DNA from: Pseudanabaena galeata CCNP1313
GTDB taxonomy: Bacteria; Cyanobacteriota; Cyanobacteriia; Pseudanabaenales; Pseudanabaenaceae
NCBI RefSeq assembly: GCF_029910235.1
Contig: NZ_CP112874.1
Coordinates: 1,984,001 to 2,048,000 of the forward strand
Direction of reading: 5' to 3'
Length of the DNA stretch: 64,000 bases
Below, in pieces: positions 1 through 64,000 of this stretch. Each line of letters opens with the position of its first letter. Positions within the stretch are counted from its first letter, which is position 1. The position numbers and the translations under genes were made by a program. The notes under the pieces are model-generated. The model searched no databases. It worked only from the letters and a program-made list of their open reading frames with translations, and had not been told where the DNA came from.

Positions 1-8292: not shown

Positions 8293-9921
8293 ATGCAAGT
8301 GAGGAGTTACGCTATGTCGCAAGTTTGGTTTGAACCAGTACAAAAGTCTCTAGTTGGCGCGATCGCCTTTTCGGCGATTGGAATGCTGCCTAGCGCTATA
8401 TCCAACGTATCGGCTCAGTCGTTACCACCAATCAAGGATGTCCTAACCCAAAATGTCACGTCAGTTTCACAACTCAGTGATGTACGTCCCACAGATTGGG
8501 CTTTTACGGCTTTACAGTCCCTAGTTGAGCGCTATGGATGCATCGCAGGTTACCCCGACAGCACCTTTCGCGGCAGGCAAGCCACCAGTCGCTATGAATT
8601 TGCCGCAGGTTTAAATGCTTGTCTCGACAAAATTAATGAAATTATTTCCGCAGGACTAGCCGATAAAGTTAGTAAAGAGGATCTCGCCACATTACAAAAA
8701 TTGCAAGAAGAATTTGCCGCCGAACTTGCAACGTTGCGTGGACGTGTCGATGCGCTTGATGCAAAAACTGCCAAGCTGGAAGCGCAGCAATTCTCGACGA
8801 CAACTAAGCTCACTGGTCAAGCGATCGCGGCTGTTTCGGTCGGAAGTTCAGGCACTGATTTTCTGCTGGACTCAACTGGAGCGCTGACAACCAATGCGGG
8901 CAAGGTGAATACAACTGTGATCAGCCGTGTGCGCTTGAACTTTAATACGAGTTTTACTGGCGAAGATTTATTACTCACTCGGATTGAGCTTGGCAATGGC
9001 GGCACTGGACTAAGCAATTCTCTTGCTCCCGCAGACAACTTATTAGGGTTCACAGGATTTGGGAACAGTTCTAAATTTGATTACAGTGATGTCGGCACAA
9101 ACGCCACACTCAATCGCTTGCGTTACGATTTCCCGATTGGCAAAGATATCCAAGCTTCGATTGGCACAAACATGTCGCTGAACGACCATCTGGATGCGAA
9201 TAGTTTTGCCAATGACGAGTCCGCCGATTTTTCTAGTGGCATGTTTATCAATAACCCCTTGATTTTGCCTGTGAATGATGGGGCTGGAGCAGCGATCGCA
9301 TGGAACTTTGGCGGTAGTGCTTTTACCTTGAGAGCAGGTTATGTGGCTCAGAATGCTAATAGCCCGACCTCTGACGGCACGATCAATCGTGGCTTATTTG
9401 GTGATCCTTACCAAGGTACGGTTGAGCTAGAGTTTGCGCCGAAAAATGCTGATGATGCAAGTCCCTTTGCGATCCGTCTGCAATATACTCGCGCCTCGGT
9501 AAATAATCTGGACTACAACACAGGCGGCGTAAACCTTGAGTGGGCTTTTAATAAATCTGTAGCCCTTTTTGGACGCTATGGATTCGGCAATATCAGTAAT
9601 CGCGGTAATGCCATTTCCGCAGCGCTTCCCACCTATACAACTACAGCCAATGATTCTCTAAATCCCCAAACTTGGTCTGCGGGTTTTGCTTTTCCTGATT
9701 TGTTTAAGGAAGGTGCAATGGCAGCGATCGCGGTTGGACAACCTTTCATTGAGAGTCAAGTAGGTAACGCTACTCAAACCAATGTGGAGTTGTTCTATCG
9801 CTTTCCGATCTCAGACAATATCAGTATCACTCCTGATTTGCAGTTCATTTTTAATCCCAACAACAACAGTGACAATAGCACCATTACTGTCGGCACATTG
9901 AGGACTGTATTTTCGTTCTAA
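8293..9921 (+). CDS. SLH-domain outer-membrane porin (OprB/SomA-like)
   Basis: An outer-membrane beta-barrel channel anchored to peptidoglycan through an SLH domain, the standard cyanobacterial porin design. The N-terminus has a signal peptide (hydrophobic AIAFSAIGMLPSA, cleavage likely after VSAQS). The SLH domain is at about residues 60-120 (DVRPTDWAFTALQSLVERYG ... YPDSTFRGRQATSRYEFA), followed by a coiled linker (about 125-160) and a C-terminal barrel of alternating strands ending in aromatic VFSF. An upstream 7-1-7 Fur/Zur palindrome suggests expression under metal limitation, so the substrate may be a metal or metal complex; that is inference. The start at 8293 could also be the ATG at 8314. 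Confidence 0.9.
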   Translation: MQVRSYAMSQVWFEPVQKSLVGAIAFSAIGMLPSAISNVSAQSLPPIKDVLTQNVTSVSQLSDVRPTDWAFTALQSLVERYGCIAGYPDSTFRGRQATSRYEFAAGLNACLDKINEIISAGLADKVSKEDLATLQKLQEEFAAELATLRGRVDALDAKTAKLEAQQFSTTTKLTGQAIAAVSVGSSGTDFLLDSTGALTTNAGKVNTTVISRVRLNFNTSFTGEDLLLTRIELGNGGTGLSNSLAPADNLLGFTGFGNSSKFDYSDVGTNATLNRLRYDFPIGKDIQASIGTNMSLNDHLDANSFANDESADFSSGMFINNPLILPVNDGAGAAIAWNFGGSAFTLRAGYVAQNANSPTSDGTINRGLFGDPYQGTVELEFAPKNADDASPFAIRLQYTRASVNNLDYNTGGVNLEWAFNKSVALFGRYGFGNISNRGNAISAALPTYTTTANDSLNPQTWSAGFAFPDLFKEGAMAAIAVGQPFIESQVGNATQTNVELFYRFPISDNISITPDLQFIFNPNNNSDNSTITVGTLRTVFSF

Positions 9922-9922
9922 T

Positions 9923-10039
9923 TTAACGTGAATTCGATATAGCCATTTGCTTCGTGCGAAGCACGAAGCAAATAGCGAAAAATGGTAAGAATCGCTAAGC
10001 GATTCTTACCATTTTTCGCTTTTGTCGAACTGACGTTAA
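9923..10039 (-). repeat. Family A element, copy 3
   Basis: A full copy in reverse orientation, starting one base after the porin stop codon. In hairpin 2 the usual GCGGCGTGC/GCACGCCGC arms are changed to GCTTCGTGC/GCACGAAGC: two substitutions on one arm matched by two on the other. Confidence 0.92.
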
Positions 10040-10092
10040 TTTACCGAAGGGTTTAAGAAACCATTGACAGCAATTGCAGCCGAACGAGCTAA

Positions 10093-10131
10093 AAGAAAAA
10101 ACTGCAAGCATTGCTTCGCAGTTTTTTTCTT
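10093..10131. terminator. Hairpin with T-rich arm after porin
   Basis: AAGAAAAAACTGC pairs with GCAGTTTTTTTCTT around a 12-base loop. The run of seven T on the 3' side makes it a plausible Rho-independent terminator for the porin transcript. The rest of 9922-10305 holds a family A element and AT-rich sequence with no gene. Confidence 0.6.
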
Positions 10132-10305
10132 GGTTTGGATTTGATGTAATACCAATTCAGTAAGGGGTTTAAAAACGCAAAATGGCATAGCTATTTACTA
10201 AAGCTCATGCCAAATACATGATTATTTGATAAAAGTTTGATTGGTGTTAGCGATCGCATTATGATATTCGCACTGTAAATAGTAAGCGTACCGAGAGCGA
10301 GGTTA

Positions 10306-11526
10306 ATGACTGCTCAAGCAACACATCACAAGTCTAATAATGAGCCAAGCAGCCCAAAGGACTGGTCGTGGAAATTTTGGCAGGTCGTGCCGCTTTACCC
10401 CTATGGTCAGAGACGCACTATTCGTAACGAAATTGTCAAGGATGCGATCTGGACATTCGAGCAGCTTCAGGGGATTTTTTATGTAGTCGTACCGATCAGA
10501 ATGACGGTAGTGAAATTATCGGCTGGCGGACTGCTGGTATATGCTCCAGTCGCCCCAACTCCCGAATGTATTCGTCTCGTAAATGAACTGGTCGCTGAAC
10601 ATGGCGATGTCAGATATATTATTTTGCCCACGGTTTCAGGAATTGAGCATAAGGTATTTGTGGGACCCTTTGCGCGACAGTTCCCCAAGGCTCACGTTTA
10701 TGTCTCCCCGCACCAATGGAGCTTCCCATTCAATTTGCCACTTAGTTGGTTAGGAATGCCTTGGGGGCGCACATCGCTACTACCTGAAGATAGCTCAAAG
10801 GTTCCCTTTGCCGATCAGTTTGACTATGCAATTCTGGGTTCGATTGAACTAGGATTAGGAAGGTTTGCGGAGGTCGCAATGTTCGACAAGCGATCGCAGA
10901 CTCTTTTAGTTACAGATACGATTGTTTCTGTTTCTGAAAAGCCGCCAGAAATATTACAAATCGATCCCTATCCATTGCTATTTCATGCTAGAGATGGTGC
11001 AGATGAACCCATTGTCGATACAGAAGTAAATCGGATACGTGGTTGGCAAAGAACTGCACTATTTCTATTCTATTTCCGCCCACAAGTTTTGGAAACCGTT
11101 CCCTTTTTCCAATCTCTACTAGATATTAGCAAAGCCCCAGAGCGATCGCGCAAAGCCTTTTTTGGTCTATTCCCTTTTCGCTGGCAATATGACTGGTATC
11201 AGTCCTTTGAAGCTTTACGCGGACAAGGACGTATTTTTGTCGCGCCGATCCTTCAAACTCTCATTCTCAATCGCGATCCTCAAGCCGTGATCTCATGGGC
11301 AGACAAGGTTGCTAGTTGGAATTTTGTGCGGATTGTTCCTTGCCATTTTGACAACGCGATCGCTGTAACACCCCATGAATTTCGCCAAGCCTTTAGCTTC
11401 TTAGAGAAGAATCCTCAACCTTCAAATATTCCTGACCTTCCTGAAAGGGACTTTACAGTTCTTAATCAAATCAATAATATTTTACAAAGCAGTCGCATTA
11501 TTGTAAAAGCAAAGGAAAAAATTTAA
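10306..11526 (+). CDS. DUF4336 domain protein
   Basis: A 406-residue protein of the DUF4336 family, common in cyanobacteria and plastid-bearing eukaryotes and distantly like metallo-beta-lactamase folds. Visible features are a Trp-rich N-terminus (KDWSWKFWQVVPLYPYGQRR), the conserved strand KLSAGGLLVYAPVAPT near residue 70, and a second block near residue 300 (ILQTLILNRDPQAVISWADK) ending with IVPCHFDNAIAV. No signal peptide or membrane helix is evident. The biochemical role is not known. It stands alone between the porin and a TnpB transposon and is not in an evident operon. Confidence 0.75.
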   Translation: MTAQATHHKSNNEPSSPKDWSWKFWQVVPLYPYGQRRTIRNEIVKDAIWTFEQLQGIFYVVVPIRMTVVKLSAGGLLVYAPVAPTPECIRLVNELVAEHGDVRYIILPTVSGIEHKVFVGPFARQFPKAHVYVSPHQWSFPFNLPLSWLGMPWGRTSLLPEDSSKVPFADQFDYAILGSIELGLGRFAEVAMFDKRSQTLLVTDTIVSVSEKPPEILQIDPYPLLFHARDGADEPIVDTEVNRIRGWQRTALFLFYFRPQVLETVPFFQSLLDISKAPERSRKAFFGLFPFRWQYDWYQSFEALRGQGRIFVAPILQTLILNRDPQAVISWADKVASWNFVRIVPCHFDNAIAVTPHEFRQAFSFLEKNPQPSNIPDLPERDFTVLNQINNILQSSRIIVKAKEKI

Positions 11527-11543
11527 CTAACGCGAACGAGAAG

Positions 11544-11582
11544 TCCCGCACTCTATCCGTATACAAGGATGAGTGACGGGAT
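11544..11582 (+). other. Left-end hairpin of TnpB-only element
   Basis: TCCCGCACTCTATCC and GGATGAGTGACGGGA form an imperfect hairpin with single-base bulges, the structure recognised by Y1 transposases. From CCCGCAC to GGGATG it matches the left end at 47362-47399 (opposite strand) with one change in the loop. Confidence 0.75.
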
Positions 11583-11674
11583 GAAAGTGAGCCAGAAACA
11601 AATTGAGCGATTCTCGAATCAATAGAAGTTATCTATGCTATAATTAGCTTATCAGTATTCTACAATCTTGATAA

Positions 11675-12892
11675 ATGTATAAGGCGTACAAGTACAGAAT
11701 CTATCCCACAAGTGAGCAAGAAACCTTGCTTGCAAAGTCTTTTGGCTGTGCGAGATGGTTCTGGAACTATGCCTTAAACCTATGCCAAGAAACCTATAAA
11801 AATACTGGCAAGGGGTTAACTAGAGGGTATATACAAGGCTTACTCCCTGCACTCAAGAAGGAATACGAATGGTTAACCGAGCCGTATTCTCAATGCTTGC
11901 AAGTAGTCGCATTGAATCTATCCACTGCCTACAAAAATTTCTTTGACAAACGGGCAATGCTGCCTAAATTCAAGTCAAAGCATGGTAAGCAGTCAATTAG
12001 TTATCCCCAAAACGTCAAGTTTGACGGTGACAAGATTAGTTTACCTAAGATTGGATTAGTCCACTGTCAGCGCCATCGTGGCTTTGATGGAACTATTAAA
12101 ACTGTCACTGTTTCTCGCAATCCCGATGGTAAACATTTTGTTTCCGTCTTGGTTGACGATGGCAAAGGTAATCCTGAATTAATGCCAGTGGATAAAGCTA
12201 TTGGTATTGATGTGGGATTAACCCATTTTGCGATTACCAGTGACGGCTCTAAATTTGATAATCCTAGATTTTTTATCAAACATCAACGCAACTTAAAGCG
12301 TAAACAGCAAAAGCTATCCAAGAAAAAGAAGGGTAGCCAAAACCGTAAAAAAGCAAGATTGGCTGTGGCAAAAGTTCACTCCAAAATTGCCAGATGTCGC
12401 GAAGATTTTCTGCACAAGCTGTCCCGCAAGATAGTAAACGAAAACCAAGTTATTGCAGTAGAAAATCTCAATGTCAAGGGCATGGTCAAAAATCATAATC
12501 TAGCCAAAGCGATTAGCGATGTTGGCTGGGGTATGTTCTGCACAATGCTCAAATACAAGGCTGAAAGTGAAGGAAGGCAATATATCGAGATTGATCGATG
12601 GTTCCCTAGCTCTAAAACTTGCCATGTATGCCTAAATCGAGTTGATAACCTCACTCTTGATGTTAGGGCATGGACTTGTAAGCATTGTGGTACTCTCCAT
12701 GACCGTGATGTAAATGCAGCGATAAACATTAGAAATGAAGCCTTGCGGATACTTCGACTCGGCTCAGTACGAGTTATCTCGTTAGGAACTAGCGAGTCTG
12801 CCTGTGGAGGAGATGTAAGTCGATCTGGTAAAACTTCGGTTTTGTTGGACGCTATCCCCGTTGAATCAGGAAGCCAGCTCTGTACCGCCTAA
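11675..12892 (+). CDS. tnpB: TnpB, RNA-guided endonuclease of IS605 family
   Basis: A 405-residue TnpB/OrfB protein, an ancestor-type relative of Cas12 nucleases that cuts DNA guided by a transposon-end RNA and favours transposon retention. It has the N-terminal helical domain (YKYRIYPTSEQ), a split RuvC domain with Asp179 (GIDVGL), Glu263 (VENLNVKG) and Asp345 (HDRDVNAA), and a zinc-ribbon CxxC pair (Cys316/319 and Cys335/338). All catalytic residues are present, so it looks intact. The guide RNA would overlap the gene's 3' end and the right end. Identity to the TnpB at 45642-46871 is low outside the motifs. Confidence 0.93.
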   Translation: MYKAYKYRIYPTSEQETLLAKSFGCARWFWNYALNLCQETYKNTGKGLTRGYIQGLLPALKKEYEWLTEPYSQCLQVVALNLSTAYKNFFDKRAMLPKFKSKHGKQSISYPQNVKFDGDKISLPKIGLVHCQRHRGFDGTIKTVTVSRNPDGKHFVSVLVDDGKGNPELMPVDKAIGIDVGLTHFAITSDGSKFDNPRFFIKHQRNLKRKQQKLSKKKKGSQNRKKARLAVAKVHSKIARCREDFLHKLSRKIVNENQVIAVENLNVKGMVKNHNLAKAISDVGWGMFCTMLKYKAESEGRQYIEIDRWFPSSKTCHVCLNRVDNLTLDVRAWTCKHCGTLHDRDVNAAINIRNEALRILRLGSVRVISLGTSESACGGDVSRSGKTSVLLDAIPVESGSQLCTA

Positions 12893-12915
12893 GCCGTCAG
12901 CGTCTGGTAGTTCAC
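12860..12915 (+). ncRNA. Probable right end and guide (omega/re) RNA scaffold end
   Basis: By analogy with characterised TnpB systems, the guide RNA scaffold runs through the tnpB 3' end and stops at the transposon right end, followed by a guide taken from flanking DNA. Here the segment AGGAAGCCAGCTCTGTACC to GTAGTTCAC has the features of such an end. The boundaries are inferred. Confidence 0.45.
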
Positions 12916-12980
12916 CAAACGCTAAGAAACTGTACATATCTTATTGTCAGCCACTAAAAGTAATTCTCATTATTTTAAAA

Positions 12981-13027
12981 GCCAAACCAGTAAAAGCCTC
13001 GCTTCGCGAGGCTTTTACTGGTTTGGC
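12981..13027. repeat. Perfect hairpin
   Basis: A 22-bp perfect stem (arm GCCAAACCAGTAAAAGCCTC plus GC) with loop TTC. It is directly followed by a second hairpin sharing two bases. Confidence 0.75.
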
Positions 13028-13066
13028 TCCTAGAGGAGGTTTGCGGCGCAAACCTCCTCTAGGAGC
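13026..13066. repeat. Second, abutting perfect hairpin
   Basis: A 19-bp perfect stem (GCTCCTAGAGGAGGTTTGC) with loop GGC. The left arm contains its own short palindrome (CTCCTAGAGGAG), which could form an alternative fold. Confidence 0.75.
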
Positions 13067-13089
13067 TAGTTTGAAATTAACCTAAACTG

Positions 13090-13203
13090 ACGTGAGTTCG
13101 ATATCACCATTTGCAGCGTGCAAAGCACGCCGCAAATGGCGAAAAATGGTAAGAATCGCTAAGCGATTCTTACCATTTTTCGCTTTCGTCGAACTGACGT
13201 TAA
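13090..13203 (-). repeat. Family A element, copy 4
   Basis: A full copy in reverse orientation, from ACGTGAGTTCGAT to GAACTGACGTTAA. Hairpin 2 has one unpaired change (GCAGCG against CGCCGC), so compensation is incomplete here. Confidence 0.9.
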
Positions 13204-13233
13204 ACTGAGGTGATTTTAGTACTTCTAATACCA

Positions 13234-13266
13234 AAAGCACAAAATGGCTACGCCATTTTGTGCTTT
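13234..13266. repeat. Short hairpin of the AAAGCACAAAATGG type
   Basis: A 14-bp stem (AAAGCACAAAATGG) with a CTACG loop. Decayed relatives are visible near 20660 (ATAAAATGGCTACATCAT) and 45589 (ACACAAAAAGGC), suggesting another small repeat group. Confidence 0.6.
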
Positions 13267-13351
13267 GCAAACCCTTACTGGGTTTGCTTTTTTTTGTGAA
13301 AATGCGGCGAAACTTCCATGAATTGGTATAACTCCCAGTGATGGAAATACT

Positions 13352-13404
13352 AAACCCGATTAGTTGAAAGTCTGCCGTTGGAGGACTTTCAACTAATCGG
13401 GTTT
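13352..13404. repeat. Perfect hairpin
   Basis: A 21-bp stem (AAACCCGATTAGTTGAAAGT plus C) around an 11-base loop, upstream of the Fur/Zur box of the COG0523 gene. No gene lies in 12893-13624; the interval is filled by five hairpin-type repeats and the operator. Confidence 0.7.
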
Positions 13405-13473
13405 TATAATGAGAATTGCTGGATGCATCTTGTTGAGGTTGACATTGTTACTAATGTGAGTATGCTTATAAGA

Positions 13474-13490
13474 ATGATAATCATTATCAT
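13474..13490. promoter_or_regulatory. Fur/Zur-family operator upstream of COG0523 gene
   Basis: ATGATAATCATTATCAT is a perfect palindrome containing the 7-1-7 core TGATAATCATTATCA. It lies about 135 bp before the ATG of a His-rich COG0523 GTPase, a class of gene regulated by Zur in many bacteria including cyanobacteria. Zur is the most likely regulator. Confidence 0.8.
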
Positions 13491-13521
13491 AATTTAATTT
13501 TATGGGCTTCCCATAAACCAA

Positions 13522-13574
13522 GGAACCAAATTTTTGATGATGCGGCTTCGCCGCATCATCAAAAATTTGGTTCC
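13522..13574. repeat. Perfect hairpin in COG0523 leader
   Basis: A 24-bp perfect stem (GGAACCAAATTTTTGATGAT plus GCGG) with a CTTCG loop, between the operator and the start codon. If transcription starts near the operator, this hairpin would be in the 5' leader, where it could weaken or insulate expression. Confidence 0.75.
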
Positions 13575-13624
13575 CTATTAAATTGCAGAACCCTAACACC
13601 ATTAAAGTCAGGTTGGACAAGACT

Positions 13625-14647
13625 ATGAAATCTCCTCAGCTCGATATTCCTAAACGGGGAATGCCTGTAACGATTGTTACGGGGTTTCTCGGTAGTGGAA
13701 AAACGACACTCCTTAATCAAATTCTCAAAAATCGTCAGGATTTGAAAGTAGCCGTTTTAGTGAACGAATTTGGCGACATCAACATTGATGGGCAGTTACT
13801 TGTTGATATTGAAGATGGCATGGTGGAGCTAAGTAATGGTTGTATTTGCTGCACGATCAATGACAGCTTAGTTGATGCTGTGTATAACGTTTTGGAGAGA
13901 GAAGAGCGCATTGACTATATGGTGATTGAGACTACTGGTGTTGCCGACCCTCTACCGATCGCCTTGACTTTTTTGGGAACTGAACTAAAGCACCTCACTC
14001 GCCTTGATTCTATCCTCACTGTGATTGATGCGGAGACATTTACTGCTGAGCATTTTGGTAGTGAGGCGGCGCTTAGTCAGGTGCAGTATGGCGATATAGT
14101 CTTACTGAACAAGACAGATTTAGTGCCAGAAGCACAGGTTAATGAATTAGAAGAATATCTTCGCAAGACTAAATCTAAAGCGAGAATTCTGCGATCGCAG
14201 CATGGTGAAGTTCCATTGCCTTTGATTTTAGATGTGGATCTTGCGCCAACTAGTGTTTATCAACAGGTAGAAAACGAGGATGAAGTATATGAGCATGAAC
14301 ATCATCATCACAAGCATGAGCATCACGATCATGAACATCATCATCACCATTCCGACCATTTAGATAATGATGGGTTTATTTCTGTTTCTTTCCAAAGCGA
14401 TCGCCGTTTTGATTTAGACAAGTTCACCTATTTTCTTGATAAGGTAATGCCCGTTGATGTATTTAGAGCAAAAGGGGTTCTCTGTTTTGATTCTGAAGAT
14501 CTTCGTTTTGTTTTTCAATTGAGCGGAAAGCGCTACGAACTGAACTATGACCATCGCAAGAAGCCTATTGACAACCAATTAGTTCTTATTGGCAGAAATC
14601 TTGATGCACAGTTGCTTCAACAACAGTTGCGGGAATGCTTGGTATAA
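13625..14647 (+). CDS. COG0523 (CobW/ZNG1-like) metal-chaperone GTPase
   Basis: A G3E-family GTPase of 340 residues thought to insert zinc or another metal into client enzymes under scarcity. The Walker A is GFLGSGKTT, the family CxCC metal site is in SNGCICCT, the guanine-specificity motif is NKTD, and a very His-rich linker (about 16 His in HEHHHHKHEHHDHEHHHH) is typical of zinc-handling members. I chose the ATG at 13625 (MKSPQLDIPKRGMPV); a TTG at 13583 in frame is less likely. It is preceded by a Zur-type palindrome and followed 28 bp later by hisI, a zinc enzyme gene, suggesting a zinc-starvation operon. Confidence 0.9.
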   Translation: MKSPQLDIPKRGMPVTIVTGFLGSGKTTLLNQILKNRQDLKVAVLVNEFGDINIDGQLLVDIEDGMVELSNGCICCTINDSLVDAVYNVLEREERIDYMVIETTGVADPLPIALTFLGTELKHLTRLDSILTVIDAETFTAEHFGSEAALSQVQYGDIVLLNKTDLVPEAQVNELEEYLRKTKSKARILRSQHGEVPLPLILDVDLAPTSVYQQVENEDEVYEHEHHHHKHEHHDHEHHHHHSDHLDNDGFISVSFQSDRRFDLDKFTYFLDKVMPVDVFRAKGVLCFDSEDLRFVFQLSGKRYELNYDHRKKPIDNQLVLIGRNLDAQLLQQQLRECLV

Positions 14648-14675
14648 TTTGCTTTAATCATCTAATATCTAAAAA

Positions 14676-15008
14676 ATGTCTGACAATTGGATTGAAAATC
14701 TCAAGTATGATGAGCGAGGATTGATCCCTGCGATCGCGCAGGATCATCAAGATGGCACAATTTTAATGATGGCGTGGATGAATCGTCATGCTTTGGAGTT
14801 AACAGTTTCTACTGGCGAAGTGCATTATTGGAGCCGATCGCGTCAAGAATTGTGGCATAAGGGAGCCACATCTGGGCATATCCAAAAGCTCAAAAAGATC
14901 TATTACGATTGCGATCGTGATGTGGTTTTGGTGAAAATTGAGCAGGTTGGTGATATTGCCTGTCACACTGGCGTGAGAAGTTGTTTCTTTACAGAAGTTC
15001 CAATTTAA
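14676..15008 (+). CDS. hisI: Phosphoribosyl-AMP cyclohydrolase
   Basis: It opens the adenine ring of phosphoribosyl-AMP, the third step of histidine synthesis, and is a zinc enzyme. The 110-residue protein is the HisI domain alone, without the HisE pyrophosphohydrolase that is often fused in bacteria. Zinc-binding Cys residues (Cys79, Cys96, Cys103) and the Mg-binding Asp cluster (DCDRD, residues 78-82) are present. It lies 28 bp after the COG0523 gene, so it is likely co-transcribed and under the same Zur-type operator. A separate copy elsewhere in the genome is possible; this one may be the copy expressed during zinc limitation. Confidence 0.93.
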   Translation: MSDNWIENLKYDERGLIPAIAQDHQDGTILMMAWMNRHALELTVSTGEVHYWSRSRQELWHKGATSGHIQKLKKIYYDCDRDVVLVKIEQVGDIACHTGVRSCFFTEVPI

Positions 15009-15050
15009 AAGCTCACGTTACATACAGCACTTTACTCTCAAATCCAAACC

Positions 15051-15099
15051 AAGAGACTTTTTGAAAGTGCGGCAAAGCAACACTTTCAAAAAGTCTCTT
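15051..15099. repeat. Repeat family F, copy 2
   Basis: A stem of about 19 bp (AAGAGACTTTTTGAAAGTG) with loop CGGCAAAGCAA, preceded by CTCAAATCCAAACC as in the other F copies. It lies just upstream of a family A element. Confidence 0.72.
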
Positions 15100-15113
15100 A
15101 CGGTTTAATTGAT

Positions 15114-15233
15114 CAACGTGAGTTCGTTATAGCCATTTGCGGCTGCTTCGCACGCCGCAAATGGCGAAAAATGGTAAGAATCGCTTAGCGATTCTTACCA
15201 TTTTTCGCTTTCGTCGAACTGACATCATGTTAA
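15114..15233 (-). repeat. Family A element, copy 5
   Basis: Reverse orientation, from CAACGTGAGTTCG to GAACTGACATCATGTTAA. Hairpin 1 is perfect with a TTA loop. Hairpin 2 has lost bases in one arm (GGCTGC against GCACGCC). It sits between convergent hisI and the phosphohexomutase gene. Confidence 0.88.
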
Positions 15234-15282
15234 ACAAGAGGCTTAAGCCCCTTTCCTGTTCAAGTTATTTTTACAAGTTGCC

Positions 15283-16809
15283 TTAATGGAAGAGTGCAGA
15301 AATGTCTAGCCCTTCTATAGGTTGGAGGAATTCTAATAGCCTTTTGGCGATCTTGGTAACACCACCTTGGACATTAGATTCAATATTTAAGGGCATGACG
15401 GGATCGTGTAATGAGAGTCTAAGCAAAAACCAACCATTCTCATTGTCAGAAGTGCAGGAAACACGGATACCTTCGTAGTTATTGGGGACAATTTGCCAGT
15501 CAGTTTGGGCGTTAGTGAATACTTGTAAATCTTTAATTACGCGATCGCCCAAAGCTTTAAAATCCTCCACAAGCATTTTGATGCGAAACTCTTCACTTTC
15601 GGCTGGTTCTTGTAAGTTGGCAATTAAATCGGTGAGAGATTTTCCTGCTAGTTTCGACTTGGCTAATTCAATTAAAAGCTTACTCACCAAGTAAGCACCA
15701 TCGTCAAGGAAATAGTTCTCTTTCATCGCGCCATGTCCAGAAGTCTCGATCGCTAGCCAAGACTCTTGCCCTGATTGATTGAGGCGCATGGATTCATTAA
15801 TCACATTTTTGTAACCACGTTTGAATCGATGATGTACGCCTTGCAAATCCTGCTCGATAAATTTGGTCAGTCCATCGGAAGTTATGGAATCAGTAACGAT
15901 CGTTGAGTTGGAATGCTCTTTAAGGACGATCGCAGAAATTAGGGCAATCAAGCGATTACGATTAAGCTCTTTGCCGAATTGATCAACCGCTGCACTGCGA
16001 TCGACATCGGTATCAAAAATAATCCCAAAGTCTGCTTGATGCTTGATTACGGCTTCGCAGATAGAAGCCATGGCAACTTTGTCTTCTGGATTAGGAACAT
16101 GATTGGGAAATGTGCCATCGGGATCGAGAAACTGACTCCCCGTAATATCTGCGCCTAAAGGTTGCAACACTTTACTGGCATAGAATCCCCCCGCTCCATT
16201 ACCTGCATCCACGATTATTTTTAAGCCCTGAAGTGGCTGTTCGTAATTGTCAGGATGATTGACAGATTCACGAATTTTCGTGACAAATTGTTGAGCATAC
16301 ACCGAAATAAAATCATGTTCAGTGATGCTACCTAAAGCCTCAGAAACTGCAAATTCATTCTTTTCGGCAAGATGGAGAATATCTGTAATATCTTTTTTTT
16401 CGAGTCCTCCTTGGGCGGTAAAGAACTTTAAGCCATTGCGATTGAAGGGTAAATGACTTGCCGTGAGCATAATCGCGCCATCGCAGCAAAAGCCATCGGT
16501 AATCGTACTCATAAACATCGCTGGTGTAGAGGCGATCGCAAAGTCATACACTTGACTGCCGAGGGAATTAATTCCTTCCATGACTGCTTGCATTAACTCT
16601 GCGCCCGATAGCCGACTATCGCGCCCTACGGAAATCAGTAAGTCTGAGGTAGGTTTGTTTAGTTTCTGAGATAACCAAGTGGCAAAGGCTTGACCTAAAA
16701 CTTTGGCAATTTCAGGCGTTAGGTTTACATCTTCATTGGGCACACCTGCGATCGCTACGCCACGAATATCGGAACCATTTTGAAGCTTTTTCCAATTGAA
16801 ATCTTGCAT
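15283..16809 (-). CDS. Phosphomannomutase/phosphoglucomutase family enzyme
   Basis: An alpha-D-phosphohexomutase of 508 residues that moves phosphate between C1 and C6 of hexose phosphates, supplying sugar-nucleotide synthesis. Visible sites: phosphoserine loop TASHLPFNRNGLKF (family consensus TASHNP; Leu replaces Asn), metal loop FDTDVDRSAAVD, sugar-recognition loop IETSGHGA, and a C-terminal phosphate-binding domain (NYEGIRVSC). The N-terminus IRGVAIAGVPNEDVN fits the algal/plant-like phosphomannomutase subgroup. Substrate preference cannot be told from sequence. An ABC exporter gene lies upstream, close by on the same strand (78 bp gap), with a long hairpin between. Confidence 0.88.
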   Translation of the reverse strand: MQDFNWKKLQNGSDIRGVAIAGVPNEDVNLTPEIAKVLGQAFATWLSQKLNKPTSDLLISVGRDSRLSGAELMQAVMEGINSLGSQVYDFAIASTPAMFMSTITDGFCCDGAIMLTASHLPFNRNGLKFFTAQGGLEKKDITDILHLAEKNEFAVSEALGSITEHDFISVYAQQFVTKIRESVNHPDNYEQPLQGLKIIVDAGNGAGGFYASKVLQPLGADITGSQFLDPDGTFPNHVPNPEDKVAMASICEAVIKHQADFGIIFDTDVDRSAAVDQFGKELNRNRLIALISAIVLKEHSNSTIVTDSITSDGLTKFIEQDLQGVHHRFKRGYKNVINESMRLNQSGQESWLAIETSGHGAMKENYFLDDGAYLVSKLLIELAKSKLAGKSLTDLIANLQEPAESEEFRIKMLVEDFKALGDRVIKDLQVFTNAQTDWQIVPNNYEGIRVSCTSDNENGWFLLRLSLHDPVMPLNIESNVQGGVTKIAKRLLEFLQPIEGLDISALFH

Positions 16810-16842
16810 GATTTTTCCCTACGGTAATAATCTAGATAAACT

Positions 16843-16895
16843 ACAAATAAATTTTTAAAAGCTTTGCTTCGCAAAGCTTTTAAAAATTTATTTGT
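16843..16895. repeat. Long perfect hairpin over ABC gene stop codon
   Basis: A 25-bp perfect stem (ACAAATAAATTTTTAAAAGC plus TTTGC) with loop TTC. The stop codon and last codons of the ABC transporter gene lie within the upstream arm, so this repeat joined or captured the gene end. It may terminate the ABC transcript before the mutase gene. Confidence 0.8.
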
Positions 16896-18732
16896 AACCT
16901 GCTGCTTGCAGCGTAAAAAGATGGGCATAGCGTCCATCTGCTGCTAATAGCTGCTCGTGACTGCCTTGCTCGATAATTTTACCATCTGCCATCACGATGA
17001 TTTTGTCCGCCATACGCACTGTCGAGAACCGATGGGAAATCAATACCACCATCTGATCTTTAGTGAGAGAACGGAAATGATTAAAAATATTCATTTCAGC
17101 TTCCGCATCCATCGCCGCCGTTGGTTCATCGAGGACGAGAATATCTGCTTGCGATCGCATAAATGCTCTAGACAAGGCAATCTTTTGCCACTGCCCGCCC
17201 GATAGCTCTTGACCACCCTTAAACCATTTACCTAACTGTGTACCAAATCCCTGTGGCATATTGTTAATAAAGGGTTTTGCCATGCCTTTCTCGGTGGCGA
17301 CTTCCCATTCTTGATACTCATTTAAGCGTTCGACATCACCAACACCGACATTCTCTCCGACGGTAAATTGATACTGCACAAAGTTCTGAAAGATTACACC
17401 AATTCTCTTTCGCAAAACATCGATATCCCAATCATTTAAGTCCACGCCATCTAGTAAAATCTGACCGCTCGTAGGCACATATAACCGTGTCAGGAGTTTA
17501 ATTAATGTAGTTTTGCCAGAGCCATTTTCACCAACGATCGCTAGTTTTTCGCCATGTTGGAGATGCAGTGAAATATCCTTTAAAACTGGTTCTTGACTTT
17601 CGGGATAGCAGAAAGATACATTCTCAAATCTAATGCCATCTTTCTCAATTCCTCTGGTAATCCTCCCATCAGATTGAGGAATCGGCTGTTCGAGAAATTC
17701 GTAGAGATTGGCTAAATAGAGATTGTCTTCATACATGCCACCGATGGAGGTTAGCGCTGATGCAAAAGTAGACTGACCTTGACGGAATACGACTAAATAC
17801 ATCGTCATTTCCCCTAGGCTGATCTTGCCAGCGATCGCCTCCATCACAATCCAAGCATAGGCGGCATAAAATGCACCCGTACTCAGCAATCCCAACAGAT
17901 AGCCCCAAAATCCCTTTTGAATTGTCAGATTGCGATCTTCGTCAAATAGGCGATCAAAAACATCGCGATAACGCTGTAGTAGCATTCCACCTAATTGATA
18001 AAGCTGAACTTCCTTGGCATAGTCTTCTCGCGCCAGTAAAGTTTCTAGATAATGCTGCTGACGGGTTTCAGGTGATCGCCATTTGAATAGACGGAATGAA
18101 TGCTCCGAAAACTTGGTTTCCGCAATAAAAGAGGGAATCGCCGCTAAAACTAAAACGATCACCGCCCAAACCGAAAAGTTGAGTAACAAGCCGCTAAAGG
18201 TCAATAGAGTCAGCGCTGATTGACCTAAACCAAAAATGCGACTGATCAGTGATAGCGGACGACTGGAAGCTTGCGATCGCGCCTGAGACATCTTGTCATA
18301 AAATTCTGAATCTTCAAAATGGGCAAGATCGAGGGTGAGCGCTTTCTCTAAAATCAAGACGTTCACTCTTTGCCCAAGTAGCACGCGCAGCAATGATTGA
18401 GATACAGTCAATCCCTTTTGCGCTGCCGCCAAAATCACAATTAAGATTGCTTCAAATCCCACGTAACTCAGTGCCAAGTTGCGATCGCTTAATAATCCAC
18501 TCCGCGAAGCCAACACAACGCTATCGACAATCAACTTGCCCACATAGGCGATCGCTGCTGGTAATAGCCCACTCATGATCGTGAAAATAGCGATCGCCAC
18601 AGTTAAAATTCGGCTAGTCGTCCAAACAAGTCCTAGGGCTTTAATTCCGTAACGAAATATCGATAAAGACTTGCGTAAAGTTTTTTGGAACGATTTTCGT
18701 TTTTTTAATTCACTTTTGTTCTTTTTTGCCAT
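16888..18732 (-). CDS. ABC transporter, fused permease/ATPase (exporter type)
   Basis: A 614-residue half-transporter of the type-IV exporter fold. The N-terminal half has about six membrane helices (from around residue 45 to 330), and the C-terminal nucleotide-binding domain has Walker A GENGSGKTT, Q-loop region IFQNFVQYQF, signature LSGGQ, Walker B ILVLDEPT and H-loop ISHRFS. It would act as a homodimer or with an unknown partner. The neighbours do not name the substrate; the downstream hexomutase hints at, but does not prove, a saccharide or lipid-linked cargo. The last codons lie in a hairpin repeat. Confidence 0.9.
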   Translation of the reverse strand: MAKKNKSELKKRKSFQKTLRKSLSIFRYGIKALGLVWTTSRILTVAIAIFTIMSGLLPAAIAYVGKLIVDSVVLASRSGLLSDRNLALSYVGFEAILIVILAAAQKGLTVSQSLLRVLLGQRVNVLILEKALTLDLAHFEDSEFYDKMSQARSQASSRPLSLISRIFGLGQSALTLLTFSGLLLNFSVWAVIVLVLAAIPSFIAETKFSEHSFRLFKWRSPETRQQHYLETLLAREDYAKEVQLYQLGGMLLQRYRDVFDRLFDEDRNLTIQKGFWGYLLGLLSTGAFYAAYAWIVMEAIAGKISLGEMTMYLVVFRQGQSTFASALTSIGGMYEDNLYLANLYEFLEQPIPQSDGRITRGIEKDGIRFENVSFCYPESQEPVLKDISLHLQHGEKLAIVGENGSGKTTLIKLLTRLYVPTSGQILLDGVDLNDWDIDVLRKRIGVIFQNFVQYQFTVGENVGVGDVERLNEYQEWEVATEKGMAKPFINNMPQGFGTQLGKWFKGGQELSGGQWQKIALSRAFMRSQADILVLDEPTAAMDAEAEMNIFNHFRSLTKDQMVVLISHRFSTVRMADKIIVMADGKIIEQGSHEQLLAADGRYAHLFTLQAAGYK

Positions 18733-18781
18733 ATTGCTTATTGTACAGATACCCGACTTTTTCTTTACAGCGCTTTGCGCT

Positions 18782-18855
18782 CAAACCCAAACTAAGAAAA
18801 ATTTTGAAAGCGTTGCAAAGCAACGCTTTCAAAATTTTTCTTGAGGTTTGTTTGA
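18782..18855. repeat. Repeat family F, copy 3
   Basis: The outer part CAAACCCAAAC pairs with GGTTTGTTTG, and the inner perfect stem is 22 bp (AAGAAAAATTTTGAAAGCGT plus TG) with loop CAAAG. It is preceded by GCGCTTTGCGCT and followed by GATCGGTAATTG, as in copy 4 at 25059. Confidence 0.78.
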
Positions 18856-18867
18856 TCGGTAATTGCT

Positions 18868-18990
18868 GTTACGTGGAACCCTCACCCCCCAGCCCCCTCT
18901 CCCATCAAGGGAGAAGGGGAGTAAGACTAATTTCTGGTTCCCCTCTCCCCTTTTGGCTAGGGGTGAGGGTCTTGGCAGCTTCCACGTAAC
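18868..18990. repeat. Repeat family D, copy 1 (GTTACGTGGAA termini)
   Basis: A 123-bp element with 11-base terminal inverted repeats GTTACGTGGAA / TTCCACGTAAC. Inside are long pyrimidine/purine arms (CCCTCACC ... GGTGAGGG) that pair with each other. Termini of a second, diverged copy flank a family A element at 21953-22233. Confidence 0.78.
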
Positions 18991-19054
18991 ATCAGCGGTA
19001 ATTGCTGTAAATATCAAAGATCGCCTGTATCTGTCGCCCAAAAAGACGGGGATC

Positions 19055-19531
19055 TCAAATCCCTATTGATCGCCTCATTGAGCGCCAGTAAGCGCCGATG
19101 GGAAACTGGGTGTAGTCGCGAGTAATTGATAGCAGCACAAATAAGTGACCGCAAAATGTGGCGATCGCCCAAAACTTGGGGAACCATGCTAAGGGAACAT
19201 CAGGGTCGGGTGCAAAAAAATAAGCCGCAAGGGAGGCGATCGCGGTGGGGATGATTACTAACAAAATGCCTAAAATGCTCAACCAACGACTGTTATAAAC
19301 TTGTACTGCGTTTGCATTTTCCCAGCGCTTACCTGTCCAAGCCCATCGCAATGTGGAGATGGTATCCGCCATTCGCAAAAACTGCTGACGCTGATCCTCA
19401 CTTTGCTCAAGCAGGAAAATATGACTACAAAAGTCGCAAGCCAGAGAGTCCATCATCGGCATGGGGGCAATCTGCCCACGCATACAGACAGGGCAAAGTG
19501 CAGCAGGTGATCGCGAACTAAAATAAGTCAT
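19055..19531 (-). CDS. Zinc-ribbon membrane protein, unknown function
   Basis: A small protein (158 residues from the chosen ATG at 19531) not assigned to a named family by me. The N-terminal part has two Cys pairs, CPVCMRG and CDFCSHI, forming a zinc ribbon (about residues 13-36). A central soluble stretch is rich in Trp/Asn, and two hydrophobic segments (SILGILLVIIPTAIASLAAYFF and a second one near ATFCGHLFVLLSI) suggest a membrane anchor with the zinc ribbon in the cytoplasm. An ATG 30 bases upstream falls in the arm of a hairpin and is less likely. It lies 48 bp downstream of the SIMPL gene on the same strand. Confidence 0.65.
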   Translation of the reverse strand: MTYFSSRSPAALCPVCMRGQIAPMPMMDSLACDFCSHIFLLEQSEDQRQQFLRMADTISTLRWAWTGKRWENANAVQVYNSRWLSILGILLVIIPTAIASLAAYFFAPDPDVPLAWFPKFWAIATFCGHLFVLLSITRDYTQFPIGAYWRSMRRSIGI

Positions 19532-19541
19532 GGCTTCAGCA

Positions 19542-19584
19542 AATAATGATAGGGGTGACACAAAGTGTCACCCCTATCATTATT
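19542..19584. terminator. Hairpin between SIMPL gene and zinc-ribbon gene
   Basis: A 20-bp perfect stem (AATAATGATAGGGGTGACAC) with loop AAA. It overlaps the stop codon of the upstream SIMPL gene and may reduce read-through into the zinc-ribbon gene. Confidence 0.65.
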
Positions 19585-20338
19585 CAACAGCAAAGGTAAT
19601 CGCAACCACAGCCCGAATATCTTTGTCGATGGAGGCGGTGTTATAGGAGCCACTGTTGCTCACTTCGGTAGAATACCGCGCCGTAATTTGAAAGACATCG
19701 GTTTCCGCCTTGCGAATTGTGCCAAGGCGACTACCTGAGACATTGACGATCGCATCACCTCTAGCCTTCGCATCTTTGGTCGCTTCCGAAATCATTTCCA
19801 CCCGCAACTGGCTAAGCTGTGTGTAGAGATATTCCGCAGGGTCTGAGGTGAAGGGAATACCCTCGTTAATCAAATCAGTACTTGATTGGGCGATCGCACT
19901 AATACCATCAACATCCTTAGAACGAATCTCAAAGCGCTGTACTAGTCGATAGGCAATGTTTTTGCCTGTTTGCATTCCGTTAATATTGGTTTCAGGAATA
20001 GGCTGGGTTTCGATCGCACTCACGGTGATCGCGTCATCAGGAATATTTTTGCTCTTGAGGTAGGTACGCACGCGCTCGTTATAGCGTTTGAGTTCTTGGA
20101 AGGCAAGGGGCAATGTCGTCTGTTGACTAGAAACGGAGCTACGCCAGATCACAAAGTCAGCGCGGATCGGACGGGTTGATGAACCAATTACGGTCAAAAC
20201 GTCGTTAGATCTAAGCGATCGCAGGGCATTACCAGCGAGATAGGCGCTACCGACAAGGGCGATCGATAGGGCAAGCATTCCGCTAAATAGCTGGGGAAAT
20301 GGCGCGGCTGGTTTGGGGAGGTTGGATTCTGGTTGCAT
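19580..20338 (-). CDS. SIMPL (DUF541) domain protein, membrane anchored
   Basis: A 252-residue protein with an N-terminal membrane anchor (about residues 18-40: LFSGMLALSIALVGSAYLAG) and an extracytoplasmic SIMPL/DUF541 domain (LTVIGSSTRPIRADFVIWRSSV ... DAKARGDAIVNVSGSRLGTI). SIMPL proteins are periplasmic or membrane proteins with roles proposed in stress resistance; the molecular function is not settled. I chose the ATG at 20338; a TTG 66 bases upstream would add residues unlike a signal sequence. The stop codon is inside a hairpin. Upstream is a family A repeat. Confidence 0.85.
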   Translation of the reverse strand: MQPESNLPKPAAPFPQLFSGMLALSIALVGSAYLAGNALRSLRSNDVLTVIGSSTRPIRADFVIWRSSVSSQQTTLPLAFQELKRYNERVRTYLKSKNIPDDAITVSAIETQPIPETNINGMQTGKNIAYRLVQRFEIRSKDVDGISAIAQSSTDLINEGIPFTSDPAEYLYTQLSQLRVEMISEATKDAKARGDAIVNVSGSRLGTIRKAETDVFQITARYSTEVSNSGSYNTASIDKDIRAVVAITFAVE

Positions 20339-20456
20339 GGCTTTGTGGGGAATGGAGGCTAGATTAGTTGACGTAAAGTAGTCTTGTGTAGTTACTGGTT
20401 GCAATAAAACGCAATATCAGTTTTTACGTGGGCATTTGAGAAATGGATTTGTCCCC

Positions 20457-20573
20457 TTAACGTCAGTTCGACGACAGCGAAAAATGGTAAGAATCGCTAA
20501 GCGATTCTTACCATTTTTCGCCATTTGCGGCGTGCGAAGCACGCCGCAAATGGCGATATCGAACTGACGTTAA
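20457..20573 (+). repeat. Family A element, copy 6
   Basis: A full 117-bp copy with perfect hairpins 1 and 2 and termini TTAACGTCAGTTCGA / TCGAACTGACGTTAA. In this copy the two outer termini are exact complements for about 15 bases, so the whole element can close as a three-way junction. Confidence 0.93.
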
Positions 20574-20699
20574 CCAAGCGAGTGAAGTGTAGCTAAAAGT
20601 TTGACAATTAAGCAACAAACCCAGTAAGAGTTTTAAAAACATAAATTTTACAAATATAAATAAAAACATAAAATGGCTACATCATTGTGTGTTTCGGTA

Positions 20700-20730
20700 T
20701 TAGTGAGGTGGGCTATACCCACCTCACTAA
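20700..20730. repeat. Short perfect hairpin
   Basis: A 13-bp stem (TTAGTGAGGTGGG) with loop CTATA, about 50 bp upstream of the CO2-hydration gene. The remainder of 20574-20778 holds AT-rich sequence and no gene. Confidence 0.65.
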
Positions 20731-20778
20731 CTATTGGGAACTATTGGGTTTGAGACAGAAGCATTGTAAAATTTGGGT

Positions 20779-21909
20779 ATGAGTGTATTGAGTCAAAATA
20801 AAACTATAGAACCAGCCCTTGCTGCGGTGAAGCAACGCCTAGAGTCAGGTGGAGCATTGCTTCCAGATTCTCCTGAAAACTTGCTAGAGGTTGTTGGTAT
20901 CCTCAAAAGCTACGGTGTGGTGCTGGGTGAATATTATAGGAATCTAACCTATATTTCTGAGCATCAGTTTCTGGCTTTTTTCCCGTTTTTTAAGTTTTTT
21001 AATGGTGATTTCTCACTAAACAAACTTGGTCGTCATTGGTGGCACGATCGCATCAATTTTGAATTTGCCGAATATTGTATGAAAGCGATGTTTTGGCATG
21101 GTGGCGGTGGTCTAGATGCTTATTTGGACTCCACAGAATTTAAACAACGCGCCCAACTAGCGATCGCCGCCAAAGCTAGACGAAACCCATTAATGGCGGT
21201 GATGCATCGACTATTCCCCGATTTCTTACTAGAGCAGGTGCGTCTGATGACCTACTACAGCGCTCTAGGATATTTCTGGTCGTTTATGTCGCCGATGTTT
21301 TTAGAATTAAGCGATCGCTATGATCGTGGTGAAATTAAAAGCATTCCTGATGTGGTTAAGCATGTTCAGGATGGACTAGTTGCTGCTGCTGGCGTGCCTT
21401 ATATCTATAAAGTCACGATCAATGCTGAAGATTACGACATTGTTCCTGCGTCGGCAAATCTTACGTTCTTAATGGATACAGCTGTCCCCTATGTGGAAGC
21501 CGTATTTTTCCGCTCGTTCCCATTTCGTGGCACAGTTTCCTACAATGCACAGGCGTATCAAATTTCCCCAGAAATTTCGCAATTCAATTATGGTGTTCTC
21601 TATGCCGATCCTTTGCCAGTAGGCGGTGCAGGAATTCCACCCACCTTACTTATGCAAGATATGCGGCATTTTCTACCCGACTATTTGCATGAGATTTACC
21701 AAAAAAGCGATCGCGGTGAAGAGGATTTGTTGGTGCAGATTTGTCTCTCTTTCCAAAAGTCAATGTTTTGTGTAACAACGGCTGCTCTGCGGGGCTTAGC
21801 ACCTCATCCTTTTGAGACTGAAGATTCTCAAGAAAGGCAAGCCAATGACAAATTTCTGGCTCCTTGGTTAGCGCGTCTATCGCGATCGCAATTATATACA
21901 TTGCAATAA
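20779..21909 (+). CDS. cupB: CO2 hydration protein (ChpX/CupB-type)
   Basis: A peripheral subunit of specialised NDH-1 complexes (NDH-1MS/MS') that converts CO2 to bicarbonate at the thylakoid as part of the CO2-concentrating mechanism. The 376-residue sequence has the conserved blocks of the ChpX/ChpY family: LLPDSPENL, RHWWHDRINFEFAEYCMKAMF followed by WHGGGGLDAYLD, and YADPLPVGGAGIPPTLLMQD. His and Cys in these blocks are candidate zinc ligands. The length is nearer CupB (constitutive) than the longer CupA, so the paralogue label is tentative. It is usually found with ndhD4/ndhF4, which are not adjacent here. The ATG at 20779 is preferred to an in-frame TTG six bases upstream. Confidence 0.88.
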   Translation: MSVLSQNKTIEPALAAVKQRLESGGALLPDSPENLLEVVGILKSYGVVLGEYYRNLTYISEHQFLAFFPFFKFFNGDFSLNKLGRHWWHDRINFEFAEYCMKAMFWHGGGGLDAYLDSTEFKQRAQLAIAAKARRNPLMAVMHRLFPDFLLEQVRLMTYYSALGYFWSFMSPMFLELSDRYDRGEIKSIPDVVKHVQDGLVAAAGVPYIYKVTINAEDYDIVPASANLTFLMDTAVPYVEAVFFRSFPFRGTVSYNAQAYQISPEISQFNYGVLYADPLPVGGAGIPPTLLMQDMRHFLPDYLHEIYQKSDRGEEDLLVQICLSFQKSMFCVTTAALRGLAPHPFETEDSQERQANDKFLAPWLARLSRSQLYTLQ

Positions 21910-21952
21910 CTCCAATTGGTGATGAGCGGCAAAGCACTGCATCTTTGAAATT

Positions 21953-22233
21953 GATGTTACGTTGATAGAATTCCTACGATCATCTAAGTCTAGGGCTGGC
22001 ACGGGTGCACTGCCCCTACAAAAATCTAAATTAACGTCAGTTCGATATAGCCATTTGCGGCGTGCTTCGCACGCCGCAAATGGCGAAAAATGGTAAGAAT
22101 CGCTTAGCGATTCTTACCATTTTTCGCTTTCGTCGAACTGACGTTAAATTATTGGAGTAGGGGCAATCCCCCCGTGGTTGCCCTGTCGTGCTAGCAACAA
22201 GAGATTCATCATCTGAGATCCACGTAACATCAG
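21953..22233. repeat. Repeat family D copy interrupted by a family A element
   Basis: The outer ends ATGTTACGTTGATAG and ATCCACGTAACAT match family D termini, and just inside are GGGTGCACTGCCCCTAC and GTAGGGGCAATCCCCCCGTG, which can pair. A complete family A element (22031-22147) lies between the two halves, which suggests insertion of A into an older D copy. Confidence 0.6.
22031..22147 (-). repeat. Family A element, copy 7 (nested)
   Basis: A full copy in reverse orientation with perfect hairpins (loops TTC and TTA), inside a family D-like repeat. The flanks read AAATTAACG and CGTTAAATT. Confidence 0.92.
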
Positions 22234-22235
22234 TT

Positions 22236-22274
22236 AAAAGATAAAATCGGCGCGTCGCGCCGATTTTGTCTTTT
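22236..22274. terminator. Hairpin at nadB gene end
   Basis: AAAAGATAAAATCGGCGCG pairs with its near-exact complement around a single base (one mismatch). The nadB stop codon overlaps its edge, and on the nadB strand the distal arm ends in CTTTT, so it is a likely terminator. Confidence 0.65.
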
Positions 22275-23865
22275 AGGGTTCTATAGGTAACAAAGCAGGT
22301 GATCGACCGATCTCTTGACCTTCGATAATTGTATGTACCTGCCAACTCGGATCAGGTTCAGGAAAATCAGAACGAAAATGTGCGCCGCGACTTTCGGTAC
22401 GAAATAGCGCCGATCGCATTAATAAATAAGCATAGTCAGCCAAATTTCGAGTTTCAATCCATAAACGGGAAGGTTCAGCAAAGTGGTTTAACTCAGCTTG
22501 CCATGTGCAGATTTCCGTTAAGGCGATCTCTAAATCCGATTGAACTCGACTGATGCCCGCCGCTTGCCAACTTAGATTTTGAATTGCCAATTTAATATTT
22601 TGAATAGTTGCTGAATTGCCATGATCTGCTAATTTGGGAGCGATCGCTTTCGGATTCTTAAAAATCTGAGTTGGTTGAGAACAAACCTGTTCAGCTAAGC
22701 GTTCCCCAAAAACAAAGCATTCTAATAGAGAATTACTTGCCAACCGATTAGCACCATGTACGCCTGTACTAGCGGTTTCTCCAACTGCATATAGCCCCTC
22801 AATGGAAGTAGCTCCATAAGAATCCACAACTATACCTCCCATGCAATAGTGAGCGGCGGGAGTGACAGGAATCGGAGTGGAGAAAATATCAATTTGCCAC
22901 TGTTGACAGATTTTAATGATATTTGGAAATCGATGGGCAATTCTCTCTCTAGAAATTGACTGTAAATCCAGAAATACTGTGGGTTCTTTGGTCTTCTGGA
23001 GATGGTTAAATATGGCGCGACTGACCACATCACGAGGCGCAAGTTCACCTTGAGGATGATAATTAAAGGCAAAGCGATCGCCTTGATGATCAATCAAATG
23101 CGCTCCTTCCCCTCGTACCGCCTCACTGATTAAAAATCTTGGAGCATTGGGTAAAGCAAGGGCTGTGGGATGGAACTGCACAAATTCCATATCCCGAATT
23201 ACGGCTCCTGCTCGCCAAGCGATCGCCACTCCATCACCTGTACTTGAGGGCGGATTGGTATTTTGTGAAAACACCTGAGCGCCGCCACCTGTCGCCAAAA
23301 CCACTACTGGCGAAATTAAGCAACCTATTTCTTGATTTTCTTCTAGATAAAAAACACCACCGCAGCGCCCCTGTTCCATATACAGATCTAAAACTAGGGT
23401 TTGGCTTAAAACCTGAATGCTAGGATTTTGTAATACGGCCGCCGCAAGTTTGGATACTAGCGCTCGACCTGTAGTATCTGCTGAGTGCAATACCCTGCGT
23501 TTGGAGTGTGCTGCTTCTAAGGTTAGGGCAAGGCTACCGTCTTCTGTGCGATCGAAATCCACACCCAAGGCGATCAGGTTCTGAATTTGGCGAGGAGCAG
23601 CATTAACTAATACATCCACAGCCTCGACTTCACACAAGCCCACACCAGCTATTAAGGTATCTTTGCCATGAAATTGGGGAGCATCATCTTTATCCACGAC
23701 TGCCGCAATTCCACCCTGCGCCCAATCACTAGCTGATGTTGACAAGTTATCTTTAGTCACTAAACCAATTCGCCAGTTTGGTGCTAAGTCGGCAAGCCGC
23801 AAGGCAGTATAAAGTCCAGCAGCACCGCTGCCGATGATCAAAGCATCAAACCTTGTTTGGTTCAT
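22273..23865 (-). CDS. nadB: L-aspartate oxidase
   Basis: A flavoenzyme that oxidises L-aspartate to iminoaspartate, the first step of de novo NAD synthesis. At 530 residues it is of normal length. The FAD-binding motif is IIGSGAAGLYTAL, followed by the SDWAQGGIAAV block, the active-site region HSKRRVLHSADTTGRAL, and the ANRLASNSLLEC and FVQFHPTAL motifs of the succinate-dehydrogenase/aspartate-oxidase family. The ATG at 23865 (MNQTRFDALIIGSG) is chosen, as an upstream alternative start adds residues with no homology. It is monocistronic, with hairpins on both sides. Confidence 0.95.
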   Translation of the reverse strand: MNQTRFDALIIGSGAAGLYTALRLADLAPNWRIGLVTKDNLSTSASDWAQGGIAAVVDKDDAPQFHGKDTLIAGVGLCEVEAVDVLVNAAPRQIQNLIALGVDFDRTEDGSLALTLEAAHSKRRVLHSADTTGRALVSKLAAAVLQNPSIQVLSQTLVLDLYMEQGRCGGVFYLEENQEIGCLISPVVVLATGGGAQVFSQNTNPPSSTGDGVAIAWRAGAVIRDMEFVQFHPTALALPNAPRFLISEAVRGEGAHLIDHQGDRFAFNYHPQGELAPRDVVSRAIFNHLQKTKEPTVFLDLQSISRERIAHRFPNIIKICQQWQIDIFSTPIPVTPAAHYCMGGIVVDSYGATSIEGLYAVGETASTGVHGANRLASNSLLECFVFGERLAEQVCSQPTQIFKNPKAIAPKLADHGNSATIQNIKLAIQNLSWQAAGISRVQSDLEIALTEICTWQAELNHFAEPSRLWIETRNLADYAYLLMRSALFRTESRGAHFRSDFPEPDPSWQVHTIIEGQEIGRSPALLPIEP

Positions 23866-23933
23866 TAAGTAAAGCCAACTTATCAATTAGTGAATATTAT
23901 CCCATTAGATCATTAAGTAGCTCACCATAATTA

Positions 23934-23998
23934 AAACCTAAAACCACAAGCTGTCCCGCCCGCGTAGCGGGCGGGACAGCTTGCTAGGTTTTTAGTTT
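23934..23998. repeat. Long hairpin abutting family A element
   Basis: AAACCTAAAACCACAAGCTG and CAGCTTGCTAGGTTTTTAGTTT flank a GC-rich perfect inner stem (TCCCGCCCG/CGGGCGGGA), making about 28 pairs with small bulges. It is immediately followed by family A copy 8. Confidence 0.7.
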
Positions 23999-24112
23999 AA
24001 CGTCAGTTCGACGAAAGCGAAAAATGGTAAGAATCGCTAAGCGATTCTTACCATTTTTCGCCATTTGCGGCGTGCGAAGCACGCCGCAAATGGCTATATC
24101 GAACTCACGTTA
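23997..24112 (+). repeat. Family A element, copy 8
   Basis: A full copy with perfect hairpins and termini TTAACGTCAGTTCGA / TCGAACTCACGTTA. It lies upstream of the nadB start, between nadB and the ABM-domain gene. Confidence 0.92.
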
Positions 24113-24121
24113 CATTAATAC

Positions 24122-24157
24122 CAATTGACAACAGTGTGGACAAACTGTTGTCAATTG
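24122..24157. repeat. Short hairpin
   Basis: A 14-bp stem CAATTGACAACAGT with an 8-base loop just beyond the stop codon of the ABM-domain gene; possible terminator. Confidence 0.6.
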
Positions 24158-24185
24158 AAAAACCAAACCCAGCTTTCTAAATTCT

Positions 24186-24869
24186 TCAATTTGGTATCAG
24201 TTGTTTTTCTTCTAGGGTAGTAGATTGTAAATCAGGTAGAGGAATAGCTGAGGAATTGTCAGCGATCGCAGGAACAACATCTTTTATAGGTAGCCTTATT
24301 TCTGTGACTGGATATAGCCACCATGAAAATAACCTCGTCATTTGCGGCATGAGGAGATAAGTCATAGTTGGTACAGCGATCGCTGTCACAAAGGCTACGC
24401 GCAAGACTAGAGGCAATATCCCCAAAAATTGTTGAAAAATTATCGAAATACCCGTAATTAAAGGAAACACAGCCAACCAGCTTACTAAAGCCATTTTGTA
24501 CCTAGGCGGCGGCGTAATCGTGGGTTTTCCTGGTAATGTAAACCAACTTTCTAAGCCAGTTAGCACCTGAATCTGGGGCGGACTAATCGTAAGCGGTTCG
24601 GCGATCGCAAACCAGTACTGACGCTCGGCTGAAGCTTCCCATTGCCGTAAATTGCTCAGGCGATCAAACTTAAATATGATGCGATATTCTGGATCATCGG
24701 CATTGACAGGACGAAAAACATTACTGCCTAGGTAACCAGAAAATTGTCCACAGGCATTGGTAACTCCAGTCAAAAAGGCTTCAAATTCTGCCTGACATTC
24801 TGGTTTAACTCGTCGAGCGATCGTTACAGTAACGGAAGGGTCATTAAGTTTTTGCTGAGTTTCCGACAT
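24186..24869 (-). CDS. ABM-domain membrane protein
   Basis: A 227-residue protein with an N-terminal antibiotic-biosynthesis-monooxygenase-like ferredoxin fold (about residues 10-100: VTVTIARRVKPECQAEFEAF ... EYRIIFKFDRLSNLRQWEAS) and two to three C-terminal membrane helices (from about residue 125 to 190), ending in a short polar tail. Such ABM-membrane fusions are found in many bacteria, but the substrate is unknown. The start at 24869 is set by AGGAG about 10 bases upstream; an in-frame TTG two codons earlier is unlikely. Monocistronic. Confidence 0.8.
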   Translation of the reverse strand: MSETQQKLNDPSVTVTIARRVKPECQAEFEAFLTGVTNACGQFSGYLGSNVFRPVNADDPEYRIIFKFDRLSNLRQWEASAERQYWFAIAEPLTISPPQIQVLTGLESWFTLPGKPTITPPPRYKMALVSWLAVFPLITGISIIFQQFLGILPLVLRVAFVTAIAVPTMTYLLMPQMTRLFSWWLYPVTEIRLPIKDVVPAIADNSSAIPLPDLQSTTLEEKQLIPN

Positions 24870-24900
24870 GATCAAACTTCTCCTTTCGATGATATCCTAA

Positions 24901-25041
24901 GAACCCATTTAAGAATTACTTTCTGCGGTTAAAAGCTCTAAGAGATCCCCCTCAATCCCCCTTAAAAAGGGGGAAGAATTTAATTCTCCTCCCTTTTTTA
25001 AGGGGGGCTGGGGGGGATCTAAACAATTCTTAAATGGTTTC
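24901..25041. repeat. Repeat family B, copy 1 (complete)
   Basis: A 141-bp element with 17-base terminal inverted repeats GAACCCATTTAAGAATT / AATTCTTAAATGGTTTC (two mismatches) and inner pairing arms AGATCCCCCTCAATCCCCCT / AGGGGGGCTGGGGGGGATCT. A truncated copy is at 59931-59995. Confidence 0.8.
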
Positions 25042-25058
25042 TAAAGCTCTTTGCGCTC

Positions 25059-25130
25059 AAACCCAAACCAAGAATTTTTGTAAAAGTATTGCAAAGCAAT
25101 ACTTTTACAAAAATTCTTGTGGTTCGTTTG
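25059..25130. repeat. Repeat family F, copy 4
   Basis: The outer CAAACCCAAAC pairs imperfectly with GGTTCGTTTG, and the inner perfect stem is 24 bp (CAAGAATTTTTGTAAAAGTA plus TTGC) with loop AAA. Flanks GCGCTCAAACC and GATCGGTAATTG are shared with copy 3, although the stem sequence differs at many paired positions. Confidence 0.8.
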
Positions 25131-25165
25131 ATCGGTAATTGTCGCGTAGCAATGCACTTCATTAC

Positions 25166-26971
25166 TTAGGACTTCAGTTTTAATTGTTCAATATTCCATA
25201 ATGCACCCGTCACACCAGTACTGCCAGCCAGTGATGAGGGTTGAGCATTCTCCACGCGATCGCGCACAGCAACTAAATACAGAGGTATCGTTAAATGGAT
25301 TAACGGTAATTGCTCCTGTACCAATTGCTGATATTCGGCATAGATGGCTTTACGCTTAGTTTCATCCAATTCCTGTGCGCCTTGAATCATCAGCGAATGG
25401 ATTTTCTTTTCCCAATCAGCTATCTCTCGTCCGGGGAAAGGAGGTTCATCACCAACTGGTCCTTTATTAAAAAGATGGGAATCACCATCGGTTGCCCAGA
25501 GATTAATCGCACTATTGGGTTCAGCACCTCCAGTAAAACCAAGAATCGTCGCATCCCACTGCTTCGAGTTGTCGAGCTTATCGGAGATAATCCGAAAATC
25601 AACGGGATTAAAGTCAATCTTCATGCCAATTTTTTCTAAGTCGCTTTTAATTTGTGCTCCCATCGCAACTCTACCACCCGCAGGAGCTAACAAAGTAAAG
25701 CGCACGAGATTCCCTTCAGCATCGAGGAGTTGTTGTTCAGAATTGTATTTATATCCTGCTTGTAAGAGAATCTCTTTGGACTTTTCAGGTTGATAATCAT
25801 AAACCTTAAGTCCTTTCTCAGGAGGGAAAAAATAGGGGCTAGGGATCGAAACTGGCGAATTTTGGGTTTGGGCTAAACCTCGCGACAGGTTGGTAATCAT
25901 CGCTTCGCGGTTGAGCGCATAGGCGACAGCACGGCGAAAGTTAACATCATTAAACCATTTGGATTTTTTCAGATCAACAAATGGTTCATTAGTTTTCGGG
26001 TTTCTGCCCTTATTGAGGTTGAACATAATAAATGCTTGTCCTGTGGCGGGACCCGCATTATAAATTTTGTAGCGATCGCGTTGTTCAAACCGTTTCAGCA
26101 ATTGATAGTCTTCACCACGAAGGCGATACATATCAAGATCTTGAGATCGAAATCGTAGCAGAGCCGTATCTGGTGATTCGACAATCTGCATTACAAATTG
26201 CTCGATATAGGGTTTTCCCTTCCGCCAATAATAGGGATTTGGTTTATAGATCACCCGTTCTGAAGGTCGATATTCTTGAATCATATAAGCACCACTGCCC
26301 ACTAATTGATTGACAGGAGTACTCAGAGTCCATGTTTCGAGAAACTTTAATTTTTTTTCTGGCGCGTTAGGATCTTCTTGGAGAGTTGGTTCAAAGACAT
26401 GTTTGGGTAAAACGCCGATGCCGCCTAATGTGCGTAGAGCAGGGGCAAAGGGTTCGCTCAGTAAAAAAGAAATGCGGCGATCGTCAAGCTTCTCAACCTT
26501 GGGAAGAGTCTGCGATTGTCCAATTCGGAGAACATCACGAGTACCAGTGGGAATCTTCTCATTGAAAATAATATTTTGATAGGTAAAGAGAACATCATCT
26601 ACGGTAAGCGGTTGACCATCCGACCATTTCAGATCGGGACGCATCGTAAAAATAAGTTGTTTACCATCCTGCTGAAATTCCCATTTTTCGGCTAGCTCGG
26701 CTTCTAGCTCCTTGGTAATTGGATTTTCCGAAATCAATCCGCTAAGGGTATAACCAATGACGATGCCACTATAAGCGTCATTAATTAAAACTGGATTAAA
26801 AGTCTTAATATCACTATCAAGTGGAACTACGAGTCGATTTTTGAGGGCTTCTGGTTTGACCGCGCAACCCCAAAGCAACAGCGAACACATGCCGATCAGT
26901 AGCAGCAAGACGATCGCTTTCCATTGTTTCACCTTGGTTCGTTTCTGAATGCTTCTTCTCACGATCGCCAT
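25166..26971 (-). CDS. Lipoprotein, family 5 extracellular solute-binding protein
   Basis: Substrate-binding component (SBP_bac_5) of a peptide/nickel/opine-type ABC importer. The N-terminus has a basic segment, a hydrophobic core and a lipobox (LLLWGC, Cys about residue 36), so it would be a lipoprotein. The mature domain shows the family blocks (FNPVLINDAYSG, LAEKWEFQQDGKQLIFTMRP, KWSDGQPLTVDDVLFTYQ). I chose the ATG at 26971 (601 aa, MAIVRRSIQKR). No permease or ATPase genes are adjacent, so the rest of the transporter is encoded elsewhere. ispF lies upstream on the same strand, 69 bp away, probably not functionally linked. Confidence 0.9.
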   Translation of the reverse strand: MAIVRRSIQKRTKVKQWKAIVLLLLIGMCSLLLWGCAVKPEALKNRLVVPLDSDIKTFNPVLINDAYSGIVIGYTLSGLISENPITKELEAELAEKWEFQQDGKQLIFTMRPDLKWSDGQPLTVDDVLFTYQNIIFNEKIPTGTRDVLRIGQSQTLPKVEKLDDRRISFLLSEPFAPALRTLGGIGVLPKHVFEPTLQEDPNAPEKKLKFLETWTLSTPVNQLVGSGAYMIQEYRPSERVIYKPNPYYWRKGKPYIEQFVMQIVESPDTALLRFRSQDLDMYRLRGEDYQLLKRFEQRDRYKIYNAGPATGQAFIMFNLNKGRNPKTNEPFVDLKKSKWFNDVNFRRAVAYALNREAMITNLSRGLAQTQNSPVSIPSPYFFPPEKGLKVYDYQPEKSKEILLQAGYKYNSEQQLLDAEGNLVRFTLLAPAGGRVAMGAQIKSDLEKIGMKIDFNPVDFRIISDKLDNSKQWDATILGFTGGAEPNSAINLWATDGDSHLFNKGPVGDEPPFPGREIADWEKKIHSLMIQGAQELDETKRKAIYAEYQQLVQEQLPLIHLTIPLYLVAVRDRVENAQPSSLAGSTGVTGALWNIEQLKLKS

Positions 26972-27040
26972 CTTCCCTAAAAAATAAATTTTAAAATAAA
27001 TACAATCAATCAATAGCTATTAGCTATTAGCTATTGGCTT

Positions 27041-27520
27041 TTAGCTTTTTACTAATAAAACTACTGCATGAACGGCGATCGCTTCTTTCTGACCGATCGC
27101 ATCCATGCCTTCGTTAGTAGTCGCCTTCACACTGACACAATCAATTGCTAAATTCATCGCTTGGGATAGGCGATCGCGCATAGCCTTAATGTGGGGTTTG
27201 AGTTTTGGGGCTTCAGCAATCACCATCGCATCAAGATTATTTACGCTCCAACCCTGTGCGCTAATTAATGCTTGCACTTGCTGCAAGAGCATGATGCTAT
27301 CGGCTCCTGCCCATTTCGGATCAGAGGGTGGAAAATAATGCCCAATATCGCCAAGGGCAAGCGCTCCCAACATTGCGTCCATGATCGCGTGGGTTAGTAC
27401 ATCAGCATCGCTATGTCCCAGTAATCCTTTTTCGTAAGGAATTTCGACTCCACCAAGGATCAGGCGGCGATCGCTAACTAGTCGGTGCAGGTCATAACCA
27501 TTGCCAATACGGATATTCAT
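27041..27520 (-). CDS. ispF: 2-C-methyl-D-erythritol 2,4-cyclodiphosphate synthase
   Basis: It forms the cyclic diphosphate in the MEP pathway for isoprenoids (carotenoids, phytol, quinones). The 159-residue protein has the zinc-site motif GYDLHRL, the catalytic [19 protein letters not shown] and [10 protein letters not shown] blocks, and the C-terminal [10 protein letters not shown]. The length is normal and the protein works as a trimer in the family. It is co-directional with the downstream solute-binding protein. Upstream is a family E hairpin. Confidence 0.96.
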
Positions 27521-27575
27521 AGATGAGTAGCTAAGTTTAACTATTCATAATATAGCAAGGCAAGTTTTGCTGAGG

Positions 27576-27634
27576 ACAAAACCCAAAAGAGTAATGGCGG
27601 CGCTTCGCGCCGCCATTACTCTTTTGGGTTTTGT
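27576..27634. repeat. Repeat family E core, copy 2
   Basis: A perfect 27-bp stem (ACAAAACCCAAAAGAGTAAT plus GGCGGCG) with loop CTTCG, preceded by AAGTTTTGCTGAGG, the same approach sequence as one end of copy 1 (4430-4553). It lies between divergent ispF and xdhA. Confidence 0.78.
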
Positions 27635-27752
27635 GCTGATTAATTAACGATATTGATCTTTTGTATCTTGGCGCACTTTAACCAGAGTCTATTCATTCAT
27701 TAATAAATTTGTATTGACCTGTCAATTTTCTCTATTAAGTAAGGCAATTCCC

Positions 27753-29168
27753 GTGACTCAACAGGTGACTGCTCCCATAACTGATTTTACGTTTACCCTT
27801 AACGGTGCAAAAGCTCACGTAAAAAATCTCGCGCCTACGATGACACTGCTGCACTATTTACGACAAAACGGCTATGTGGGCACAAAAGAGGGTTGTGGAG
27901 ATGGTGACTGCGGGGCTTGCACAGTAGCGATCATTGGTCAAGATAGTCATGGTCAGCCCCAATATCAAGCGGTGAATAGCTGCCTAGTCCCCCTTGGCGC
28001 GATCGCGGGACGTGAGGTCATTACCGCCGAAGGGATCGCCAATGGTCAATTACATCCCGTCCAAGCAGCAATGGTAGAGATGGCTGGATCGCAGTGTGGC
28101 TACTGCACCCCCGGATTCATCATGAGTATGTTTGCGGCTTACTATAATCACAGTCTGGGCGATGACATTTGTATTGAGGGCAATCTCTGTCGCTGTACGG
28201 GCTATTTACCAATCCGTAAAGCCGCGCAACTATTGGCGAAAAATAATGCTGGTGATCATTTTAGTGCGGCGCTAGTTAGCAAAACTTCTGATTTGGCAGC
28301 GATCGCCTATACAGGAAGTGAGCAGCAATTTTATCGTCCCATCGAGCTAGCGGAAGCCTTGCAATTACTTCAGCAATATCCTGAAGCAACATTGGTGGCA
28401 GGAGCAACGGATTTGGGTCTGGAAATGAGTTGGCATCGGCGCACCTATCCCATATTGATTTCCTTAGAGGGAATTGCAGCGCTTAAACAAATCCACCAAA
28501 CCAATGACTATGTGGAGATTGGCGCGGCTTTACCCCTCAGTCACATTGAAGATTTGCTGCATGGGATATTCCCAAGTCTTGATGAAATGCTGCATTGGTT
28601 CGCCGCACGACAGGTACGCAATCGGGCGACCCTCGGCGGTAATATTGGCACTGCTTCCCCCATTGGTGATTTGCCACCTGTGTTATTAGCCCTTGATGCA
28701 TCCGTGAAGCTGGTGAGCATTGATGGCGATCGCAGTTTATTACTTGCCGATTTTTTCAAAGGCTATCGACAAACAGAACTAAAACAAGGTGAGATTATCC
28801 ATTCTGTAAAGATTCCTAAAACGATTACTTCTGGAGCAACGAAACGGCTCAGTCAGTCCTACAAAATCGGTAAACGTGGTACGGACGACATCAGCATCGT
28901 TGCGGCTGCTTTTGTAATTGATCTTGATGCTAACCAGAATATTCTCCACGCTCGTCTCGCCTATGGTGGTGTCGCGGCAACTCCGATACGCGCGATCGCG
29001 ATTGAGGAAATGCTCATCGGTCAACCTTGGACAATGGCAACTGTGCGATCGGTAAAACCTGCTCTGCATGAAGCATTTACCCCCTTGAGTGATCTACGTG
29101 GCAGTGCCAATTATCGCAAGATGCTAGTAGGCAATCTGTTTGAGAAGTTTTTTATTGAACATAGTTGA
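27753..29168 (+). CDS. xdhA: Xanthine dehydrogenase small subunit (FeS/FAD)
   Basis: Electron-transfer subunit of a molybdenum hydroxylase oxidising hypoxanthine/xanthine. The N-terminal plant-type [2Fe-2S] domain has CGDGDCGACTVA, the second [2Fe-2S] domain has QCGYCTPGF and GNLCRCTGY, and the central/C-terminal part is a FAD-binding domain (PEATLVAGATDLGLE, NRATLGGNIGTASPIGDLPP) with a CO-dehydrogenase flavoprotein C-terminal domain. I chose GTG at 27753 (471 aa) because AAGG lies 8-9 bases upstream; a TTG at 27714 in frame is possible. xdhB and xdhC follow, giving a purine-catabolism operon. The stop codon touches a hairpin. Confidence 0.92.
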   Translation: MTQQVTAPITDFTFTLNGAKAHVKNLAPTMTLLHYLRQNGYVGTKEGCGDGDCGACTVAIIGQDSHGQPQYQAVNSCLVPLGAIAGREVITAEGIANGQLHPVQAAMVEMAGSQCGYCTPGFIMSMFAAYYNHSLGDDICIEGNLCRCTGYLPIRKAAQLLAKNNAGDHFSAALVSKTSDLAAIAYTGSEQQFYRPIELAEALQLLQQYPEATLVAGATDLGLEMSWHRRTYPILISLEGIAALKQIHQTNDYVEIGAALPLSHIEDLLHGIFPSLDEMLHWFAARQVRNRATLGGNIGTASPIGDLPPVLLALDASVKLVSIDGDRSLLLADFFKGYRQTELKQGEIIHSVKIPKTITSGATKRLSQSYKIGKRGTDDISIVAAAFVIDLDANQNILHARLAYGGVAATPIRAIAIEEMLIGQPWTMATVRSVKPALHEAFTPLSDLRGSANYRKMLVGNLFEKFFIEHS

Positions 29169-29199
29169 TACTAATGGAGGCTAAGCCTCCATTAGTATC
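29167..29199. repeat. Hairpin between xdhA and xdhB
   Basis: A 14-bp perfect stem GATACTAATGGAGG with a CTAAG loop, starting within the xdhA stop codon. It may adjust xdhB expression or be one of the dispersed hairpins. Confidence 0.65.
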
Positions 29200-29234
29200 T
29201 TGTGGATTTTTTGTAGATATGGAAGGAATAGAAA

Positions 29235-31565
29235 ATGACGATTACCAATCAGAAAGTTAGTAACCAGAAAAGCCATGAAAGCGCCGTTGGTCATGTCAGT
29301 GGCAAGGCTGGCTATACCGATGACCAGAGATTACCCGCAGGAATGTTATCGCTCTATCCTGTGCTATCGCCCCATGCCCGTGCCAAAATCACCAAACTCG
29401 ACTGTACCGCCGCCTATGAAGTCGCAGGTTTAGTCACAATTCTTACGGCTGGTGATATATCTGGGGAGAATAATACGGGTGTGATTATTCACGATGAAGT
29501 GATGCTACCAACGGATGAAGTAAGTTACTGGGGACAAGTAGTAGTTTGGGCAGTCGGCGAAACTGAAGAAGCAGCTCGTCAAGGGGCGGCGAAAGTAATT
29601 ATCGAATATGAACCTTTACCCGCAATTCTCAGTATTCAAGAAGCGATCGCTGCTGATAGTTATCATCTCGACAAACGGGTGATCAAACGAGGGGAACCTG
29701 ATACGGCTCTCCAAAATAGCGATCGCACTCTCCAAGGTGAACTAGAGGTAGGCGGACAGGATCATTTCTATCTAGAAACCCATACCAGTTGGGTCGTTCC
29801 CGATGGTGAGAATGGCTACAAGGTCTATAGCTCGACGCAGCATCCTAGCGAAACGCAAGTAATCGTGGCAAGGGTTTTGGGCTTGCCCAATAGTCATGTC
29901 GTTGTTACTTGTCTGCGGATGGGGGGCGCATTTGGTGGTAAAGAATCTCAGGCTAATCCCTTTGCGGCGGCGGCGGCTGTGGCAGCACATAAAACTGGTC
30001 GCCCCGCCAGAGTCAGCCTGCGCCGACATCAAGACATGATCGTTACAGGCAAGCGGCATAATTTTTTAGGTAAATACCAAGTGGGATTTACTAATGAGGG
30101 GCTAATTACGGCGATCAAAGCTGAGCTATACGCTGAAGGTGGCTGGAGTCTAGACCTCTCGCCCCCTGTATTAATGCGAGCGATGATGCATATCGACAAT
30201 GCCTACTATGTTCCTCATTTGGAAGTACAGGGATGGATTGCGAAGACTAATCGGGTATCGAATACGGCTTATCGTGGTTTTGGTGGACCCCAAGGGATGA
30301 TCGTCTGTGAAGAAATCATCGATCGCATAGCACGCACCCTCGATTTACCTCCCGAAGTAGTCCGCGAACGGAATTTCTATCATGGCACTGGCGAAACTAG
30401 CACTACGCATTACGGACAGGATATTGTTCATAATCGTATTGCTCTGGTATGGACAGAAGCAAAAGAGAAATCGCGTTTTAGCGATCGCCAAGCTGAGATT
30501 GCTCAGTTCAACCAGACTAGTGCTTACAAAAAGCGTGGTATTGCGATTACACCCGTTAAGTTTGGCATTTCCTTTAACAAAACTGAATATAACCAAGCAG
30601 GCGCACTAGTGCTGATTTACACCGATGGCAGCATTCAGGTGAATCACGGTGGCACAGAAATGGGACAGGGATTGCACACAAAGATGCTCCAAGTTGCTGC
30701 GAAGTCCCTCGGTGTCAAGCTTGAACGCTTTCGGATCATGCCCACCAGTACCGATAAAGTTCCCAATACATCGGCAACTGCCGCTTCTAGTGGTTCCGAT
30801 CTCAATGGACAAGCGGTCAAGGCAGCCTGTGAGACTCTCCGTAACCGCATGGCAACCGTTGCTGCAAAAATGCTCAATCTCGATGCCCCTGAAGACCTTG
30901 TTTTCGAGGATGATTGGATTTATTGCCGCACCTACCCCAGCGCCAGAATTGCTTTTGATGAAGTCGTCAAACGCACCTACAGCGATCGCATTAGTCTTTC
31001 GGCAAATGGCTTCTATCGCACGCCGAATATTTTTTGGGATGCCCAGTTAAATAAAGGTCGCCCCTTCTATTATTTCTCCTATGGAACGGCTGTTAGTGAA
31101 GTGGAGGTTGATGGATTTACAGGAACATTCAAGTTGAGACAGGTGGATCTCGTTCAAGATGTTGGTGAATCGATTAATCCATTACTAGACAAAGGACAAA
31201 TCGAAGGTGGATTTGTGCAAGGTATGGGCTGGCTGACGATGGAGGAATTGGTCTGGAATGACCAAGGACGCTTACTCACCTTTGCTCCTAGCACTTACAA
31301 AATCCCCACCGTTAGCGAAGTCCCCGAACAGTTTCATGTGCATCTATTGGAAAGAGCCGCCCAAGACGGTGTGATTTTTGGTAGTAAAGCGATCGGGGAG
31401 CCGCCATTTATGTTAGCGATGTCAGTTAGAGAAGCAATTCGCAATGCTGTCGCCGCCTTTGGCAATGCGAACCAAGTATCATTGGCAATTCCCGCAACTC
31501 CCGAAGCGACCCTCTGGGCAATTGAAGCTGTGAAATCAGATTCTCTCACTGCGGTAAAAGCTTGA
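29235..31565 (+). CDS. xdhB: Xanthine dehydrogenase molybdopterin-binding subunit
   Basis: Catalytic large subunit (776 residues) that binds the molybdenum cofactor and hydroxylates purines. It shows the conserved N-terminal a/b hammerhead domain (GKAGYTDDQRLPAGMLSLYP), cofactor-contact motifs LRMGGAFGGKES and TAYRGFGGPQG, Gln/Gly motif HGGTEMGQGLHTK, and the catalytic Glu region GSKAIGEPPFMLA (Glu in GEPP). A good Shine-Dalgarno (GGAAGGAA) lies eight bases before the ATG. It is in the xdhA-xdhB-xdhC operon; xdhC starts four bases after its stop. Confidence 0.96.
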   Translation: MTITNQKVSNQKSHESAVGHVSGKAGYTDDQRLPAGMLSLYPVLSPHARAKITKLDCTAAYEVAGLVTILTAGDISGENNTGVIIHDEVMLPTDEVSYWGQVVVWAVGETEEAARQGAAKVIIEYEPLPAILSIQEAIAADSYHLDKRVIKRGEPDTALQNSDRTLQGELEVGGQDHFYLETHTSWVVPDGENGYKVYSSTQHPSETQVIVARVLGLPNSHVVVTCLRMGGAFGGKESQANPFAAAAAVAAHKTGRPARVSLRRHQDMIVTGKRHNFLGKYQVGFTNEGLITAIKAELYAEGGWSLDLSPPVLMRAMMHIDNAYYVPHLEVQGWIAKTNRVSNTAYRGFGGPQGMIVCEEIIDRIARTLDLPPEVVRERNFYHGTGETSTTHYGQDIVHNRIALVWTEAKEKSRFSDRQAEIAQFNQTSAYKKRGIAITPVKFGISFNKTEYNQAGALVLIYTDGSIQVNHGGTEMGQGLHTKMLQVAAKSLGVKLERFRIMPTSTDKVPNTSATAASSGSDLNGQAVKAACETLRNRMATVAAKMLNLDAPEDLVFEDDWIYCRTYPSARIAFDEVVKRTYSDRISLSANGFYRTPNIFWDAQLNKGRPFYYFSYGTAVSEVEVDGFTGTFKLRQVDLVQDVGESINPLLDKGQIEGGFVQGMGWLTMEELVWNDQGRLLTFAPSTYKIPTVSEVPEQFHVHLLERAAQDGVIFGSKAIGEPPFMLAMSVREAIRNAVAAFGNANQVSLAIPATPEATLWAIEAVKSDSLTAVKA

Positions 31566-31568
31566 CCT

Positions 31569-32522
31569 ATGATTTACGAAGATCTTCTAATCGCCCTTAG
31601 TCAAGGGGCAGTGGTTGTGGCGACCATAATTAGCGCCAAAGGATCAGTACCAAGAGAAGTGGGCGCGAAAATGCTCATTACCAGCGATCGCTGCATTGAT
31701 ACGATCGGTGGTGGTGCAGGAGAAGCGAAGGTAATCTCTCAAGCAAGAGAAGTTTTACAAAGTGGCAAGAAAACACTGGTAGAAATTGACCTTACTGGTG
31801 CGCCCAATCGTCAGACTGAGGGGATTTGTGGCGGATGGATGCAGATCTTGTTAGAGCGCTGGCATGGAGAAGAAGCGATCGCTCTGGTTGAGGAGATCCT
31901 TAGAAAATTAAAATTGGGGCGATCGCTGACTTTGGTGACTTCTTTGGGGGATGCAAGTCCCTATGTTGTGAAGGAAAAAGGAGAAAGGAAAAAGGAAAAA
32001 GGAGGGGAGGGGTTTATTGAGGTTTTGGAGCCTGCGCCGATGTTGCTGATCGTGGGTGCGGGGCATGTGGGGGAACAACTTGCTAAGGTTGCAGATTTGG
32101 TCGGCTTTCGGATTGCGATTCAGGATGATCGTCCTGAATGGGCAAATCTAGAACGATATCCTCAAGCAGCATTCATTTATTCACATATCGATCAAGCTTT
32201 AACTGAGTTATCAAATCATGGCTCTCTCTATGTTGCGCTAGTCACAAGAGGCTATCGTTATGATTTAGAAGCTCTAACCGCTTTACTCAATCGCGATTTA
32301 CCCTGTTCCTATATCGGCATGATCGGTAGCGATCACCGAGTTAAGGAGGTTCTTGAGAAAGTGAAACAAATGGGAATCTCCACAGAGAAATTACAATTTG
32401 TTAACGCTCCCATTGGTTTAGATATTGGTGCGCTAACCCCTGCGGAGATTGCAGTCAGTATCAGTGCAGAGTTAATCATGTTGCGACGTGGCGGCACTGG
32501 GAGATCGCTAAAATCTATATAA
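31569..32522 (+). CDS. xdhC: XdhC, molybdenum-cofactor insertion chaperone
   Basis: It binds and sulfurates or delivers molybdenum cofactor to the XdhAB enzyme. The 317-residue protein has the N-terminal XdhC/CoxI domain (ISAKGSVPREVGAKMLI ... TIGGGAGEAKVI; GICGGWMQILLE) and a C-terminal Rossmann-type domain (LLIVGAGHVGEQLAKVADLV; SYIGMIGSDHRVK). Between them a very basic, purine-rich in-frame insert (about residues 135-149, KEKGERKKEKGGEG) is encoded by GGAAAAAGG-type simple repeats and is not a conserved part of the family. It starts four bases after xdhB and ends the operon. Confidence 0.92.
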   Translation: MIYEDLLIALSQGAVVVATIISAKGSVPREVGAKMLITSDRCIDTIGGGAGEAKVISQAREVLQSGKKTLVEIDLTGAPNRQTEGICGGWMQILLERWHGEEAIALVEEILRKLKLGRSLTLVTSLGDASPYVVKEKGERKKEKGGEGFIEVLEPAPMLLIVGAGHVGEQLAKVADLVGFRIAIQDDRPEWANLERYPQAAFIYSHIDQALTELSNHGSLYVALVTRGYRYDLEALTALLNRDLPCSYIGMIGSDHRVKEVLEKVKQMGISTEKLQFVNAPIGLDIGALTPAEIAVSISAELIMLRRGGTGRSLKSI

Positions 32523-32578
32523 AAAGTAAATAGAACAATATGGTAAACTCAAAATATTGTTGATTGAGAATAACACAA

Positions 32579-32908
32579 ATGCAAAAAACAAAAAAAGGTG
32601 AAACTGGACTAACAGATTTACAAATCAAACGAAAAGAGGAACTAGTTAAAGAACTTAGAATAAGATTTGAGTATGTTCAGGCAGCAATAGATAGTTACAA
32701 TGCTACTTTAAAAGAAGCTAATGAATTTGTTGGAGAAATGCGTGAAATTTTTGAAAACTACTACCGTGATCGAGAAGACAATTGGGAACATGCGAATTCT
32801 TACTATGATTTTGTAAAGGAATGGCAAGGTATTGAATTGGATAACTTAGAGATTGAAGATCATTCAACTGCTCTAGAAGAATTGAATAACAAAGTTATTA
32901 GGTATTGA
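32579..32908 (+). CDS. Small coiled hypothetical protein upstream of xisHI
   Basis: A 109-residue acidic, strongly helical protein (KEELVKELRIRFEYVQAAID, YNATLKEANEFVGEMREIFE, NNKVIRY) with no signal peptide or membrane segment. I do not recognise the family. The ATG at 32579 is preferred to an in-frame TTG five codons upstream. It lies 56 bp after xdhC and 61 bp before xisH in the same direction. The AT-rich composition resembles xisHI rather than the xdh genes, so it may belong with the xisHI pair. Confidence 0.6.
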   Translation: MQKTKKGETGLTDLQIKRKEELVKELRIRFEYVQAAIDSYNATLKEANEFVGEMREIFENYYRDREDNWEHANSYYDFVKEWQGIELDNLEIEDHSTALEELNNKVIRY

Positions 32909-32969
32909 AATAAGTTTAAATGCAAATTACTGAGTAAATTAATTGCTAGTTCATTCATAATAAATACCT

Positions 32970-33380
32970 ATGGCAAAAGATAAATTTCATACTGTAGTTA
33001 GACTAGCTTTAGAAAAAGAAGGCTGGCAAGTTACTGATGATCCCTATGAAATTAATGTGGATGGTGTTGATTTTGAGATTGATTTAGCCGCAGAGCAGGT
33101 ATTAGCAGCAACTAGAAACAATCAAAAAATTGCTGTAGAAATCAAAAGTTTTATCAGCCCATCCAATATTTCCGATTTTCATACAGCACTAGGACAGTTC
33201 TTAAACTATAGAGATGCACTTGCTTTGACCGAACCAGAGCGTCATCTGTATCTAGCTGTACGTCTACCAGTTTATGAAAGTTTTTTCCAAAAAAGATTTA
33301 TTCAATCCGCAATTCAAAGATATCAGTTAAGACTATTAATCTATGATGTTCCACAAAAGGAGATTGTCAAATGGCTATAA
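32970..33380 (+). CDS. xisH: XisH family protein (PD-(D/E)xK-like)
   Basis: A member (136 residues) of the family named for the fdxN-element excision controlling factor XisH of Anabaena. The conserved core INVDGVDFEIDLAAEQ ... KIAVEIKSF resembles a PD-(D/E)xK nuclease motif, with Asp38 and Glu57-x-Lys59. The ATG follows the preceding gene by 61 bp and the stop overlaps xisI by 10 bases, so the pair is translationally coupled. There is no fdxN gene, element end or xisF recombinase in the window, so a role in nitrogen-fixation element excision is not supported here. Widespread pairing suggests a two-protein module of unknown function. Confidence 0.88.
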   Translation: MAKDKFHTVVRLALEKEGWQVTDDPYEINVDGVDFEIDLAAEQVLAATRNNQKIAVEIKSFISPSNISDFHTALGQFLNYRDALALTEPERHLYLAVRLPVYESFFQKRFIQSAIQRYQLRLLIYDVPQKEIVKWL

Positions 33381-33721
33381 ATCAATCCGTTAATCAGTAT
33401 AGACAATACATTCAAAATATTCTTCTAGAAAAATCTCAACGCTCTTCCAAAAACAAAATATTTTCAGAATACGAAGTGCAAACCATTTTTGACACCGAGA
33501 GAGATCATTATCAACTTCTTCGTGTTGGTTGGCGTAACAATAAGCGTGATTTTGGATGTGTTTTGCATCTTGATATCAAAGATAACAAGATTTGGATTCA
33601 GCACGATAGCACGGACACAGGTATTGCCAATCAGCTTTTGGAGATGGGTGTACCCAAAGAGGATATAGTTTTGGCTTTTCATGAACCTGAAGTTCGTCAG
33701 CTCACTGGATTTGGTTTTTAA
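33371..33721 (+). CDS. xisI: XisI family protein
   Basis: A 116-residue partner of XisH (MAINQSVNQYRQYIQNIL ... YQLLRVGWRNNKR, DFGCVLHLDIKDNKIWIQHD, VLAFHEPEVRQLTGFGF). The C-terminal FHxPxxRxxTxFG-type signature is the family hallmark. It overlaps xisH by 10 bases. XisI is normally encoded directly after xisH and may bind or restrain it; that is inference from their constant pairing. Confidence 0.9.
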   Translation: MAINQSVNQYRQYIQNILLEKSQRSSKNKIFSEYEVQTIFDTERDHYQLLRVGWRNNKRDFGCVLHLDIKDNKIWIQHDSTDTGIANQLLEMGVPKEDIVLAFHEPEVRQLTGFGF

Positions 33722-33777
33722 TAGTATGACGGTTCTTAAAAAGCTGAGATAATTTAGCTTAGTTACTGACTAACTTT

Positions 33778-34992
33778 ATGAGCGATCGCCTGTCAAGCTA
33801 CATCAACCAAACCACGGACAAAAATTCGGAAATCTCAAATCTATGTCATTCTTTAGAAGGCTGTGTATTGGTTGTAGATGACAACCCCACTAACTTAAGT
33901 GTGTTAGTGAATTTATTACGGGATGTGGGGCTGCGGGTCTTAGTAGCAACTGATGGCGAAAGTGCGATCGAGCAGATTACATATATTAAGCCCGATCTGA
34001 TTTTGCTAGATGTAATGATGCCAGGCATTGATGGCTTTGAGACTTGCCAACGTCTCAAGGCAAATCCTGAAACTGTCAAAATTCCGATTATTTTTATGAC
34101 GGCTCTTTCGGAAACTGTGGACAAAGTGCGTGGTTTATCTCTGGGGGCAGTGGACTATGTGACGAAGCCCTTTGAGCATGAAGAAGTATTAGTCAGGATT
34201 CGTACCCATTTAACGATCGCCAAACAACGTCAAACCATTGAGTCTCAAAATCTTGGGCTACAAGCGGAAATTGCAGAACGTAAACGGGCGGAAGAAGCCT
34301 TAACAATTTTTCTCCATGCGGTTTCCCACGACTTGCGAAATCCTGTGACGGGCTTGCTCATGGTGCTAGATAATTTGGCGAAAACTGCAAGTAGTCCAGA
34401 GGCAAATATTCTGCTGTCCCGAACGATACTAGAACGAATGCAACAAAGTGGCGATCGCCAGTTAGCCTTAATTAATTCGTTATTAGAGTCCCATGTAAAC
34501 GATGTTCATGGAATTATCATCCATCCTCAACCTGTGATAATTAGGGAAGTCATTCAATCAGCGATTGATGATTTACAACCACTTTTAGACAAAGAAGAAA
34601 CAGAAATTAATCTACAAATTCCATTGGATCTTCCCCTTGCTTTGATCGACCAGACCCATGGCTGTAGAGTGTTCCAAAATCTAATTGCCAATGCGATTAA
34701 ACATAACCCACCTAATCTCGAACTGACAATTTCCGCAGAGTTAAGCGATGAAAAGACAATGCTCTGCACCGTTGCGGACAATGGCGTGGGTATGACTAGC
34801 GCCCAAAGTGAGAATTTGTTTGAGCTTTATGCTCAAGGAAAAAATCCTAGTAGACTCAATCGGCGATCGCTTAGTCTTGGCTTAGGTTTATACATTTGTC
34901 GTCAGATTGTCCAAGCTCACGGTGGGGCGATCGGGGTCATCGGTGAACCAAACATTGGTTCTCAGTTTTGGTTTACGTTACCAATTGCTTAG
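33778..34992 (+). CDS. Receiver-histidine kinase hybrid
   Basis: A 404-residue soluble two-component protein with an N-terminal receiver (about residues 28-145: VLVVDDNPTNLSVLV, phospho-Asp in LLDVMMPGIDGFE, Lys in VDYVTKPFE), a short coiled linker (AEIAERKRAEEAL), a HisKA domain with VSHDLRNPVTG (phospho-His), and an HATPase domain (LIANAIKHNPP, VADNGVGM, LGLGLYICRQIVQAHGG). No membrane segment, so it is cytoplasmic and controlled through its receiver by an upstream kinase. Receiver-first kinases are common in cyanobacteria. A short hairpin terminator follows. Confidence 0.9.
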   Translation: MSDRLSSYINQTTDKNSEISNLCHSLEGCVLVVDDNPTNLSVLVNLLRDVGLRVLVATDGESAIEQITYIKPDLILLDVMMPGIDGFETCQRLKANPETVKIPIIFMTALSETVDKVRGLSLGAVDYVTKPFEHEEVLVRIRTHLTIAKQRQTIESQNLGLQAEIAERKRAEEALTIFLHAVSHDLRNPVTGLLMVLDNLAKTASSPEANILLSRTILERMQQSGDRQLALINSLLESHVNDVHGIIIHPQPVIIREVIQSAIDDLQPLLDKEETEINLQIPLDLPLALIDQTHGCRVFQNLIANAIKHNPPNLELTISAELSDEKTMLCTVADNGVGMTSAQSENLFELYAQGKNPSRLNRRSLSLGLGLYICRQIVQAHGGAIGVIGEPNIGSQFWFTLPIA

Positions 34993-35000
34993 TCCTGTAG

Positions 35001-35027
35001 AAAAGACCGCGCTTAGCGCGGTCTTTT
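35001..35027. terminator. Bidirectional terminator between kinase gene and argJ
   Basis: A perfect 12-bp GC-rich stem (AAAAGACCGCGC) with loop TTA and T-rich 3' arm in both directions, between two convergent genes. Confidence 0.8.
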
Positions 35028-35033
35028 CCTTTC

Positions 35034-36245
35034 CTATGTCGTATATTCAGCGTTAATCTTGACGTAATCGTAGCTGAGGTCGCAGCCCCAAGCTGTGCCA
35101 TTACCACCACCATCACCGACACCGACATTGATGATTACCGTGTCATTTTTGAGATAGTCGCTAGCAGCGTTGCGATCATATTCCTGTGGCGAGCCATCCT
35201 GCATCATCACAAAATCACCGAGTTGAATATTCAACACATCTTGATTGAAGTCCACACCCGATCGCCCTGCGGCGGCGGCAATTCTGCCCCAGTTAGGATC
35301 ATTGCCAAAGACGGCGGATTTGACAAGGGAGGAACCGACGATGGTTTTGGCAATTTGTCGAGCGGCGACGGTACTAGATGCACCAGTGACATTCACCTCG
35401 ATCATGCAGGTTGCCCCTTCCCCATCGCGGGCGATCGCCTTAGCTAAGCTCATACAGACTTCTTGCAGCATCGCCTGTACCTGTTGCGCTGCATCAGAAT
35501 TTTCATCCTCGATAACTACGCCCGACTGACCATTGCTTAGGGCTAATACCATGTCATTGGTGCTGGTATCGCCATCCACGGTAACTTGGTTGAAGCTAGC
35601 ATCAATGGAGCTTGATAGCATCTTTTGCCAGAGCTTCGACTCGACACCAGCATCACATGTCACAAAACCCAACATTGTCGCCATATTGGGATGGATCATT
35701 CCCGAACCTTTGCAAATGCCACCAATTCTCACGGGCTTGCCATCAATTACGGTTTCGAGGGCAATACTTTTCGGCACAGTATCGGTGGTCATGATCGATC
35801 GCGAGGCATCTTCACCACCATCGGGCGAAATCAGGGGTGCAATTTTGGCAATACCTGCACGCATCTTATCCATCAGCAATTGCTTGCCGATCACACCAGT
35901 GGAAGCTACTAAAACCCCATCGACCGTATTTAAAGCTTTTTGGACTAGTTCGGCACATTCCACCGCATTTTGCCAACCTTCAGCACCTGTACTAGCATTG
36001 GCTTGACCCGCATTGCAGAGGATCGCGCTGACATGGCAACCCTTGGCTAGTACTTCACGGTTGAAGTCTACACAGGCGGCTCTGACGCAAGACTTAGTAA
36101 ATACGCCTGCGGCGATCGCAGGCACATCCGATGCGATCAAAGTTAGGTCAGGAGCGCCCGATGGTTTCAGTCCTGCTATAATCCCTGCGGCTTTGTAGCC
36201 CTTTGCTGCGGTCACGCCGCCTGCTATTACTTGCCAATTTGCCAT
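35034..36245 (-). CDS. argJ: Glutamate N-acetyltransferase / amino-acid acetyltransferase
   Basis: A bifunctional enzyme that transfers acetyl from N-acetylornithine to glutamate (and can use acetyl-CoA), driving cyclic arginine synthesis. The 403-residue proenzyme self-cleaves before the Thr in MIHPNMATMLGFVTCD, which is present. Other family blocks are AAGVFTKSCVRAA, NAGQANASTG and GDPNWGRIAAAAG-like NDPNWGRIAAAAGRSG, with C-terminal DLSYDYVKINAEYTT. Length and motifs are normal. It is convergent with the kinase gene and followed by a bidirectional terminator. Confidence 0.97.
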   Translation of the reverse strand: MANWQVIAGGVTAAKGYKAAGIIAGLKPSGAPDLTLIASDVPAIAAGVFTKSCVRAACVDFNREVLAKGCHVSAILCNAGQANASTGAEGWQNAVECAELVQKALNTVDGVLVASTGVIGKQLLMDKMRAGIAKIAPLISPDGGEDASRSIMTTDTVPKSIALETVIDGKPVRIGGICKGSGMIHPNMATMLGFVTCDAGVESKLWQKMLSSSIDASFNQVTVDGDTSTNDMVLALSNGQSGVVIEDENSDAAQQVQAMLQEVCMSLAKAIARDGEGATCMIEVNVTGASSTVAARQIAKTIVGSSLVKSAVFGNDPNWGRIAAAAGRSGVDFNQDVLNIQLGDFVMMQDGSPQEYDRNAASDYLKNDTVIINVGVGDGGGNGTAWGCDLSYDYVKINAEYTT

Positions 36246-36304
36246 GATTTGATTGAGTTCCTCAGTTACTATGCATTTGCATCGCGCTTTGCGAGATGTA
36301 AAAC

Positions 36305-36781
36305 TTAAATTCCCGTTAATTTAGCGATCGCCCCTTCCAATGAACTTGGTAGCGATCGCAACAACTTACGTTTCTCAAAATCTACAGGTACGAGGGTAAC
36401 TACTGCTGTTACACATAGATCTGTTTCGGTGCGAATTTGATATTCCCAGTTTAGGCGGACTTTATCTGGTACAAGCCTAGTCATTACTAGCACATCATCA
36501 CCCATGCGTGCTGAACGGTGATAGCGCAAATTCATCTCGGCAACTGGTAAGTCCACACCTGCTGAGACTAATTCCTCAAAGCTCATGCCTACGGTTCGCA
36601 AGCATTCGACCCGCGCCTCTTCCATCCAAGTGAGATAAGTCCCATGCCACACTACGCCCGCATAGTCAGTGTGATGCGGATATACGCGCACGGGATAGTT
36701 AAACCAGCCTTCGTTCTCAGAATCTGATGTAAATTTAGTAATTGCGTTGGTTAAAGGGTTAGAAGTAAGTTCAGCCGTCAT
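36305..36781 (-). CDS. Hot-dog acyl-CoA thioesterase
   Basis: A 158-residue 4-hydroxybenzoyl-CoA-thioesterase-type protein. The catalytic region HTDYAGVVWHGTYLTWMEEA (Asp in HTDYAGVV and Glu in EEAR) is typical, followed by the central strands (NLRYHRSARMGDDVLVMTRL). In cyanobacteria a member of this family hydrolyses 1,4-dihydroxy-2-naphthoyl-CoA for phylloquinone synthesis; this sequence could be that enzyme, but sequence alone does not decide the substrate. It is co-directional with argJ 59 bp downstream. Confidence 0.8.
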   Translation of the reverse strand: MTAELTSNPLTNAITKFTSDSENEGWFNYPVRVYPHHTDYAGVVWHGTYLTWMEEARVECLRTVGMSFEELVSAGVDLPVAEMNLRYHRSARMGDDVLVMTRLVPDKVRLNWEYQIRTETDLCVTAVVTLVPVDFEKRKLLRSLPSSLEGAIAKLTGI

Positions 36782-36810
36782 AATTTATACCTAAAACAAA
36801 CTCTAGTCAT

Positions 36811-36849
36811 GTCATAAGAATGCGTCCCAAAGGGACGCATTCTTATGAC
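36811..36849. terminator. Hairpin between DUF3110 and thioesterase genes
   Basis: A perfect 18-bp stem (GTCATAAGAATGCGTCCC) with a three-base AAA loop. It ends one base before the stop codon of the DUF3110 gene (36850) and may separate the two transcripts. Confidence 0.65.
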
Positions 36850-37233
36850 TTATAGTAAATTTTCTAAACGACGGCGCATCATCGCAATTACGGGATCTTC
36901 TACCTCAATTTCATCCTCTGGTTCGGGTCGATTTTGATTGAGATCGGCTGACCAGTCCGTTTTATCCACATTTTTCTCAGGGGGGACTAGTAGGGCATCG
37001 GTTGGTACGATGTTTAAGTCATAGCCTGCTTCTTCACAAAATTCTTCTAAATCTTTGCTGTCAATGCTTTCTACTGTTGGCGACAAAAAGTCCTGTGCTT
37101 CCAATAAACCTGCATAGCGAATTGCATCATCCTCTTGCTCAAAGGCGACAATAATATTATTGCCCTCAATTTCTAGGGTGTAGATACCTTCATTATCGGT
37201 GTTGGCGTTAAACAGCAATACCCAAACTTGCAT
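36850..37233 (-). CDS. DUF3110 domain protein
   Basis: A 127-residue protein of the DUF3110 family, found in cyanobacteria and chloroplast-containing organisms. The conserved N-terminal part MQVWVLLFNANTDNEGIYTL and the acidic middle (FCEEAGYDLNIVPTDALLVPP) are visible, and the C-terminus is acidic then basic (DPVIAMMRRRLENLL). No membrane segment. Function is unknown. Confidence 0.8.
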   Translation of the reverse strand: MQVWVLLFNANTDNEGIYTLEIEGNNIIVAFEQEDDAIRYAGLLEAQDFLSPTVESIDSKDLEEFCEEAGYDLNIVPTDALLVPPEKNVDKTDWSADLNQNRPEPEDEIEVEDPVIAMMRRRLENLL

Positions 37234-37285
37234 AGAAAAAACTCGACCATTAGAAAAGCTTTAATATTGTATAACATGCCTACTG

Positions 37286-37336
37286 CAAGATTTTTGTTGA
37301 GAGTGTTGCAAAGCAACACTCTCAACAAAAATCTTG
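37286..37336. repeat. Repeat family F, copy 5
   Basis: A perfect 24-bp stem (CAAGATTTTTGTTGAGAGTG plus TTGC) with loop AAA, followed by GGTTTTATTTAAGTACAAAGCGCG. It lies in the promoter region of the acetyltransferase gene. Confidence 0.75.
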
Positions 37337-37375
37337 GGTTTTATTTAAGTACAAAGCGCGATAAGGAGTTTAACT

Positions 37376-37921
37376 TTGCGTCTCGATCGCTACAGAAAGG
37401 CTACATACACAACAGGTGCAAACATTTGCCAATATGTGCTTTGGTACTTTGTGGGAGCGCCTTTATTGCGTAGTTATTTAATCCCTTTTTCAGGTTTAAA
37501 AGTTAACATTTTGCGCTGGTTTGGCGCAGAAATTGGGCAGGGCGTAAGAATTAAAACTGGGGTGCGGGTCAAATTTCCTTGGCGTTTAGTGATCAAAGAT
37601 TTCGTTTGGATTGGTGAAGATGTTTGGCTCGATAATCTCGATTTGATTACGATCGAGAGCCATTGCTGCATTTCGCAGGGGGTTTATCTCTGTACAGGTA
37701 ATCACGACTGGCGCGATCGCGATTTTGCGTTACAGACAGCTCCTATTTATATTGAGACAGGTAGTTGGATCGCCGCGAGAGCAACGATCGCGGCGGGGGT
37801 GCGCGTCGGACAGGGTGCGGTGTTGGGCTTAGGCAGTGTGGCGACGCGATCGCTCGAACCGATGACGATTTACAGTGGCAATCCTGCGATCGCCATTAAG
37901 TTGCGTAAAATCGTAGAGTAA
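37376..37921 (+). CDS. WcaF-family hexapeptide acetyltransferase
   Basis: A 181-residue left-handed beta-helix acetyltransferase of the colanic-acid WcaF type, expected to O-acetylate an exopolysaccharide or its lipid-linked precursor using acetyl-CoA. Family blocks: VGAPLLRSYLIPFSGLKVNI, LRWFGAEIGQGVRIKTGVRV, hexapeptide repeats (WIGEDVWLDNLD ... CISQGVYLCTGNHDW) and SGNPAIAIKLRKI. The start is TTG at 37376, supported by a strong AAGGAG seven bases upstream; no nearby ATG fits. The last codons run into a perfect hairpin. The following methyltransferase is co-directional, 53 bp away. Confidence 0.88.
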   Translation: MRLDRYRKATYTTGANICQYVLWYFVGAPLLRSYLIPFSGLKVNILRWFGAEIGQGVRIKTGVRVKFPWRLVIKDFVWIGEDVWLDNLDLITIESHCCISQGVYLCTGNHDWRDRDFALQTAPIYIETGSWIAARATIAAGVRVGQGAVLGLGSVATRSLEPMTIYSGNPAIAIKLRKIVE

Positions 37922-37950
37922 CCAACTAAGTTTGTTACTCTACGATTTTA
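37906..37950. terminator. Hairpin spanning acetyltransferase stop codon
   Basis: TAAAATCGTAGAGTAAC pairs with TGTTACTCTACGATTTTA around an 11-base loop; the stop codon TAA is in the left arm. The 3' arm ends in TTTTA, so it may also terminate transcription. Confidence 0.7.
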
Positions 37951-37974
37951 GGGATTATATTTTTTAAATTAATT

Positions 37975-38937
37975 ATGACTGTTGCAACTTCAAATTCTAG
38001 TCCCAAAATCGGACTAGCCTCCCGTTTAGTAAACAGCATTTTAGCGATCGCGCCACTTTTCAACATCGCTAAGCAACGCGCCCGCAAGATGATGATCGAA
38101 CGTGCTGAGTCGATGGGCGTAAACTGGCGACAAATTGTTGCTGATTTACAAAAACAAGATCTTGATGGCGAACTTGCCAAAGTCCAAAATCCTCAGATCC
38201 AATATCCTGAATATTACCTTAAGCACTTCCATGCTTACGAAGAAGGAAATCTTGGTTGGTTACCCGCAACGGAAGTAGAAGTTGCAGCCTATGCTGTGCA
38301 TTCGCGCATTTGGAATGATGCTCAGCCTCCAGTGGAGGGTGATGCGCGGTTGCGTCAAAGTTATATTGATATTGTAAAAGAGCAGATCGCCACTCACCCT
38401 CAGGATATTCTCGATATTGGTTGCAGTGTGGGCATGAGTACTTTTGTGTTGCATAATGCCTATCCCCAAGCCAAAATTACGGGTTTGGATTTGTCGCCAT
38501 ACTTTTTGGCGATCGCTAATTACAATACGCGCACCAAACATCCTGAATTAGTCGAAAATGGACAGGTGCAATGGATACATGCCACCGCCGAACAGACGGG
38601 ATTAGCTGATTGTTCCTTTGATTTTGTGTCTTGTTTTTTGCTATTCCATGAGTTACCTCAAGATGCAACACGCCAAATTCTCCGTGAGATTCGCCGTGTT
38701 TTGCGTCCTAATGGTCATTTTGCTCTCATGGATATGAATCCCTATTCAGATATTTATGTCAAGATGCCGCCCTATATTTTGACGCTGCTCAAAAGTACGG
38801 AACCCTATCTCGATCAGTACTTTTCCTTTGATCTTGCTTCCGAGTTAGTCGCCGCAGGGTTTGAAACTCCTACGATCATTGCAAATACTCCGCGTCACCG
38901 CACTGTAATTGCGAAAGCAGCCTTAGAGGGTGTTTGA
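37975..38937 (+). CDS. Class I SAM-dependent methyltransferase
   Basis: A 320-residue methyltransferase with a helical N-terminal extension (about residues 1-130) and a Rossmann catalytic domain: motif I ILDIGCSVGMSTFVL, acidic loop GLDLSPYFLAIA, motif IV-like DFVSCFLLFHELP and RRVLRPNGHFALMDMNP. The substrate is unknown; the order acetyltransferase-methyltransferase hints at a shared role in glycan or lipid modification, which is inference. The stop codon TGA is supplied by the terminal inverted repeat of a family C element, so the native 3' end may have been altered by that insertion. Confidence 0.82.
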   Translation: MTVATSNSSPKIGLASRLVNSILAIAPLFNIAKQRARKMMIERAESMGVNWRQIVADLQKQDLDGELAKVQNPQIQYPEYYLKHFHAYEEGNLGWLPATEVEVAAYAVHSRIWNDAQPPVEGDARLRQSYIDIVKEQIATHPQDILDIGCSVGMSTFVLHNAYPQAKITGLDLSPYFLAIANYNTRTKHPELVENGQVQWIHATAEQTGLADCSFDFVSCFLLFHELPQDATRQILREIRRVLRPNGHFALMDMNPYSDIYVKMPPYILTLLKSTEPYLDQYFSFDLASELVAAGFETPTIIANTPRHRTVIAKAALEGV

Positions 38938-39061
38938 GAAGTTTTTTACCACCTCTAACTCCCCCTTGCAAAGGGGGAGAATTTAAGTTTCTCCCCTTTG
39001 CAAGGGGGAGTTAGAGGTGGTAAAAACAGAAATTTACGCTGAACAGGTACTTCTCAAACAC
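38930..39061. repeat. Repeat family C element
   Basis: A 132-bp element with perfect 13-base terminal inverted repeats GTGTTTGAGAAGT / ACTTCTCAAACAC and long inner arms TTTTACCACCTCTAACTCCC / GGGAGTTAGAGGTGGTAAAA that make a second hairpin. It overlaps the end of the methyltransferase gene and ends just before the Uma2 gene. One copy is seen in the window. Confidence 0.82.
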
Positions 39062-39073
39062 GCTCTGAGTCGA

Positions 39074-39781
39074 TTAACTTTCGTCATCCAAATTAACACC
39101 CATCTGACGCAACTTCTCCGCAAGACGATCTGCCCTTGCCTTTTCCTGATCAGCCCGTTGATTAGCCGCCAAATTCGCACTATATAACTCCTCTGGGGTG
39201 AGCAACTTCTCTCCATTATCCAAACGATAAAACCCTATCAGATACTCATCAGCCTGTAACTTGAGTTGCAATACTTCACTGCAATTATCGCGAATCGGCT
39301 TATACACACCATCCTCATTCAGGCGATAGCCCTGCAACTGTTCTGTAATCCATTCTCCATAGGGATCAAACAGCCAGTATTCAGTTACTCCCAACTGCTC
39401 GTATAGGGTCTTCTTAAAGTTCCAATCAGTTTCCTTTGTCCCTGCCGATGTCACCTCAAAAATAATTGCTGGTGTTTGCTGTCCTTCCCAAATTTTGTAA
39501 TTGGCATAGAGTCGCTTTTCGATATCAAACACGACCATCACATCAGGGGCAACTCTAGCTCTGGGATTGCCTTCGATGTAATAGAGAAATTGATCGGCAA
39601 AGACGACTGCTGGTTGCTCCTGTAAATATAACCGCAAGAGCGCCAAAGCCATCAGGATCGCGAGGACATGCTGTTGAGTTTCTGCCAATGGTTCTCCGTC
39701 GGAACTGGGATAGAAGATTTCTGAGGCGATCGCCTGTTCGTCTGCTTTGGCCTGCGATCGCTCTGAGGTAATGGCTACCAT
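39074..39781 (-). CDS. Uma2 family putative restriction endonuclease
   Basis: A 235-residue DUF820/Uma2 protein with a PD-(D/E)xK nuclease fold, a family greatly expanded in cyanobacteria. Catalytic candidates: Asp in VAPDVMVVFD (first acidic residue) and Glu in TPAIIFEVTS followed by TKETDWNFKK; the YWLFDPYGEW block is typical. A C-terminal coiled tail (QRADQEKARADRLAEKLRQM) is common in these proteins. Function is unclear (DNA cleavage or a toxin-like role). Its 3' end is next to the family C repeat and its start lies near a CHAT-protein gene on the same strand. Confidence 0.88.
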   Translation of the reverse strand: MVAITSERSQAKADEQAIASEIFYPSSDGEPLAETQQHVLAILMALALLRLYLQEQPAVVFADQFLYYIEGNPRARVAPDVMVVFDIEKRLYANYKIWEGQQTPAIIFEVTSAGTKETDWNFKKTLYEQLGVTEYWLFDPYGEWITEQLQGYRLNEDGVYKPIRDNCSEVLQLKLQADEYLIGFYRLDNGEKLLTPEELYSANLAANQRADQEKARADRLAEKLRQMGVNLDDES

Positions 39782-39838
39782 AACGCTCTAGGACTGATTG
39801 TTTACCAAAATTATATCATGCGCTTACAGACAGGTTGT

Positions 39839-42361
39839 TTATAGTCCATTACCGATCGCAAAGAAAGCCGACCAGTAATAGGGATGGGATAGCTGTCCAC
39901 TAGCAGAATTTGGTACTGTTCCCACGATTCTAACGCCAGCGCGAACATCCTTATCTGTTCTCTTCTTGTCGCTATTAATCATCGCAATTTGCGCCCTGCG
40001 TAATGCTTCGACAATGGAGACATCGCCTTTTTTTAGTTCTGCATAAAAAGCATCCATGAGGGCTTGTGTACCAGCATCATCGACTTTCCACAGCGAGGCA
40101 ATCGCCACTCTGGCTCCTGCGGCTTGCATTTGATAACCTAAGCCGAGAATCTCGACTCCCGATCCTAATGTGGCTCCTAGTCCCGACTGACAGGCGCTCA
40201 AAACGACTAAATCGACATTGGTTAACGCCCACCTGCGAATATCTTTAATTGTTGCTTTTTCGCCATCACCGAAGATGATGAAAGAATCTTTGGGGTCACC
40301 CGTGGAGAGTTGTCCGTGGGTAGCGAGATGGAGAATCGTGTAGGAATTGGAGTTGGTGGTGGTTAATTCCTTGGTGAAGGCAGTTTCGATAAGGGTAGTG
40401 GTATTGGGAAAGCGATCGGCAATTTTTTTGACTTCGGTGATCGTGGCGGGTAGTCCTGAAAATCCTTGTTGCTTGACGTTGCCAAAGGCTCCTGCAAAGA
40501 TCTTCGGTGTGGCGATCGGTGGTTTATTAAACTTAGTCAGGGAAATGGAGGTGATGTTGTTGACGCGATATTTTTCGATGAGCCATTGTTTGCCATCGTA
40601 GAGAGCGGCGAGGGGAATATAGCGTAACTGTCCATCGGGTGCATAGATGATCGTATCGATTTTTAGTTCGGCTAGTTCGGTTTCAAATGGTTTGATTAGC
40701 CTTGTATACATTTGCTGTGCAGATACTTTGACATCATCGGAGCCTGAGTCTCTCAGAACTGAAAGAAAATCAACAATTTCTTCATTTAGTTGTTCACTTT
40801 TGATGTAGATCGTGCGGCGGATTGGGATGGTTTTGGCTGTAACTAGAATCAGTTCGAGGCGGTCTTTGAGGATTAGAGGATAAAGGAGAACGGCGTTGGG
40901 ATATTTGCTGAGAATATCGGTACGGAGATTTTGAAAGTTGTTGGTAATATCGACGTTTTGTTGTCTTTCCTTGAGGCGCAGTTCTTCGACTAGCGTTTGA
41001 ACGGGATCGCTATCGAGAAAAGCGATGAATTGATTTTTTTGTTCTTGTTCAGATTTGACAAGTTGATTCAGTCTTACTTGTTCGGCGGCGGTGATGTTGT
41101 TGGCAAGTTTACGCTTTTGTAGATCATCGAGTTCCAAGGCAAGGGCGATAAATTGTTTTTCTTGATTTCGCAGTTCTGTTCCTTGTTCGGTTTGGCTGCT
41201 GCGGGTGGGGGTGCGAAGGTATTCGTTGAGTTCTTCGACTTTGAGGAGGTCGAGGACTTGTTGGGCTTCGAGGATGCGGTCTTGTTTGAGCAGAAGGTCG
41301 GCGAGGTTGCGATAGGTCTTTTCGACTGTGGCTAAATAGGATTTTTGGATGTCTTTATCGAGTTTGCTAATGTCTTTGCGGATCGCTTCGCGGACATTGA
41401 TCGATTGTTTGTAAAAGAGAATCGCTAGTTCGGGGCGTTTGGCTTTGGATAATACTTCTCCTAGATTAGAGAGAGCTAAACCTTCGTCAGCCCTATTGCC
41501 GATTTCTCTAGCAATAGTCAATGCTTGCTGATAGGAAATCATTGCTTCTCGATCGCGATTTAGTTTTCCGTAGGCAGCAGCTAAATTATTCAGCGACTGT
41601 CCCTCACCGAGACGGTCTTTGATTTCCCGCGCGATCGCTAAGAATTGCAGATGGAACTCGATCGCTTTGTCATATTTGCCGAGGGCATGGTAAGCGATTC
41701 CCAGATTTCCCAGCGCGGCTCCCTCACTGCCACGGTTTTTGGTTTCCTGCGCGATCGCTAAGAATTGCAGATGGAACTCGATCGCTTTGTCATATTTGCC
41801 GAGGGCATGGTAAGCGAGTCCCAGATTTCCCAGAGACTGTCCCTCACCGAGACGGTCTTTGATTTCTCGTGAGATTGCTAAAGCTTGCAGATGGAACTCG
41901 ATCGCCTTGTCAGATTTACCGAGGGAATGGTAAGCGATTCCCAGATTTCCCAGCGCATATCCCTCACCGCGACGGTCTTTGATTTCCCGCGCGATCGCTA
42001 ATCTTTGCAGATGGAACTCGATCGCTTTGTCATATTTGCCGAGGGAGTGGAAAGCGTTTCCCAGATTTCCCAGCGCTGCTCCCTCACCGAGACGGTCTTT
42101 GATTTCCCGATAGATAGTCAGTGCATTCTGAAATGATTGTATTGCTGCTTCACATTGACCAATTTGGCATTGCTGAATTCCTTGTTTGTTCAGTCGATCT
42201 GCCTCTGCTTTGCGTTCTTGATTTGTCTGCGCCAGCACCGTCATCAAAGCCAAATCTGGCGGCGACACCATGCCCAAAATCCCAGTCAAAGCCACAAACG
42301 TCAACGCATAAAACCGCGAAGCCCTAACACCACCTTTGCAAGAATCTAGATTCATAGCCAT
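39839..42361 (-). CDS. Secreted TPR-CHAT protein
   Basis: An 840-residue protein with an N-terminal signal peptide or anchor (FYALTFVALTGILGMV), at least six TPR/NB-TPR repeats of 40 residues (about residues 60-330), a coiled helical spacer (about 330-470), and a C-terminal CHAT caspase-like domain with catalytic His682 (HLATHGQL) and Cys724 (VVLSACQSGLG). CHAT proteins are proteases associated with TPRs such as HetF of cyanobacteria; some are nuclease-linked effectors. Here the signal peptide suggests an extracytoplasmic location. Five TPR units are near-identical at DNA level with exactly 120-bp period. The start could be the second ATG at 42355. Confidence 0.88.
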   Translation of the reverse strand: MAMNLDSCKGGVRASRFYALTFVALTGILGMVSPPDLALMTVLAQTNQERKAEADRLNKQGIQQCQIGQCEAAIQSFQNALTIYREIKDRLGEGAALGNLGNAFHSLGKYDKAIEFHLQRLAIAREIKDRRGEGYALGNLGIAYHSLGKSDKAIEFHLQALAISREIKDRLGEGQSLGNLGLAYHALGKYDKAIEFHLQFLAIAQETKNRGSEGAALGNLGIAYHALGKYDKAIEFHLQFLAIAREIKDRLGEGQSLNNLAAAYGKLNRDREAMISYQQALTIAREIGNRADEGLALSNLGEVLSKAKRPELAILFYKQSINVREAIRKDISKLDKDIQKSYLATVEKTYRNLADLLLKQDRILEAQQVLDLLKVEELNEYLRTPTRSSQTEQGTELRNQEKQFIALALELDDLQKRKLANNITAAEQVRLNQLVKSEQEQKNQFIAFLDSDPVQTLVEELRLKERQQNVDITNNFQNLRTDILSKYPNAVLLYPLILKDRLELILVTAKTIPIRRTIYIKSEQLNEEIVDFLSVLRDSGSDDVKVSAQQMYTRLIKPFETELAELKIDTIIYAPDGQLRYIPLAALYDGKQWLIEKYRVNNITSISLTKFNKPPIATPKIFAGAFGNVKQQGFSGLPATITEVKKIADRFPNTTTLIETAFTKELTTTNSNSYTILHLATHGQLSTGDPKDSFIIFGDGEKATIKDIRRWALTNVDLVVLSACQSGLGATLGSGVEILGLGYQMQAAGARVAIASLWKVDDAGTQALMDAFYAELKKGDVSIVEALRRAQIAMINSDKKRTDKDVRAGVRIVGTVPNSASGQLSHPYYWSAFFAIGNGL
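41580..42110 (-). repeat. Tandem 120-bp TPR repeats in CHAT gene
   Basis: Repeated units (registering at 41631, 41751, 41871 and 41991 by the GCGATCGCTA/GAGATTGCTA block) have an exact period of 120 bases = 40 residues and very few differences. The similarity implies recent unit duplication or ongoing homogenisation. Confidence 0.85.
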
Positions 42362-42463
42362 ATCTCCGATCTGCGTACTTACGATTTTACATACATCTCA
42401 CGCCACCGACCATATGCAGTTTTATCAAGGAAAAAGTTAAAAGGAAAAAGGAAAAAATCTCGT

Positions 42464-42649
42464 AGGGGCGAAGCATTACCGCCCCCATTTACGCATATCA
42501 CACCAATCATCAAACGGTAATGCTTCGCCCAAACCTCACAACGCAGAGACAAGCGATCGGCGGGAGCCAACAATCTTGAGATCCCCGACTTTTTCTGCTC
42601 AAGCTGAAGGGATTTGAAAATTCACAAAAAAAGTCGGGGATCTGTCTGT
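42464..42649. repeat. Direct repeat unit 1
   Basis: About 186 bases containing two pairing segments (AGATCCCCGACTTTTT / AAAAAGTCGGGGATCT) and copied again at 42668-42854. The last 124 bases (42526-42649) match the second unit essentially throughout; the first part is more diverged (CGAAGCATTACC against CGTAGCATTACC). Confidence 0.8.
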
Positions 42650-42667
42650 ACGATGCAAAATCAGCTT

Positions 42668-42854
42668 AGGGGCGTAGCATTACCGCCACCATTTACGCAT
42701 ATCACCGCGATCGCCAAACGATAAGGCGATCGCCCAAACCTCACAACGCAGAGACAAGCGATCGGCGGGAGCCAACAATCTTGAGATCCCCGACTTTTTC
42801 TGCTCAAGCTGAAGGGATTTGAAAATTCACAAAAAAAGTCGGGGATCTGTCTGT
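42668..42854. repeat. Direct repeat unit 2
   Basis: Second copy of the 186-bp unit, offset about 205 bp. The interval 42362-43157 contains no gene that I can support; short ORFs in it follow the repeat sequence. Confidence 0.8.
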
Positions 42855-43157
42855 GTGATGCAAAAATCGTCTCGTTATCTTCAATTTCTTGATTTTCTTC
42901 CATATAACCCAAAATGTAACCAAACAAGATAATTCTTGAGAAACCTATAAAAATATCTCTACAAAATGTCCCGTACCAATGGCTACTAACCCCACCCTAT
43001 TTTTCGTAACAATTATCCTAAGTTGTGAATAACCAGAGCAAAAAGCTAAGGAAAAACTTGATAATGATAATTGCAGAGAAAAAAACTTGCAAACTTGACA
43101 AAGTCTGTTAATGTTTGTCTTGTAAAAATACCTCGGTATTGTTCGGTGAGGTTGTCC

Positions 43158-44315
43158 GTGAGTGATTTGAAACGCGAAGCAGCACTAAGAGAAGTTTTGG
43201 TTAGAGCCGTACCCGTTAATGATGACGATGATCTTGATGCGCTCTTAGCTGGTGAAATGCTAGAAGAAAAAACAATCACTGAAATCACGAATATGTTGCG
43301 AGATAATGTGGATCTATTCTCAGATGATTGGTCGTTAGATGAAAGCAACAACAGTAATAGTGAAAATCTAGAAAATACTGAATTGATTTCTGAACGCGAT
43401 CGCCTCCAGAAAGAGTTAGAAGATCTGCGATCGCAACATCAATTTGAATGTGAATATGTTGATCAGCTAGAACAAGAAATTACTAGCATCACTAATGATC
43501 GCGATCGCCAAGTCACGGAATTAACCATCCAACTCGAACAGTTGCAAAAGCAAGTCGCTGATTTGCAAACGCCCCCACCAGCAACAGATGATCGAGATTT
43601 AAGCGATCGCCTAGCGATCCATGTACTGCAACTAGAGGAAGAATTCAAACATCGCTTAGCGATCGCCTTAGAAATTGAATCACAAAAAATTACCCAGCAA
43701 TATTTGCTGGAAATTAATGACAAAAATGAGGTGATTCATCAACTGCAATGTCAGAACACAGCCCTAGATATTTCTCAACAAACCTTGACTACAGAGCTAG
43801 AGGCAACTCAAGTTCTGCTCAAAGACTCTACTACAACCCTTGAAATTGCTCAAACTAAGCTATCAGAAGTCACAGCTCAACGGGATCAGTTGGAAGAAGA
43901 ATTAATTCAACATCTTTCCAATCAGGCAAAACTACACCAATCCTTGCGTGGTCTCGAAAATGAATATGTTAGCGATCTCACAAGAGTCCAAGAATTAGAG
44001 CAGCAGATCGAAGAACTACAAAATCAAGTGCTGCATCAAGCATCTAAAGCATCCGAGTATGAAGCCGCAATCCAACATTGGAAAGAGCAATCAGTCCGTC
44101 ATCAGCACCATGCCCTCCAACTAAGTGGCGCATTAGATCGGTTATTAGCCGAAAAACCAGTTAGACACTTAACTCCACCGTCTCATCATGGGAGTGAGTC
44201 TATGTATGAGCAAGAGTATCGATCGCATGACTCTTTGTCAGAATCAATACCCTTGCGATCGCAGCGTCCAAATTCCAAGGTAGATTTACCCTCTTTTCTA
44301 GTCAGACATCGCTAA
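43158..44315 (+). CDS. Large coiled-coil protein, unknown function
   Basis: A 385-residue acidic protein that is mainly coiled coil (from about residue 75 to 340, with repeated leucine heptads, e.g. ERDRLQKELEDLRSQHQF and QELEQQIEELQNQVL). The N-terminus is globular and acidic (DLKREAALREVLVRAVPVND) and the C-terminus is a disordered basic tail (LRSQRPNSKVDLPSFLVRH). The GTG start at 43158 is supported by GGTGAGG seven bases upstream; the longer reading to 43071 would begin in unlikely sequence. I do not recognise the family; a structural or motility role is possible. It is followed at once by a tandem pair of family A elements. Confidence 0.72.
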   Translation: MSDLKREAALREVLVRAVPVNDDDDLDALLAGEMLEEKTITEITNMLRDNVDLFSDDWSLDESNNSNSENLENTELISERDRLQKELEDLRSQHQFECEYVDQLEQEITSITNDRDRQVTELTIQLEQLQKQVADLQTPPPATDDRDLSDRLAIHVLQLEEEFKHRLAIALEIESQKITQQYLLEINDKNEVIHQLQCQNTALDISQQTLTTELEATQVLLKDSTTTLEIAQTKLSEVTAQRDQLEEELIQHLSNQAKLHQSLRGLENEYVSDLTRVQELEQQIEELQNQVLHQASKASEYEAAIQHWKEQSVRHQHHALQLSGALDRLLAEKPVRHLTPPSHHGSESMYEQEYRSHDSLSESIPLRSQRPNSKVDLPSFLVRHR

Positions 44316-44432
44316 TTAAACGTGAGTTCGATATAGCCATTTGCGGCGTGCGAAGCACGCCCCAAATGGCAGAAAATAGTAAAAATCACTAAGTGATTTT
44401 TACCATTTTCTGCTTTCGTTGAACTGACGTTA
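44316..44432 (-). repeat. Family A element, copy 9 (tandem pair, first)
   Basis: Reverse orientation. Hairpin 1 reads AGTAAAAATCAC/GTGATTTTTACC, carrying two compensated changes relative to the family and one uncompensated (A against C). Hairpin 2 has GCACGCCCC instead of GCACGCCGC, a mismatch shared with the next copy. Confidence 0.9.
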
Positions 44433-44433
44433 G

Positions 44434-44554
44434 TTAACGTCACGTGAGTTCGATATAGCCATTTGCGGCGTGCGAAGCACGCCCCAAATGGCGAAAAATG
44501 GTAAGAATCGCTAAGCGATTCTTACCATTTTTCGCTTTCGTCGAACTGACGTTA
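44434..44554 (-). repeat. Family A element, copy 10 (tandem pair, second)
   Basis: Reverse orientation, directly after copy 9. Hairpin 1 is consensus, and hairpin 2 has the same GCACGCCCC mismatch as copy 9, so the pair arose by duplication and hairpin 1 of copy 9 diverged afterwards. Confidence 0.92.
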
Positions 44555-44576
44555 ACGTCATTTCAACGAAAGCTAC

Positions 44577-44628
44577 AAGATCGTTTTTTTGAAAGCTCGC
44601 CAACGGCGAGCTTTCAAAAAACGATCTT
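44577..44628. repeat. Hairpin of the GAAAGCTCGCC type
   Basis: A 24-bp stem (AAGATCGTTTTTTTGAAAGC plus TCGC) with loop CAACG and one unpaired T. It resembles the hairpin at 59736 (TTTTTTGAAAGACCGCC) in architecture but not in full arm sequence. Confidence 0.72.
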
Positions 44629-44642
44629 TATATTGATCTTAG

Positions 44643-45551
44643 CTACAAGATATTTAAAAGTAAACTTCTTTGCTGCCAAAGCATCCATGATCCGCCGATC
44701 GCCATAAAAGCCAGAACTACTTGGCGAAATTGTTGAGGACTCATGCGACTGAGAAGATATTTGCCAATGAGGTTAGCGGGTATGGCGGCTAAACCGATCG
44801 CTAAACCTGCTACTACTTGCTCTTTAGACATAGCCGCAAAAGCACCATAGGTAATAATTTTGACCAAATGAATAATGGTCATGTGGGTTGCCTTAGTGGC
44901 AAGCATTTGCTCTTTGACCAAACCATATTGTAAATAAAAAGGATTTAGCACAGGACCAGTTGTACCAACTAAACCAGAAACATAGGCTTTGAGAAAACCC
45001 GCAGGCATGATGTGCCATGCTTCTAGTTGAAATTTGGGCTTAACGATTGTGGGATCTTCAGGTTCACTGAAATCGTTGGATTCGCTAGATTCACCAAATA
45101 AAGGCGGTATTAAGTCTTGATTAGCAAATTCAGGCAATGTAATCGATGGTGTTGTCAAATTTTTGTCTAAACTTAAGACCGTTTTTTTCTCTGGGTTCTT
45201 TTCTAATTCAAATAAAAAGGCACTGACAATTAAGAAGATCGCAATAATTATTTGTAACCAATCAAGATGGATTTGAGTAAACGTGTAAGCACCCAACACG
45301 GCCCCTGCGATCGCACCAGGGGCATACCAAGCCGTTAGTTCCCAATCAATCTCTCGCCAAAATAGGAATACACGGTGGGCATTACCGAAAAACATGCCAA
45401 TTGTAATTACTGGTGGAACCGAAGCGGCTCCCATGAGTAAGTTAACGAGGGGGATTAAAACAAAGGGACTCCCCCCTCCTGCCAGCGTACTAATGATCCA
45501 AGCAAAAAAGCTAACTACACTGAGATATACAATTGGCATGAGTTCTGACAT
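44643..45551 (-). CDS. TauE/SafE family permease
   Basis: A 302-residue membrane protein of the sulfite exporter TauE/SafE (DUF81) family, with about seven to eight helices. Family features: N-terminal LSVVSFFAWIISTLAGGGS, the Gly-rich PGAIAGAVLGAYT, a variable cytoplasmic loop in the middle (about 120-175, acidic SSESNDFSEPED), and the second half-repeat (GLVGTTGPVLNPFYLQYGLV, GLAIGLAAIPANLIGKYLL). Substrates of cyanobacterial members are unknown; export of a sulfur compound or carboxylate is suggested by the family. The ATG at 45551 is chosen. Upstream is the right end of an IS605-type element. Confidence 0.85.
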   Translation of the reverse strand: MSELMPIVYLSVVSFFAWIISTLAGGGSPFVLIPLVNLLMGAASVPPVITIGMFFGNAHRVFLFWREIDWELTAWYAPGAIAGAVLGAYTFTQIHLDWLQIIIAIFLIVSAFLFELEKNPEKKTVLSLDKNLTTPSITLPEFANQDLIPPLFGESSESNDFSEPEDPTIVKPKFQLEAWHIMPAGFLKAYVSGLVGTTGPVLNPFYLQYGLVKEQMLATKATHMTIIHLVKIITYGAFAAMSKEQVVAGLAIGLAAIPANLIGKYLLSRMSPQQFRQVVLAFMAIGGSWMLWQQRSLLLNIL

Positions 45552-45588
45552 TGATCGATAATCCGTATGGATCAGGCTAGTTATACCA

Positions 45589-45619
45589 AAACACAAAAAG
45601 GCTAAGCTATTTTGTGTTT
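45589..45619. repeat. Imperfect AAACACAAAAA hairpin next to IS
   Basis: AAACACAAAAAGGC pairs imperfectly with GCTATTTTGTGTTT. It is just outside the transposon right end and similar to the hairpin at 13234, so the IS may have inserted beside a repeat of that type. Confidence 0.5.
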
Positions 45620-45641
45620 ATGTTTGTGACGACTCCCATCC

Positions 45642-46871
45642 CTAACTCGCGGACGAGTATAGGGTGGGCTTCTCAGCAACACCAGCTTTTGCTTCGGTTA
45701 CACGCTGAGCTTTAATCACTGTCCGCCCGACAGCAATGTTTTTAACATTAATTGCAGCATTCACATCCCTATCAAGTTCTAGTCCGCAAACATGGCAACT
45801 ATGCCATCTATCTTGAATTTCTTTAGGGACGCGAGTACCGCAATTAGAACAATTTTGGGTAGTGCCATTTGGATTCACAGCTATAGACAACTTGCCAGCA
45901 CTTTCAGCCTTGCAAACCAGAATATGTAGAAATTCACTCCAACCAGCATCTAGGATTGACTTTGCCATCCTAGTCCTAGCCAAACCTTTAACATTCAAAT
46001 CTTCAAAGCCAATCACATCATACTTATCGAGTAATTGCTTTGCAGATTTATAATGAAAATCTTTGCGCTGCCTTGCTATTTTTTGGTGATGTTTTGCAAG
46101 GCGCTTGACTGCTTTCCGTCTACGATTACTGCCTTTTTTCTTGCGAGAAACAGCCTTATTCCGTAGCTTTTTATTTGACTCAGCTTTCCTAGCAAACTGA
46201 GGGATAGGTACAGTTTCACCATCACTGGTAATCAAGAAATCTTTCAGTCCCATATCAATACCAACAGCATTATCAAGATTGATATTGAGGCTGATTGTGG
46301 GAACTGTGACATCTTGCAATGTCAGTACTACATACCACCCATCAGCATTCTTGACAATCTGAGCAGTTTTGATTTTGAAACCATCTGGAATAGGACGATG
46401 CAAAATAATTTTGACATCACCAATCTTGGATAAAGTGATCCGATTACCTTTGATGCAGTCCTGTGGCATCTGAGTATAGGTAAAGCTATGGTATCTGCCA
46501 CGACCTTTAAATCTTGGCTTACCAGAGCGTTTACCCGCCTTGTCAGCGCTGATATATCGGTCAAAAGCTTTTTTGACTCTAGCAATGCAATCCTGAAGCA
46601 CTTGAGAATGAATCTGTTTGTAATCAGGAAATAGCTTTTTGGTATTGAGTAAATCTTTCTTTTGCCAGTAATAATCAGGCTGTTCCACAATTGGAGCGAT
46701 GCTGCATGATACGAGAGAGCATGAATTAATAGGGCAACGAGTAGACTCGTACCAATCAAATCTCTCTGCTAGCCTATAGTTGTACTGCATACGCAACAAG
46801 TTTAGCCACTCATCAAACTGATGAATTTGGGCTTTGCTTGGGCGTAGTTTGTACTTATAGGCTGTTATCAT
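45642..46871 (-). CDS. tnpB: TnpB, RNA-guided endonuclease (IS605 element)
   Basis: A 409-residue TnpB. RuvC residues are Asp206 (GIDMGL), Glu290 (FEDLNVKG) and Asp369 (LDRDVNAA); zinc-ribbon Cys are 341/344 and 359/362. An extra Cys-rich segment near residues 46-56 (CPINSCSLVSC) is not in the other TnpB. It starts 35 bases from the tnpA start on the opposite strand. All catalytic residues are kept, so it is probably active. Its guide RNA would run off the 3' end of the gene through 45626. Confidence 0.94.
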   Translation of the reverse strand: MITAYKYKLRPSKAQIHQFDEWLNLLRMQYNYRLAERFDWYESTRCPINSCSLVSCSIAPIVEQPDYYWQKKDLLNTKKLFPDYKQIHSQVLQDCIARVKKAFDRYISADKAGKRSGKPRFKGRGRYHSFTYTQMPQDCIKGNRITLSKIGDVKIILHRPIPDGFKIKTAQIVKNADGWYVVLTLQDVTVPTISLNINLDNAVGIDMGLKDFLITSDGETVPIPQFARKAESNKKLRNKAVSRKKKGSNRRRKAVKRLAKHHQKIARQRKDFHYKSAKQLLDKYDVIGFEDLNVKGLARTRMAKSILDAGWSEFLHILVCKAESAGKLSIAVNPNGTTQNCSNCGTRVPKEIQDRWHSCHVCGLELDRDVNAAINVKNIAVGRTVIKAQRVTEAKAGVAEKPTLYSSAS

Positions 46872-46906
46872 AATAATCAGTGTACCACAAAATAAGGACG
46901 TTGATT

Positions 46907-47347
46907 ATGAAAGATGATTTTATTCCTAGTGGAAGATGTATCTCTGATCTCAAAGCTCATCTGGTTTTGACTACCAAATATAGGCGCAAAGTTTTTACTG
47001 GTCAGATGATTAGTCGGCTGTCTGAAATATTTGGCGATCTATGTGAAAAATGGGGCTGTAAGGTAGTTGAATTTAATGGTGAAGAGGATCATGTCCATCT
47101 CCTATTTCAATACTTGCCTCAGATGGAATTGCCAAAATTTGTCGGTAATTTAAAGTCTGTTTCAAGTCGCAAAATTCGAGAGGAGTTTGCTGATGAAGTG
47201 AAAAAATATTACTGGAAAAGCGTTTTATGGAATGAGTCATATTTTATCGCTTCTTGCGGTGGGGTAACAGTTTCTATACTCAAGAAATATATTGAGCAGC
47301 AAGATACCCCAGAAGATAGTCCATCGGCGGGGCATCGAACCCCTTGA
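46907..47347 (+). CDS. tnpA: TnpA, Y1 transposase (IS200/IS605)
   Basis: A 146-residue HUH single-strand transposase that excises and inserts the element as single-stranded circles during replication. It has the HUH motif (EDHVHLLF, His62 and His64) and the catalytic Tyr128 (SILKKYIEQQ). The ATG at 46907 follows AAGGA by eight bases; a longer start would overlap the tnpB promoter. Divergent from tnpB. This is the only Y1 transposase in the window and the likely source of mobility for both TnpB elements. Confidence 0.94.
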   Translation: MKDDFIPSGRCISDLKAHLVLTTKYRRKVFTGQMISRLSEIFGDLCEKWGCKVVEFNGEEDHVHLLFQYLPQMELPKFVGNLKSVSSRKIREEFADEVKKYYWKSVLWNESYFIASCGGVTVSILKKYIEQQDTPEDSPSAGHRTP

Positions 47348-47361
47348 TGGACGCACTTACA

Positions 47362-47399
47362 TCCCGTCACTCATCCTTGTAAACGGATAGAGTGCGGGG
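47362..47399 (-). other. Left-end hairpin of IS605-type element
   Basis: Read on the minus strand it is CCCCGCACTCTATCC ... GGATGAGTGACGGGAT, nearly identical to the left end of the TnpB-only element at 11544. It lies just after the tnpA stop codon, as expected for an IS605 left end. Confidence 0.8.
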
Positions 47400-47438
47400 C
47401 TTTCGCTTGTGAGCTAAAACCTTGAGGGTTCTTTTTTT

Positions 47439-47468
47439 ATTCCCGAAAGTGTTCACACTTTTGGGAAT
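47439..47468. repeat. Hairpin beside IS left end
   Basis: ATTCCCGAAAGTG pairs with CACTTTTGGGAAT around TTCA with one mismatch. It lies between the IS and rimI. Confidence 0.5.
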
Positions 47469-47525
47469 CGGTCTTACGACACGTTGTGCCTCATATTCCT
47501 ATGAATCTTTAGATAATTACAACAC

Positions 47526-48065
47526 ATGAGCCTATCGACCCGAATCTATCTAAGTGAGATTGATCAAGATTTTTTATCCCAGCTAAAGGCGATCGATTGT
47601 GCATGTCTTGGCAATTTCTGGAGCTTAGAAGCCTATCAGCGCGAAATTGACAACCCCAGCAGTCTTGTATTGGGCTTAACTACGGAAAATCATGAATTAC
47701 TGGGTTTTGGATGTTTGTGGTCAATTCTTGAAGAAGCTCATATCACAGTATTAGCGGTGCGTCCCGAATATCAAGGTCAAGGCTTTGGGAAATCACTGGT
47801 TTGGGGTTTACTTAAAAAAGCCCGCGATCGCCAATTAGAATGGGCAACCCTCGAAGTCCGTGAGTCCAATCATATAGCGATCGCCCTGTACCAAAGTTTT
47901 GGCTTCAAGGAAATTGGTCGAAGACCGAAATATTATGAAGTAACTGGCGAAGATGCATTAATACTGTGGTGCAAAGGCATACATACAGAAGAGTTTGAAT
48001 TTCTACTAGAGCAGTGGCATGAGTCTATCTCTTTGCAATTACTAGCCAAAGGCTGGAATTTATAG
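47526..48065 (+). CDS. rimI: Ribosomal-protein-alanine N-acetyltransferase
   Basis: A GNAT-fold acetyltransferase (179 residues) that N-acetylates ribosomal protein S18 in the classical case. It has the acetyl-CoA-binding motif VRPEYQGQGFGKSL and the C-terminal RimI block NHIAIALYQSFGFKEIGRRPKYY. A C-terminal extension of about 25 residues (EEFEFLLEQWHESISLQLLA) is longer than in enterobacterial RimI. Two hairpins follow. In many bacteria rimI is near tsa genes; tsaC here lies 2.4 kb away on the other strand. Confidence 0.88.
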   Translation: MSLSTRIYLSEIDQDFLSQLKAIDCACLGNFWSLEAYQREIDNPSSLVLGLTTENHELLGFGCLWSILEEAHITVLAVRPEYQGQGFGKSLVWGLLKKARDRQLEWATLEVRESNHIAIALYQSFGFKEIGRRPKYYEVTGEDALILWCKGIHTEEFEFLLEQWHESISLQLLAKGWNL

Positions 48066-48079
48066 AGATACTCCAACCC

Positions 48080-48119
48080 AGAAATTAGTAGTGCGTCAAA
48101 GCCGCATTACTAATTTCTG
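48080..48119. terminator. Hairpin after rimI
   Basis: A stem CAGAAATTAGTAGTGCG with its complement around TCAAAGC (one mismatch). It is 15 bases after the rimI stop and may act as a terminator. Confidence 0.6.
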
Positions 48120-48124
48120 TGACT

Positions 48125-48163
48125 AGATTTTTGGTGCGTGGCTTTGCCGCGCCACCAAAAATC
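48125..48163. repeat. Second hairpin after rimI
   Basis: AGATTTTTGGTGCGTGG pairs with CCGCGCCACCAAAAATCT around CTTTG, with small imperfections. It is close to the first hairpin and upstream of a family A element. Confidence 0.6.
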
Positions 48164-48204
48164 TAAAACGAAACTACCTCTACTTAATTGCTATAGAATT
48201 TAAT

Positions 48205-48321
48205 TTAACGTCAGTTCGACAAAAGCGAAAAATAGTAAGAATCGCTAAGCGATTCTTACTATTTTTCGCCATTTGCGTCGTGCGAAGCACGACGCAAATG
48301 GCTATATCGAACTCACGTTAA
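48205..48321 (+). repeat. Family A element, copy 11
   Basis: A full copy with compensated changes in both hairpins: hairpin 1 AGTAAGAATCGC/GCGATTCTTACT (G-C replaced by A-T) and hairpin 2 GCGTCGTGC/GCACGACGC (G-C replaced by T-A). Confidence 0.92.
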
Positions 48322-48371
48322 TTTAGGTTCATGAGCAATTAAGTCGCTTTAGGGTTAAAGGTCTAAAAACG

Positions 48372-48956
48372 ATGAAAATATCCGACTGGGCAAAACAAGC
48401 TATCTGTTTGGCGATCGCGAGCTGGGGTTTTTGGAATGTGGCGATCGCTAATGCTAATGCCCAACTAGGCAATGTTGTTGTCTACATAGCAGGCAATAAT
48501 CCTGTAACACTCAGTATTGCAAGGCAAGTTGTCACTAATCCTGTGGTTGCTTTAGTTAATGGTCAGACATCCATCGTCGCAGGAGCTTTCGATGCCCCAA
48601 CCGCCGATTTTGTATCTAGAGAATTACAGCGTCGTGGTGTAGCTGCTCAACAGGCTGTTACTTCCCAGACTTTTCAGACTGCTCAAACTTTTAATGCACC
48701 CTATGTAACTTTGCCGAGCTATTTACCTAACAATAATATTGAGAATTCGGCACAATATCGCTACGTTACCGCAGTTCCTATGCGAGCGATGGCAACTTTA
48801 GCGCAGGTGAGACAGTTTATTCCTACAGCATTTGTGGCTAAATCAGTTCGTGGTGACTATATCTATGCTGGAGGATATCCCAATCGCGATGCGGCTGAAT
48901 CTTTGAAACATTTCTTGCGATCACAAGGAATAGATGCTCGTGTACTCTATTTCTAA
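48372..48956 (+). CDS. Secreted SPOR-like hypothetical protein
   Basis: A 194-residue protein with an N-terminal signal peptide (AICLAIASWGFWNVAIANANA, cleavage near AQLG). The mature part holds two weakly similar segments of about 65 residues (one at 34-95 with VTNPVVALVNGQTSIVAGAF, the other from about 128 to the C-terminus with QFIPTAFVAKSVRGDYIYAG, GYPNRDAAESLKHFLRSQG), with the strand-helix pattern of SPOR/sporulation-related repeats that bind denuded peptidoglycan. Assignment to SPOR is tentative. Monocistronic, upstream of the peptidoglycan-binding protein gene. Confidence 0.6.
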   Translation: MKISDWAKQAICLAIASWGFWNVAIANANAQLGNVVVYIAGNNPVTLSIARQVVTNPVVALVNGQTSIVAGAFDAPTADFVSRELQRRGVAAQQAVTSQTFQTAQTFNAPYVTLPSYLPNNNIENSAQYRYVTAVPMRAMATLAQVRQFIPTAFVAKSVRGDYIYAGGYPNRDAAESLKHFLRSQGIDARVLYF

Positions 48957-48980
48957 AAATAGCTAGACATAATTAAATAT

Positions 48981-49035
48981 CAAACCCAGAAAACTGTGGC
49001 GCACGCTATGCGTGCGCCACAGTTTTCTGGGTTTG
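48981..49035. repeat. Repeat family G, copy 4
   Basis: A perfect 25-bp stem (CAAACCCAGAAAACTGTGGC plus GCACG) with loop CTATG, preceded by GACATAATTAAATAT, the family G approach sequence. The arms are unlike other G copies although the layout is the same. Confidence 0.7.
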
Positions 49036-49071
49036 AGTTATTCTACTTAAATTATAAACTTTGGGCTAATT

Positions 49072-50361
49072 ATGGACTCGATCTTAAGACAAGGTAGTAA
49101 GGGTAGTGCTGTAGCTGAGTTGCAGCAACTTCTCCAAAGCAAAGGATTTTATACTGGCAAAATTGACGGTGATTTTGGCGCTGGCACGACAAATGCTGTC
49201 CTAAAATTTCAAAAAGCAAATGGATTAGTGACCGATGGCATTGTTGGTAGTTCTAGTTGGGCTAAGCTGCGTGTGGTTGTTCCGACAACTACATCTCAAG
49301 GATTACCAACATTACTACCAGGCTCCAAAGGCTCAGCAGTTGCCCAAGCACAGCAATTACTCAAAGATAAAGGCTATTACCAAGGTCGCATTGATGGAGA
49401 TTTTGGTATGGGGACAAGGGATGCGATCGCTGCCTTTCAACGCGCCAATGGCTTAACTGTCGATGGCAAAGTGGGAGAGCAAACATGGAAAAAACTGCAA
49501 GCCCCCGCGATCACTGAATTAACTCCTCCAGTCACCTTTGTAGAAATTATCCGCCCACCAGCCCCCACCCCTGTCGCTACAGAACCATCTCCCGCTCCTA
49601 TCCCCTCGATTTTTGTTCCTACACCAACTGGAACATCAGGTAGTACTACCCCTAGTAATCCTGTTGCTCCTAGTCCCGATCCTGCGACTGCAATTCCAAC
49701 CGCAAGTGCGATTAGTCTCGTTGAAGCGGCGAATAGTTATAGCCGCGCTAGATTACCCAATCAAACTTCTGCCCTTAATAATTTACAAGCAGGTATTGCT
49801 CCAGAAATATTGCAGCAATTTTTTCAGCGTTGGCAAATCGCATCGGGGCAAGCAACAACAGCAACATCCTTACAGGAAGCGTTAAGTGGTTACAACAGCG
49901 CTCAAATGCTCAACCAAAATCTTGCTCTCCAATGGTTACAAACTCAACTTTTGCCACAATCACTCACTCAGTTTCGCCAAGATTGGTCAAACCTTAATGC
50001 AGGTATAGGCACAACCACAACTACGCCATTTACCCCACAGCCCAGTCCAACGCCATCTCCCACTTCTCAGCTTCAACTGATTAACCTTACCGACGCTGTA
50101 AAAGTTTATAAACGCGAGGCCAATCAAGTTACTGCATTAGAAAATCTTCAAGCCTCTATCCCTATCCAGACCATGCAACAGTTCTTCCAGCGTTGGTCAC
50201 TAGCCTCAGAACAAACGGCGATCGCCATTTCTTTGATCGATGCATTTCAAGACTACGACGGTCAGAAATTTCCTAGTCAAATTACCGCTTTACAATGGCT
50301 AGAGAAAGAGCTAACCATAGCTAACCTAGAGCAATTCTCACGAGATTGGCAAACAATCTAG
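49072..50361 (+). CDS. Peptidoglycan-binding protein with four C-terminal repeats
   Basis: A 429-residue protein with two PG_binding_1 domains (residues about 6-65, GSKGSAVAELQQLLQSKGFY; and about 84-143, GSKGSAVAQAQQLLKDKGYY) followed by a Pro/Thr-rich linker (about 150-220) and four repeats of about 45-50 residues, each with a motif like SLxEAxxxY ... ALxxLQ/LQ ... QFxxRWxxAS (near 219, 264, 340 and 383). The last part of each repeat ends in QFFQRW or QFRQDW-type sequence. No signal peptide is obvious, so it may be translocated otherwise or act inside. The repeats are not a family I recognise. Confidence 0.75.
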   Translation: MDSILRQGSKGSAVAELQQLLQSKGFYTGKIDGDFGAGTTNAVLKFQKANGLVTDGIVGSSSWAKLRVVVPTTTSQGLPTLLPGSKGSAVAQAQQLLKDKGYYQGRIDGDFGMGTRDAIAAFQRANGLTVDGKVGEQTWKKLQAPAITELTPPVTFVEIIRPPAPTPVATEPSPAPIPSIFVPTPTGTSGSTTPSNPVAPSPDPATAIPTASAISLVEAANSYSRARLPNQTSALNNLQAGIAPEILQQFFQRWQIASGQATTATSLQEALSGYNSAQMLNQNLALQWLQTQLLPQSLTQFRQDWSNLNAGIGTTTTTPFTPQPSPTPSPTSQLQLINLTDAVKVYKREANQVTALENLQASIPIQTMQQFFQRWSLASEQTAIAISLIDAFQDYDGQKFPSQITALQWLEKELTIANLEQFSRDWQTI

Positions 50362-50364
50362 ACC

Positions 50365-50397
50365 AACAAAAAAGGGCGCTAAGCGCCCTTTTTTGTT
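50365..50397. terminator. Bidirectional terminator
   Basis: A near-perfect stem AACAAAAAAGGGCGCT with loop A and T-rich distal arm. It lies between convergent PG-binding and tsaC genes and has A/T runs on both sides, as expected for a two-way Rho-independent terminator. Confidence 0.85.
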
Positions 50398-50975
50398 TAA
50401 AAATTTACAGCTCCCTGCCGACGCACCAACCAACCCTCCATAGTCCATTCCACTACAGTAGAAGGCAATCCACTACCTAACTGCTCAGTAATATCAATTC
50501 CATCACCTAAAGTAATTACTGAGGGAAAAGCCTGATGAATTTCCAGCATCCTACGGTATGGCGGCTGATTACTTTTGTTGGCACTTGTGGTCAGCATTGC
50601 TCCTGTTTGCTGCAAAATAGCGATCGCCATTTTGCTATCGGGAATTCGTACACCCAAAGTCTTAAAACCTTGATTTAACTTACAGCCGAGATCGCTAGCA
50701 GGTAAAACCAAAGTCACAGCTCCCGCAAAATATTTCTGAGCCACTTGTTCCCAAGTTTCCAGCGCAGGATGACTTATATCTAAAAACGGTAAAAATTCTT
50801 GCCAACTCGCCGCCATCAAAATTAACGGTTTATCAGGCGATCGCTGTTTGAGCGTAAAAATATCGGCACTGCGATCGGGACGCACTGCTAAAGCAGGCAC
50901 AGTATCCGTAGGAAAACTAACTAACTTTCCAGATCTTGCACCCGCCACCAAAGCTGCTGAAGAAACTAAAGCCAC
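50397..50975 (-). CDS. tsaC: Threonylcarbamoyl-AMP synthase (Sua5/YrdC/YciO family)
   Basis: It makes L-threonylcarbamoyl adenylate for the t6A tRNA modification at position 37. The 192-residue protein is the YrdC domain only: SFPTDTVPALAVRP (with T/S and D residues for substrate binding), LKQRSPDKPLILMAA (Lys-Arg...Lys-Pro motif), and the TTSANKSNQPP motif typical of the family. Cyanobacteria often have more than one YrdC-domain protein; this could be the TsaC ortholog or a YciO-like paralog. The stop codon overlaps a bidirectional terminator. Confidence 0.85.
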   Translation of the reverse strand: MALVSSAALVAGARSGKLVSFPTDTVPALAVRPDRSADIFTLKQRSPDKPLILMAASWQEFLPFLDISHPALETWEQVAQKYFAGAVTLVLPASDLGCKLNQGFKTLGVRIPDSKMAIAILQQTGAMLTTSANKSNQPPYRRMLEIHQAFPSVITLGDGIDITEQLGSGLPSTVVEWTMEGWLVRRQGAVNF

Positions 50976-51020
50976 TAACTAGTCCTATTCCTAATTTAAG
51001 TACTTGTACAAAATAAATTT

Positions 51021-51070
51021 CCAAACCCTCAAAGTTGCGCCCCGAAAGGGCATAACTTTACAGGTTTGGG
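51021..51070. repeat. Repeat family G, copy 3 (imperfect)
   Basis: CCAAACCCTCAAAGTTGCGC pairs imperfectly with GGGCATAACTTTACAGGTTTGG; flanks AAATAAATTT and GTAATTATTT match the other G copies. It lies between tsaC and the DUF2854 gene. Confidence 0.65.
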
Positions 51071-51109
51071 TTTGTAATTATTTATGTTCATCCACTTACT
51101 AACCACTTA

Positions 51110-51694
51110 CTAACCACTAACTACCGCAGAGATTTCTGAAATCAAGCGTAAATCAACTTGCTTATCTTCTAGTTCTGTGACAATAGCTAATATCCCAGGT
51201 CCAAAAAATCGCGTTAATTTATCTTGTTTTTGTTGCCAAGCCACAAAATCCATCAAAGGCGATCGGAAGCGCAAAACTAGACTATAAGCACCTTTCGTTT
51301 CTTCAGCTTGAGAAATTTCTTCATAGATGCCAACTAGGACAGGGCGTTCCTCATCCGTAGGACTCATCCCCAATTTTTCTAAAATTTCATCTAAGTGAGC
51401 CTTGATCCCATAGCGATAGCGAGTCACATCTTTACGTAACTGCTTTTGGGTTGGAGTTTCTTGTAACTTACGCAAGACCAAAACCGCTTCAGTTTCAGGA
51501 ACTATCACAGGTGTTGGAGTTACTTCCGATGACTTAAAGGCAAATCCTCCCAGCAAAATCGGAAACCCATAGAAAAATCCGACTAGATTCAAAGTCGAAT
51601 TGCCCTTTGCATAAGCCCAAAATCCGACTACAAAAAGAATACCGCCAACATATAAACCAATTGAGGCTAGAGATATTTTATTAAGCTTAAGCAT
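51110..51694 (-). CDS. DUF2854 membrane protein
   Basis: A 194-residue protein of the DUF2854 family, shared by cyanobacteria and plant chloroplasts. Two N-terminal membrane helices (about residues 10-30, IGLYVGGILFVVGFWAYA, and 35-52, LVGFFYGFPILLGGFAF) precede a cytoplasmic domain with the family blocks RYRYGIKAHLDEILEKLGM and PLMDFVAWQQKQDKL. Function is not known; a role in thylakoid or cytoplasmic membrane biology is suggested by its conservation in phototrophs. The ATG at 51694 is preferred to an in-frame TTG two codons upstream. Confidence 0.85.
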   Translation of the reverse strand: MLKLNKISLASIGLYVGGILFVVGFWAYAKGNSTLNLVGFFYGFPILLGGFAFKSSEVTPTPVIVPETEAVLVLRKLQETPTQKQLRKDVTRYRYGIKAHLDEILEKLGMSPTDEERPVLVGIYEEISQAEETKGAYSLVLRFRSPLMDFVAWQQKQDKLTRFFGPGILAIVTELEDKQVDLRLISEISAVVSG

Positions 51695-51700
51695 AATCAA

Positions 51701-52123
51701 AAATTAATAATACTTAATAAATGTATCTGTTAAACGGATCTATTTTTTGAAGATCTTTTTAGCGATCGCGTTAATCCAGCCACCGCAAGTTACATAGGAT
51801 CTAAAACCAAAAAGATTAAAGGCGGTGCTTCGCGACGCTTTTAGTCTTCTATTCTAATGCGAGTGACTGTGGCTATAAATCTCAAAATTTCTTTTGCCAA
51901 AAAATTTTTTATAGTTGGGTTTACCATCGTTAGACTATAAATATATAAGTAGGAATTACACTGCATTGACTGAATTCACGAATTGTAAATTACCCCTTAG
52001 ACAGGTTTTTTGATAATTCTAGGTAGCCAAAGCCACCATTTTTATATTTGGCAAGCTACAATCATCTAGGTGTAATTCCCCGTAGCACAAAGTTTTAGAC
52101 AGTACGGATCTGAGGAATCTGGC
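51701..52123. other. Intergenic region upstream of rpoD
   Basis: This 423-base gap is AT-rich. It contains an imperfect hairpin around 51810-51846 (AAAAAGATTAAAGGCG ... CGCTTTTAGTCTT) and a GCGATCGC octamer near 51763. No ORF or RNA gene is supported. The last 150 bases probably contain the rpoD promoters. Confidence 0.5.
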
Positions 52124-53311
52124 ATGAGCAAAACAGCCATCGACCTACCTATTGAAATCAAGTTGCCTGTTGGCAAACTTGGCGGAAATCTCGAAGAAAT
52201 TGAAGAAGACCTTGAAGACCTTGATGATGATATCGAACTCGAAAAGGACGATTTAATTGATGACTCAGATGAAGACGCTGACATTGAAGATGACCCTGAC
52301 AAAGCTGGCAAGGCAAGGGGGACTAAAAAACGAGCTAGCCAGACTAAGAAAAAACATTTTACAGAAGATTCGATTCGCCTGTATCTCCAAGAAATCGGAC
52401 GTATTCGCCTACTTAGAGCCGATGAAGAAATTGAGCTAGCTAGAAAAATTGCCGATCTGCTTGAACTAGAGCTAAAACGTGAAGAATTAGCTACCGAAGT
52501 TGATTGTCATCCCGATGATGTAAGGGAACCAGACTGGGCGATCAAAATGGGGATGCCCCTTGGAGAGTTTCGCAAACGTCTCCACTCTGGTCGCCGCGCC
52601 AAAGACAAAATGGTGCAGTCCAACCTGCGTCTAGTGGTATCGATCGCCAAAAAGTACATGAATCGCGGGTTGTCTTTCCAAGATTTAATCCAAGAGGGCA
52701 GTTTAGGCTTAATCCGTGCCGCCGAGAAGTTTGACCATGAAAAAGGTTATAAGTTCTCGACCTATGCGACATGGTGGATTCGTCAGGCGATTACCCGTGC
52801 GATCGCCGATCAGTCCCGTACTATTCGTCTCCCTGTTCACCTTTACGAAACCATTTCACGGATTAAGAAAACTACCAAGTTACTTTCCCAAGAAATGGGA
52901 CGCAAGCCAACCGAAGAGGAAATCGCCACTCGCATGGAGATGACGATTGAAAAACTACGGTTTATTGCCAAATCCGCTCAGTTGCCGATCTCTCTAGAAA
53001 CGCCAATCGGTAAAGAAGAAGACTCTCGCCTCGGTGACTTCATTGAGTCCGAAGGTGAAACGCCTGACGATCAAGTTGCTAAGAGCCTTTTGCGTGAAGA
53101 TCTTGAAAGCGTGTTGGGAACCCTTAGTCCCAGAGAACGCGATGTCTTACGTTTGCGTTACGGGCTTGATGACGGTCGCATGAAGACCCTCGAAGAAATT
53201 GGACAAATCTTCAACGTTACCCGCGAACGCATCCGCCAAATCGAAGCTAAGGCTCTCCGTAAGCTGCGTCATCCTAATCGTAATAGCGTACTCAAAGAAT
53301 ATATTCGCTAA
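52124..53311 (+). CDS. rpoD: Principal sigma factor RpoD/SigA
   Basis: The main (group 1) sigma factor for housekeeping transcription. The 395-residue protein has an acidic N-terminal region 1.1-like stretch ([20 protein letters not shown]), region 1.2 ([16 protein letters not shown]), region 2 ([55 protein letters not shown]), region 3 ([19 protein letters not shown]) and region 4 helix-turn-helix ([20 protein letters not shown]). The length and regions fit SigA of cyanobacteria. A strong hairpin terminator follows, and rpmH starts about 120 bp after that stop. Confidence 0.96.
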
Positions 53312-53347
53312 AAACTAAAGGTGGCGCTTTGCACCACCTTTAGTTTT
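53310..53347 (+). terminator. rpoD terminator
   Basis: AAAAACTAAAGGTGG pairs with CCACCTTTAGTTTTT around an 8-base loop (CGCTTTGC), overlapping the rpoD stop codon. The 3' arm ends in TTTTT, giving a good Rho-independent terminator. Confidence 0.82.
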
Positions 53348-53431
53348 TGAAAGTGATCGCTAAACAGGTGTTATAATTGGAAGCCTGTGAAAAAATGACA
53401 TCCTTTGAAACTAAATAAGTAAGTAACGGTT

Positions 53432-53572
53432 ATGACAAAACGTACTCTACGCGGTAGTGTCCGCAAAAAGAAGCGCACCTCTGGATTTCGTGCCAGAATG
53501 GAAACTCCTACAGGTCGTCGTGTAATCAAAGCTCGTCGTAGCAGAGGTCGAGTTCGCCTCACAACTGTATAA
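53432..53572 (+). CDS. rpmH: 50S ribosomal protein L34
   Basis: A 46-residue basic ribosomal protein ([20 protein letters not shown] ... VRLTTV). The pattern KRTLRGS and [13 protein letters not shown], then [12 protein letters not shown], is the L34 signature; cyanobacterial L34 has [19 protein letters not shown] rather than the E. coli KRTFQPS. It lies 76 bp upstream of rnpA in the standard rpmH-rnpA-yidC order. The upstream AAGTAAGTAACGG sequence has only a weak ribosome-binding site. Confidence 0.95.
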
Positions 53573-53648
53573 GCTGCCATAAGATCAGCTACTAACAGAT
53601 TTAATTCACAATCATTATTTGTACTTGATTTGCAATTGTTAATCTCTA

Positions 53649-53999
53649 GTGCTTCCTAACCAAAACCGTCTACGGCGGCGAGAAGACTTCGCGAAAGTAT
53701 ATGCCAAAGGCGATCGATACAGAGGCACTTACTTAAGCTTGCGAATTCTTTTTGATAGCAGCGATCCATTTATCAAGATAGGCATAGTTGTCAGTAAAAA
53801 GGTCAGCAAGTTGGCGGTAACCCGTAATCGATTTAAGCGTCAACTTCGCGCTATTTTTCGACAACTTCTGTCACAATTGAAACATGGATTGCAAATAGTT
53901 GTAACAGTGACTACTGTTCAAAGCAAGCCAAGTTATCAAGAACTTTGGGATGACCTAAGGAATTTATTAGCAAAGGCGAAGGTTTTGCATGGCAGTTAA
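53649..53999 (+). CDS. rnpA: Ribonuclease P protein component
   Basis: Protein subunit of RNase P (116 residues), which binds the catalytic RNA and helps process pre-tRNA 5' ends. Family features: NRLRRREDFAKVYAKG and the conserved RNR-type motif VSKKVSKLAVTRNRFKRQLRA. The start is GTG at 53649. The 3' end overlaps the next gene by 11 bases. Standard order with rpmH. Confidence 0.95.
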   Translation: MLPNQNRLRRREDFAKVYAKGDRYRGTYLSLRILFDSSDPFIKIGIVVSKKVSKLAVTRNRFKRQLRAIFRQLLSQLKHGLQIVVTVTTVQSKPSYQELWDDLRNLLAKAKVLHGS

Positions 54000-54387
54000 A
54001 GAGGAAGTTTATTATGAAGGCGCACCTCACATTGGCGATCTAATTATTAGTTTGCTGATGAGTATTTTTGTGATCACAATTCCATTTGGTGTTGCTGCGA
54101 TCGCAAGAGCATTGTGGGTACGTTATCGCATCACTAACCGACGCATTACCGTCACAGGTGGTTGGCGAGGTCAGACTCGCACAGATATTGTGTATGCGGA
54201 AATTGCCAAAATTGTCACGGTTCCTCGCGGTCTAGGCAGTTGGGGTGACATGGTACTAACCCTCAAAGATGGTTCCCGCCTTGAACTAAAATCTTTGCCT
54301 AAATTTCGTGAGACATACGAATATATCGAATCGAAGCTAAGCCTCAAAGCGCAAGACATAAGCGGCGCGATCGGTGGCAAAGCCTAA
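53989..54387 (+). CDS. PH-domain (bPH2-like) membrane protein
   Basis: A 132-residue protein with an N-terminal hydrophobic segment (about residues 16-45: LIISLLMSIFVITIPFGVAAIARAL) and a bacterial PH-like domain (RITNRRITVTGGWRGQTRTD, VYAEIAKIVTVPRG, MVLTLKDGSRLELKSLP). It overlaps rnpA by 11 bases and precedes yidC; in cyanobacteria this PH protein occupies the place of yidD/membrane-insertion factors in other bacteria. A role alongside YidC is plausible from gene order only. Confidence 0.85.
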   Translation: MAVKEEVYYEGAPHIGDLIISLLMSIFVITIPFGVAAIARALWVRYRITNRRITVTGGWRGQTRTDIVYAEIAKIVTVPRGLGSWGDMVLTLKDGSRLELKSLPKFRETYEYIESKLSLKAQDISGAIGGKA

Positions 54388-54490
54388 AATATTTACAGAT
54401 CGTTCTTGAAGACTAAAATCTTGGGCGATCTTAATTTTCATGAGTGATATTAGTTATCATTCGGATGCAAACCCAACAGTAAAGTAGAAA

Positions 54491-55795
54491 ATGGATTTCG
54501 GTGTAGGTTTTCTTTCCAACAACATAATGTTGCCTTTCCTAGATTTTTTCTACGGCATCGTGCCGAACTATGGATTGGCAATTATTGCATTAACGTTGGT
54601 TGTCCGTTTTGTGTTGTTCCCTGTTAGTGCCAATCAGCTTCGCAGTATGCGGCGCATGAAAATCGCTAACCCTGTGATGCAACAAAGAATCAAAGAAGTT
54701 CAAGAGCGCTATAAAAGCGATCCTGCTAAGCAGCAGGAAGAGCTAGCCAAAGTTAACTCGGCAAACTTCAAAGAATTTGGCAATCCTTTGTCAGGATGCC
54801 TACCTGCAATAATTCAATTACCAATCCTGTTTGCGTTGTTTGCAACCCTCCGAGGATCGCCCTTTGCTGACATTAACTATTCTCTAAACTTTCAGATCGC
54901 CACTCCTGAGAATGCTGCTCAGATCCAACATCAGCCTTTCACTTCTCCTAGCCAAAACGTTTACTTTGCCGATCGCGTGCACTTCCCAGTTCTGGCTACC
55001 GCAGTAAACGGTACAAACATAGCGATCGGTGAGCAATCCAAGATTGTTCTACAAACTTCTCAAGGCAAAGATTTCAATGCTCTTGCTACTGAATATCCAG
55101 ATGTAGAGCTAACTACTAGGTGGAAAGTTACTAAGGGGCAGGACTTAGTTGAGGTTCTAGAAGATGGAACCGTAATTGCTAAACAAGCTGGTGATGTGAC
55201 CGTTCAAGCGACAGTACCCGGACTAGCATCGAACAAAGGTTTCTTGTTTATCAAGGCTCTTGGCAAAACAGGTGTCACCAATGCTGACGGCAGCATTAAC
55301 TGGGATATTGTGATCATGGTCTTGGGCTTTGGCATTAGTCTCTATGCCAACCAAAATATTTCTAGTGGCTCCACTCCTAAGCCTAGCAATCCCTCTCCTG
55401 AGACTTCGCAACAGGACACAATGAACAAACTCACACCAATTATTTTCTCTGGTATGTTTTTGTTTTTCCCCTTGCCATCAGGTGTAATGCTTTACATGTT
55501 GATAGCCAATATTTTCCAGACCTTACAAGCCTTTATTGTTGCTAAAGAGCCACTTCCTGAAAACTTGCAAAAATTAGTTGCGGTTTCGGCAAATTCTGCG
55601 CCTACTGCCAAGGCTACTAAAGCCGACTCTAAATCTACAGTATCTAGTAAATCTGAACCGACTAAGACTGTTGAGGCAAAAAATAAACAGACAGTTGTTG
55701 TTGACGATAAAGACAAAGATACTAAGAGTCCCACTAAGTCTGCTTTACCCTTTGAGCCTAATTCTTCTAATAAGAAAAAGAAAAAGGGTTCTTAA
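54491..55795 (+). CDS. yidC: Membrane protein insertase YidC (Alb3-type)
   Basis: It inserts and folds membrane proteins in cytoplasmic and thylakoid membranes. The 434-residue protein has the five-helix core (NYGLAIIALTLVVRFVLFPV with the conserved Arg, LPAIIQLPILFALFATL, IVIMVLGFGISLYANQ, IIFSGMFLFFPLPSGVMLYM) and a long insert between core helices 2 and 3 (about residues 130-265) that includes a beta-rich Ig-like (BIG2) segment TTRWKVTKGQDLVEVLEDGT. This insert is seen in cyanobacterial YidC. The C-terminal tail is very basic (KKKKKG), fitting ribosome contact. It follows the PH gene and precedes khpB. Confidence 0.96.
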   Translation: MDFGVGFLSNNIMLPFLDFFYGIVPNYGLAIIALTLVVRFVLFPVSANQLRSMRRMKIANPVMQQRIKEVQERYKSDPAKQQEELAKVNSANFKEFGNPLSGCLPAIIQLPILFALFATLRGSPFADINYSLNFQIATPENAAQIQHQPFTSPSQNVYFADRVHFPVLATAVNGTNIAIGEQSKIVLQTSQGKDFNALATEYPDVELTTRWKVTKGQDLVEVLEDGTVIAKQAGDVTVQATVPGLASNKGFLFIKALGKTGVTNADGSINWDIVIMVLGFGISLYANQNISSGSTPKPSNPSPETSQQDTMNKLTPIIFSGMFLFFPLPSGVMLYMLIANIFQTLQAFIVAKEPLPENLQKLVAVSANSAPTAKATKADSKSTVSSKSEPTKTVEAKNKQTVVVDDKDKDTKSPTKSALPFEPNSSNKKKKKGS

Positions 55796-55804
55796 TTAAA
55801 TTGG

Positions 55805-55835
55805 AAATTGGGTGACGCGATGCGTCACCCAATTT
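55805..55835 (+). terminator. Hairpin after yidC
   Basis: AAATTGGGTGACGC and its complement flank GAT; a 14-bp perfect stem ten bases after the yidC stop and 50 bases before khpB. It may attenuate transcription between the two genes. Confidence 0.65.
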
Positions 55836-55885
55836 AGTATTGAAATTACATTTAATAGAAATTTGATCGGGCAATTTTAAAGTTT

Positions 55886-56407
55886 ATGGAAGATACTTCA
55901 GCAAGTGCAAATTGGCTGCAAGAGCTTTTAGGGTTGATGGGTTATACAACATCGGTTGATATTCGTCTTACGGAAGCATCTCCAGAACAGATTACGGCTA
56001 GTTCTAAGAACTATTGGCTAGAGATAAATGCTGATAGTCTACAGGAGCAGCAAATTCAAAGGTTGATTGGTCGGGATGGCATAGTACTTGACTCGTTACA
56101 ATATTTGGCTAGTATTCTGCTGAATCTCCACTTACCTGTAGAAGAAACAACAGAGCAGAAAAATCATAATTTTTACACCGTGGAATTGAATGGCTATCGG
56201 TCAAAACGTTTAACTGATTTGCAATCCTTAGCCGAACAAGCCGTGCAACAAGTACGTGAAACAAAAACTGAGTTTGCCATTAAACAATTGTCGTCAGCCG
56301 ATCGCCGCTATATTCACCAGCTCTTAGAAGAATTTCCAGATATTGAAACCCATAGTCAGGGTCGAGAGCCAAATCGTCATTTGATTGTTAAGTTAGTGAA
56401 CAGCTAA
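55886..56407 (+). CDS. khpB: RNA-binding protein KhpB (Jag)
   Basis: A 173-residue KH-R3H protein that binds many RNAs; in bacteria it is encoded next to yidC. The KH domain is at about 60-100 (LIGRDGIVLDSLQYLASILL) and the R3H domain at about 120-173 (LSSADRRYIHQLLEEFPDIE, THSQGREPNRHLIVK). The N-terminal Jag_N domain is reduced. The stop codon overlaps the ATG of the next gene by one base (TAATG), suggesting translational coupling. Confidence 0.93.
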   Translation: MEDTSASANWLQELLGLMGYTTSVDIRLTEASPEQITASSKNYWLEINADSLQEQQIQRLIGRDGIVLDSLQYLASILLNLHLPVEETTEQKNHNFYTVELNGYRSKRLTDLQSLAEQAVQQVRETKTEFAIKQLSSADRRYIHQLLEEFPDIETHSQGREPNRHLIVKLVNS

Positions 56408-56910
56408 TGGAAAAGTTATACATCCCTCAGATTGCCAAAGCCGTAAACGCAACTGAAGAATTTGAATTTAAAGAATTTATCGAAGGGTTAGAAACATTAA
56501 CGCCTGTGCAAGGGGTAATTAGTGTGCGCCATGTGGGTTCTTTTATTGAGGTCAGTGCTAAAGCTTCGACGATTATGACTTTGACCTGCGATCGCACATT
56601 GGTGCAGTTTAACTACAGGTTGGCGATCGACAATTCTGAGATGATTTGGCTGGCTGAGCCATTACCAGAAAGCGAATATCCTAGAGAGCGAGAAATTGAA
56701 ACAGGCGACTTAGTGGAGTCTCTAGCTCCATCTGGTTATTTTGACCCTGCAACATGGTTATATGAGCAGTTATTGTTAGCTATTCCCTATCCCAAGATTG
56801 CACCTGATGCCCCTGCCCTTGAGGTTACAGATACGAATAGTCTTGACGGTTCCAAAGCTCCTATAGATAAGCGGTGGGAAATTTTAAATTCTTTAAAACT
56901 ACCCGAATAA
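56407..56910 (+). CDS. DUF177 (YceD) domain protein
   Basis: A 167-residue DUF177 protein, a family connected with 23S rRNA/ribosome function in other bacteria and with chloroplast homologs. It has the family blocks GVISVRHVGSFIEVSAKAST and LTCDRTLVQFNYRL with the paired Cys region reduced to one Cys, plus the acidic YPREREIETGDLVESLAP and DPATWLYEQLLLAIP. It starts by one-base overlap with khpB. No rpmF follows here. A hairpin and a family A repeat follow. Confidence 0.88.
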   Translation: MEKLYIPQIAKAVNATEEFEFKEFIEGLETLTPVQGVISVRHVGSFIEVSAKASTIMTLTCDRTLVQFNYRLAIDNSEMIWLAEPLPESEYPREREIETGDLVESLAPSGYFDPATWLYEQLLLAIPYPKIAPDAPALEVTDTNSLDGSKAPIDKRWEILNSLKLPE

Positions 56911-56920
56911 TACCAAAATC

Positions 56921-56963
56921 CAAAAGACAAGTGGCGGCGCAAAGCACCGCCACTTGTCTTTTG
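56921..56963. terminator. Hairpin after DUF177 gene
   Basis: CAAAAGACAAGTGGCGG pairs exactly with its complement around CGCAAAGCA. The arms resemble those at 58804 (AAAGACAAGTGGCGG), suggesting a shared repeat. Confidence 0.72.
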
Positions 56964-56995
56964 AGTCAAAGGTCATGCTTTGCACGACTTTTTTG

Positions 56996-57115
56996 TTAAC
57001 GTGACGTGAGTTCGATATAGCCATTTGAGTCTTGCTTCGCACGACTCAAATGGCGAAAAATGGTAAGAATCGCTTAGCGATTCTTACCATTTTTTGCTTT
57101 CGTCGAACTGGCGTT
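56996..57115 (-). repeat. Family A element, copy 12
   Basis: A full copy in reverse orientation. Hairpin 2 reads ATTTGAGTC ... GACTCAAAT: three to four positions differ from the family on each arm and most are matched, with one inner mismatch. It ends three bases before the stop codon of the next gene. Confidence 0.9.
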
Positions 57116-57118
57116 TTG

Positions 57119-58651
57119 TTATTCAGCGCAAGCAAATAACTTTTCTAGTTGTGATTTTTCTGTGGGATTTTCGATGGTTTGTGCGATTTCTTTTGCTTGA
57201 TCATGTTGACCGATCGCCCAATAGGTACTACTGATATCCGAGTAGGCTCTAGAGCGAATGTTGGGATCAGAGGCAGTTTTTGCGATCGCCAGACTCTCTT
57301 GGAGAATCGGTTCCACTTTATCGGTTAGACCAAATTCACCATAGGTACTTGCGATAATGTTGAGCGCAAAGAGACGATCAACTGGGTTTTGGAGATTTTT
57401 GGCGATCGCCAAGGATTGCTCCCAAGCTTTGCTAGCCAAATCTATCGATTTGATAGCTTGATATTGGCGACCAATCTCCACTAATAGAGTAAAAACATCA
57501 AGCGAAGGAGCCACGGTGCTTAATCCTTGCAAACTTTGATCAAATAATTTAATTGCTTCATCGTTTTTTTGATCTTTGGCATAGGCGATCGCCACATTAG
57601 CAATGCCGACACTTTTCTCAATTGACGTAGGATCAAGATTGCTGATTACTTCTAGAGCCTTTTCATACTGCTTTGATGCTAAATATTGACTGGCAACTAG
57701 AAACAACGATCGCGTTTTCAAGAGTTCCGCATTCGCGAATGCGGCTTGTTCGACATCTTTAGGATCGGGTATAGCCTTTTCCTCTTTAGGCAGATCATTT
57801 TTTAGAGCTTTATTGGCTAGCTTAGGCGCAGGTTTTTTAGCGGTTTTGGCATTCTTGGCGGCTTCCTTTGCCGAAGAGATGGCATTATCACGGATCGCGT
57901 CAAATTCTTGAAAAACCGCATTTAGTGAAGCGATCGCCTTTGTATGGTTTCCAGCCTGTGCGTAGCTACCTGCAATTTCAACTCTTGCTCTAGATTTGAT
58001 ATTGCGATCTTCAATCATAGGTAACAAGTCGGTTGCTGCTGAGATCGAGGCTTCAGAATTGAAATCATCACCAATCTCAGTATAAGCATTGGCGATCGCG
58101 GCAAAAGCTCGCGATCTCACATAGGCATCAATAATTTCAGGTGTTGCCTTAGTGGCATCAGCTAGTAGATTTTGAGCAATATCCTTCTTACCAGCTTCTC
58201 CATAGGCTTGAGCGATTTTGATATTTGCAAAAACTCTATCGACAGGATCGGGCAAATCTTTGGAGATCGCTAAAGCATTACCTAAAGCATCTACTGCCAA
58301 CTTAGGCTGTGAAGCTTTGGTAAGACGACCTGCTGTATCTAATAGGGCAAAAGCTTTGAGCGATGGCGTATTAATTGTATTTGCGGTGGTTAAGCTCTTT
58401 TCTAAAACCTTCTTGGCTTGGTCTGGACGCTGCAATTCTAAATATTTGCCTGCGATTTCAGTGTAGGCAGCCACCTTTGCTTCGGGAGATGTTCCTGCAT
58501 CAGCTAATGACACAAAGCACTGAAGTGGCACACCTTGAAATTTTGGTTCTCCAGCCTTTTTGGGACTAGCAGCCCATACTGCACCTGTTGTTGTCAGATT
58601 GACTAACAATGCTAAGCAGCCAGCTAGAAGCCGCATCCATATTTTTCGCAT
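57119..58651 (-). CDS. Secreted TPR-repeat protein
   Basis: A 510-residue protein with a Sec-type signal peptide (WMRLLAGCLALLVNLTTTGAVWA, cleavage near AASPKK). The mature part is an array of helix pairs of TPR type (e.g. AAYTEIAGKYLELQRPDQAKKV, AIAYAKDQKNDEAIKLFDQSL, IIASTYGEFGLTDKVEPILQ) interrupted by a Lys/Ala-rich linker (about residues 255-295, AKEAAKNAKTAKKPAPKLAN). A Cys near the start (LQCFV) and one near the end (LFACAE) could form a disulfide or lipid-like closure. No named family is recognised. It is convergent with the yidC cluster. Confidence 0.72.
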   Translation of the reverse strand: MRKIWMRLLAGCLALLVNLTTTGAVWAASPKKAGEPKFQGVPLQCFVSLADAGTSPEAKVAAYTEIAGKYLELQRPDQAKKVLEKSLTTANTINTPSLKAFALLDTAGRLTKASQPKLAVDALGNALAISKDLPDPVDRVFANIKIAQAYGEAGKKDIAQNLLADATKATPEIIDAYVRSRAFAAIANAYTEIGDDFNSEASISAATDLLPMIEDRNIKSRARVEIAGSYAQAGNHTKAIASLNAVFQEFDAIRDNAISSAKEAAKNAKTAKKPAPKLANKALKNDLPKEEKAIPDPKDVEQAAFANAELLKTRSLFLVASQYLASKQYEKALEVISNLDPTSIEKSVGIANVAIAYAKDQKNDEAIKLFDQSLQGLSTVAPSLDVFTLLVEIGRQYQAIKSIDLASKAWEQSLAIAKNLQNPVDRLFALNIIASTYGEFGLTDKVEPILQESLAIAKTASDPNIRSRAYSDISSTYWAIGQHDQAKEIAQTIENPTEKSQLEKLFACAE

Positions 58652-58762
58652 AGTTAATTTTGTCCTTGCGTTGATTATTACGTGAAGATCTCTTGGATTC
58701 TACCCAATTCGTTAGCGATCGCAGCTAAATATATACTTCAGCATAGTTTAAAAAACATTTCT

Positions 58763-58801
58763 AAAGCCTGTGGCGATCGCTGCGCGATCGCCACAGGCTT
58801 T
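58763..58801. repeat. Perfect hairpin containing GCGATCGC
   Basis: An 18-bp perfect stem AAAGCCTGTGGCGATCGC with loop TGC. Both arms carry the octamer GCGATCGC, so HIP1 sites are part of the stem. Confidence 0.75.
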
Positions 58802-58803
58802 AT

Positions 58804-58860
58804 CAAAAAGCCAAAGACAAGTGGCGGTGCAAATCTCCGCCACTTGTCTTTGGCTTTTTG
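58804..58860. repeat. Long hairpin, AAAGACAAGTGGCGG type
   Basis: A perfect 24-bp stem (CAAAAAGCCAAAGACAAGTG plus GCGG) with loop TGCAAATCT, three bases after the previous hairpin. It shares AAGACAAGTGGCGG with the hairpin at 56921. Confidence 0.75.
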
Positions 58861-58989
58861 ATTTGGATGTCTTTACGAATATCAAGTTTATCTGTCTAAA
58901 GACAGAAAATATAAGGAAAGATTGTGAATACCTCAATAATCTGTTACATTACTAAATATAAGTTAACTAATTACAAAGGTAGTTCGATT

Positions 58990-59142
58990 ATGTCTGACGA
59001 AAGCCGTAACGTATGGAATTGGGGTTTTACTTCTGGTGCTGAAAACTGGAATGGACGCTTGGCAATGATCGGTTTTGTATCTGCATTAGCGATCGAACTA
59101 ATCAGCGGTCAAGGTGTACTGCACTTCTGGGGCATTCTATAA
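58990..59142 (+). CDS. High-light-inducible protein (HLIP, single-helix LHC-like)
   Basis: A 50-residue single-helix protein that binds chlorophyll and carotenoid to quench excess energy and protect photosystem assembly. It has the chlorophyll-binding core ENWNGRLAMIGFVSALAIEL (Glu/Asn/Arg pattern ExxNGRxAMxGF) and an N-terminal NVWNWGFTSGAENW. The ATG at 58990 is chosen; sequence upstream in frame is not conserved. It is followed by a strong terminator. Light regulation is expected but not shown here. Confidence 0.93.
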   Translation: MSDESRNVWNWGFTSGAENWNGRLAMIGFVSALAIELISGQGVLHFWGIL

Positions 59143-59152
59143 TTTTTTAAGA

Positions 59153-59202
59153 TTTTGCCAATAAAAAATCCTCGACTAGTCGAGGATTTTTTATTGGCAA
59201 AA
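59153..59202. terminator. Bidirectional terminator (HLIP/rpsF)
   Basis: A perfect 25-bp palindrome (TTTTGCCAATAAAAAATCCT plus CGACT) with no loop bases, giving T runs in both directions. It lies between the convergent HLIP and rpsF genes. Confidence 0.85.
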
Positions 59203-59227
59203 TTAAGGCTGTATAAAGCTTTTAGTT

Positions 59228-59605
59228 TTATTCAGCTTCAGTAGCAGCAACGGCTACTGGCTCTTCCGCATCAGGAACAATCGCTTCAGCATCTTCAGCT
59301 TCCACAGCTTCTGGCTCAAGTTTGATCGTCATATAACGAATTACATCGTCTGCTAGACGCATAGATTTTTCTAGGCTCTCGATGGTTTTAGGAGTTGCTG
59401 TGTAATTTACTTGGATGTAAATTCCTTCGCGATGACCTTTAATGTCATAGGCTAATCTCCTTCTGCCACGATGTTGAATCGTAATGTCTTCGGATTCTTG
59501 TTGTACTAAGAAATCTTGATATTTGGCGATCGCGGCATCAGCTTCCTGATCGGGAAGATCGGGACGCAGAATATACATGGTTTCGTACAAACGCTTAACA
59601 GTCAT
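59228..59605 (-). CDS. rpsF: 30S ribosomal protein S6
   Basis: A 125-residue S6 that binds 16S rRNA with S18. Family blocks: [40 protein letters not shown] and [15 protein letters not shown]. The C-terminal extension is very acidic ([18 protein letters not shown]), as in cyanobacteria. It is alone, with no rpsR or ssb next to it. The ATG at 59605 follows the AAGGAAAAAAATTAG sequence. Confidence 0.96.
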
Positions 59606-59735
59606 CTAATTTTTTTCCTTACGGTCAGTATTTGGCTTCTATTGATTTAGTTCTAGAAGCAAGGATCTACTATTATAACGCTTCAAGCCAATAGATCAAC
59701 ACAAAATCCTAAAATGCTAGCAATTCTCATTATAG

Positions 59736-59786
59736 AAATCGATTTTTTGAAAGACCGCCGTTGGCGGTCTTTCAAAAAATCGATTT
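59736..59786. repeat. Hairpin of the GAAAGACCGCC type
   Basis: A perfect 24-bp stem (AAATCGATTTTTTGAAAGAC plus CGCC) with loop GTT, upstream of rpsF. The architecture is as at 44577. Confidence 0.75.
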
Positions 59787-59878
59787 TTGTGTTTTCAGCG
59801 CAACAAATGATAGAAACACAAAAATCTTTTTCAATAATGAATGAGAATTTTTCTAAAATGTGATATTCCTTTCTCACC

Positions 59879-59923
59879 CAAAAGTTAGTGGTGCGGCGCT
59901 TCGCACTGCATCACTAACTTTTG
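59879..59923. repeat. Imperfect hairpin CAAAAGTTAGTG
   Basis: CAAAAGTTAGTGGTGC pairs with GCATCACTAACTTTTG with one mismatch around an interior GGCGCTTC region. Confidence 0.6.
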
Positions 59924-59930
59924 AGCTTTA

Positions 59931-59995
59931 GAAACCATTTAAGAATTACTTTCTGCGGTCAAAATTTCTAAGAGATCCCCCTCAATCCCCCTTTT
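59931..59995. repeat. Repeat family B, copy 2 (truncated)
   Basis: GAAACCATTTAAGAATTACT, then TTCTGCGGTC and AGAGATCCCCCTCAATCCCC match the first half of the complete copy at 24901, then the sequence stops and a family E-like segment begins, suggesting truncation at an insertion junction. Confidence 0.7.
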
Positions 59996-60032
59996 TAATC
60001 ACTTATAGCTGTAGTCAGTCTTGTTAGGACAT

Positions 60033-60087
60033 AAAATCCAAATAGTGTGAAGTGGAGCGAAGCGCCACTTCACACTATTTGGGTTTT
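60033..60087. repeat. Repeat family E core, copy 3
   Basis: A stem of 23 bp (AAAATCCAAATAGTGTGAAG plus TGG, one G-T-type mismatch) around AGCGAAGCG, preceded by TATAGCTGTAGTCAGTCTTG and TTAGGACATA as in family E. The 59606-60199 gap otherwise holds no gene. Confidence 0.7.
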
Positions 60088-60199
60088 GATTTGTGAAGAC
60101 AATATATTTGCCCCTGAATTTTATATGTTAATCGTATAATTAAACAATAATATAGATCATTAAGCCCCGTATGCTCAATGGCAATTAGAGGCAGATAGA

Positions 60200-61351
60200 G
60201 TGAACCCCATGACAGTGAAAACTAATAAGATCGCTGATGTCTTGATTGTTGAAGATGAACTAGTTACTGCAAATGCACTCTCAGATGTTTTATCAGATTT
60301 GGGCTATAGAGTTTTGGCGATCGTGGATAGTAGTGATAGTGCCATCTCTTTTATTCATAATAATGTTCATCATATTCATCAGAAATTACCAGATGTTATT
60401 TTGATGGATATTAAATTGAGGGGTGGAGATAGTGGTATCACTGCAACTAATGAGATTCATAAAATAGCACCTATCCCCGTAATCTACTTAACTGCTTTTA
60501 GCGATCCTGAGACTTTAGAAAAAGCGATCGATACTTCTCCCTATGGATATCTCACTAAGCCACTGAGATACGGGGAAGTGAACGTAGCAATTATGCTAGC
60601 TTTAAAGAAGCACCAAGAAGAAAAAATATTGCAAGAAGCTTTGGACAAAGAAAAAGATCTGCATATTTTAAAATCTCGGTTACTTGCCATGGCATCCCAT
60701 GAATTTTCCACTCCAATGTCGGTAATTAGATTATTGATTTGGAAACTACAAAACTTTGAAGAGCAATTAACTAAAGAAAGTAGAGCTAAAAATCTTGCTT
60801 CTATTCAGTCAGCAATTAAAGATATTAATTGGTTACTTGAAGAGGTTAAGTTTATTGCTTGTTCTGAATCAGGAAAATTTCCATTTAGCCCTGAAAATGT
60901 GGATGCAATTACCTACTGCCAACAATTGGTTGATAGCTTTCAGACAGAAGATAGTACACGCAAGTGTCGAATTAAGTTTCATAGCCAAGGTCAATGCCAA
61001 AAGTTAAAAGTTGATAAAAAGCTGCTATGGCACATATTTATGAATTTAATTTCTAATGCCATTAAATATTCCTACGAAGGAGGCACTATTGATGTGGAGG
61101 TAATATGTGAGTCCAAGCAATTATTTCTAAGTATTTGTGATCATGGTATTGGCATACCTAAAGAATATTTGAATAATCTATTTTTACCATTCTTAAGAGC
61201 TGAAAATGTTGGCAATGTTAAAGGCTTGGGGATGGGATTGTATATAGTAAAACAAGCTGTAGAAGCTCACTCAGGAAAAATAGCAGTGGAAAGTGAAGTG
61301 AATATGGGTACAAAGTTTACAGTCGTTTTACCTTCAGCAGATAATTTATAA
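60200..61351 (+). CDS. Receiver-histidine kinase hybrid (second copy type)
   Basis: A 383-residue soluble protein: N-terminal receiver (VLIVEDELVTANALSDVL, phospho-Asp in ILMDIKLRGGDSGI, Lys in YGYLTKPLRYGE), a helical linker, HisKA with ASHEFSTPMSV (phospho-His), and HATPase (NLISNAIKYSYEGG, ICDHGIGIP, GLGMGLYIVKQAVEAHSG). The GTG start at 60200 lies eight bases after AGAGG; an ATG nine bases later is possible but too far from that site. It has more AT-rich codons than the kinase at 33778. Its receiver has the EExxxA-type of phosphodiesterase/LuxO-like receivers (VEDELVTANAL). Its partner is not encoded nearby. Confidence 0.88.
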   Translation: MNPMTVKTNKIADVLIVEDELVTANALSDVLSDLGYRVLAIVDSSDSAISFIHNNVHHIHQKLPDVILMDIKLRGGDSGITATNEIHKIAPIPVIYLTAFSDPETLEKAIDTSPYGYLTKPLRYGEVNVAIMLALKKHQEEKILQEALDKEKDLHILKSRLLAMASHEFSTPMSVIRLLIWKLQNFEEQLTKESRAKNLASIQSAIKDINWLLEEVKFIACSESGKFPFSPENVDAITYCQQLVDSFQTEDSTRKCRIKFHSQGQCQKLKVDKKLLWHIFMNLISNAIKYSYEGGTIDVEVICESKQLFLSICDHGIGIPKEYLNNLFLPFLRAENVGNVKGLGMGLYIVKQAVEAHSGKIAVESEVNMGTKFTVVLPSADNL

Positions 61352-61924
61352 AAGTATAATAAATCGATGACAGTAGAAATTCAAAGCTATAATTTTTGTT
61401 TTTATATCTTTAGGAATAACTCTTGAGGATTATTTTTTATCCTTGATTTAAAGCAATAATCTAATAACCCTAGAAAAAATCATAACTTGTAAGGTAGACG
61501 GAGTAAGAATTTCCCACTTTTAGTAAGTTCTTAAGGGTGTAGTAACAGCAAATCGAAAGTGTATTTAACAATACTTTACATATTTAGCAAACAGATGTAA
61601 GGTTTTATGCATGTTAAAAGTCTGTATCAATTTTCCTTTATTACGGCATAAACCATGTTTCCTAAAGGAGGTAACGGCATGACAGAACTAGGGATGAACT
61701 GGAAAGATTAATTATCGACTGCTTACTAGTTGTGAACAACGTGACTAAACTAAAACTTTTTAAAACTCAACGCATATAAAAGTTTGGTCACAAGTTGCTT
61801 GCAAACAGATTATTTACCGTCTCACAAAATTTACTTTGAGTAAGTTTTAGTTAGCGGCATAGACTAACAAACTTGCATCAATACTAATTAGTAAAACTTG
61901 TGAGACCTCAATATTGGAGGTTTT
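61352..61924 (+). other. 573-base structured leader/intergenic region
   Basis: No dispersed hairpin repeat or GCGATCGC octamer lies here, unlike nearly every other long gap. It holds a tiny ORF with a near-perfect Shine-Dalgarno (61655-61711), an inverted repeat GTGACTAAACT/AGTTTGGTCAC (61741-61791, one G-U type pair), a stem-forming GTTAG/CTAAC pair near 61850-61880, and ACCTC pairing with GAGGT around the ribosome-binding site of the SDR gene (61905-61921). It may be a long 5' leader or a separate small RNA. Confidence 0.45.
61655..61711 (+). CDS. Very short ORF with perfect Shine-Dalgarno
   Basis: Reads as 18 codons from the ATG at 61655, or 10 codons (MTELGMNWKD) from the ATG at 61679. 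The second start is preceded by AAAGGAGGT, a full match to the anti-Shine-Dalgarno, with spacing of six bases (AACGGC). A stop is in frame just before 61655. The peptide is not a family I recognise. It may be a leader peptide for the SDR transcript or a small protein. Confidence 0.45.
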   Translation: MFPKGGNGMTELGMNWKD

Positions 61925-62698
61925 ATGAATGTTCGTGGAAAAACAGCTCTAATTACTGGAGCTTCGAGGGGTATTGGTCGGGCGATCGCTTTAGAACTAG
62001 CTCAACAGGGTGCAAAATGCCTAATTTTGGTAGCCCGCGATCTAGAACGCTTAAACTCTGTTGCCTCAGAAGTGGAAGCTCTAGGTATCGAAGCGGTGAG
62101 CTTACCGCTCGATCTATCGCAGACAATCGAGGTAAATATTGCGATCGCCCAAGTATGGCGTGATTGTGGTCCAATTGACATTTTGGTGAACTGTGCTGGT
62201 GTAGCGCATCAATCATCATTTTTGCGATCGCGCCTTCAAGATGTGCAATCCGAACTTGAAGTTAACTTGCTGGGTATGTATGCAATCACGAGAATGGTAG
62301 CCCGACGGATGGCAGTGCAGCGCCATGGCAGAATCATCAATGTTTCTAGCCTCATGGGTAAAGTAGCTGCGCCGACTATGGCAACCTATTCCGCTACTAA
62401 GTTTGCGATCTTAGGATTCACTCAAGCTCTGCGTGGTGAATTGGCTGCTTATAACATTAAAGTATCAGCGTTACTTCCATCGCTTACTGATACAGATATG
62501 GTTCAGGATTTGGAATGGTTTCGTTGGGTGTCCTTGATGACTCCAAAGCAAGTAGCCAAAGCGTTAATCGCTGGATTAAAACATGAAACTCCTGAAATCC
62601 TTGTCGGATGGCAGAGTCATATGGCCGTCTGGTGTCATCGCCTATTTCCATTTCTAATGGAAAAGATCTTGCTAATTGCTGCTCCTAAAGTCGGCTAA
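61925..62698 (+). CDS. Short-chain dehydrogenase/reductase (SDR)
   Basis: A 257-residue classical SDR: cofactor motif TGASRGIGRAIAL, NCAGVAH (variant of NNAG), the active-site Ser in NVSSLMGK and catalytic YSATK (Tyr/Lys), followed by the PSLTDTDM substrate loop. It is predicted cytoplasmic, although the C-terminus (SHMAVWCHRLFPFLMEKILLIAAPK) is hydrophobic and may associate with membranes. Substrate is unknown; lipid or polyketide ketoreduction is a possibility. It has a good GGAGG five bases before the ATG, which can be paired with ACCTC upstream, giving possible translational control. Confidence 0.88.
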   Translation: MNVRGKTALITGASRGIGRAIALELAQQGAKCLILVARDLERLNSVASEVEALGIEAVSLPLDLSQTIEVNIAIAQVWRDCGPIDILVNCAGVAHQSSFLRSRLQDVQSELEVNLLGMYAITRMVARRMAVQRHGRIINVSSLMGKVAAPTMATYSATKFAILGFTQALRGELAAYNIKVSALLPSLTDTDMVQDLEWFRWVSLMTPKQVAKALIAGLKHETPEILVGWQSHMAVWCHRLFPFLMEKILLIAAPKVG

Positions 62699-62735
62699 AG
62701 AAAGAGAAAGAAGCTTTGCTTCTTTCTCTTTCTTT
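62697..62735 (+). terminator. Purine/pyrimidine hairpin after SDR gene
   Basis: AAAGAAAGAGAAAGAAG pairs exactly with CTTCTTTCTCTTTCTTT around CTTTG, with T-rich sequence after it. It begins at the stop codon of the SDR gene and is a plausible terminator. Confidence 0.75.
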
Positions 62736-62823
62736 CTCTTTTTGATGGCGAGATCACGAGGCCTTTTTTAGAACAGATAATATTAATCATCGCCTATTCA
62801 CTACAAGCTCAAATAATCTGATA

Positions 62824-62937
62824 TAACGTGAGTTCGATATAGCTATTTGCGGCGTGCAAAGTACGCCGCAAATGGCGAAAAATGGGAAGAATCGCTAAGC
62901 GATTCTTCCCATTTTTCGCTTTCGTCGAACTGACGTT
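62824..62937 (-). repeat. Family A element, copy 13
   Basis: A full copy in reverse orientation. Hairpin 1 has GGGAAGAATCGC/GCGATTCTTCCC: one T-A pair of the family replaced by G-C on both arms. Hairpin 2 has one unpaired change (GTACGCC). Confidence 0.92.
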
Positions 62938-62951
62938 GATATAGAATGGGA

Positions 62952-63182
62952 TTATTTATCATCAGTAAGGATTGATGCTAATATTTCAGGGGTTAGTCTA
63001 TTACTTGCGGCTTCATCTGCAAGAGCATCCATGCTTTGCATAAGTGATATTCTTTTTAGTTCTTGTTACACTAATAGAGTAAATAAGTATTCAATTTTCT
63101 TTCGTTGCTCAGAATTTATTTTGCTGTACTCTCTAGCAATATCTTCATCTACTTGAATAGCGATCGCTTTTATAGCTTTTGT
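62952..63182 (-). pseudogene. Remnant of a small antitoxin-like gene
   Basis: On the minus strand one frame reads KAIKAIAIQVDEDIAREYSK, then INSEQRKKIEYLFTLLV, a TAA at 63066-63068, QELKRISL, and after it MQSMDALADEAASNRLTPEI and LASILTDDK followed by a stop at 62952. The pattern (an N-terminal strand, an amphipathic helix, and a C-terminal acidic tail) looks like a small cyanobacterial antitoxin-like protein broken by one in-frame stop, and the 5' part has no start codon. A short downstream ORF (62952-63041) might still be translated. It abuts the end of the methyltransferase gene. Confidence 0.6.
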
Positions 63183-64000
63183 CTTGCTCCAATAACGGGT
63201 AAGCCTTGTTTTTCGCGATCGGCAAGTTCTAGATTTAGTTCTAGCAATTTACTCAAAATATCGTCATATTCGCTGAAGCCGTAGGCTTGCAGGACGAGTT
63301 GATCAAGTTTGGCATGGAGTTTATAAAGTTGGCTGGCGGGTTCGTGAAATAATTCGTTGTAGAGTTTGGTGATACCGTATTGTTTTCTCTCCATTTGTTG
63401 ACTGCGATATTGATGAAGTTCTTGCATGGCAGCGCGAATTTTTTCAATGTTTTGTTTCACTTTTTTTGAACTACTTGTATTAATCTGGGGAAATGGAAAA
63501 GTTTCAAAACAGGAGTTATGTGTGTAACTGATACGATCTTCAAGGGTAGACATTTGCGCTTCCATCCAAATTCGATGGGATCTTGATGTCAGAATCCCCA
63601 AAACATAGAAATCTTCACTAGCAACGATTCTGGTTCTCGCATTCGGCAACCACTCACAGGAACAAGGTAAAAAGATCGCCCATTTTGAGGTTTGAGGAAC
63701 TGCAAAATATTGAGAGAGTGATTCTAAGGCTTGGCGCATAGCGGGCCTTTTTTCGCCTAATTGCCACCAATATGTCTGATAAGTCTGGCGGCGGTTAAAA
63801 TCTCTTTCAGGTTTAACTTCTGCCCTTACCCATTGGAATGGTTGGATATATTCACTTGCTTCTTCAATACTCATATCGTTAAAGTCAATAATCCAATTTT
63901 TTAGCCCCTCGTATGGATTTTCCACTAGGTCATTACCTTCTAGAAAAGGACGGATCACCTTATGGTTATCTTTATTAACTTTATTCCATTCTTCTACTTG
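63170..64000 (-). CDS. C-terminal part of MmeI-like DNA methyltransferase/endonuclease (cut by window edge)
   Basis: An open frame runs off the 5' edge of the gene at 64000; at least 276 residues are visible. The sequence fits the C-terminal target-recognition and helical region of a type IIG/MmeI-like or N6-adenine methyltransferase: VIRPFLEGNDLVENPYEGLK, FQWVRAEVKPERDFN, then RTYWWQLGEKRPAM-type QTYWWQLGEKRPA, SCFETFPFPQ and a C-terminal helix pair (LYKLHAKLDQLVLQAYGFSE). The catalytic methylase motifs would be upstream, outside the window. The 3' end overlaps the remnant gene on the same strand. Confidence 0.82.
   Translation of the reverse strand, partial: QVEEWNKVNKDNHKVIRPFLEGNDLVENPYEGLKNWIIDFNDMSIEEASEYIQPFQWVRAEVKPERDFNRRQTYQTYWWQLGEKRPAMRQALESLSQYFAVPQTSKWAIFLPCSCEWLPNARTRIVASEDFYVLGILTSRSHRIWMEAQMSTLEDRISYTHNSCFETFPFPQINTSSSKKVKQNIEKIRAAMQELHQYRSQQMERKQYGITKLYNELFHEPASQLYKLHAKLDQLVLQAYGFSEYDDILSKLLELNLELADREKQGLPVIGARQKL

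Follow-up and report, generated by a model that had tools for sequence, protein, structure and literature searches.

The 573-nt gap (61352-61924) that separates a response-regulator/histidine-kinase ORF (60200-61351) from the gene of a short-chain dehydrogenase (SDR; 61925-62698, plus strand, 257 aa) in Pseudanabaena galeata CCNP1313 contains a structured leader that, judging from sequence comparison, is built of two separable modules: a short upstream ORF (uORF) with a strong Shine-Dalgarno (SD) sequence, locked in position to the putative promoter, and a covarying stem next to the SDR ribosome-binding site. We see an even chance that the SDR mRNA begins in this gap with a 5' leader that regulates the expression of the gene in cis once transcription has started. 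All coordinates refer to the window, i.e., to the whole 64,000-nt stretch of DNA that was analysed. A preliminary description of the window had pointed to a structured leader upstream of the SDR; this observation is confirmed, and the interpretation that accompanied it is partly supported.

By homology, the SDR is of FabG type, with nothing more specific to be said about its substrate. Its ortholog is found in 20 of the 26 genomes of the same genus, the studied one included, with E-values of 3e-147 or lower, and is absent from the other six. The covariance model R1, which covers helices P2-P5 (see below) and was applied with strict filters, finds the leader no more than 150 nt upstream of the SDR gene in all 20 genus members with the gene, 15 of which supplied the training rows of the model, and in none of the six without it; plain DNA similarity agrees with R1 on this genus-level distribution. 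One of the 32 other relatives (G027) also has a match. There is one strong match per genome, located beside the SDR gene, which indicates a single gene-specific element and not a dispersed family; two further weak matches elsewhere (E-value of 0.007 in G017 and 0.09 in G010) are probably due to chance.

The leader is also found in other cyanobacteria. From the best 80 named orthologous loci of a longer list, 67 entered our census, and the 13 Pseudanabaena loci among these 80 were represented by other copies of theirs; additional loci beyond the named ones were included, and some family labels were derived from matching named loci. This widespread leader has no counterpart in Rfam (release 15): neither the window nor any of 9 loci from other strains and families has a match at the gathering threshold, and a permissive scan produces only 8 weak sub-threshold matches. 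No description of the leader was found in the open-licence PMC literature; its parts belong to known kinds, and their combination, together with a constraint on length without sequence, looks new. When the ORFs flanking the SDR gene at 18 loci are compared by eye, none is common to different families, although close relatives do share neighbors (L086 and L089 upstream, L087 and L097 downstream). A contig titled Candidatus Gracilibacteria SU_1_2 (L066) encodes a cyanobacterial-type SDR (73% identity), preceded by the leader with the uORF MLYINLGSALHC; here the label or the bin is probably wrong.

The 336-nt leader, counted from the expected transcription start site, folds with a z-score of -2.6, and 1 of 100 shuffled sequences is equally stable. 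This fold and the covariation of its pairings, which extends across cyanobacteria in the case of stem P3 and across Pseudanabaena in the case of P2-P5, give strong support to the earlier notion that the region is structured and under constraint.

Stem P3, formed by GTCTCAC (61819-61825) and GTGAGAC (61900-61906), both on the plus strand, is the sole helix called by RNAalifold on an alignment of 103 leaders, left from 121 loci after 18 had been dropped by hand (duplicates, loci where a repeat takes the place of P3, a record containing Ns, and uninspected loci). Covariation was examined in a set of 85 hand-picked loci, which omits the near-identical Nostoc leaders L115, L122, L125 and L128, the Ns-containing L084, the Pseudanabaena leaders G008 and G017, loci L045, L049 and L050, and one batch of extra loci, and retains four loci where a repeat has replaced P3. 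In these 85 sequences, 82.6% of the cells of the 7-bp stem are paired, and a double change is seen at each of the seven pairs, reaching 26 sequences, from C-G to U-A, at one of them. For P3 and the 3-bp SD stem taken together, there are 56 double-change cells, compared to 25.4 +/- 4.1 in shuffled alignments (0/500), and the covariation score is 0.291 vs 0.220 (0/500); a slid register leaves 26-51% of cells paired. Counted by pairs, the result is no better than shuffled: nine pairs have a double change, vs 7.5 in shuffled alignments, and 99/500 shuffles reach 9. Sequence by sequence, 43 of the 85 form all seven pairs at the aligned register, 14 form six, and 28 form five or fewer. In an alignment-free duplex test on 95 other loci, the native strands give -13.9 kcal/mol, against -10.4 for strands from mismatched loci and -9.7 for shuffled ones (p = 2e-13 and 5e-15), and 46 of the 95 beat 90% of mismatches; the corresponding energies for the 20 Pseudanabaena are -13.4, -10.3 and -8.0 kcal/mol, with 12 of 20 beating 90% of mismatches. 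Four of the 85 sequences, all from Scytonema/Brasilonema (L071, L078, L081, L094), have, by eye, a TTATCAGT-rich repeat-like sequence instead of P3 ahead of the ribosome-binding site.

Pseudanabaena leaders contain additional helices. The P2 hairpin (61741-61791, plus strand, arms 61741-61750 and 61782-61791) has a conserved loop TCAACGCATATA (61767-61778) and accounts for the long inverted repeat noticed in the preliminary description, GTGACTAAAC(T) / (A)GTTTGGTCAC at 61741-61751 / 61781-61791. The P4 hairpin (61844-61872, plus strand), with loop GGCATAG (61856-61862), is enclosed by P3. The P2-P5 alignment comprises 15 of the 20 Pseudanabaena, leaving aside G003, G008 and G017, which have insertions, and G013 and G022, from which P2 is missing. 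In these 15 genomes, 98% of P2 cells are paired, and three P2 pairs have double changes; for P2-P5 as a whole, 96.8% of cells are paired, compared to 27-42% in slid versions, and there are 23 double-change cells vs 6.1 in shuffled alignments (0/500). The count of further pair types is not above the shuffles (21 vs 22.7, 481/500).

The stem that was said to cover the GGAGG of the SDR gene exists as well, and it would compete with P3. The segment GTGAGACCTC (61900-61909), the beginning of which is the 3' strand of P3, is able to pair with GAGGTTTTAT (61917-61926, plus strand), which consists of the SD and the A and U of the SDR AUG. RNAalifold prefers this hairpin, which excludes P3 and buries both SD and AUG (OFF state, as opposed to the ON state with P3). 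In 17 of the 20 Pseudanabaena, the OFF hairpin can form as 10 uninterrupted base pairs, counting G-U pairs; it is interrupted in G006 and shortened to 7 bp in G018 and 5 bp in G024. When foldings of the 3' domain are forced, ON and OFF are at most 3 kcal/mol apart in 16/20, with wider gaps in the studied strain (4.8 kcal/mol, ON lower), G018 (5.5), G006 (5.7) and G024 (7.6); OFF is favored over ON in four genomes (G002, G014, G021, G022). Pairing that masks the SD and AUG beats 95% of shuffles in 19/20 Pseudanabaena, in 27/135 other loci and in 6/54 Nostoc-type loci, the means of the latter two groups still being lower than shuffled (p = 4e-4 and 8e-4, respectively), which suggests that the switch is a feature of the genus and of scattered others. 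Thus, two exclusive structures, one of them masking the SD, are found in computed folds of Pseudanabaena only, and a translational switch at the SDR start is plausible in this genus.

Masking of the SD throughout the phylum was rejected, as strong masking pairing is confined to Pseudanabaena, and so was masking of the SD by the 5' strand of P3 in the Nostoc type, where 2/49 loci beat 95% of shuffles (p = 0.66). A CCTC-like anti-SD occurs within 14 nt in 46/115 loci.

Translational switches that sequester the ribosome-binding site are known as expression platforms of riboswitches and of ribosomal-protein leaders. The computed Pseudanabaena folds are similar to these in having two exclusive states, one of which hides SD and AUG; the leader differs in that no ligand or protein is known for it and in that, outside this genus, the hairpin that does the hiding is weak at most loci. 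A metabolite riboswitch, with P2-P4 as the aptamer, the choice between P3 and the SD/AUG hairpin as the expression platform, and the uORF as an incidental element, would explain the covarying multi-helix domain with its two conserved loops and the exclusive, mostly near-isoenergetic states. Yet no Rfam family matches, P2 is absent from two genomes, the loops tolerate insertions, and the inner sequences vary between families; we find a riboswitch rather unlikely. What stands of the riboswitch-like leader of the preliminary description is the two-state ribosome-binding site, which is plausible in Pseudanabaena; it has no known ligand domain, and Rfam finds none.

It is also conceivable, but unlikely, that the conserved part of the leader marks the binding site of a protein or of a trans-acting RNA, to which P3 would belong. 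The 5' strand of P3 and its flank (TTTG/GTCTYAC) are indeed conserved in sequence besides pairing, but changes in P3 are compensated, for example, in the 18-bp P3 arm of L089 (by eye), which favors selection for structure over selection for sequence.

The other module of the leader is found near its putative 5' end. A promoter-like TTTACA - 17 nt - TAAGGT (61575-61603, plus strand) has the same spacing in 20/20 Pseudanabaena, and transcription is expected to start near 61610; in other families, TTGCA..TANNGT is seen by eye at the corresponding place. The SD of the uORF, AAAGGAGGT (61664-61672, plus strand), is conserved among relatives and, in agreement with the preliminary description, stands six bases ahead of an ATG (61679-61681). 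The predicted peptide MTELGMNWKD is likewise there; of the 10-18 codons allowed for it earlier, the ORF (61679-61711, plus strand) has 10, its stop codon being at 61709-61711. Pseudanabaena preserve the SD, the ATG and the stop, and mostly the length: there are 10 codons in 17/20 genomes, and 13, 17 and 21 codons in G024, G018 and G009, respectively. The stop triplets are swapped freely (TAA 9, TAG 2 and TGA 4 among 15 distinct uORFs).

Other cyanobacteria often have a strong-SD uORF again, mostly of exactly 12 codons and of varied sequence, such as MLYINLGCSPIH, MSYIHSAKSVRL and MQDISIGSKVTH: 47/56 distinct Nostoc-type uORFs and 32/64 other distinct uORFs have this length. A census of 121 loci under a fixed SD rule gave 98 loci with a candidate and 86 distinct uORFs, of which 45 have 12 codons and 15 have 10; among the other 26 are some that this rule seems to have mispicked. 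For comparison, 2.3% of 1327 ATG ORFs on the opposite strand, of which no SD was required, are 12 codons long. Held-out family f28 (Nostoc relatives), with 50 loci not identical to the discovery loci, 12 of them without a pick and 3 with a known uORF, contributed 34 new distinct uORFs, 26 of them 12 codons long (the others have 6, 6, 7, 8, 9, 11, 14 and 23). In held-out families f16 and f29, 52 loci, 21 of which had no pick, yielded 25 distinct uORFs, ten of 12 codons and five of 11; at least three of these ten (L160, L161, L184) had already occurred in the discovery set, and the picking rule was altered after a first look at these families (6/21 with 12 codons) and kept unchanged thereafter. 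The 12-codon rule therefore has a strong hold among relatives of Nostoc and a loose one in other groups.

The distance from the start of the -10 element to the uORF ATG is 81-82 nt in 20/20 Pseudanabaena, 57-59 nt (interquartile; 52-62 overall) in the Nostoc type, and 52-59 nt (interquartile; 44-99 overall) in the remaining loci, the latter two ranges being partly determined by the later picking rule, which accepts starts only 40-115 nt past the promoter anchor, or about 37-112 nt on this scale. The distance from the uORF stop to the SDR gene varies from 88 to 548 nt overall (139-321 in Pseudanabaena, 88-410 in the Nostoc type, 113-548 in the rest). Tight spacing on the promoter side and free spacing on the other suggest that the uORF keeps its place relative to the 5' end and not to the SDR gene, and insertions in the leader loops of G008, G017 and G003 make the same point. 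A hairpin, P1, which would present the uORF SD, is supported to some degree by the 61 Nostoc-type sequences (-13.0 vs -5.8 +/- 2.4 with columns shuffled, shuffled minimum -10.7), and hardly by the 48 ML-type ones (-2.3 vs -0.1 +/- 0.5, shuffled minimum -2.6).

Codon evolution was assessed by counting changes along nearest-neighbor links between distinct uORFs of modal length (24 of the Nostoc type, 18 of the ML type, and 15 from Pseudanabaena). Changes at codon positions 1/2/3 number 41/33/31 in the Nostoc type, 38/42/47 in the ML type and 12/18/21 in Pseudanabaena, and this roughly even spread suggests that only the start, the stop and often the length are kept. The synonymous share is 15/64 (0.23 vs 0.24 expected, p = 1) in the Nostoc type, 26/68 (0.38 vs 0.29, p = 0.11) in the ML type and 7/31 (0.23 vs 0.25, p = 1) in Pseudanabaena. 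The groups had been defined by how the peptides begin, a choice that favors seeing conservation in the first codons. In codons 2-13 of the SDR gene, used as a control, the changes are distributed 2/4/27, and 27 of 33 are synonymous and 6 non-synonymous (p = 5e-9). None of the three groups shows significant purifying selection on the peptide, which an arrest peptide would require, and no regulatory codon run, the hallmark of amino-acid attenuators, is seen by eye in the uORF peptides. The small-protein gene suggested earlier is rejected by this test, which finds no excess of synonymous changes of the kind seen in the control, and the uORF is probably not such a gene.

The trpL, erm and tnaC types represent bacterial leader-peptide attenuators and arrest peptides. 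Our leader resembles them in having a short strong-SD ORF, and differs in that neither peptide conservation nor a codon run is apparent and the spacing between uORF and gene is free. Translation-dependent attenuation, where stalling or speed of the ribosome on the uORF would set the downstream fold, agrees with the conserved strong-SD uORF placed ahead of structure close to the ribosome-binding site. It appears quite unlikely, however, given the codon test, the variable distance to the SDR gene, a uORF position that follows the promoter, and the 29 nt between the uORF stop and the beginning of P2 in the window; the attenuator of the preliminary description is therefore disfavored, at least in its classical uORF-driven form. 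A functional small peptide, with the structure as a separate feature, is highly improbable: a near-perfect SD, similar first codons within groups (MTEL, MSYIH, MLYIN) and a slight excess of synonymous changes among ML-type uORFs, which is not significant, speak for it, but the Nostoc-type and Pseudanabaena shares do not exceed expectation, prefix-based grouping favors apparent conservation of early codons, and identity of these codons may stem from an RNA constraint such as P1.

In the two-module leader that we prefer, the uORF would be a ribosome landing site at the 5' end. Repeated loading and termination of ribosomes on it may cover the 5' end and spare the long leader from decay; alternatively, the uORF may tune the folding of the leader. 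At the other end, in Pseudanabaena, P3 (ON) would compete with the hairpin that uses its 3' strand to sequester SD and AUG (OFF), thereby keeping the SDR start site open against masking, and whatever stabilizes or opens P3 would set SDR translation. There is an analogy for the uORF: according to PMC8708949, a two-codon ORF in axe-txe acts in cis and may protect mRNA. The likeness lies in a mini-ORF acting in cis, possibly as mRNA protection; in axe-txe, distance and frame relative to the gene are reported to matter, whereas the leader uORF mostly has 10 or 12 codons and is located near the 5' end, hundreds of nucleotides from the gene. What defines a cis-acting mini-ORF, namely, that start, stop and position are kept and the peptide is not, is observed here by comparison, with length looser in f16 and f29. 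A bolder proposal, which we put forward tentatively as possible rather than probable, is that of a widespread 'content-free' leader ORF, in which start, stop, a length of 10-12 codons and promoter distance would be selected and codons would not, the product being ribosome occupancy of the 5' end by approximately one initiating plus one terminating ribosome; the stem on the side of the ribosome-binding site would evolve separately and act as a bistable SD/AUG switch in Pseudanabaena. This raises the questions of whether a bacterial uORF can be selected for length and position and not for sequence, and whether ribosome loading at the 5' end can protect a long leader. As the source of a naturally occurring ribosome-binding site that may be bistable, the leader could also be of use for expression work in cyanobacteria.

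A candidate trigger is light or redox state, suggested by an HLR1-like (RpaB-type) box, TTAACAAT-AC-TTTACATA (61565-61582, plus strand), which overlaps the -35 element of the promoter-like site. The HLR1 consensus and light regulation by RpaB are covered in PMC11633204; the box resembles that consensus at 15/16 positions and is near the putative promoter, and 20/20 Pseudanabaena score 13-16/16 (mean 14.6 vs 10.9 shuffled). It is the only match in the window at up to one mismatch (0.16 expected; 16/100 shuffles contain one), and 41 matches are found genome-wide, against 29 control matches. It differs from the HLR1/RpaB system in that it is a predicted box, shares positions with the -35 and shows no enrichment in other families. 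As an RpaB site, the box is a lead only. HLR1 was rejected as a feature beyond Pseudanabaena, the mean at 168 other loci being 11.0 vs 10.7 shuffled.

Three copies of the hexamer CGGCAT are present in the leader, one ahead of the uORF (61644-61649), one at its start (61675-61680) and one in P4 (61855-61860); relatives retain them only in part. The leader insertion in G008 and G017 matches the hairpin-repeat pattern CAAAATGGCNNNGCCATTTTG, a copy of which is found inside the SDR leader of both; with up to two mismatches, this pattern has 187 forward matches in the studied genome and 136-256 in G003, G008 and G017 (170 in G008 and 256 in G017), and no control matches. Long inverted repeats are seen by eye just 3' of the SDR gene (62846-62873 and 62875-62919) and upstream of the kinase (60038-60082), and are perhaps of the dispersed-repeat kind. 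Further downstream, an ORF on the minus strand (63170-64000), the start of which is outside the window, contains an MmeI-type target-recognition domain (PF20466) and may belong to a type IIL-like restriction-modification gene.
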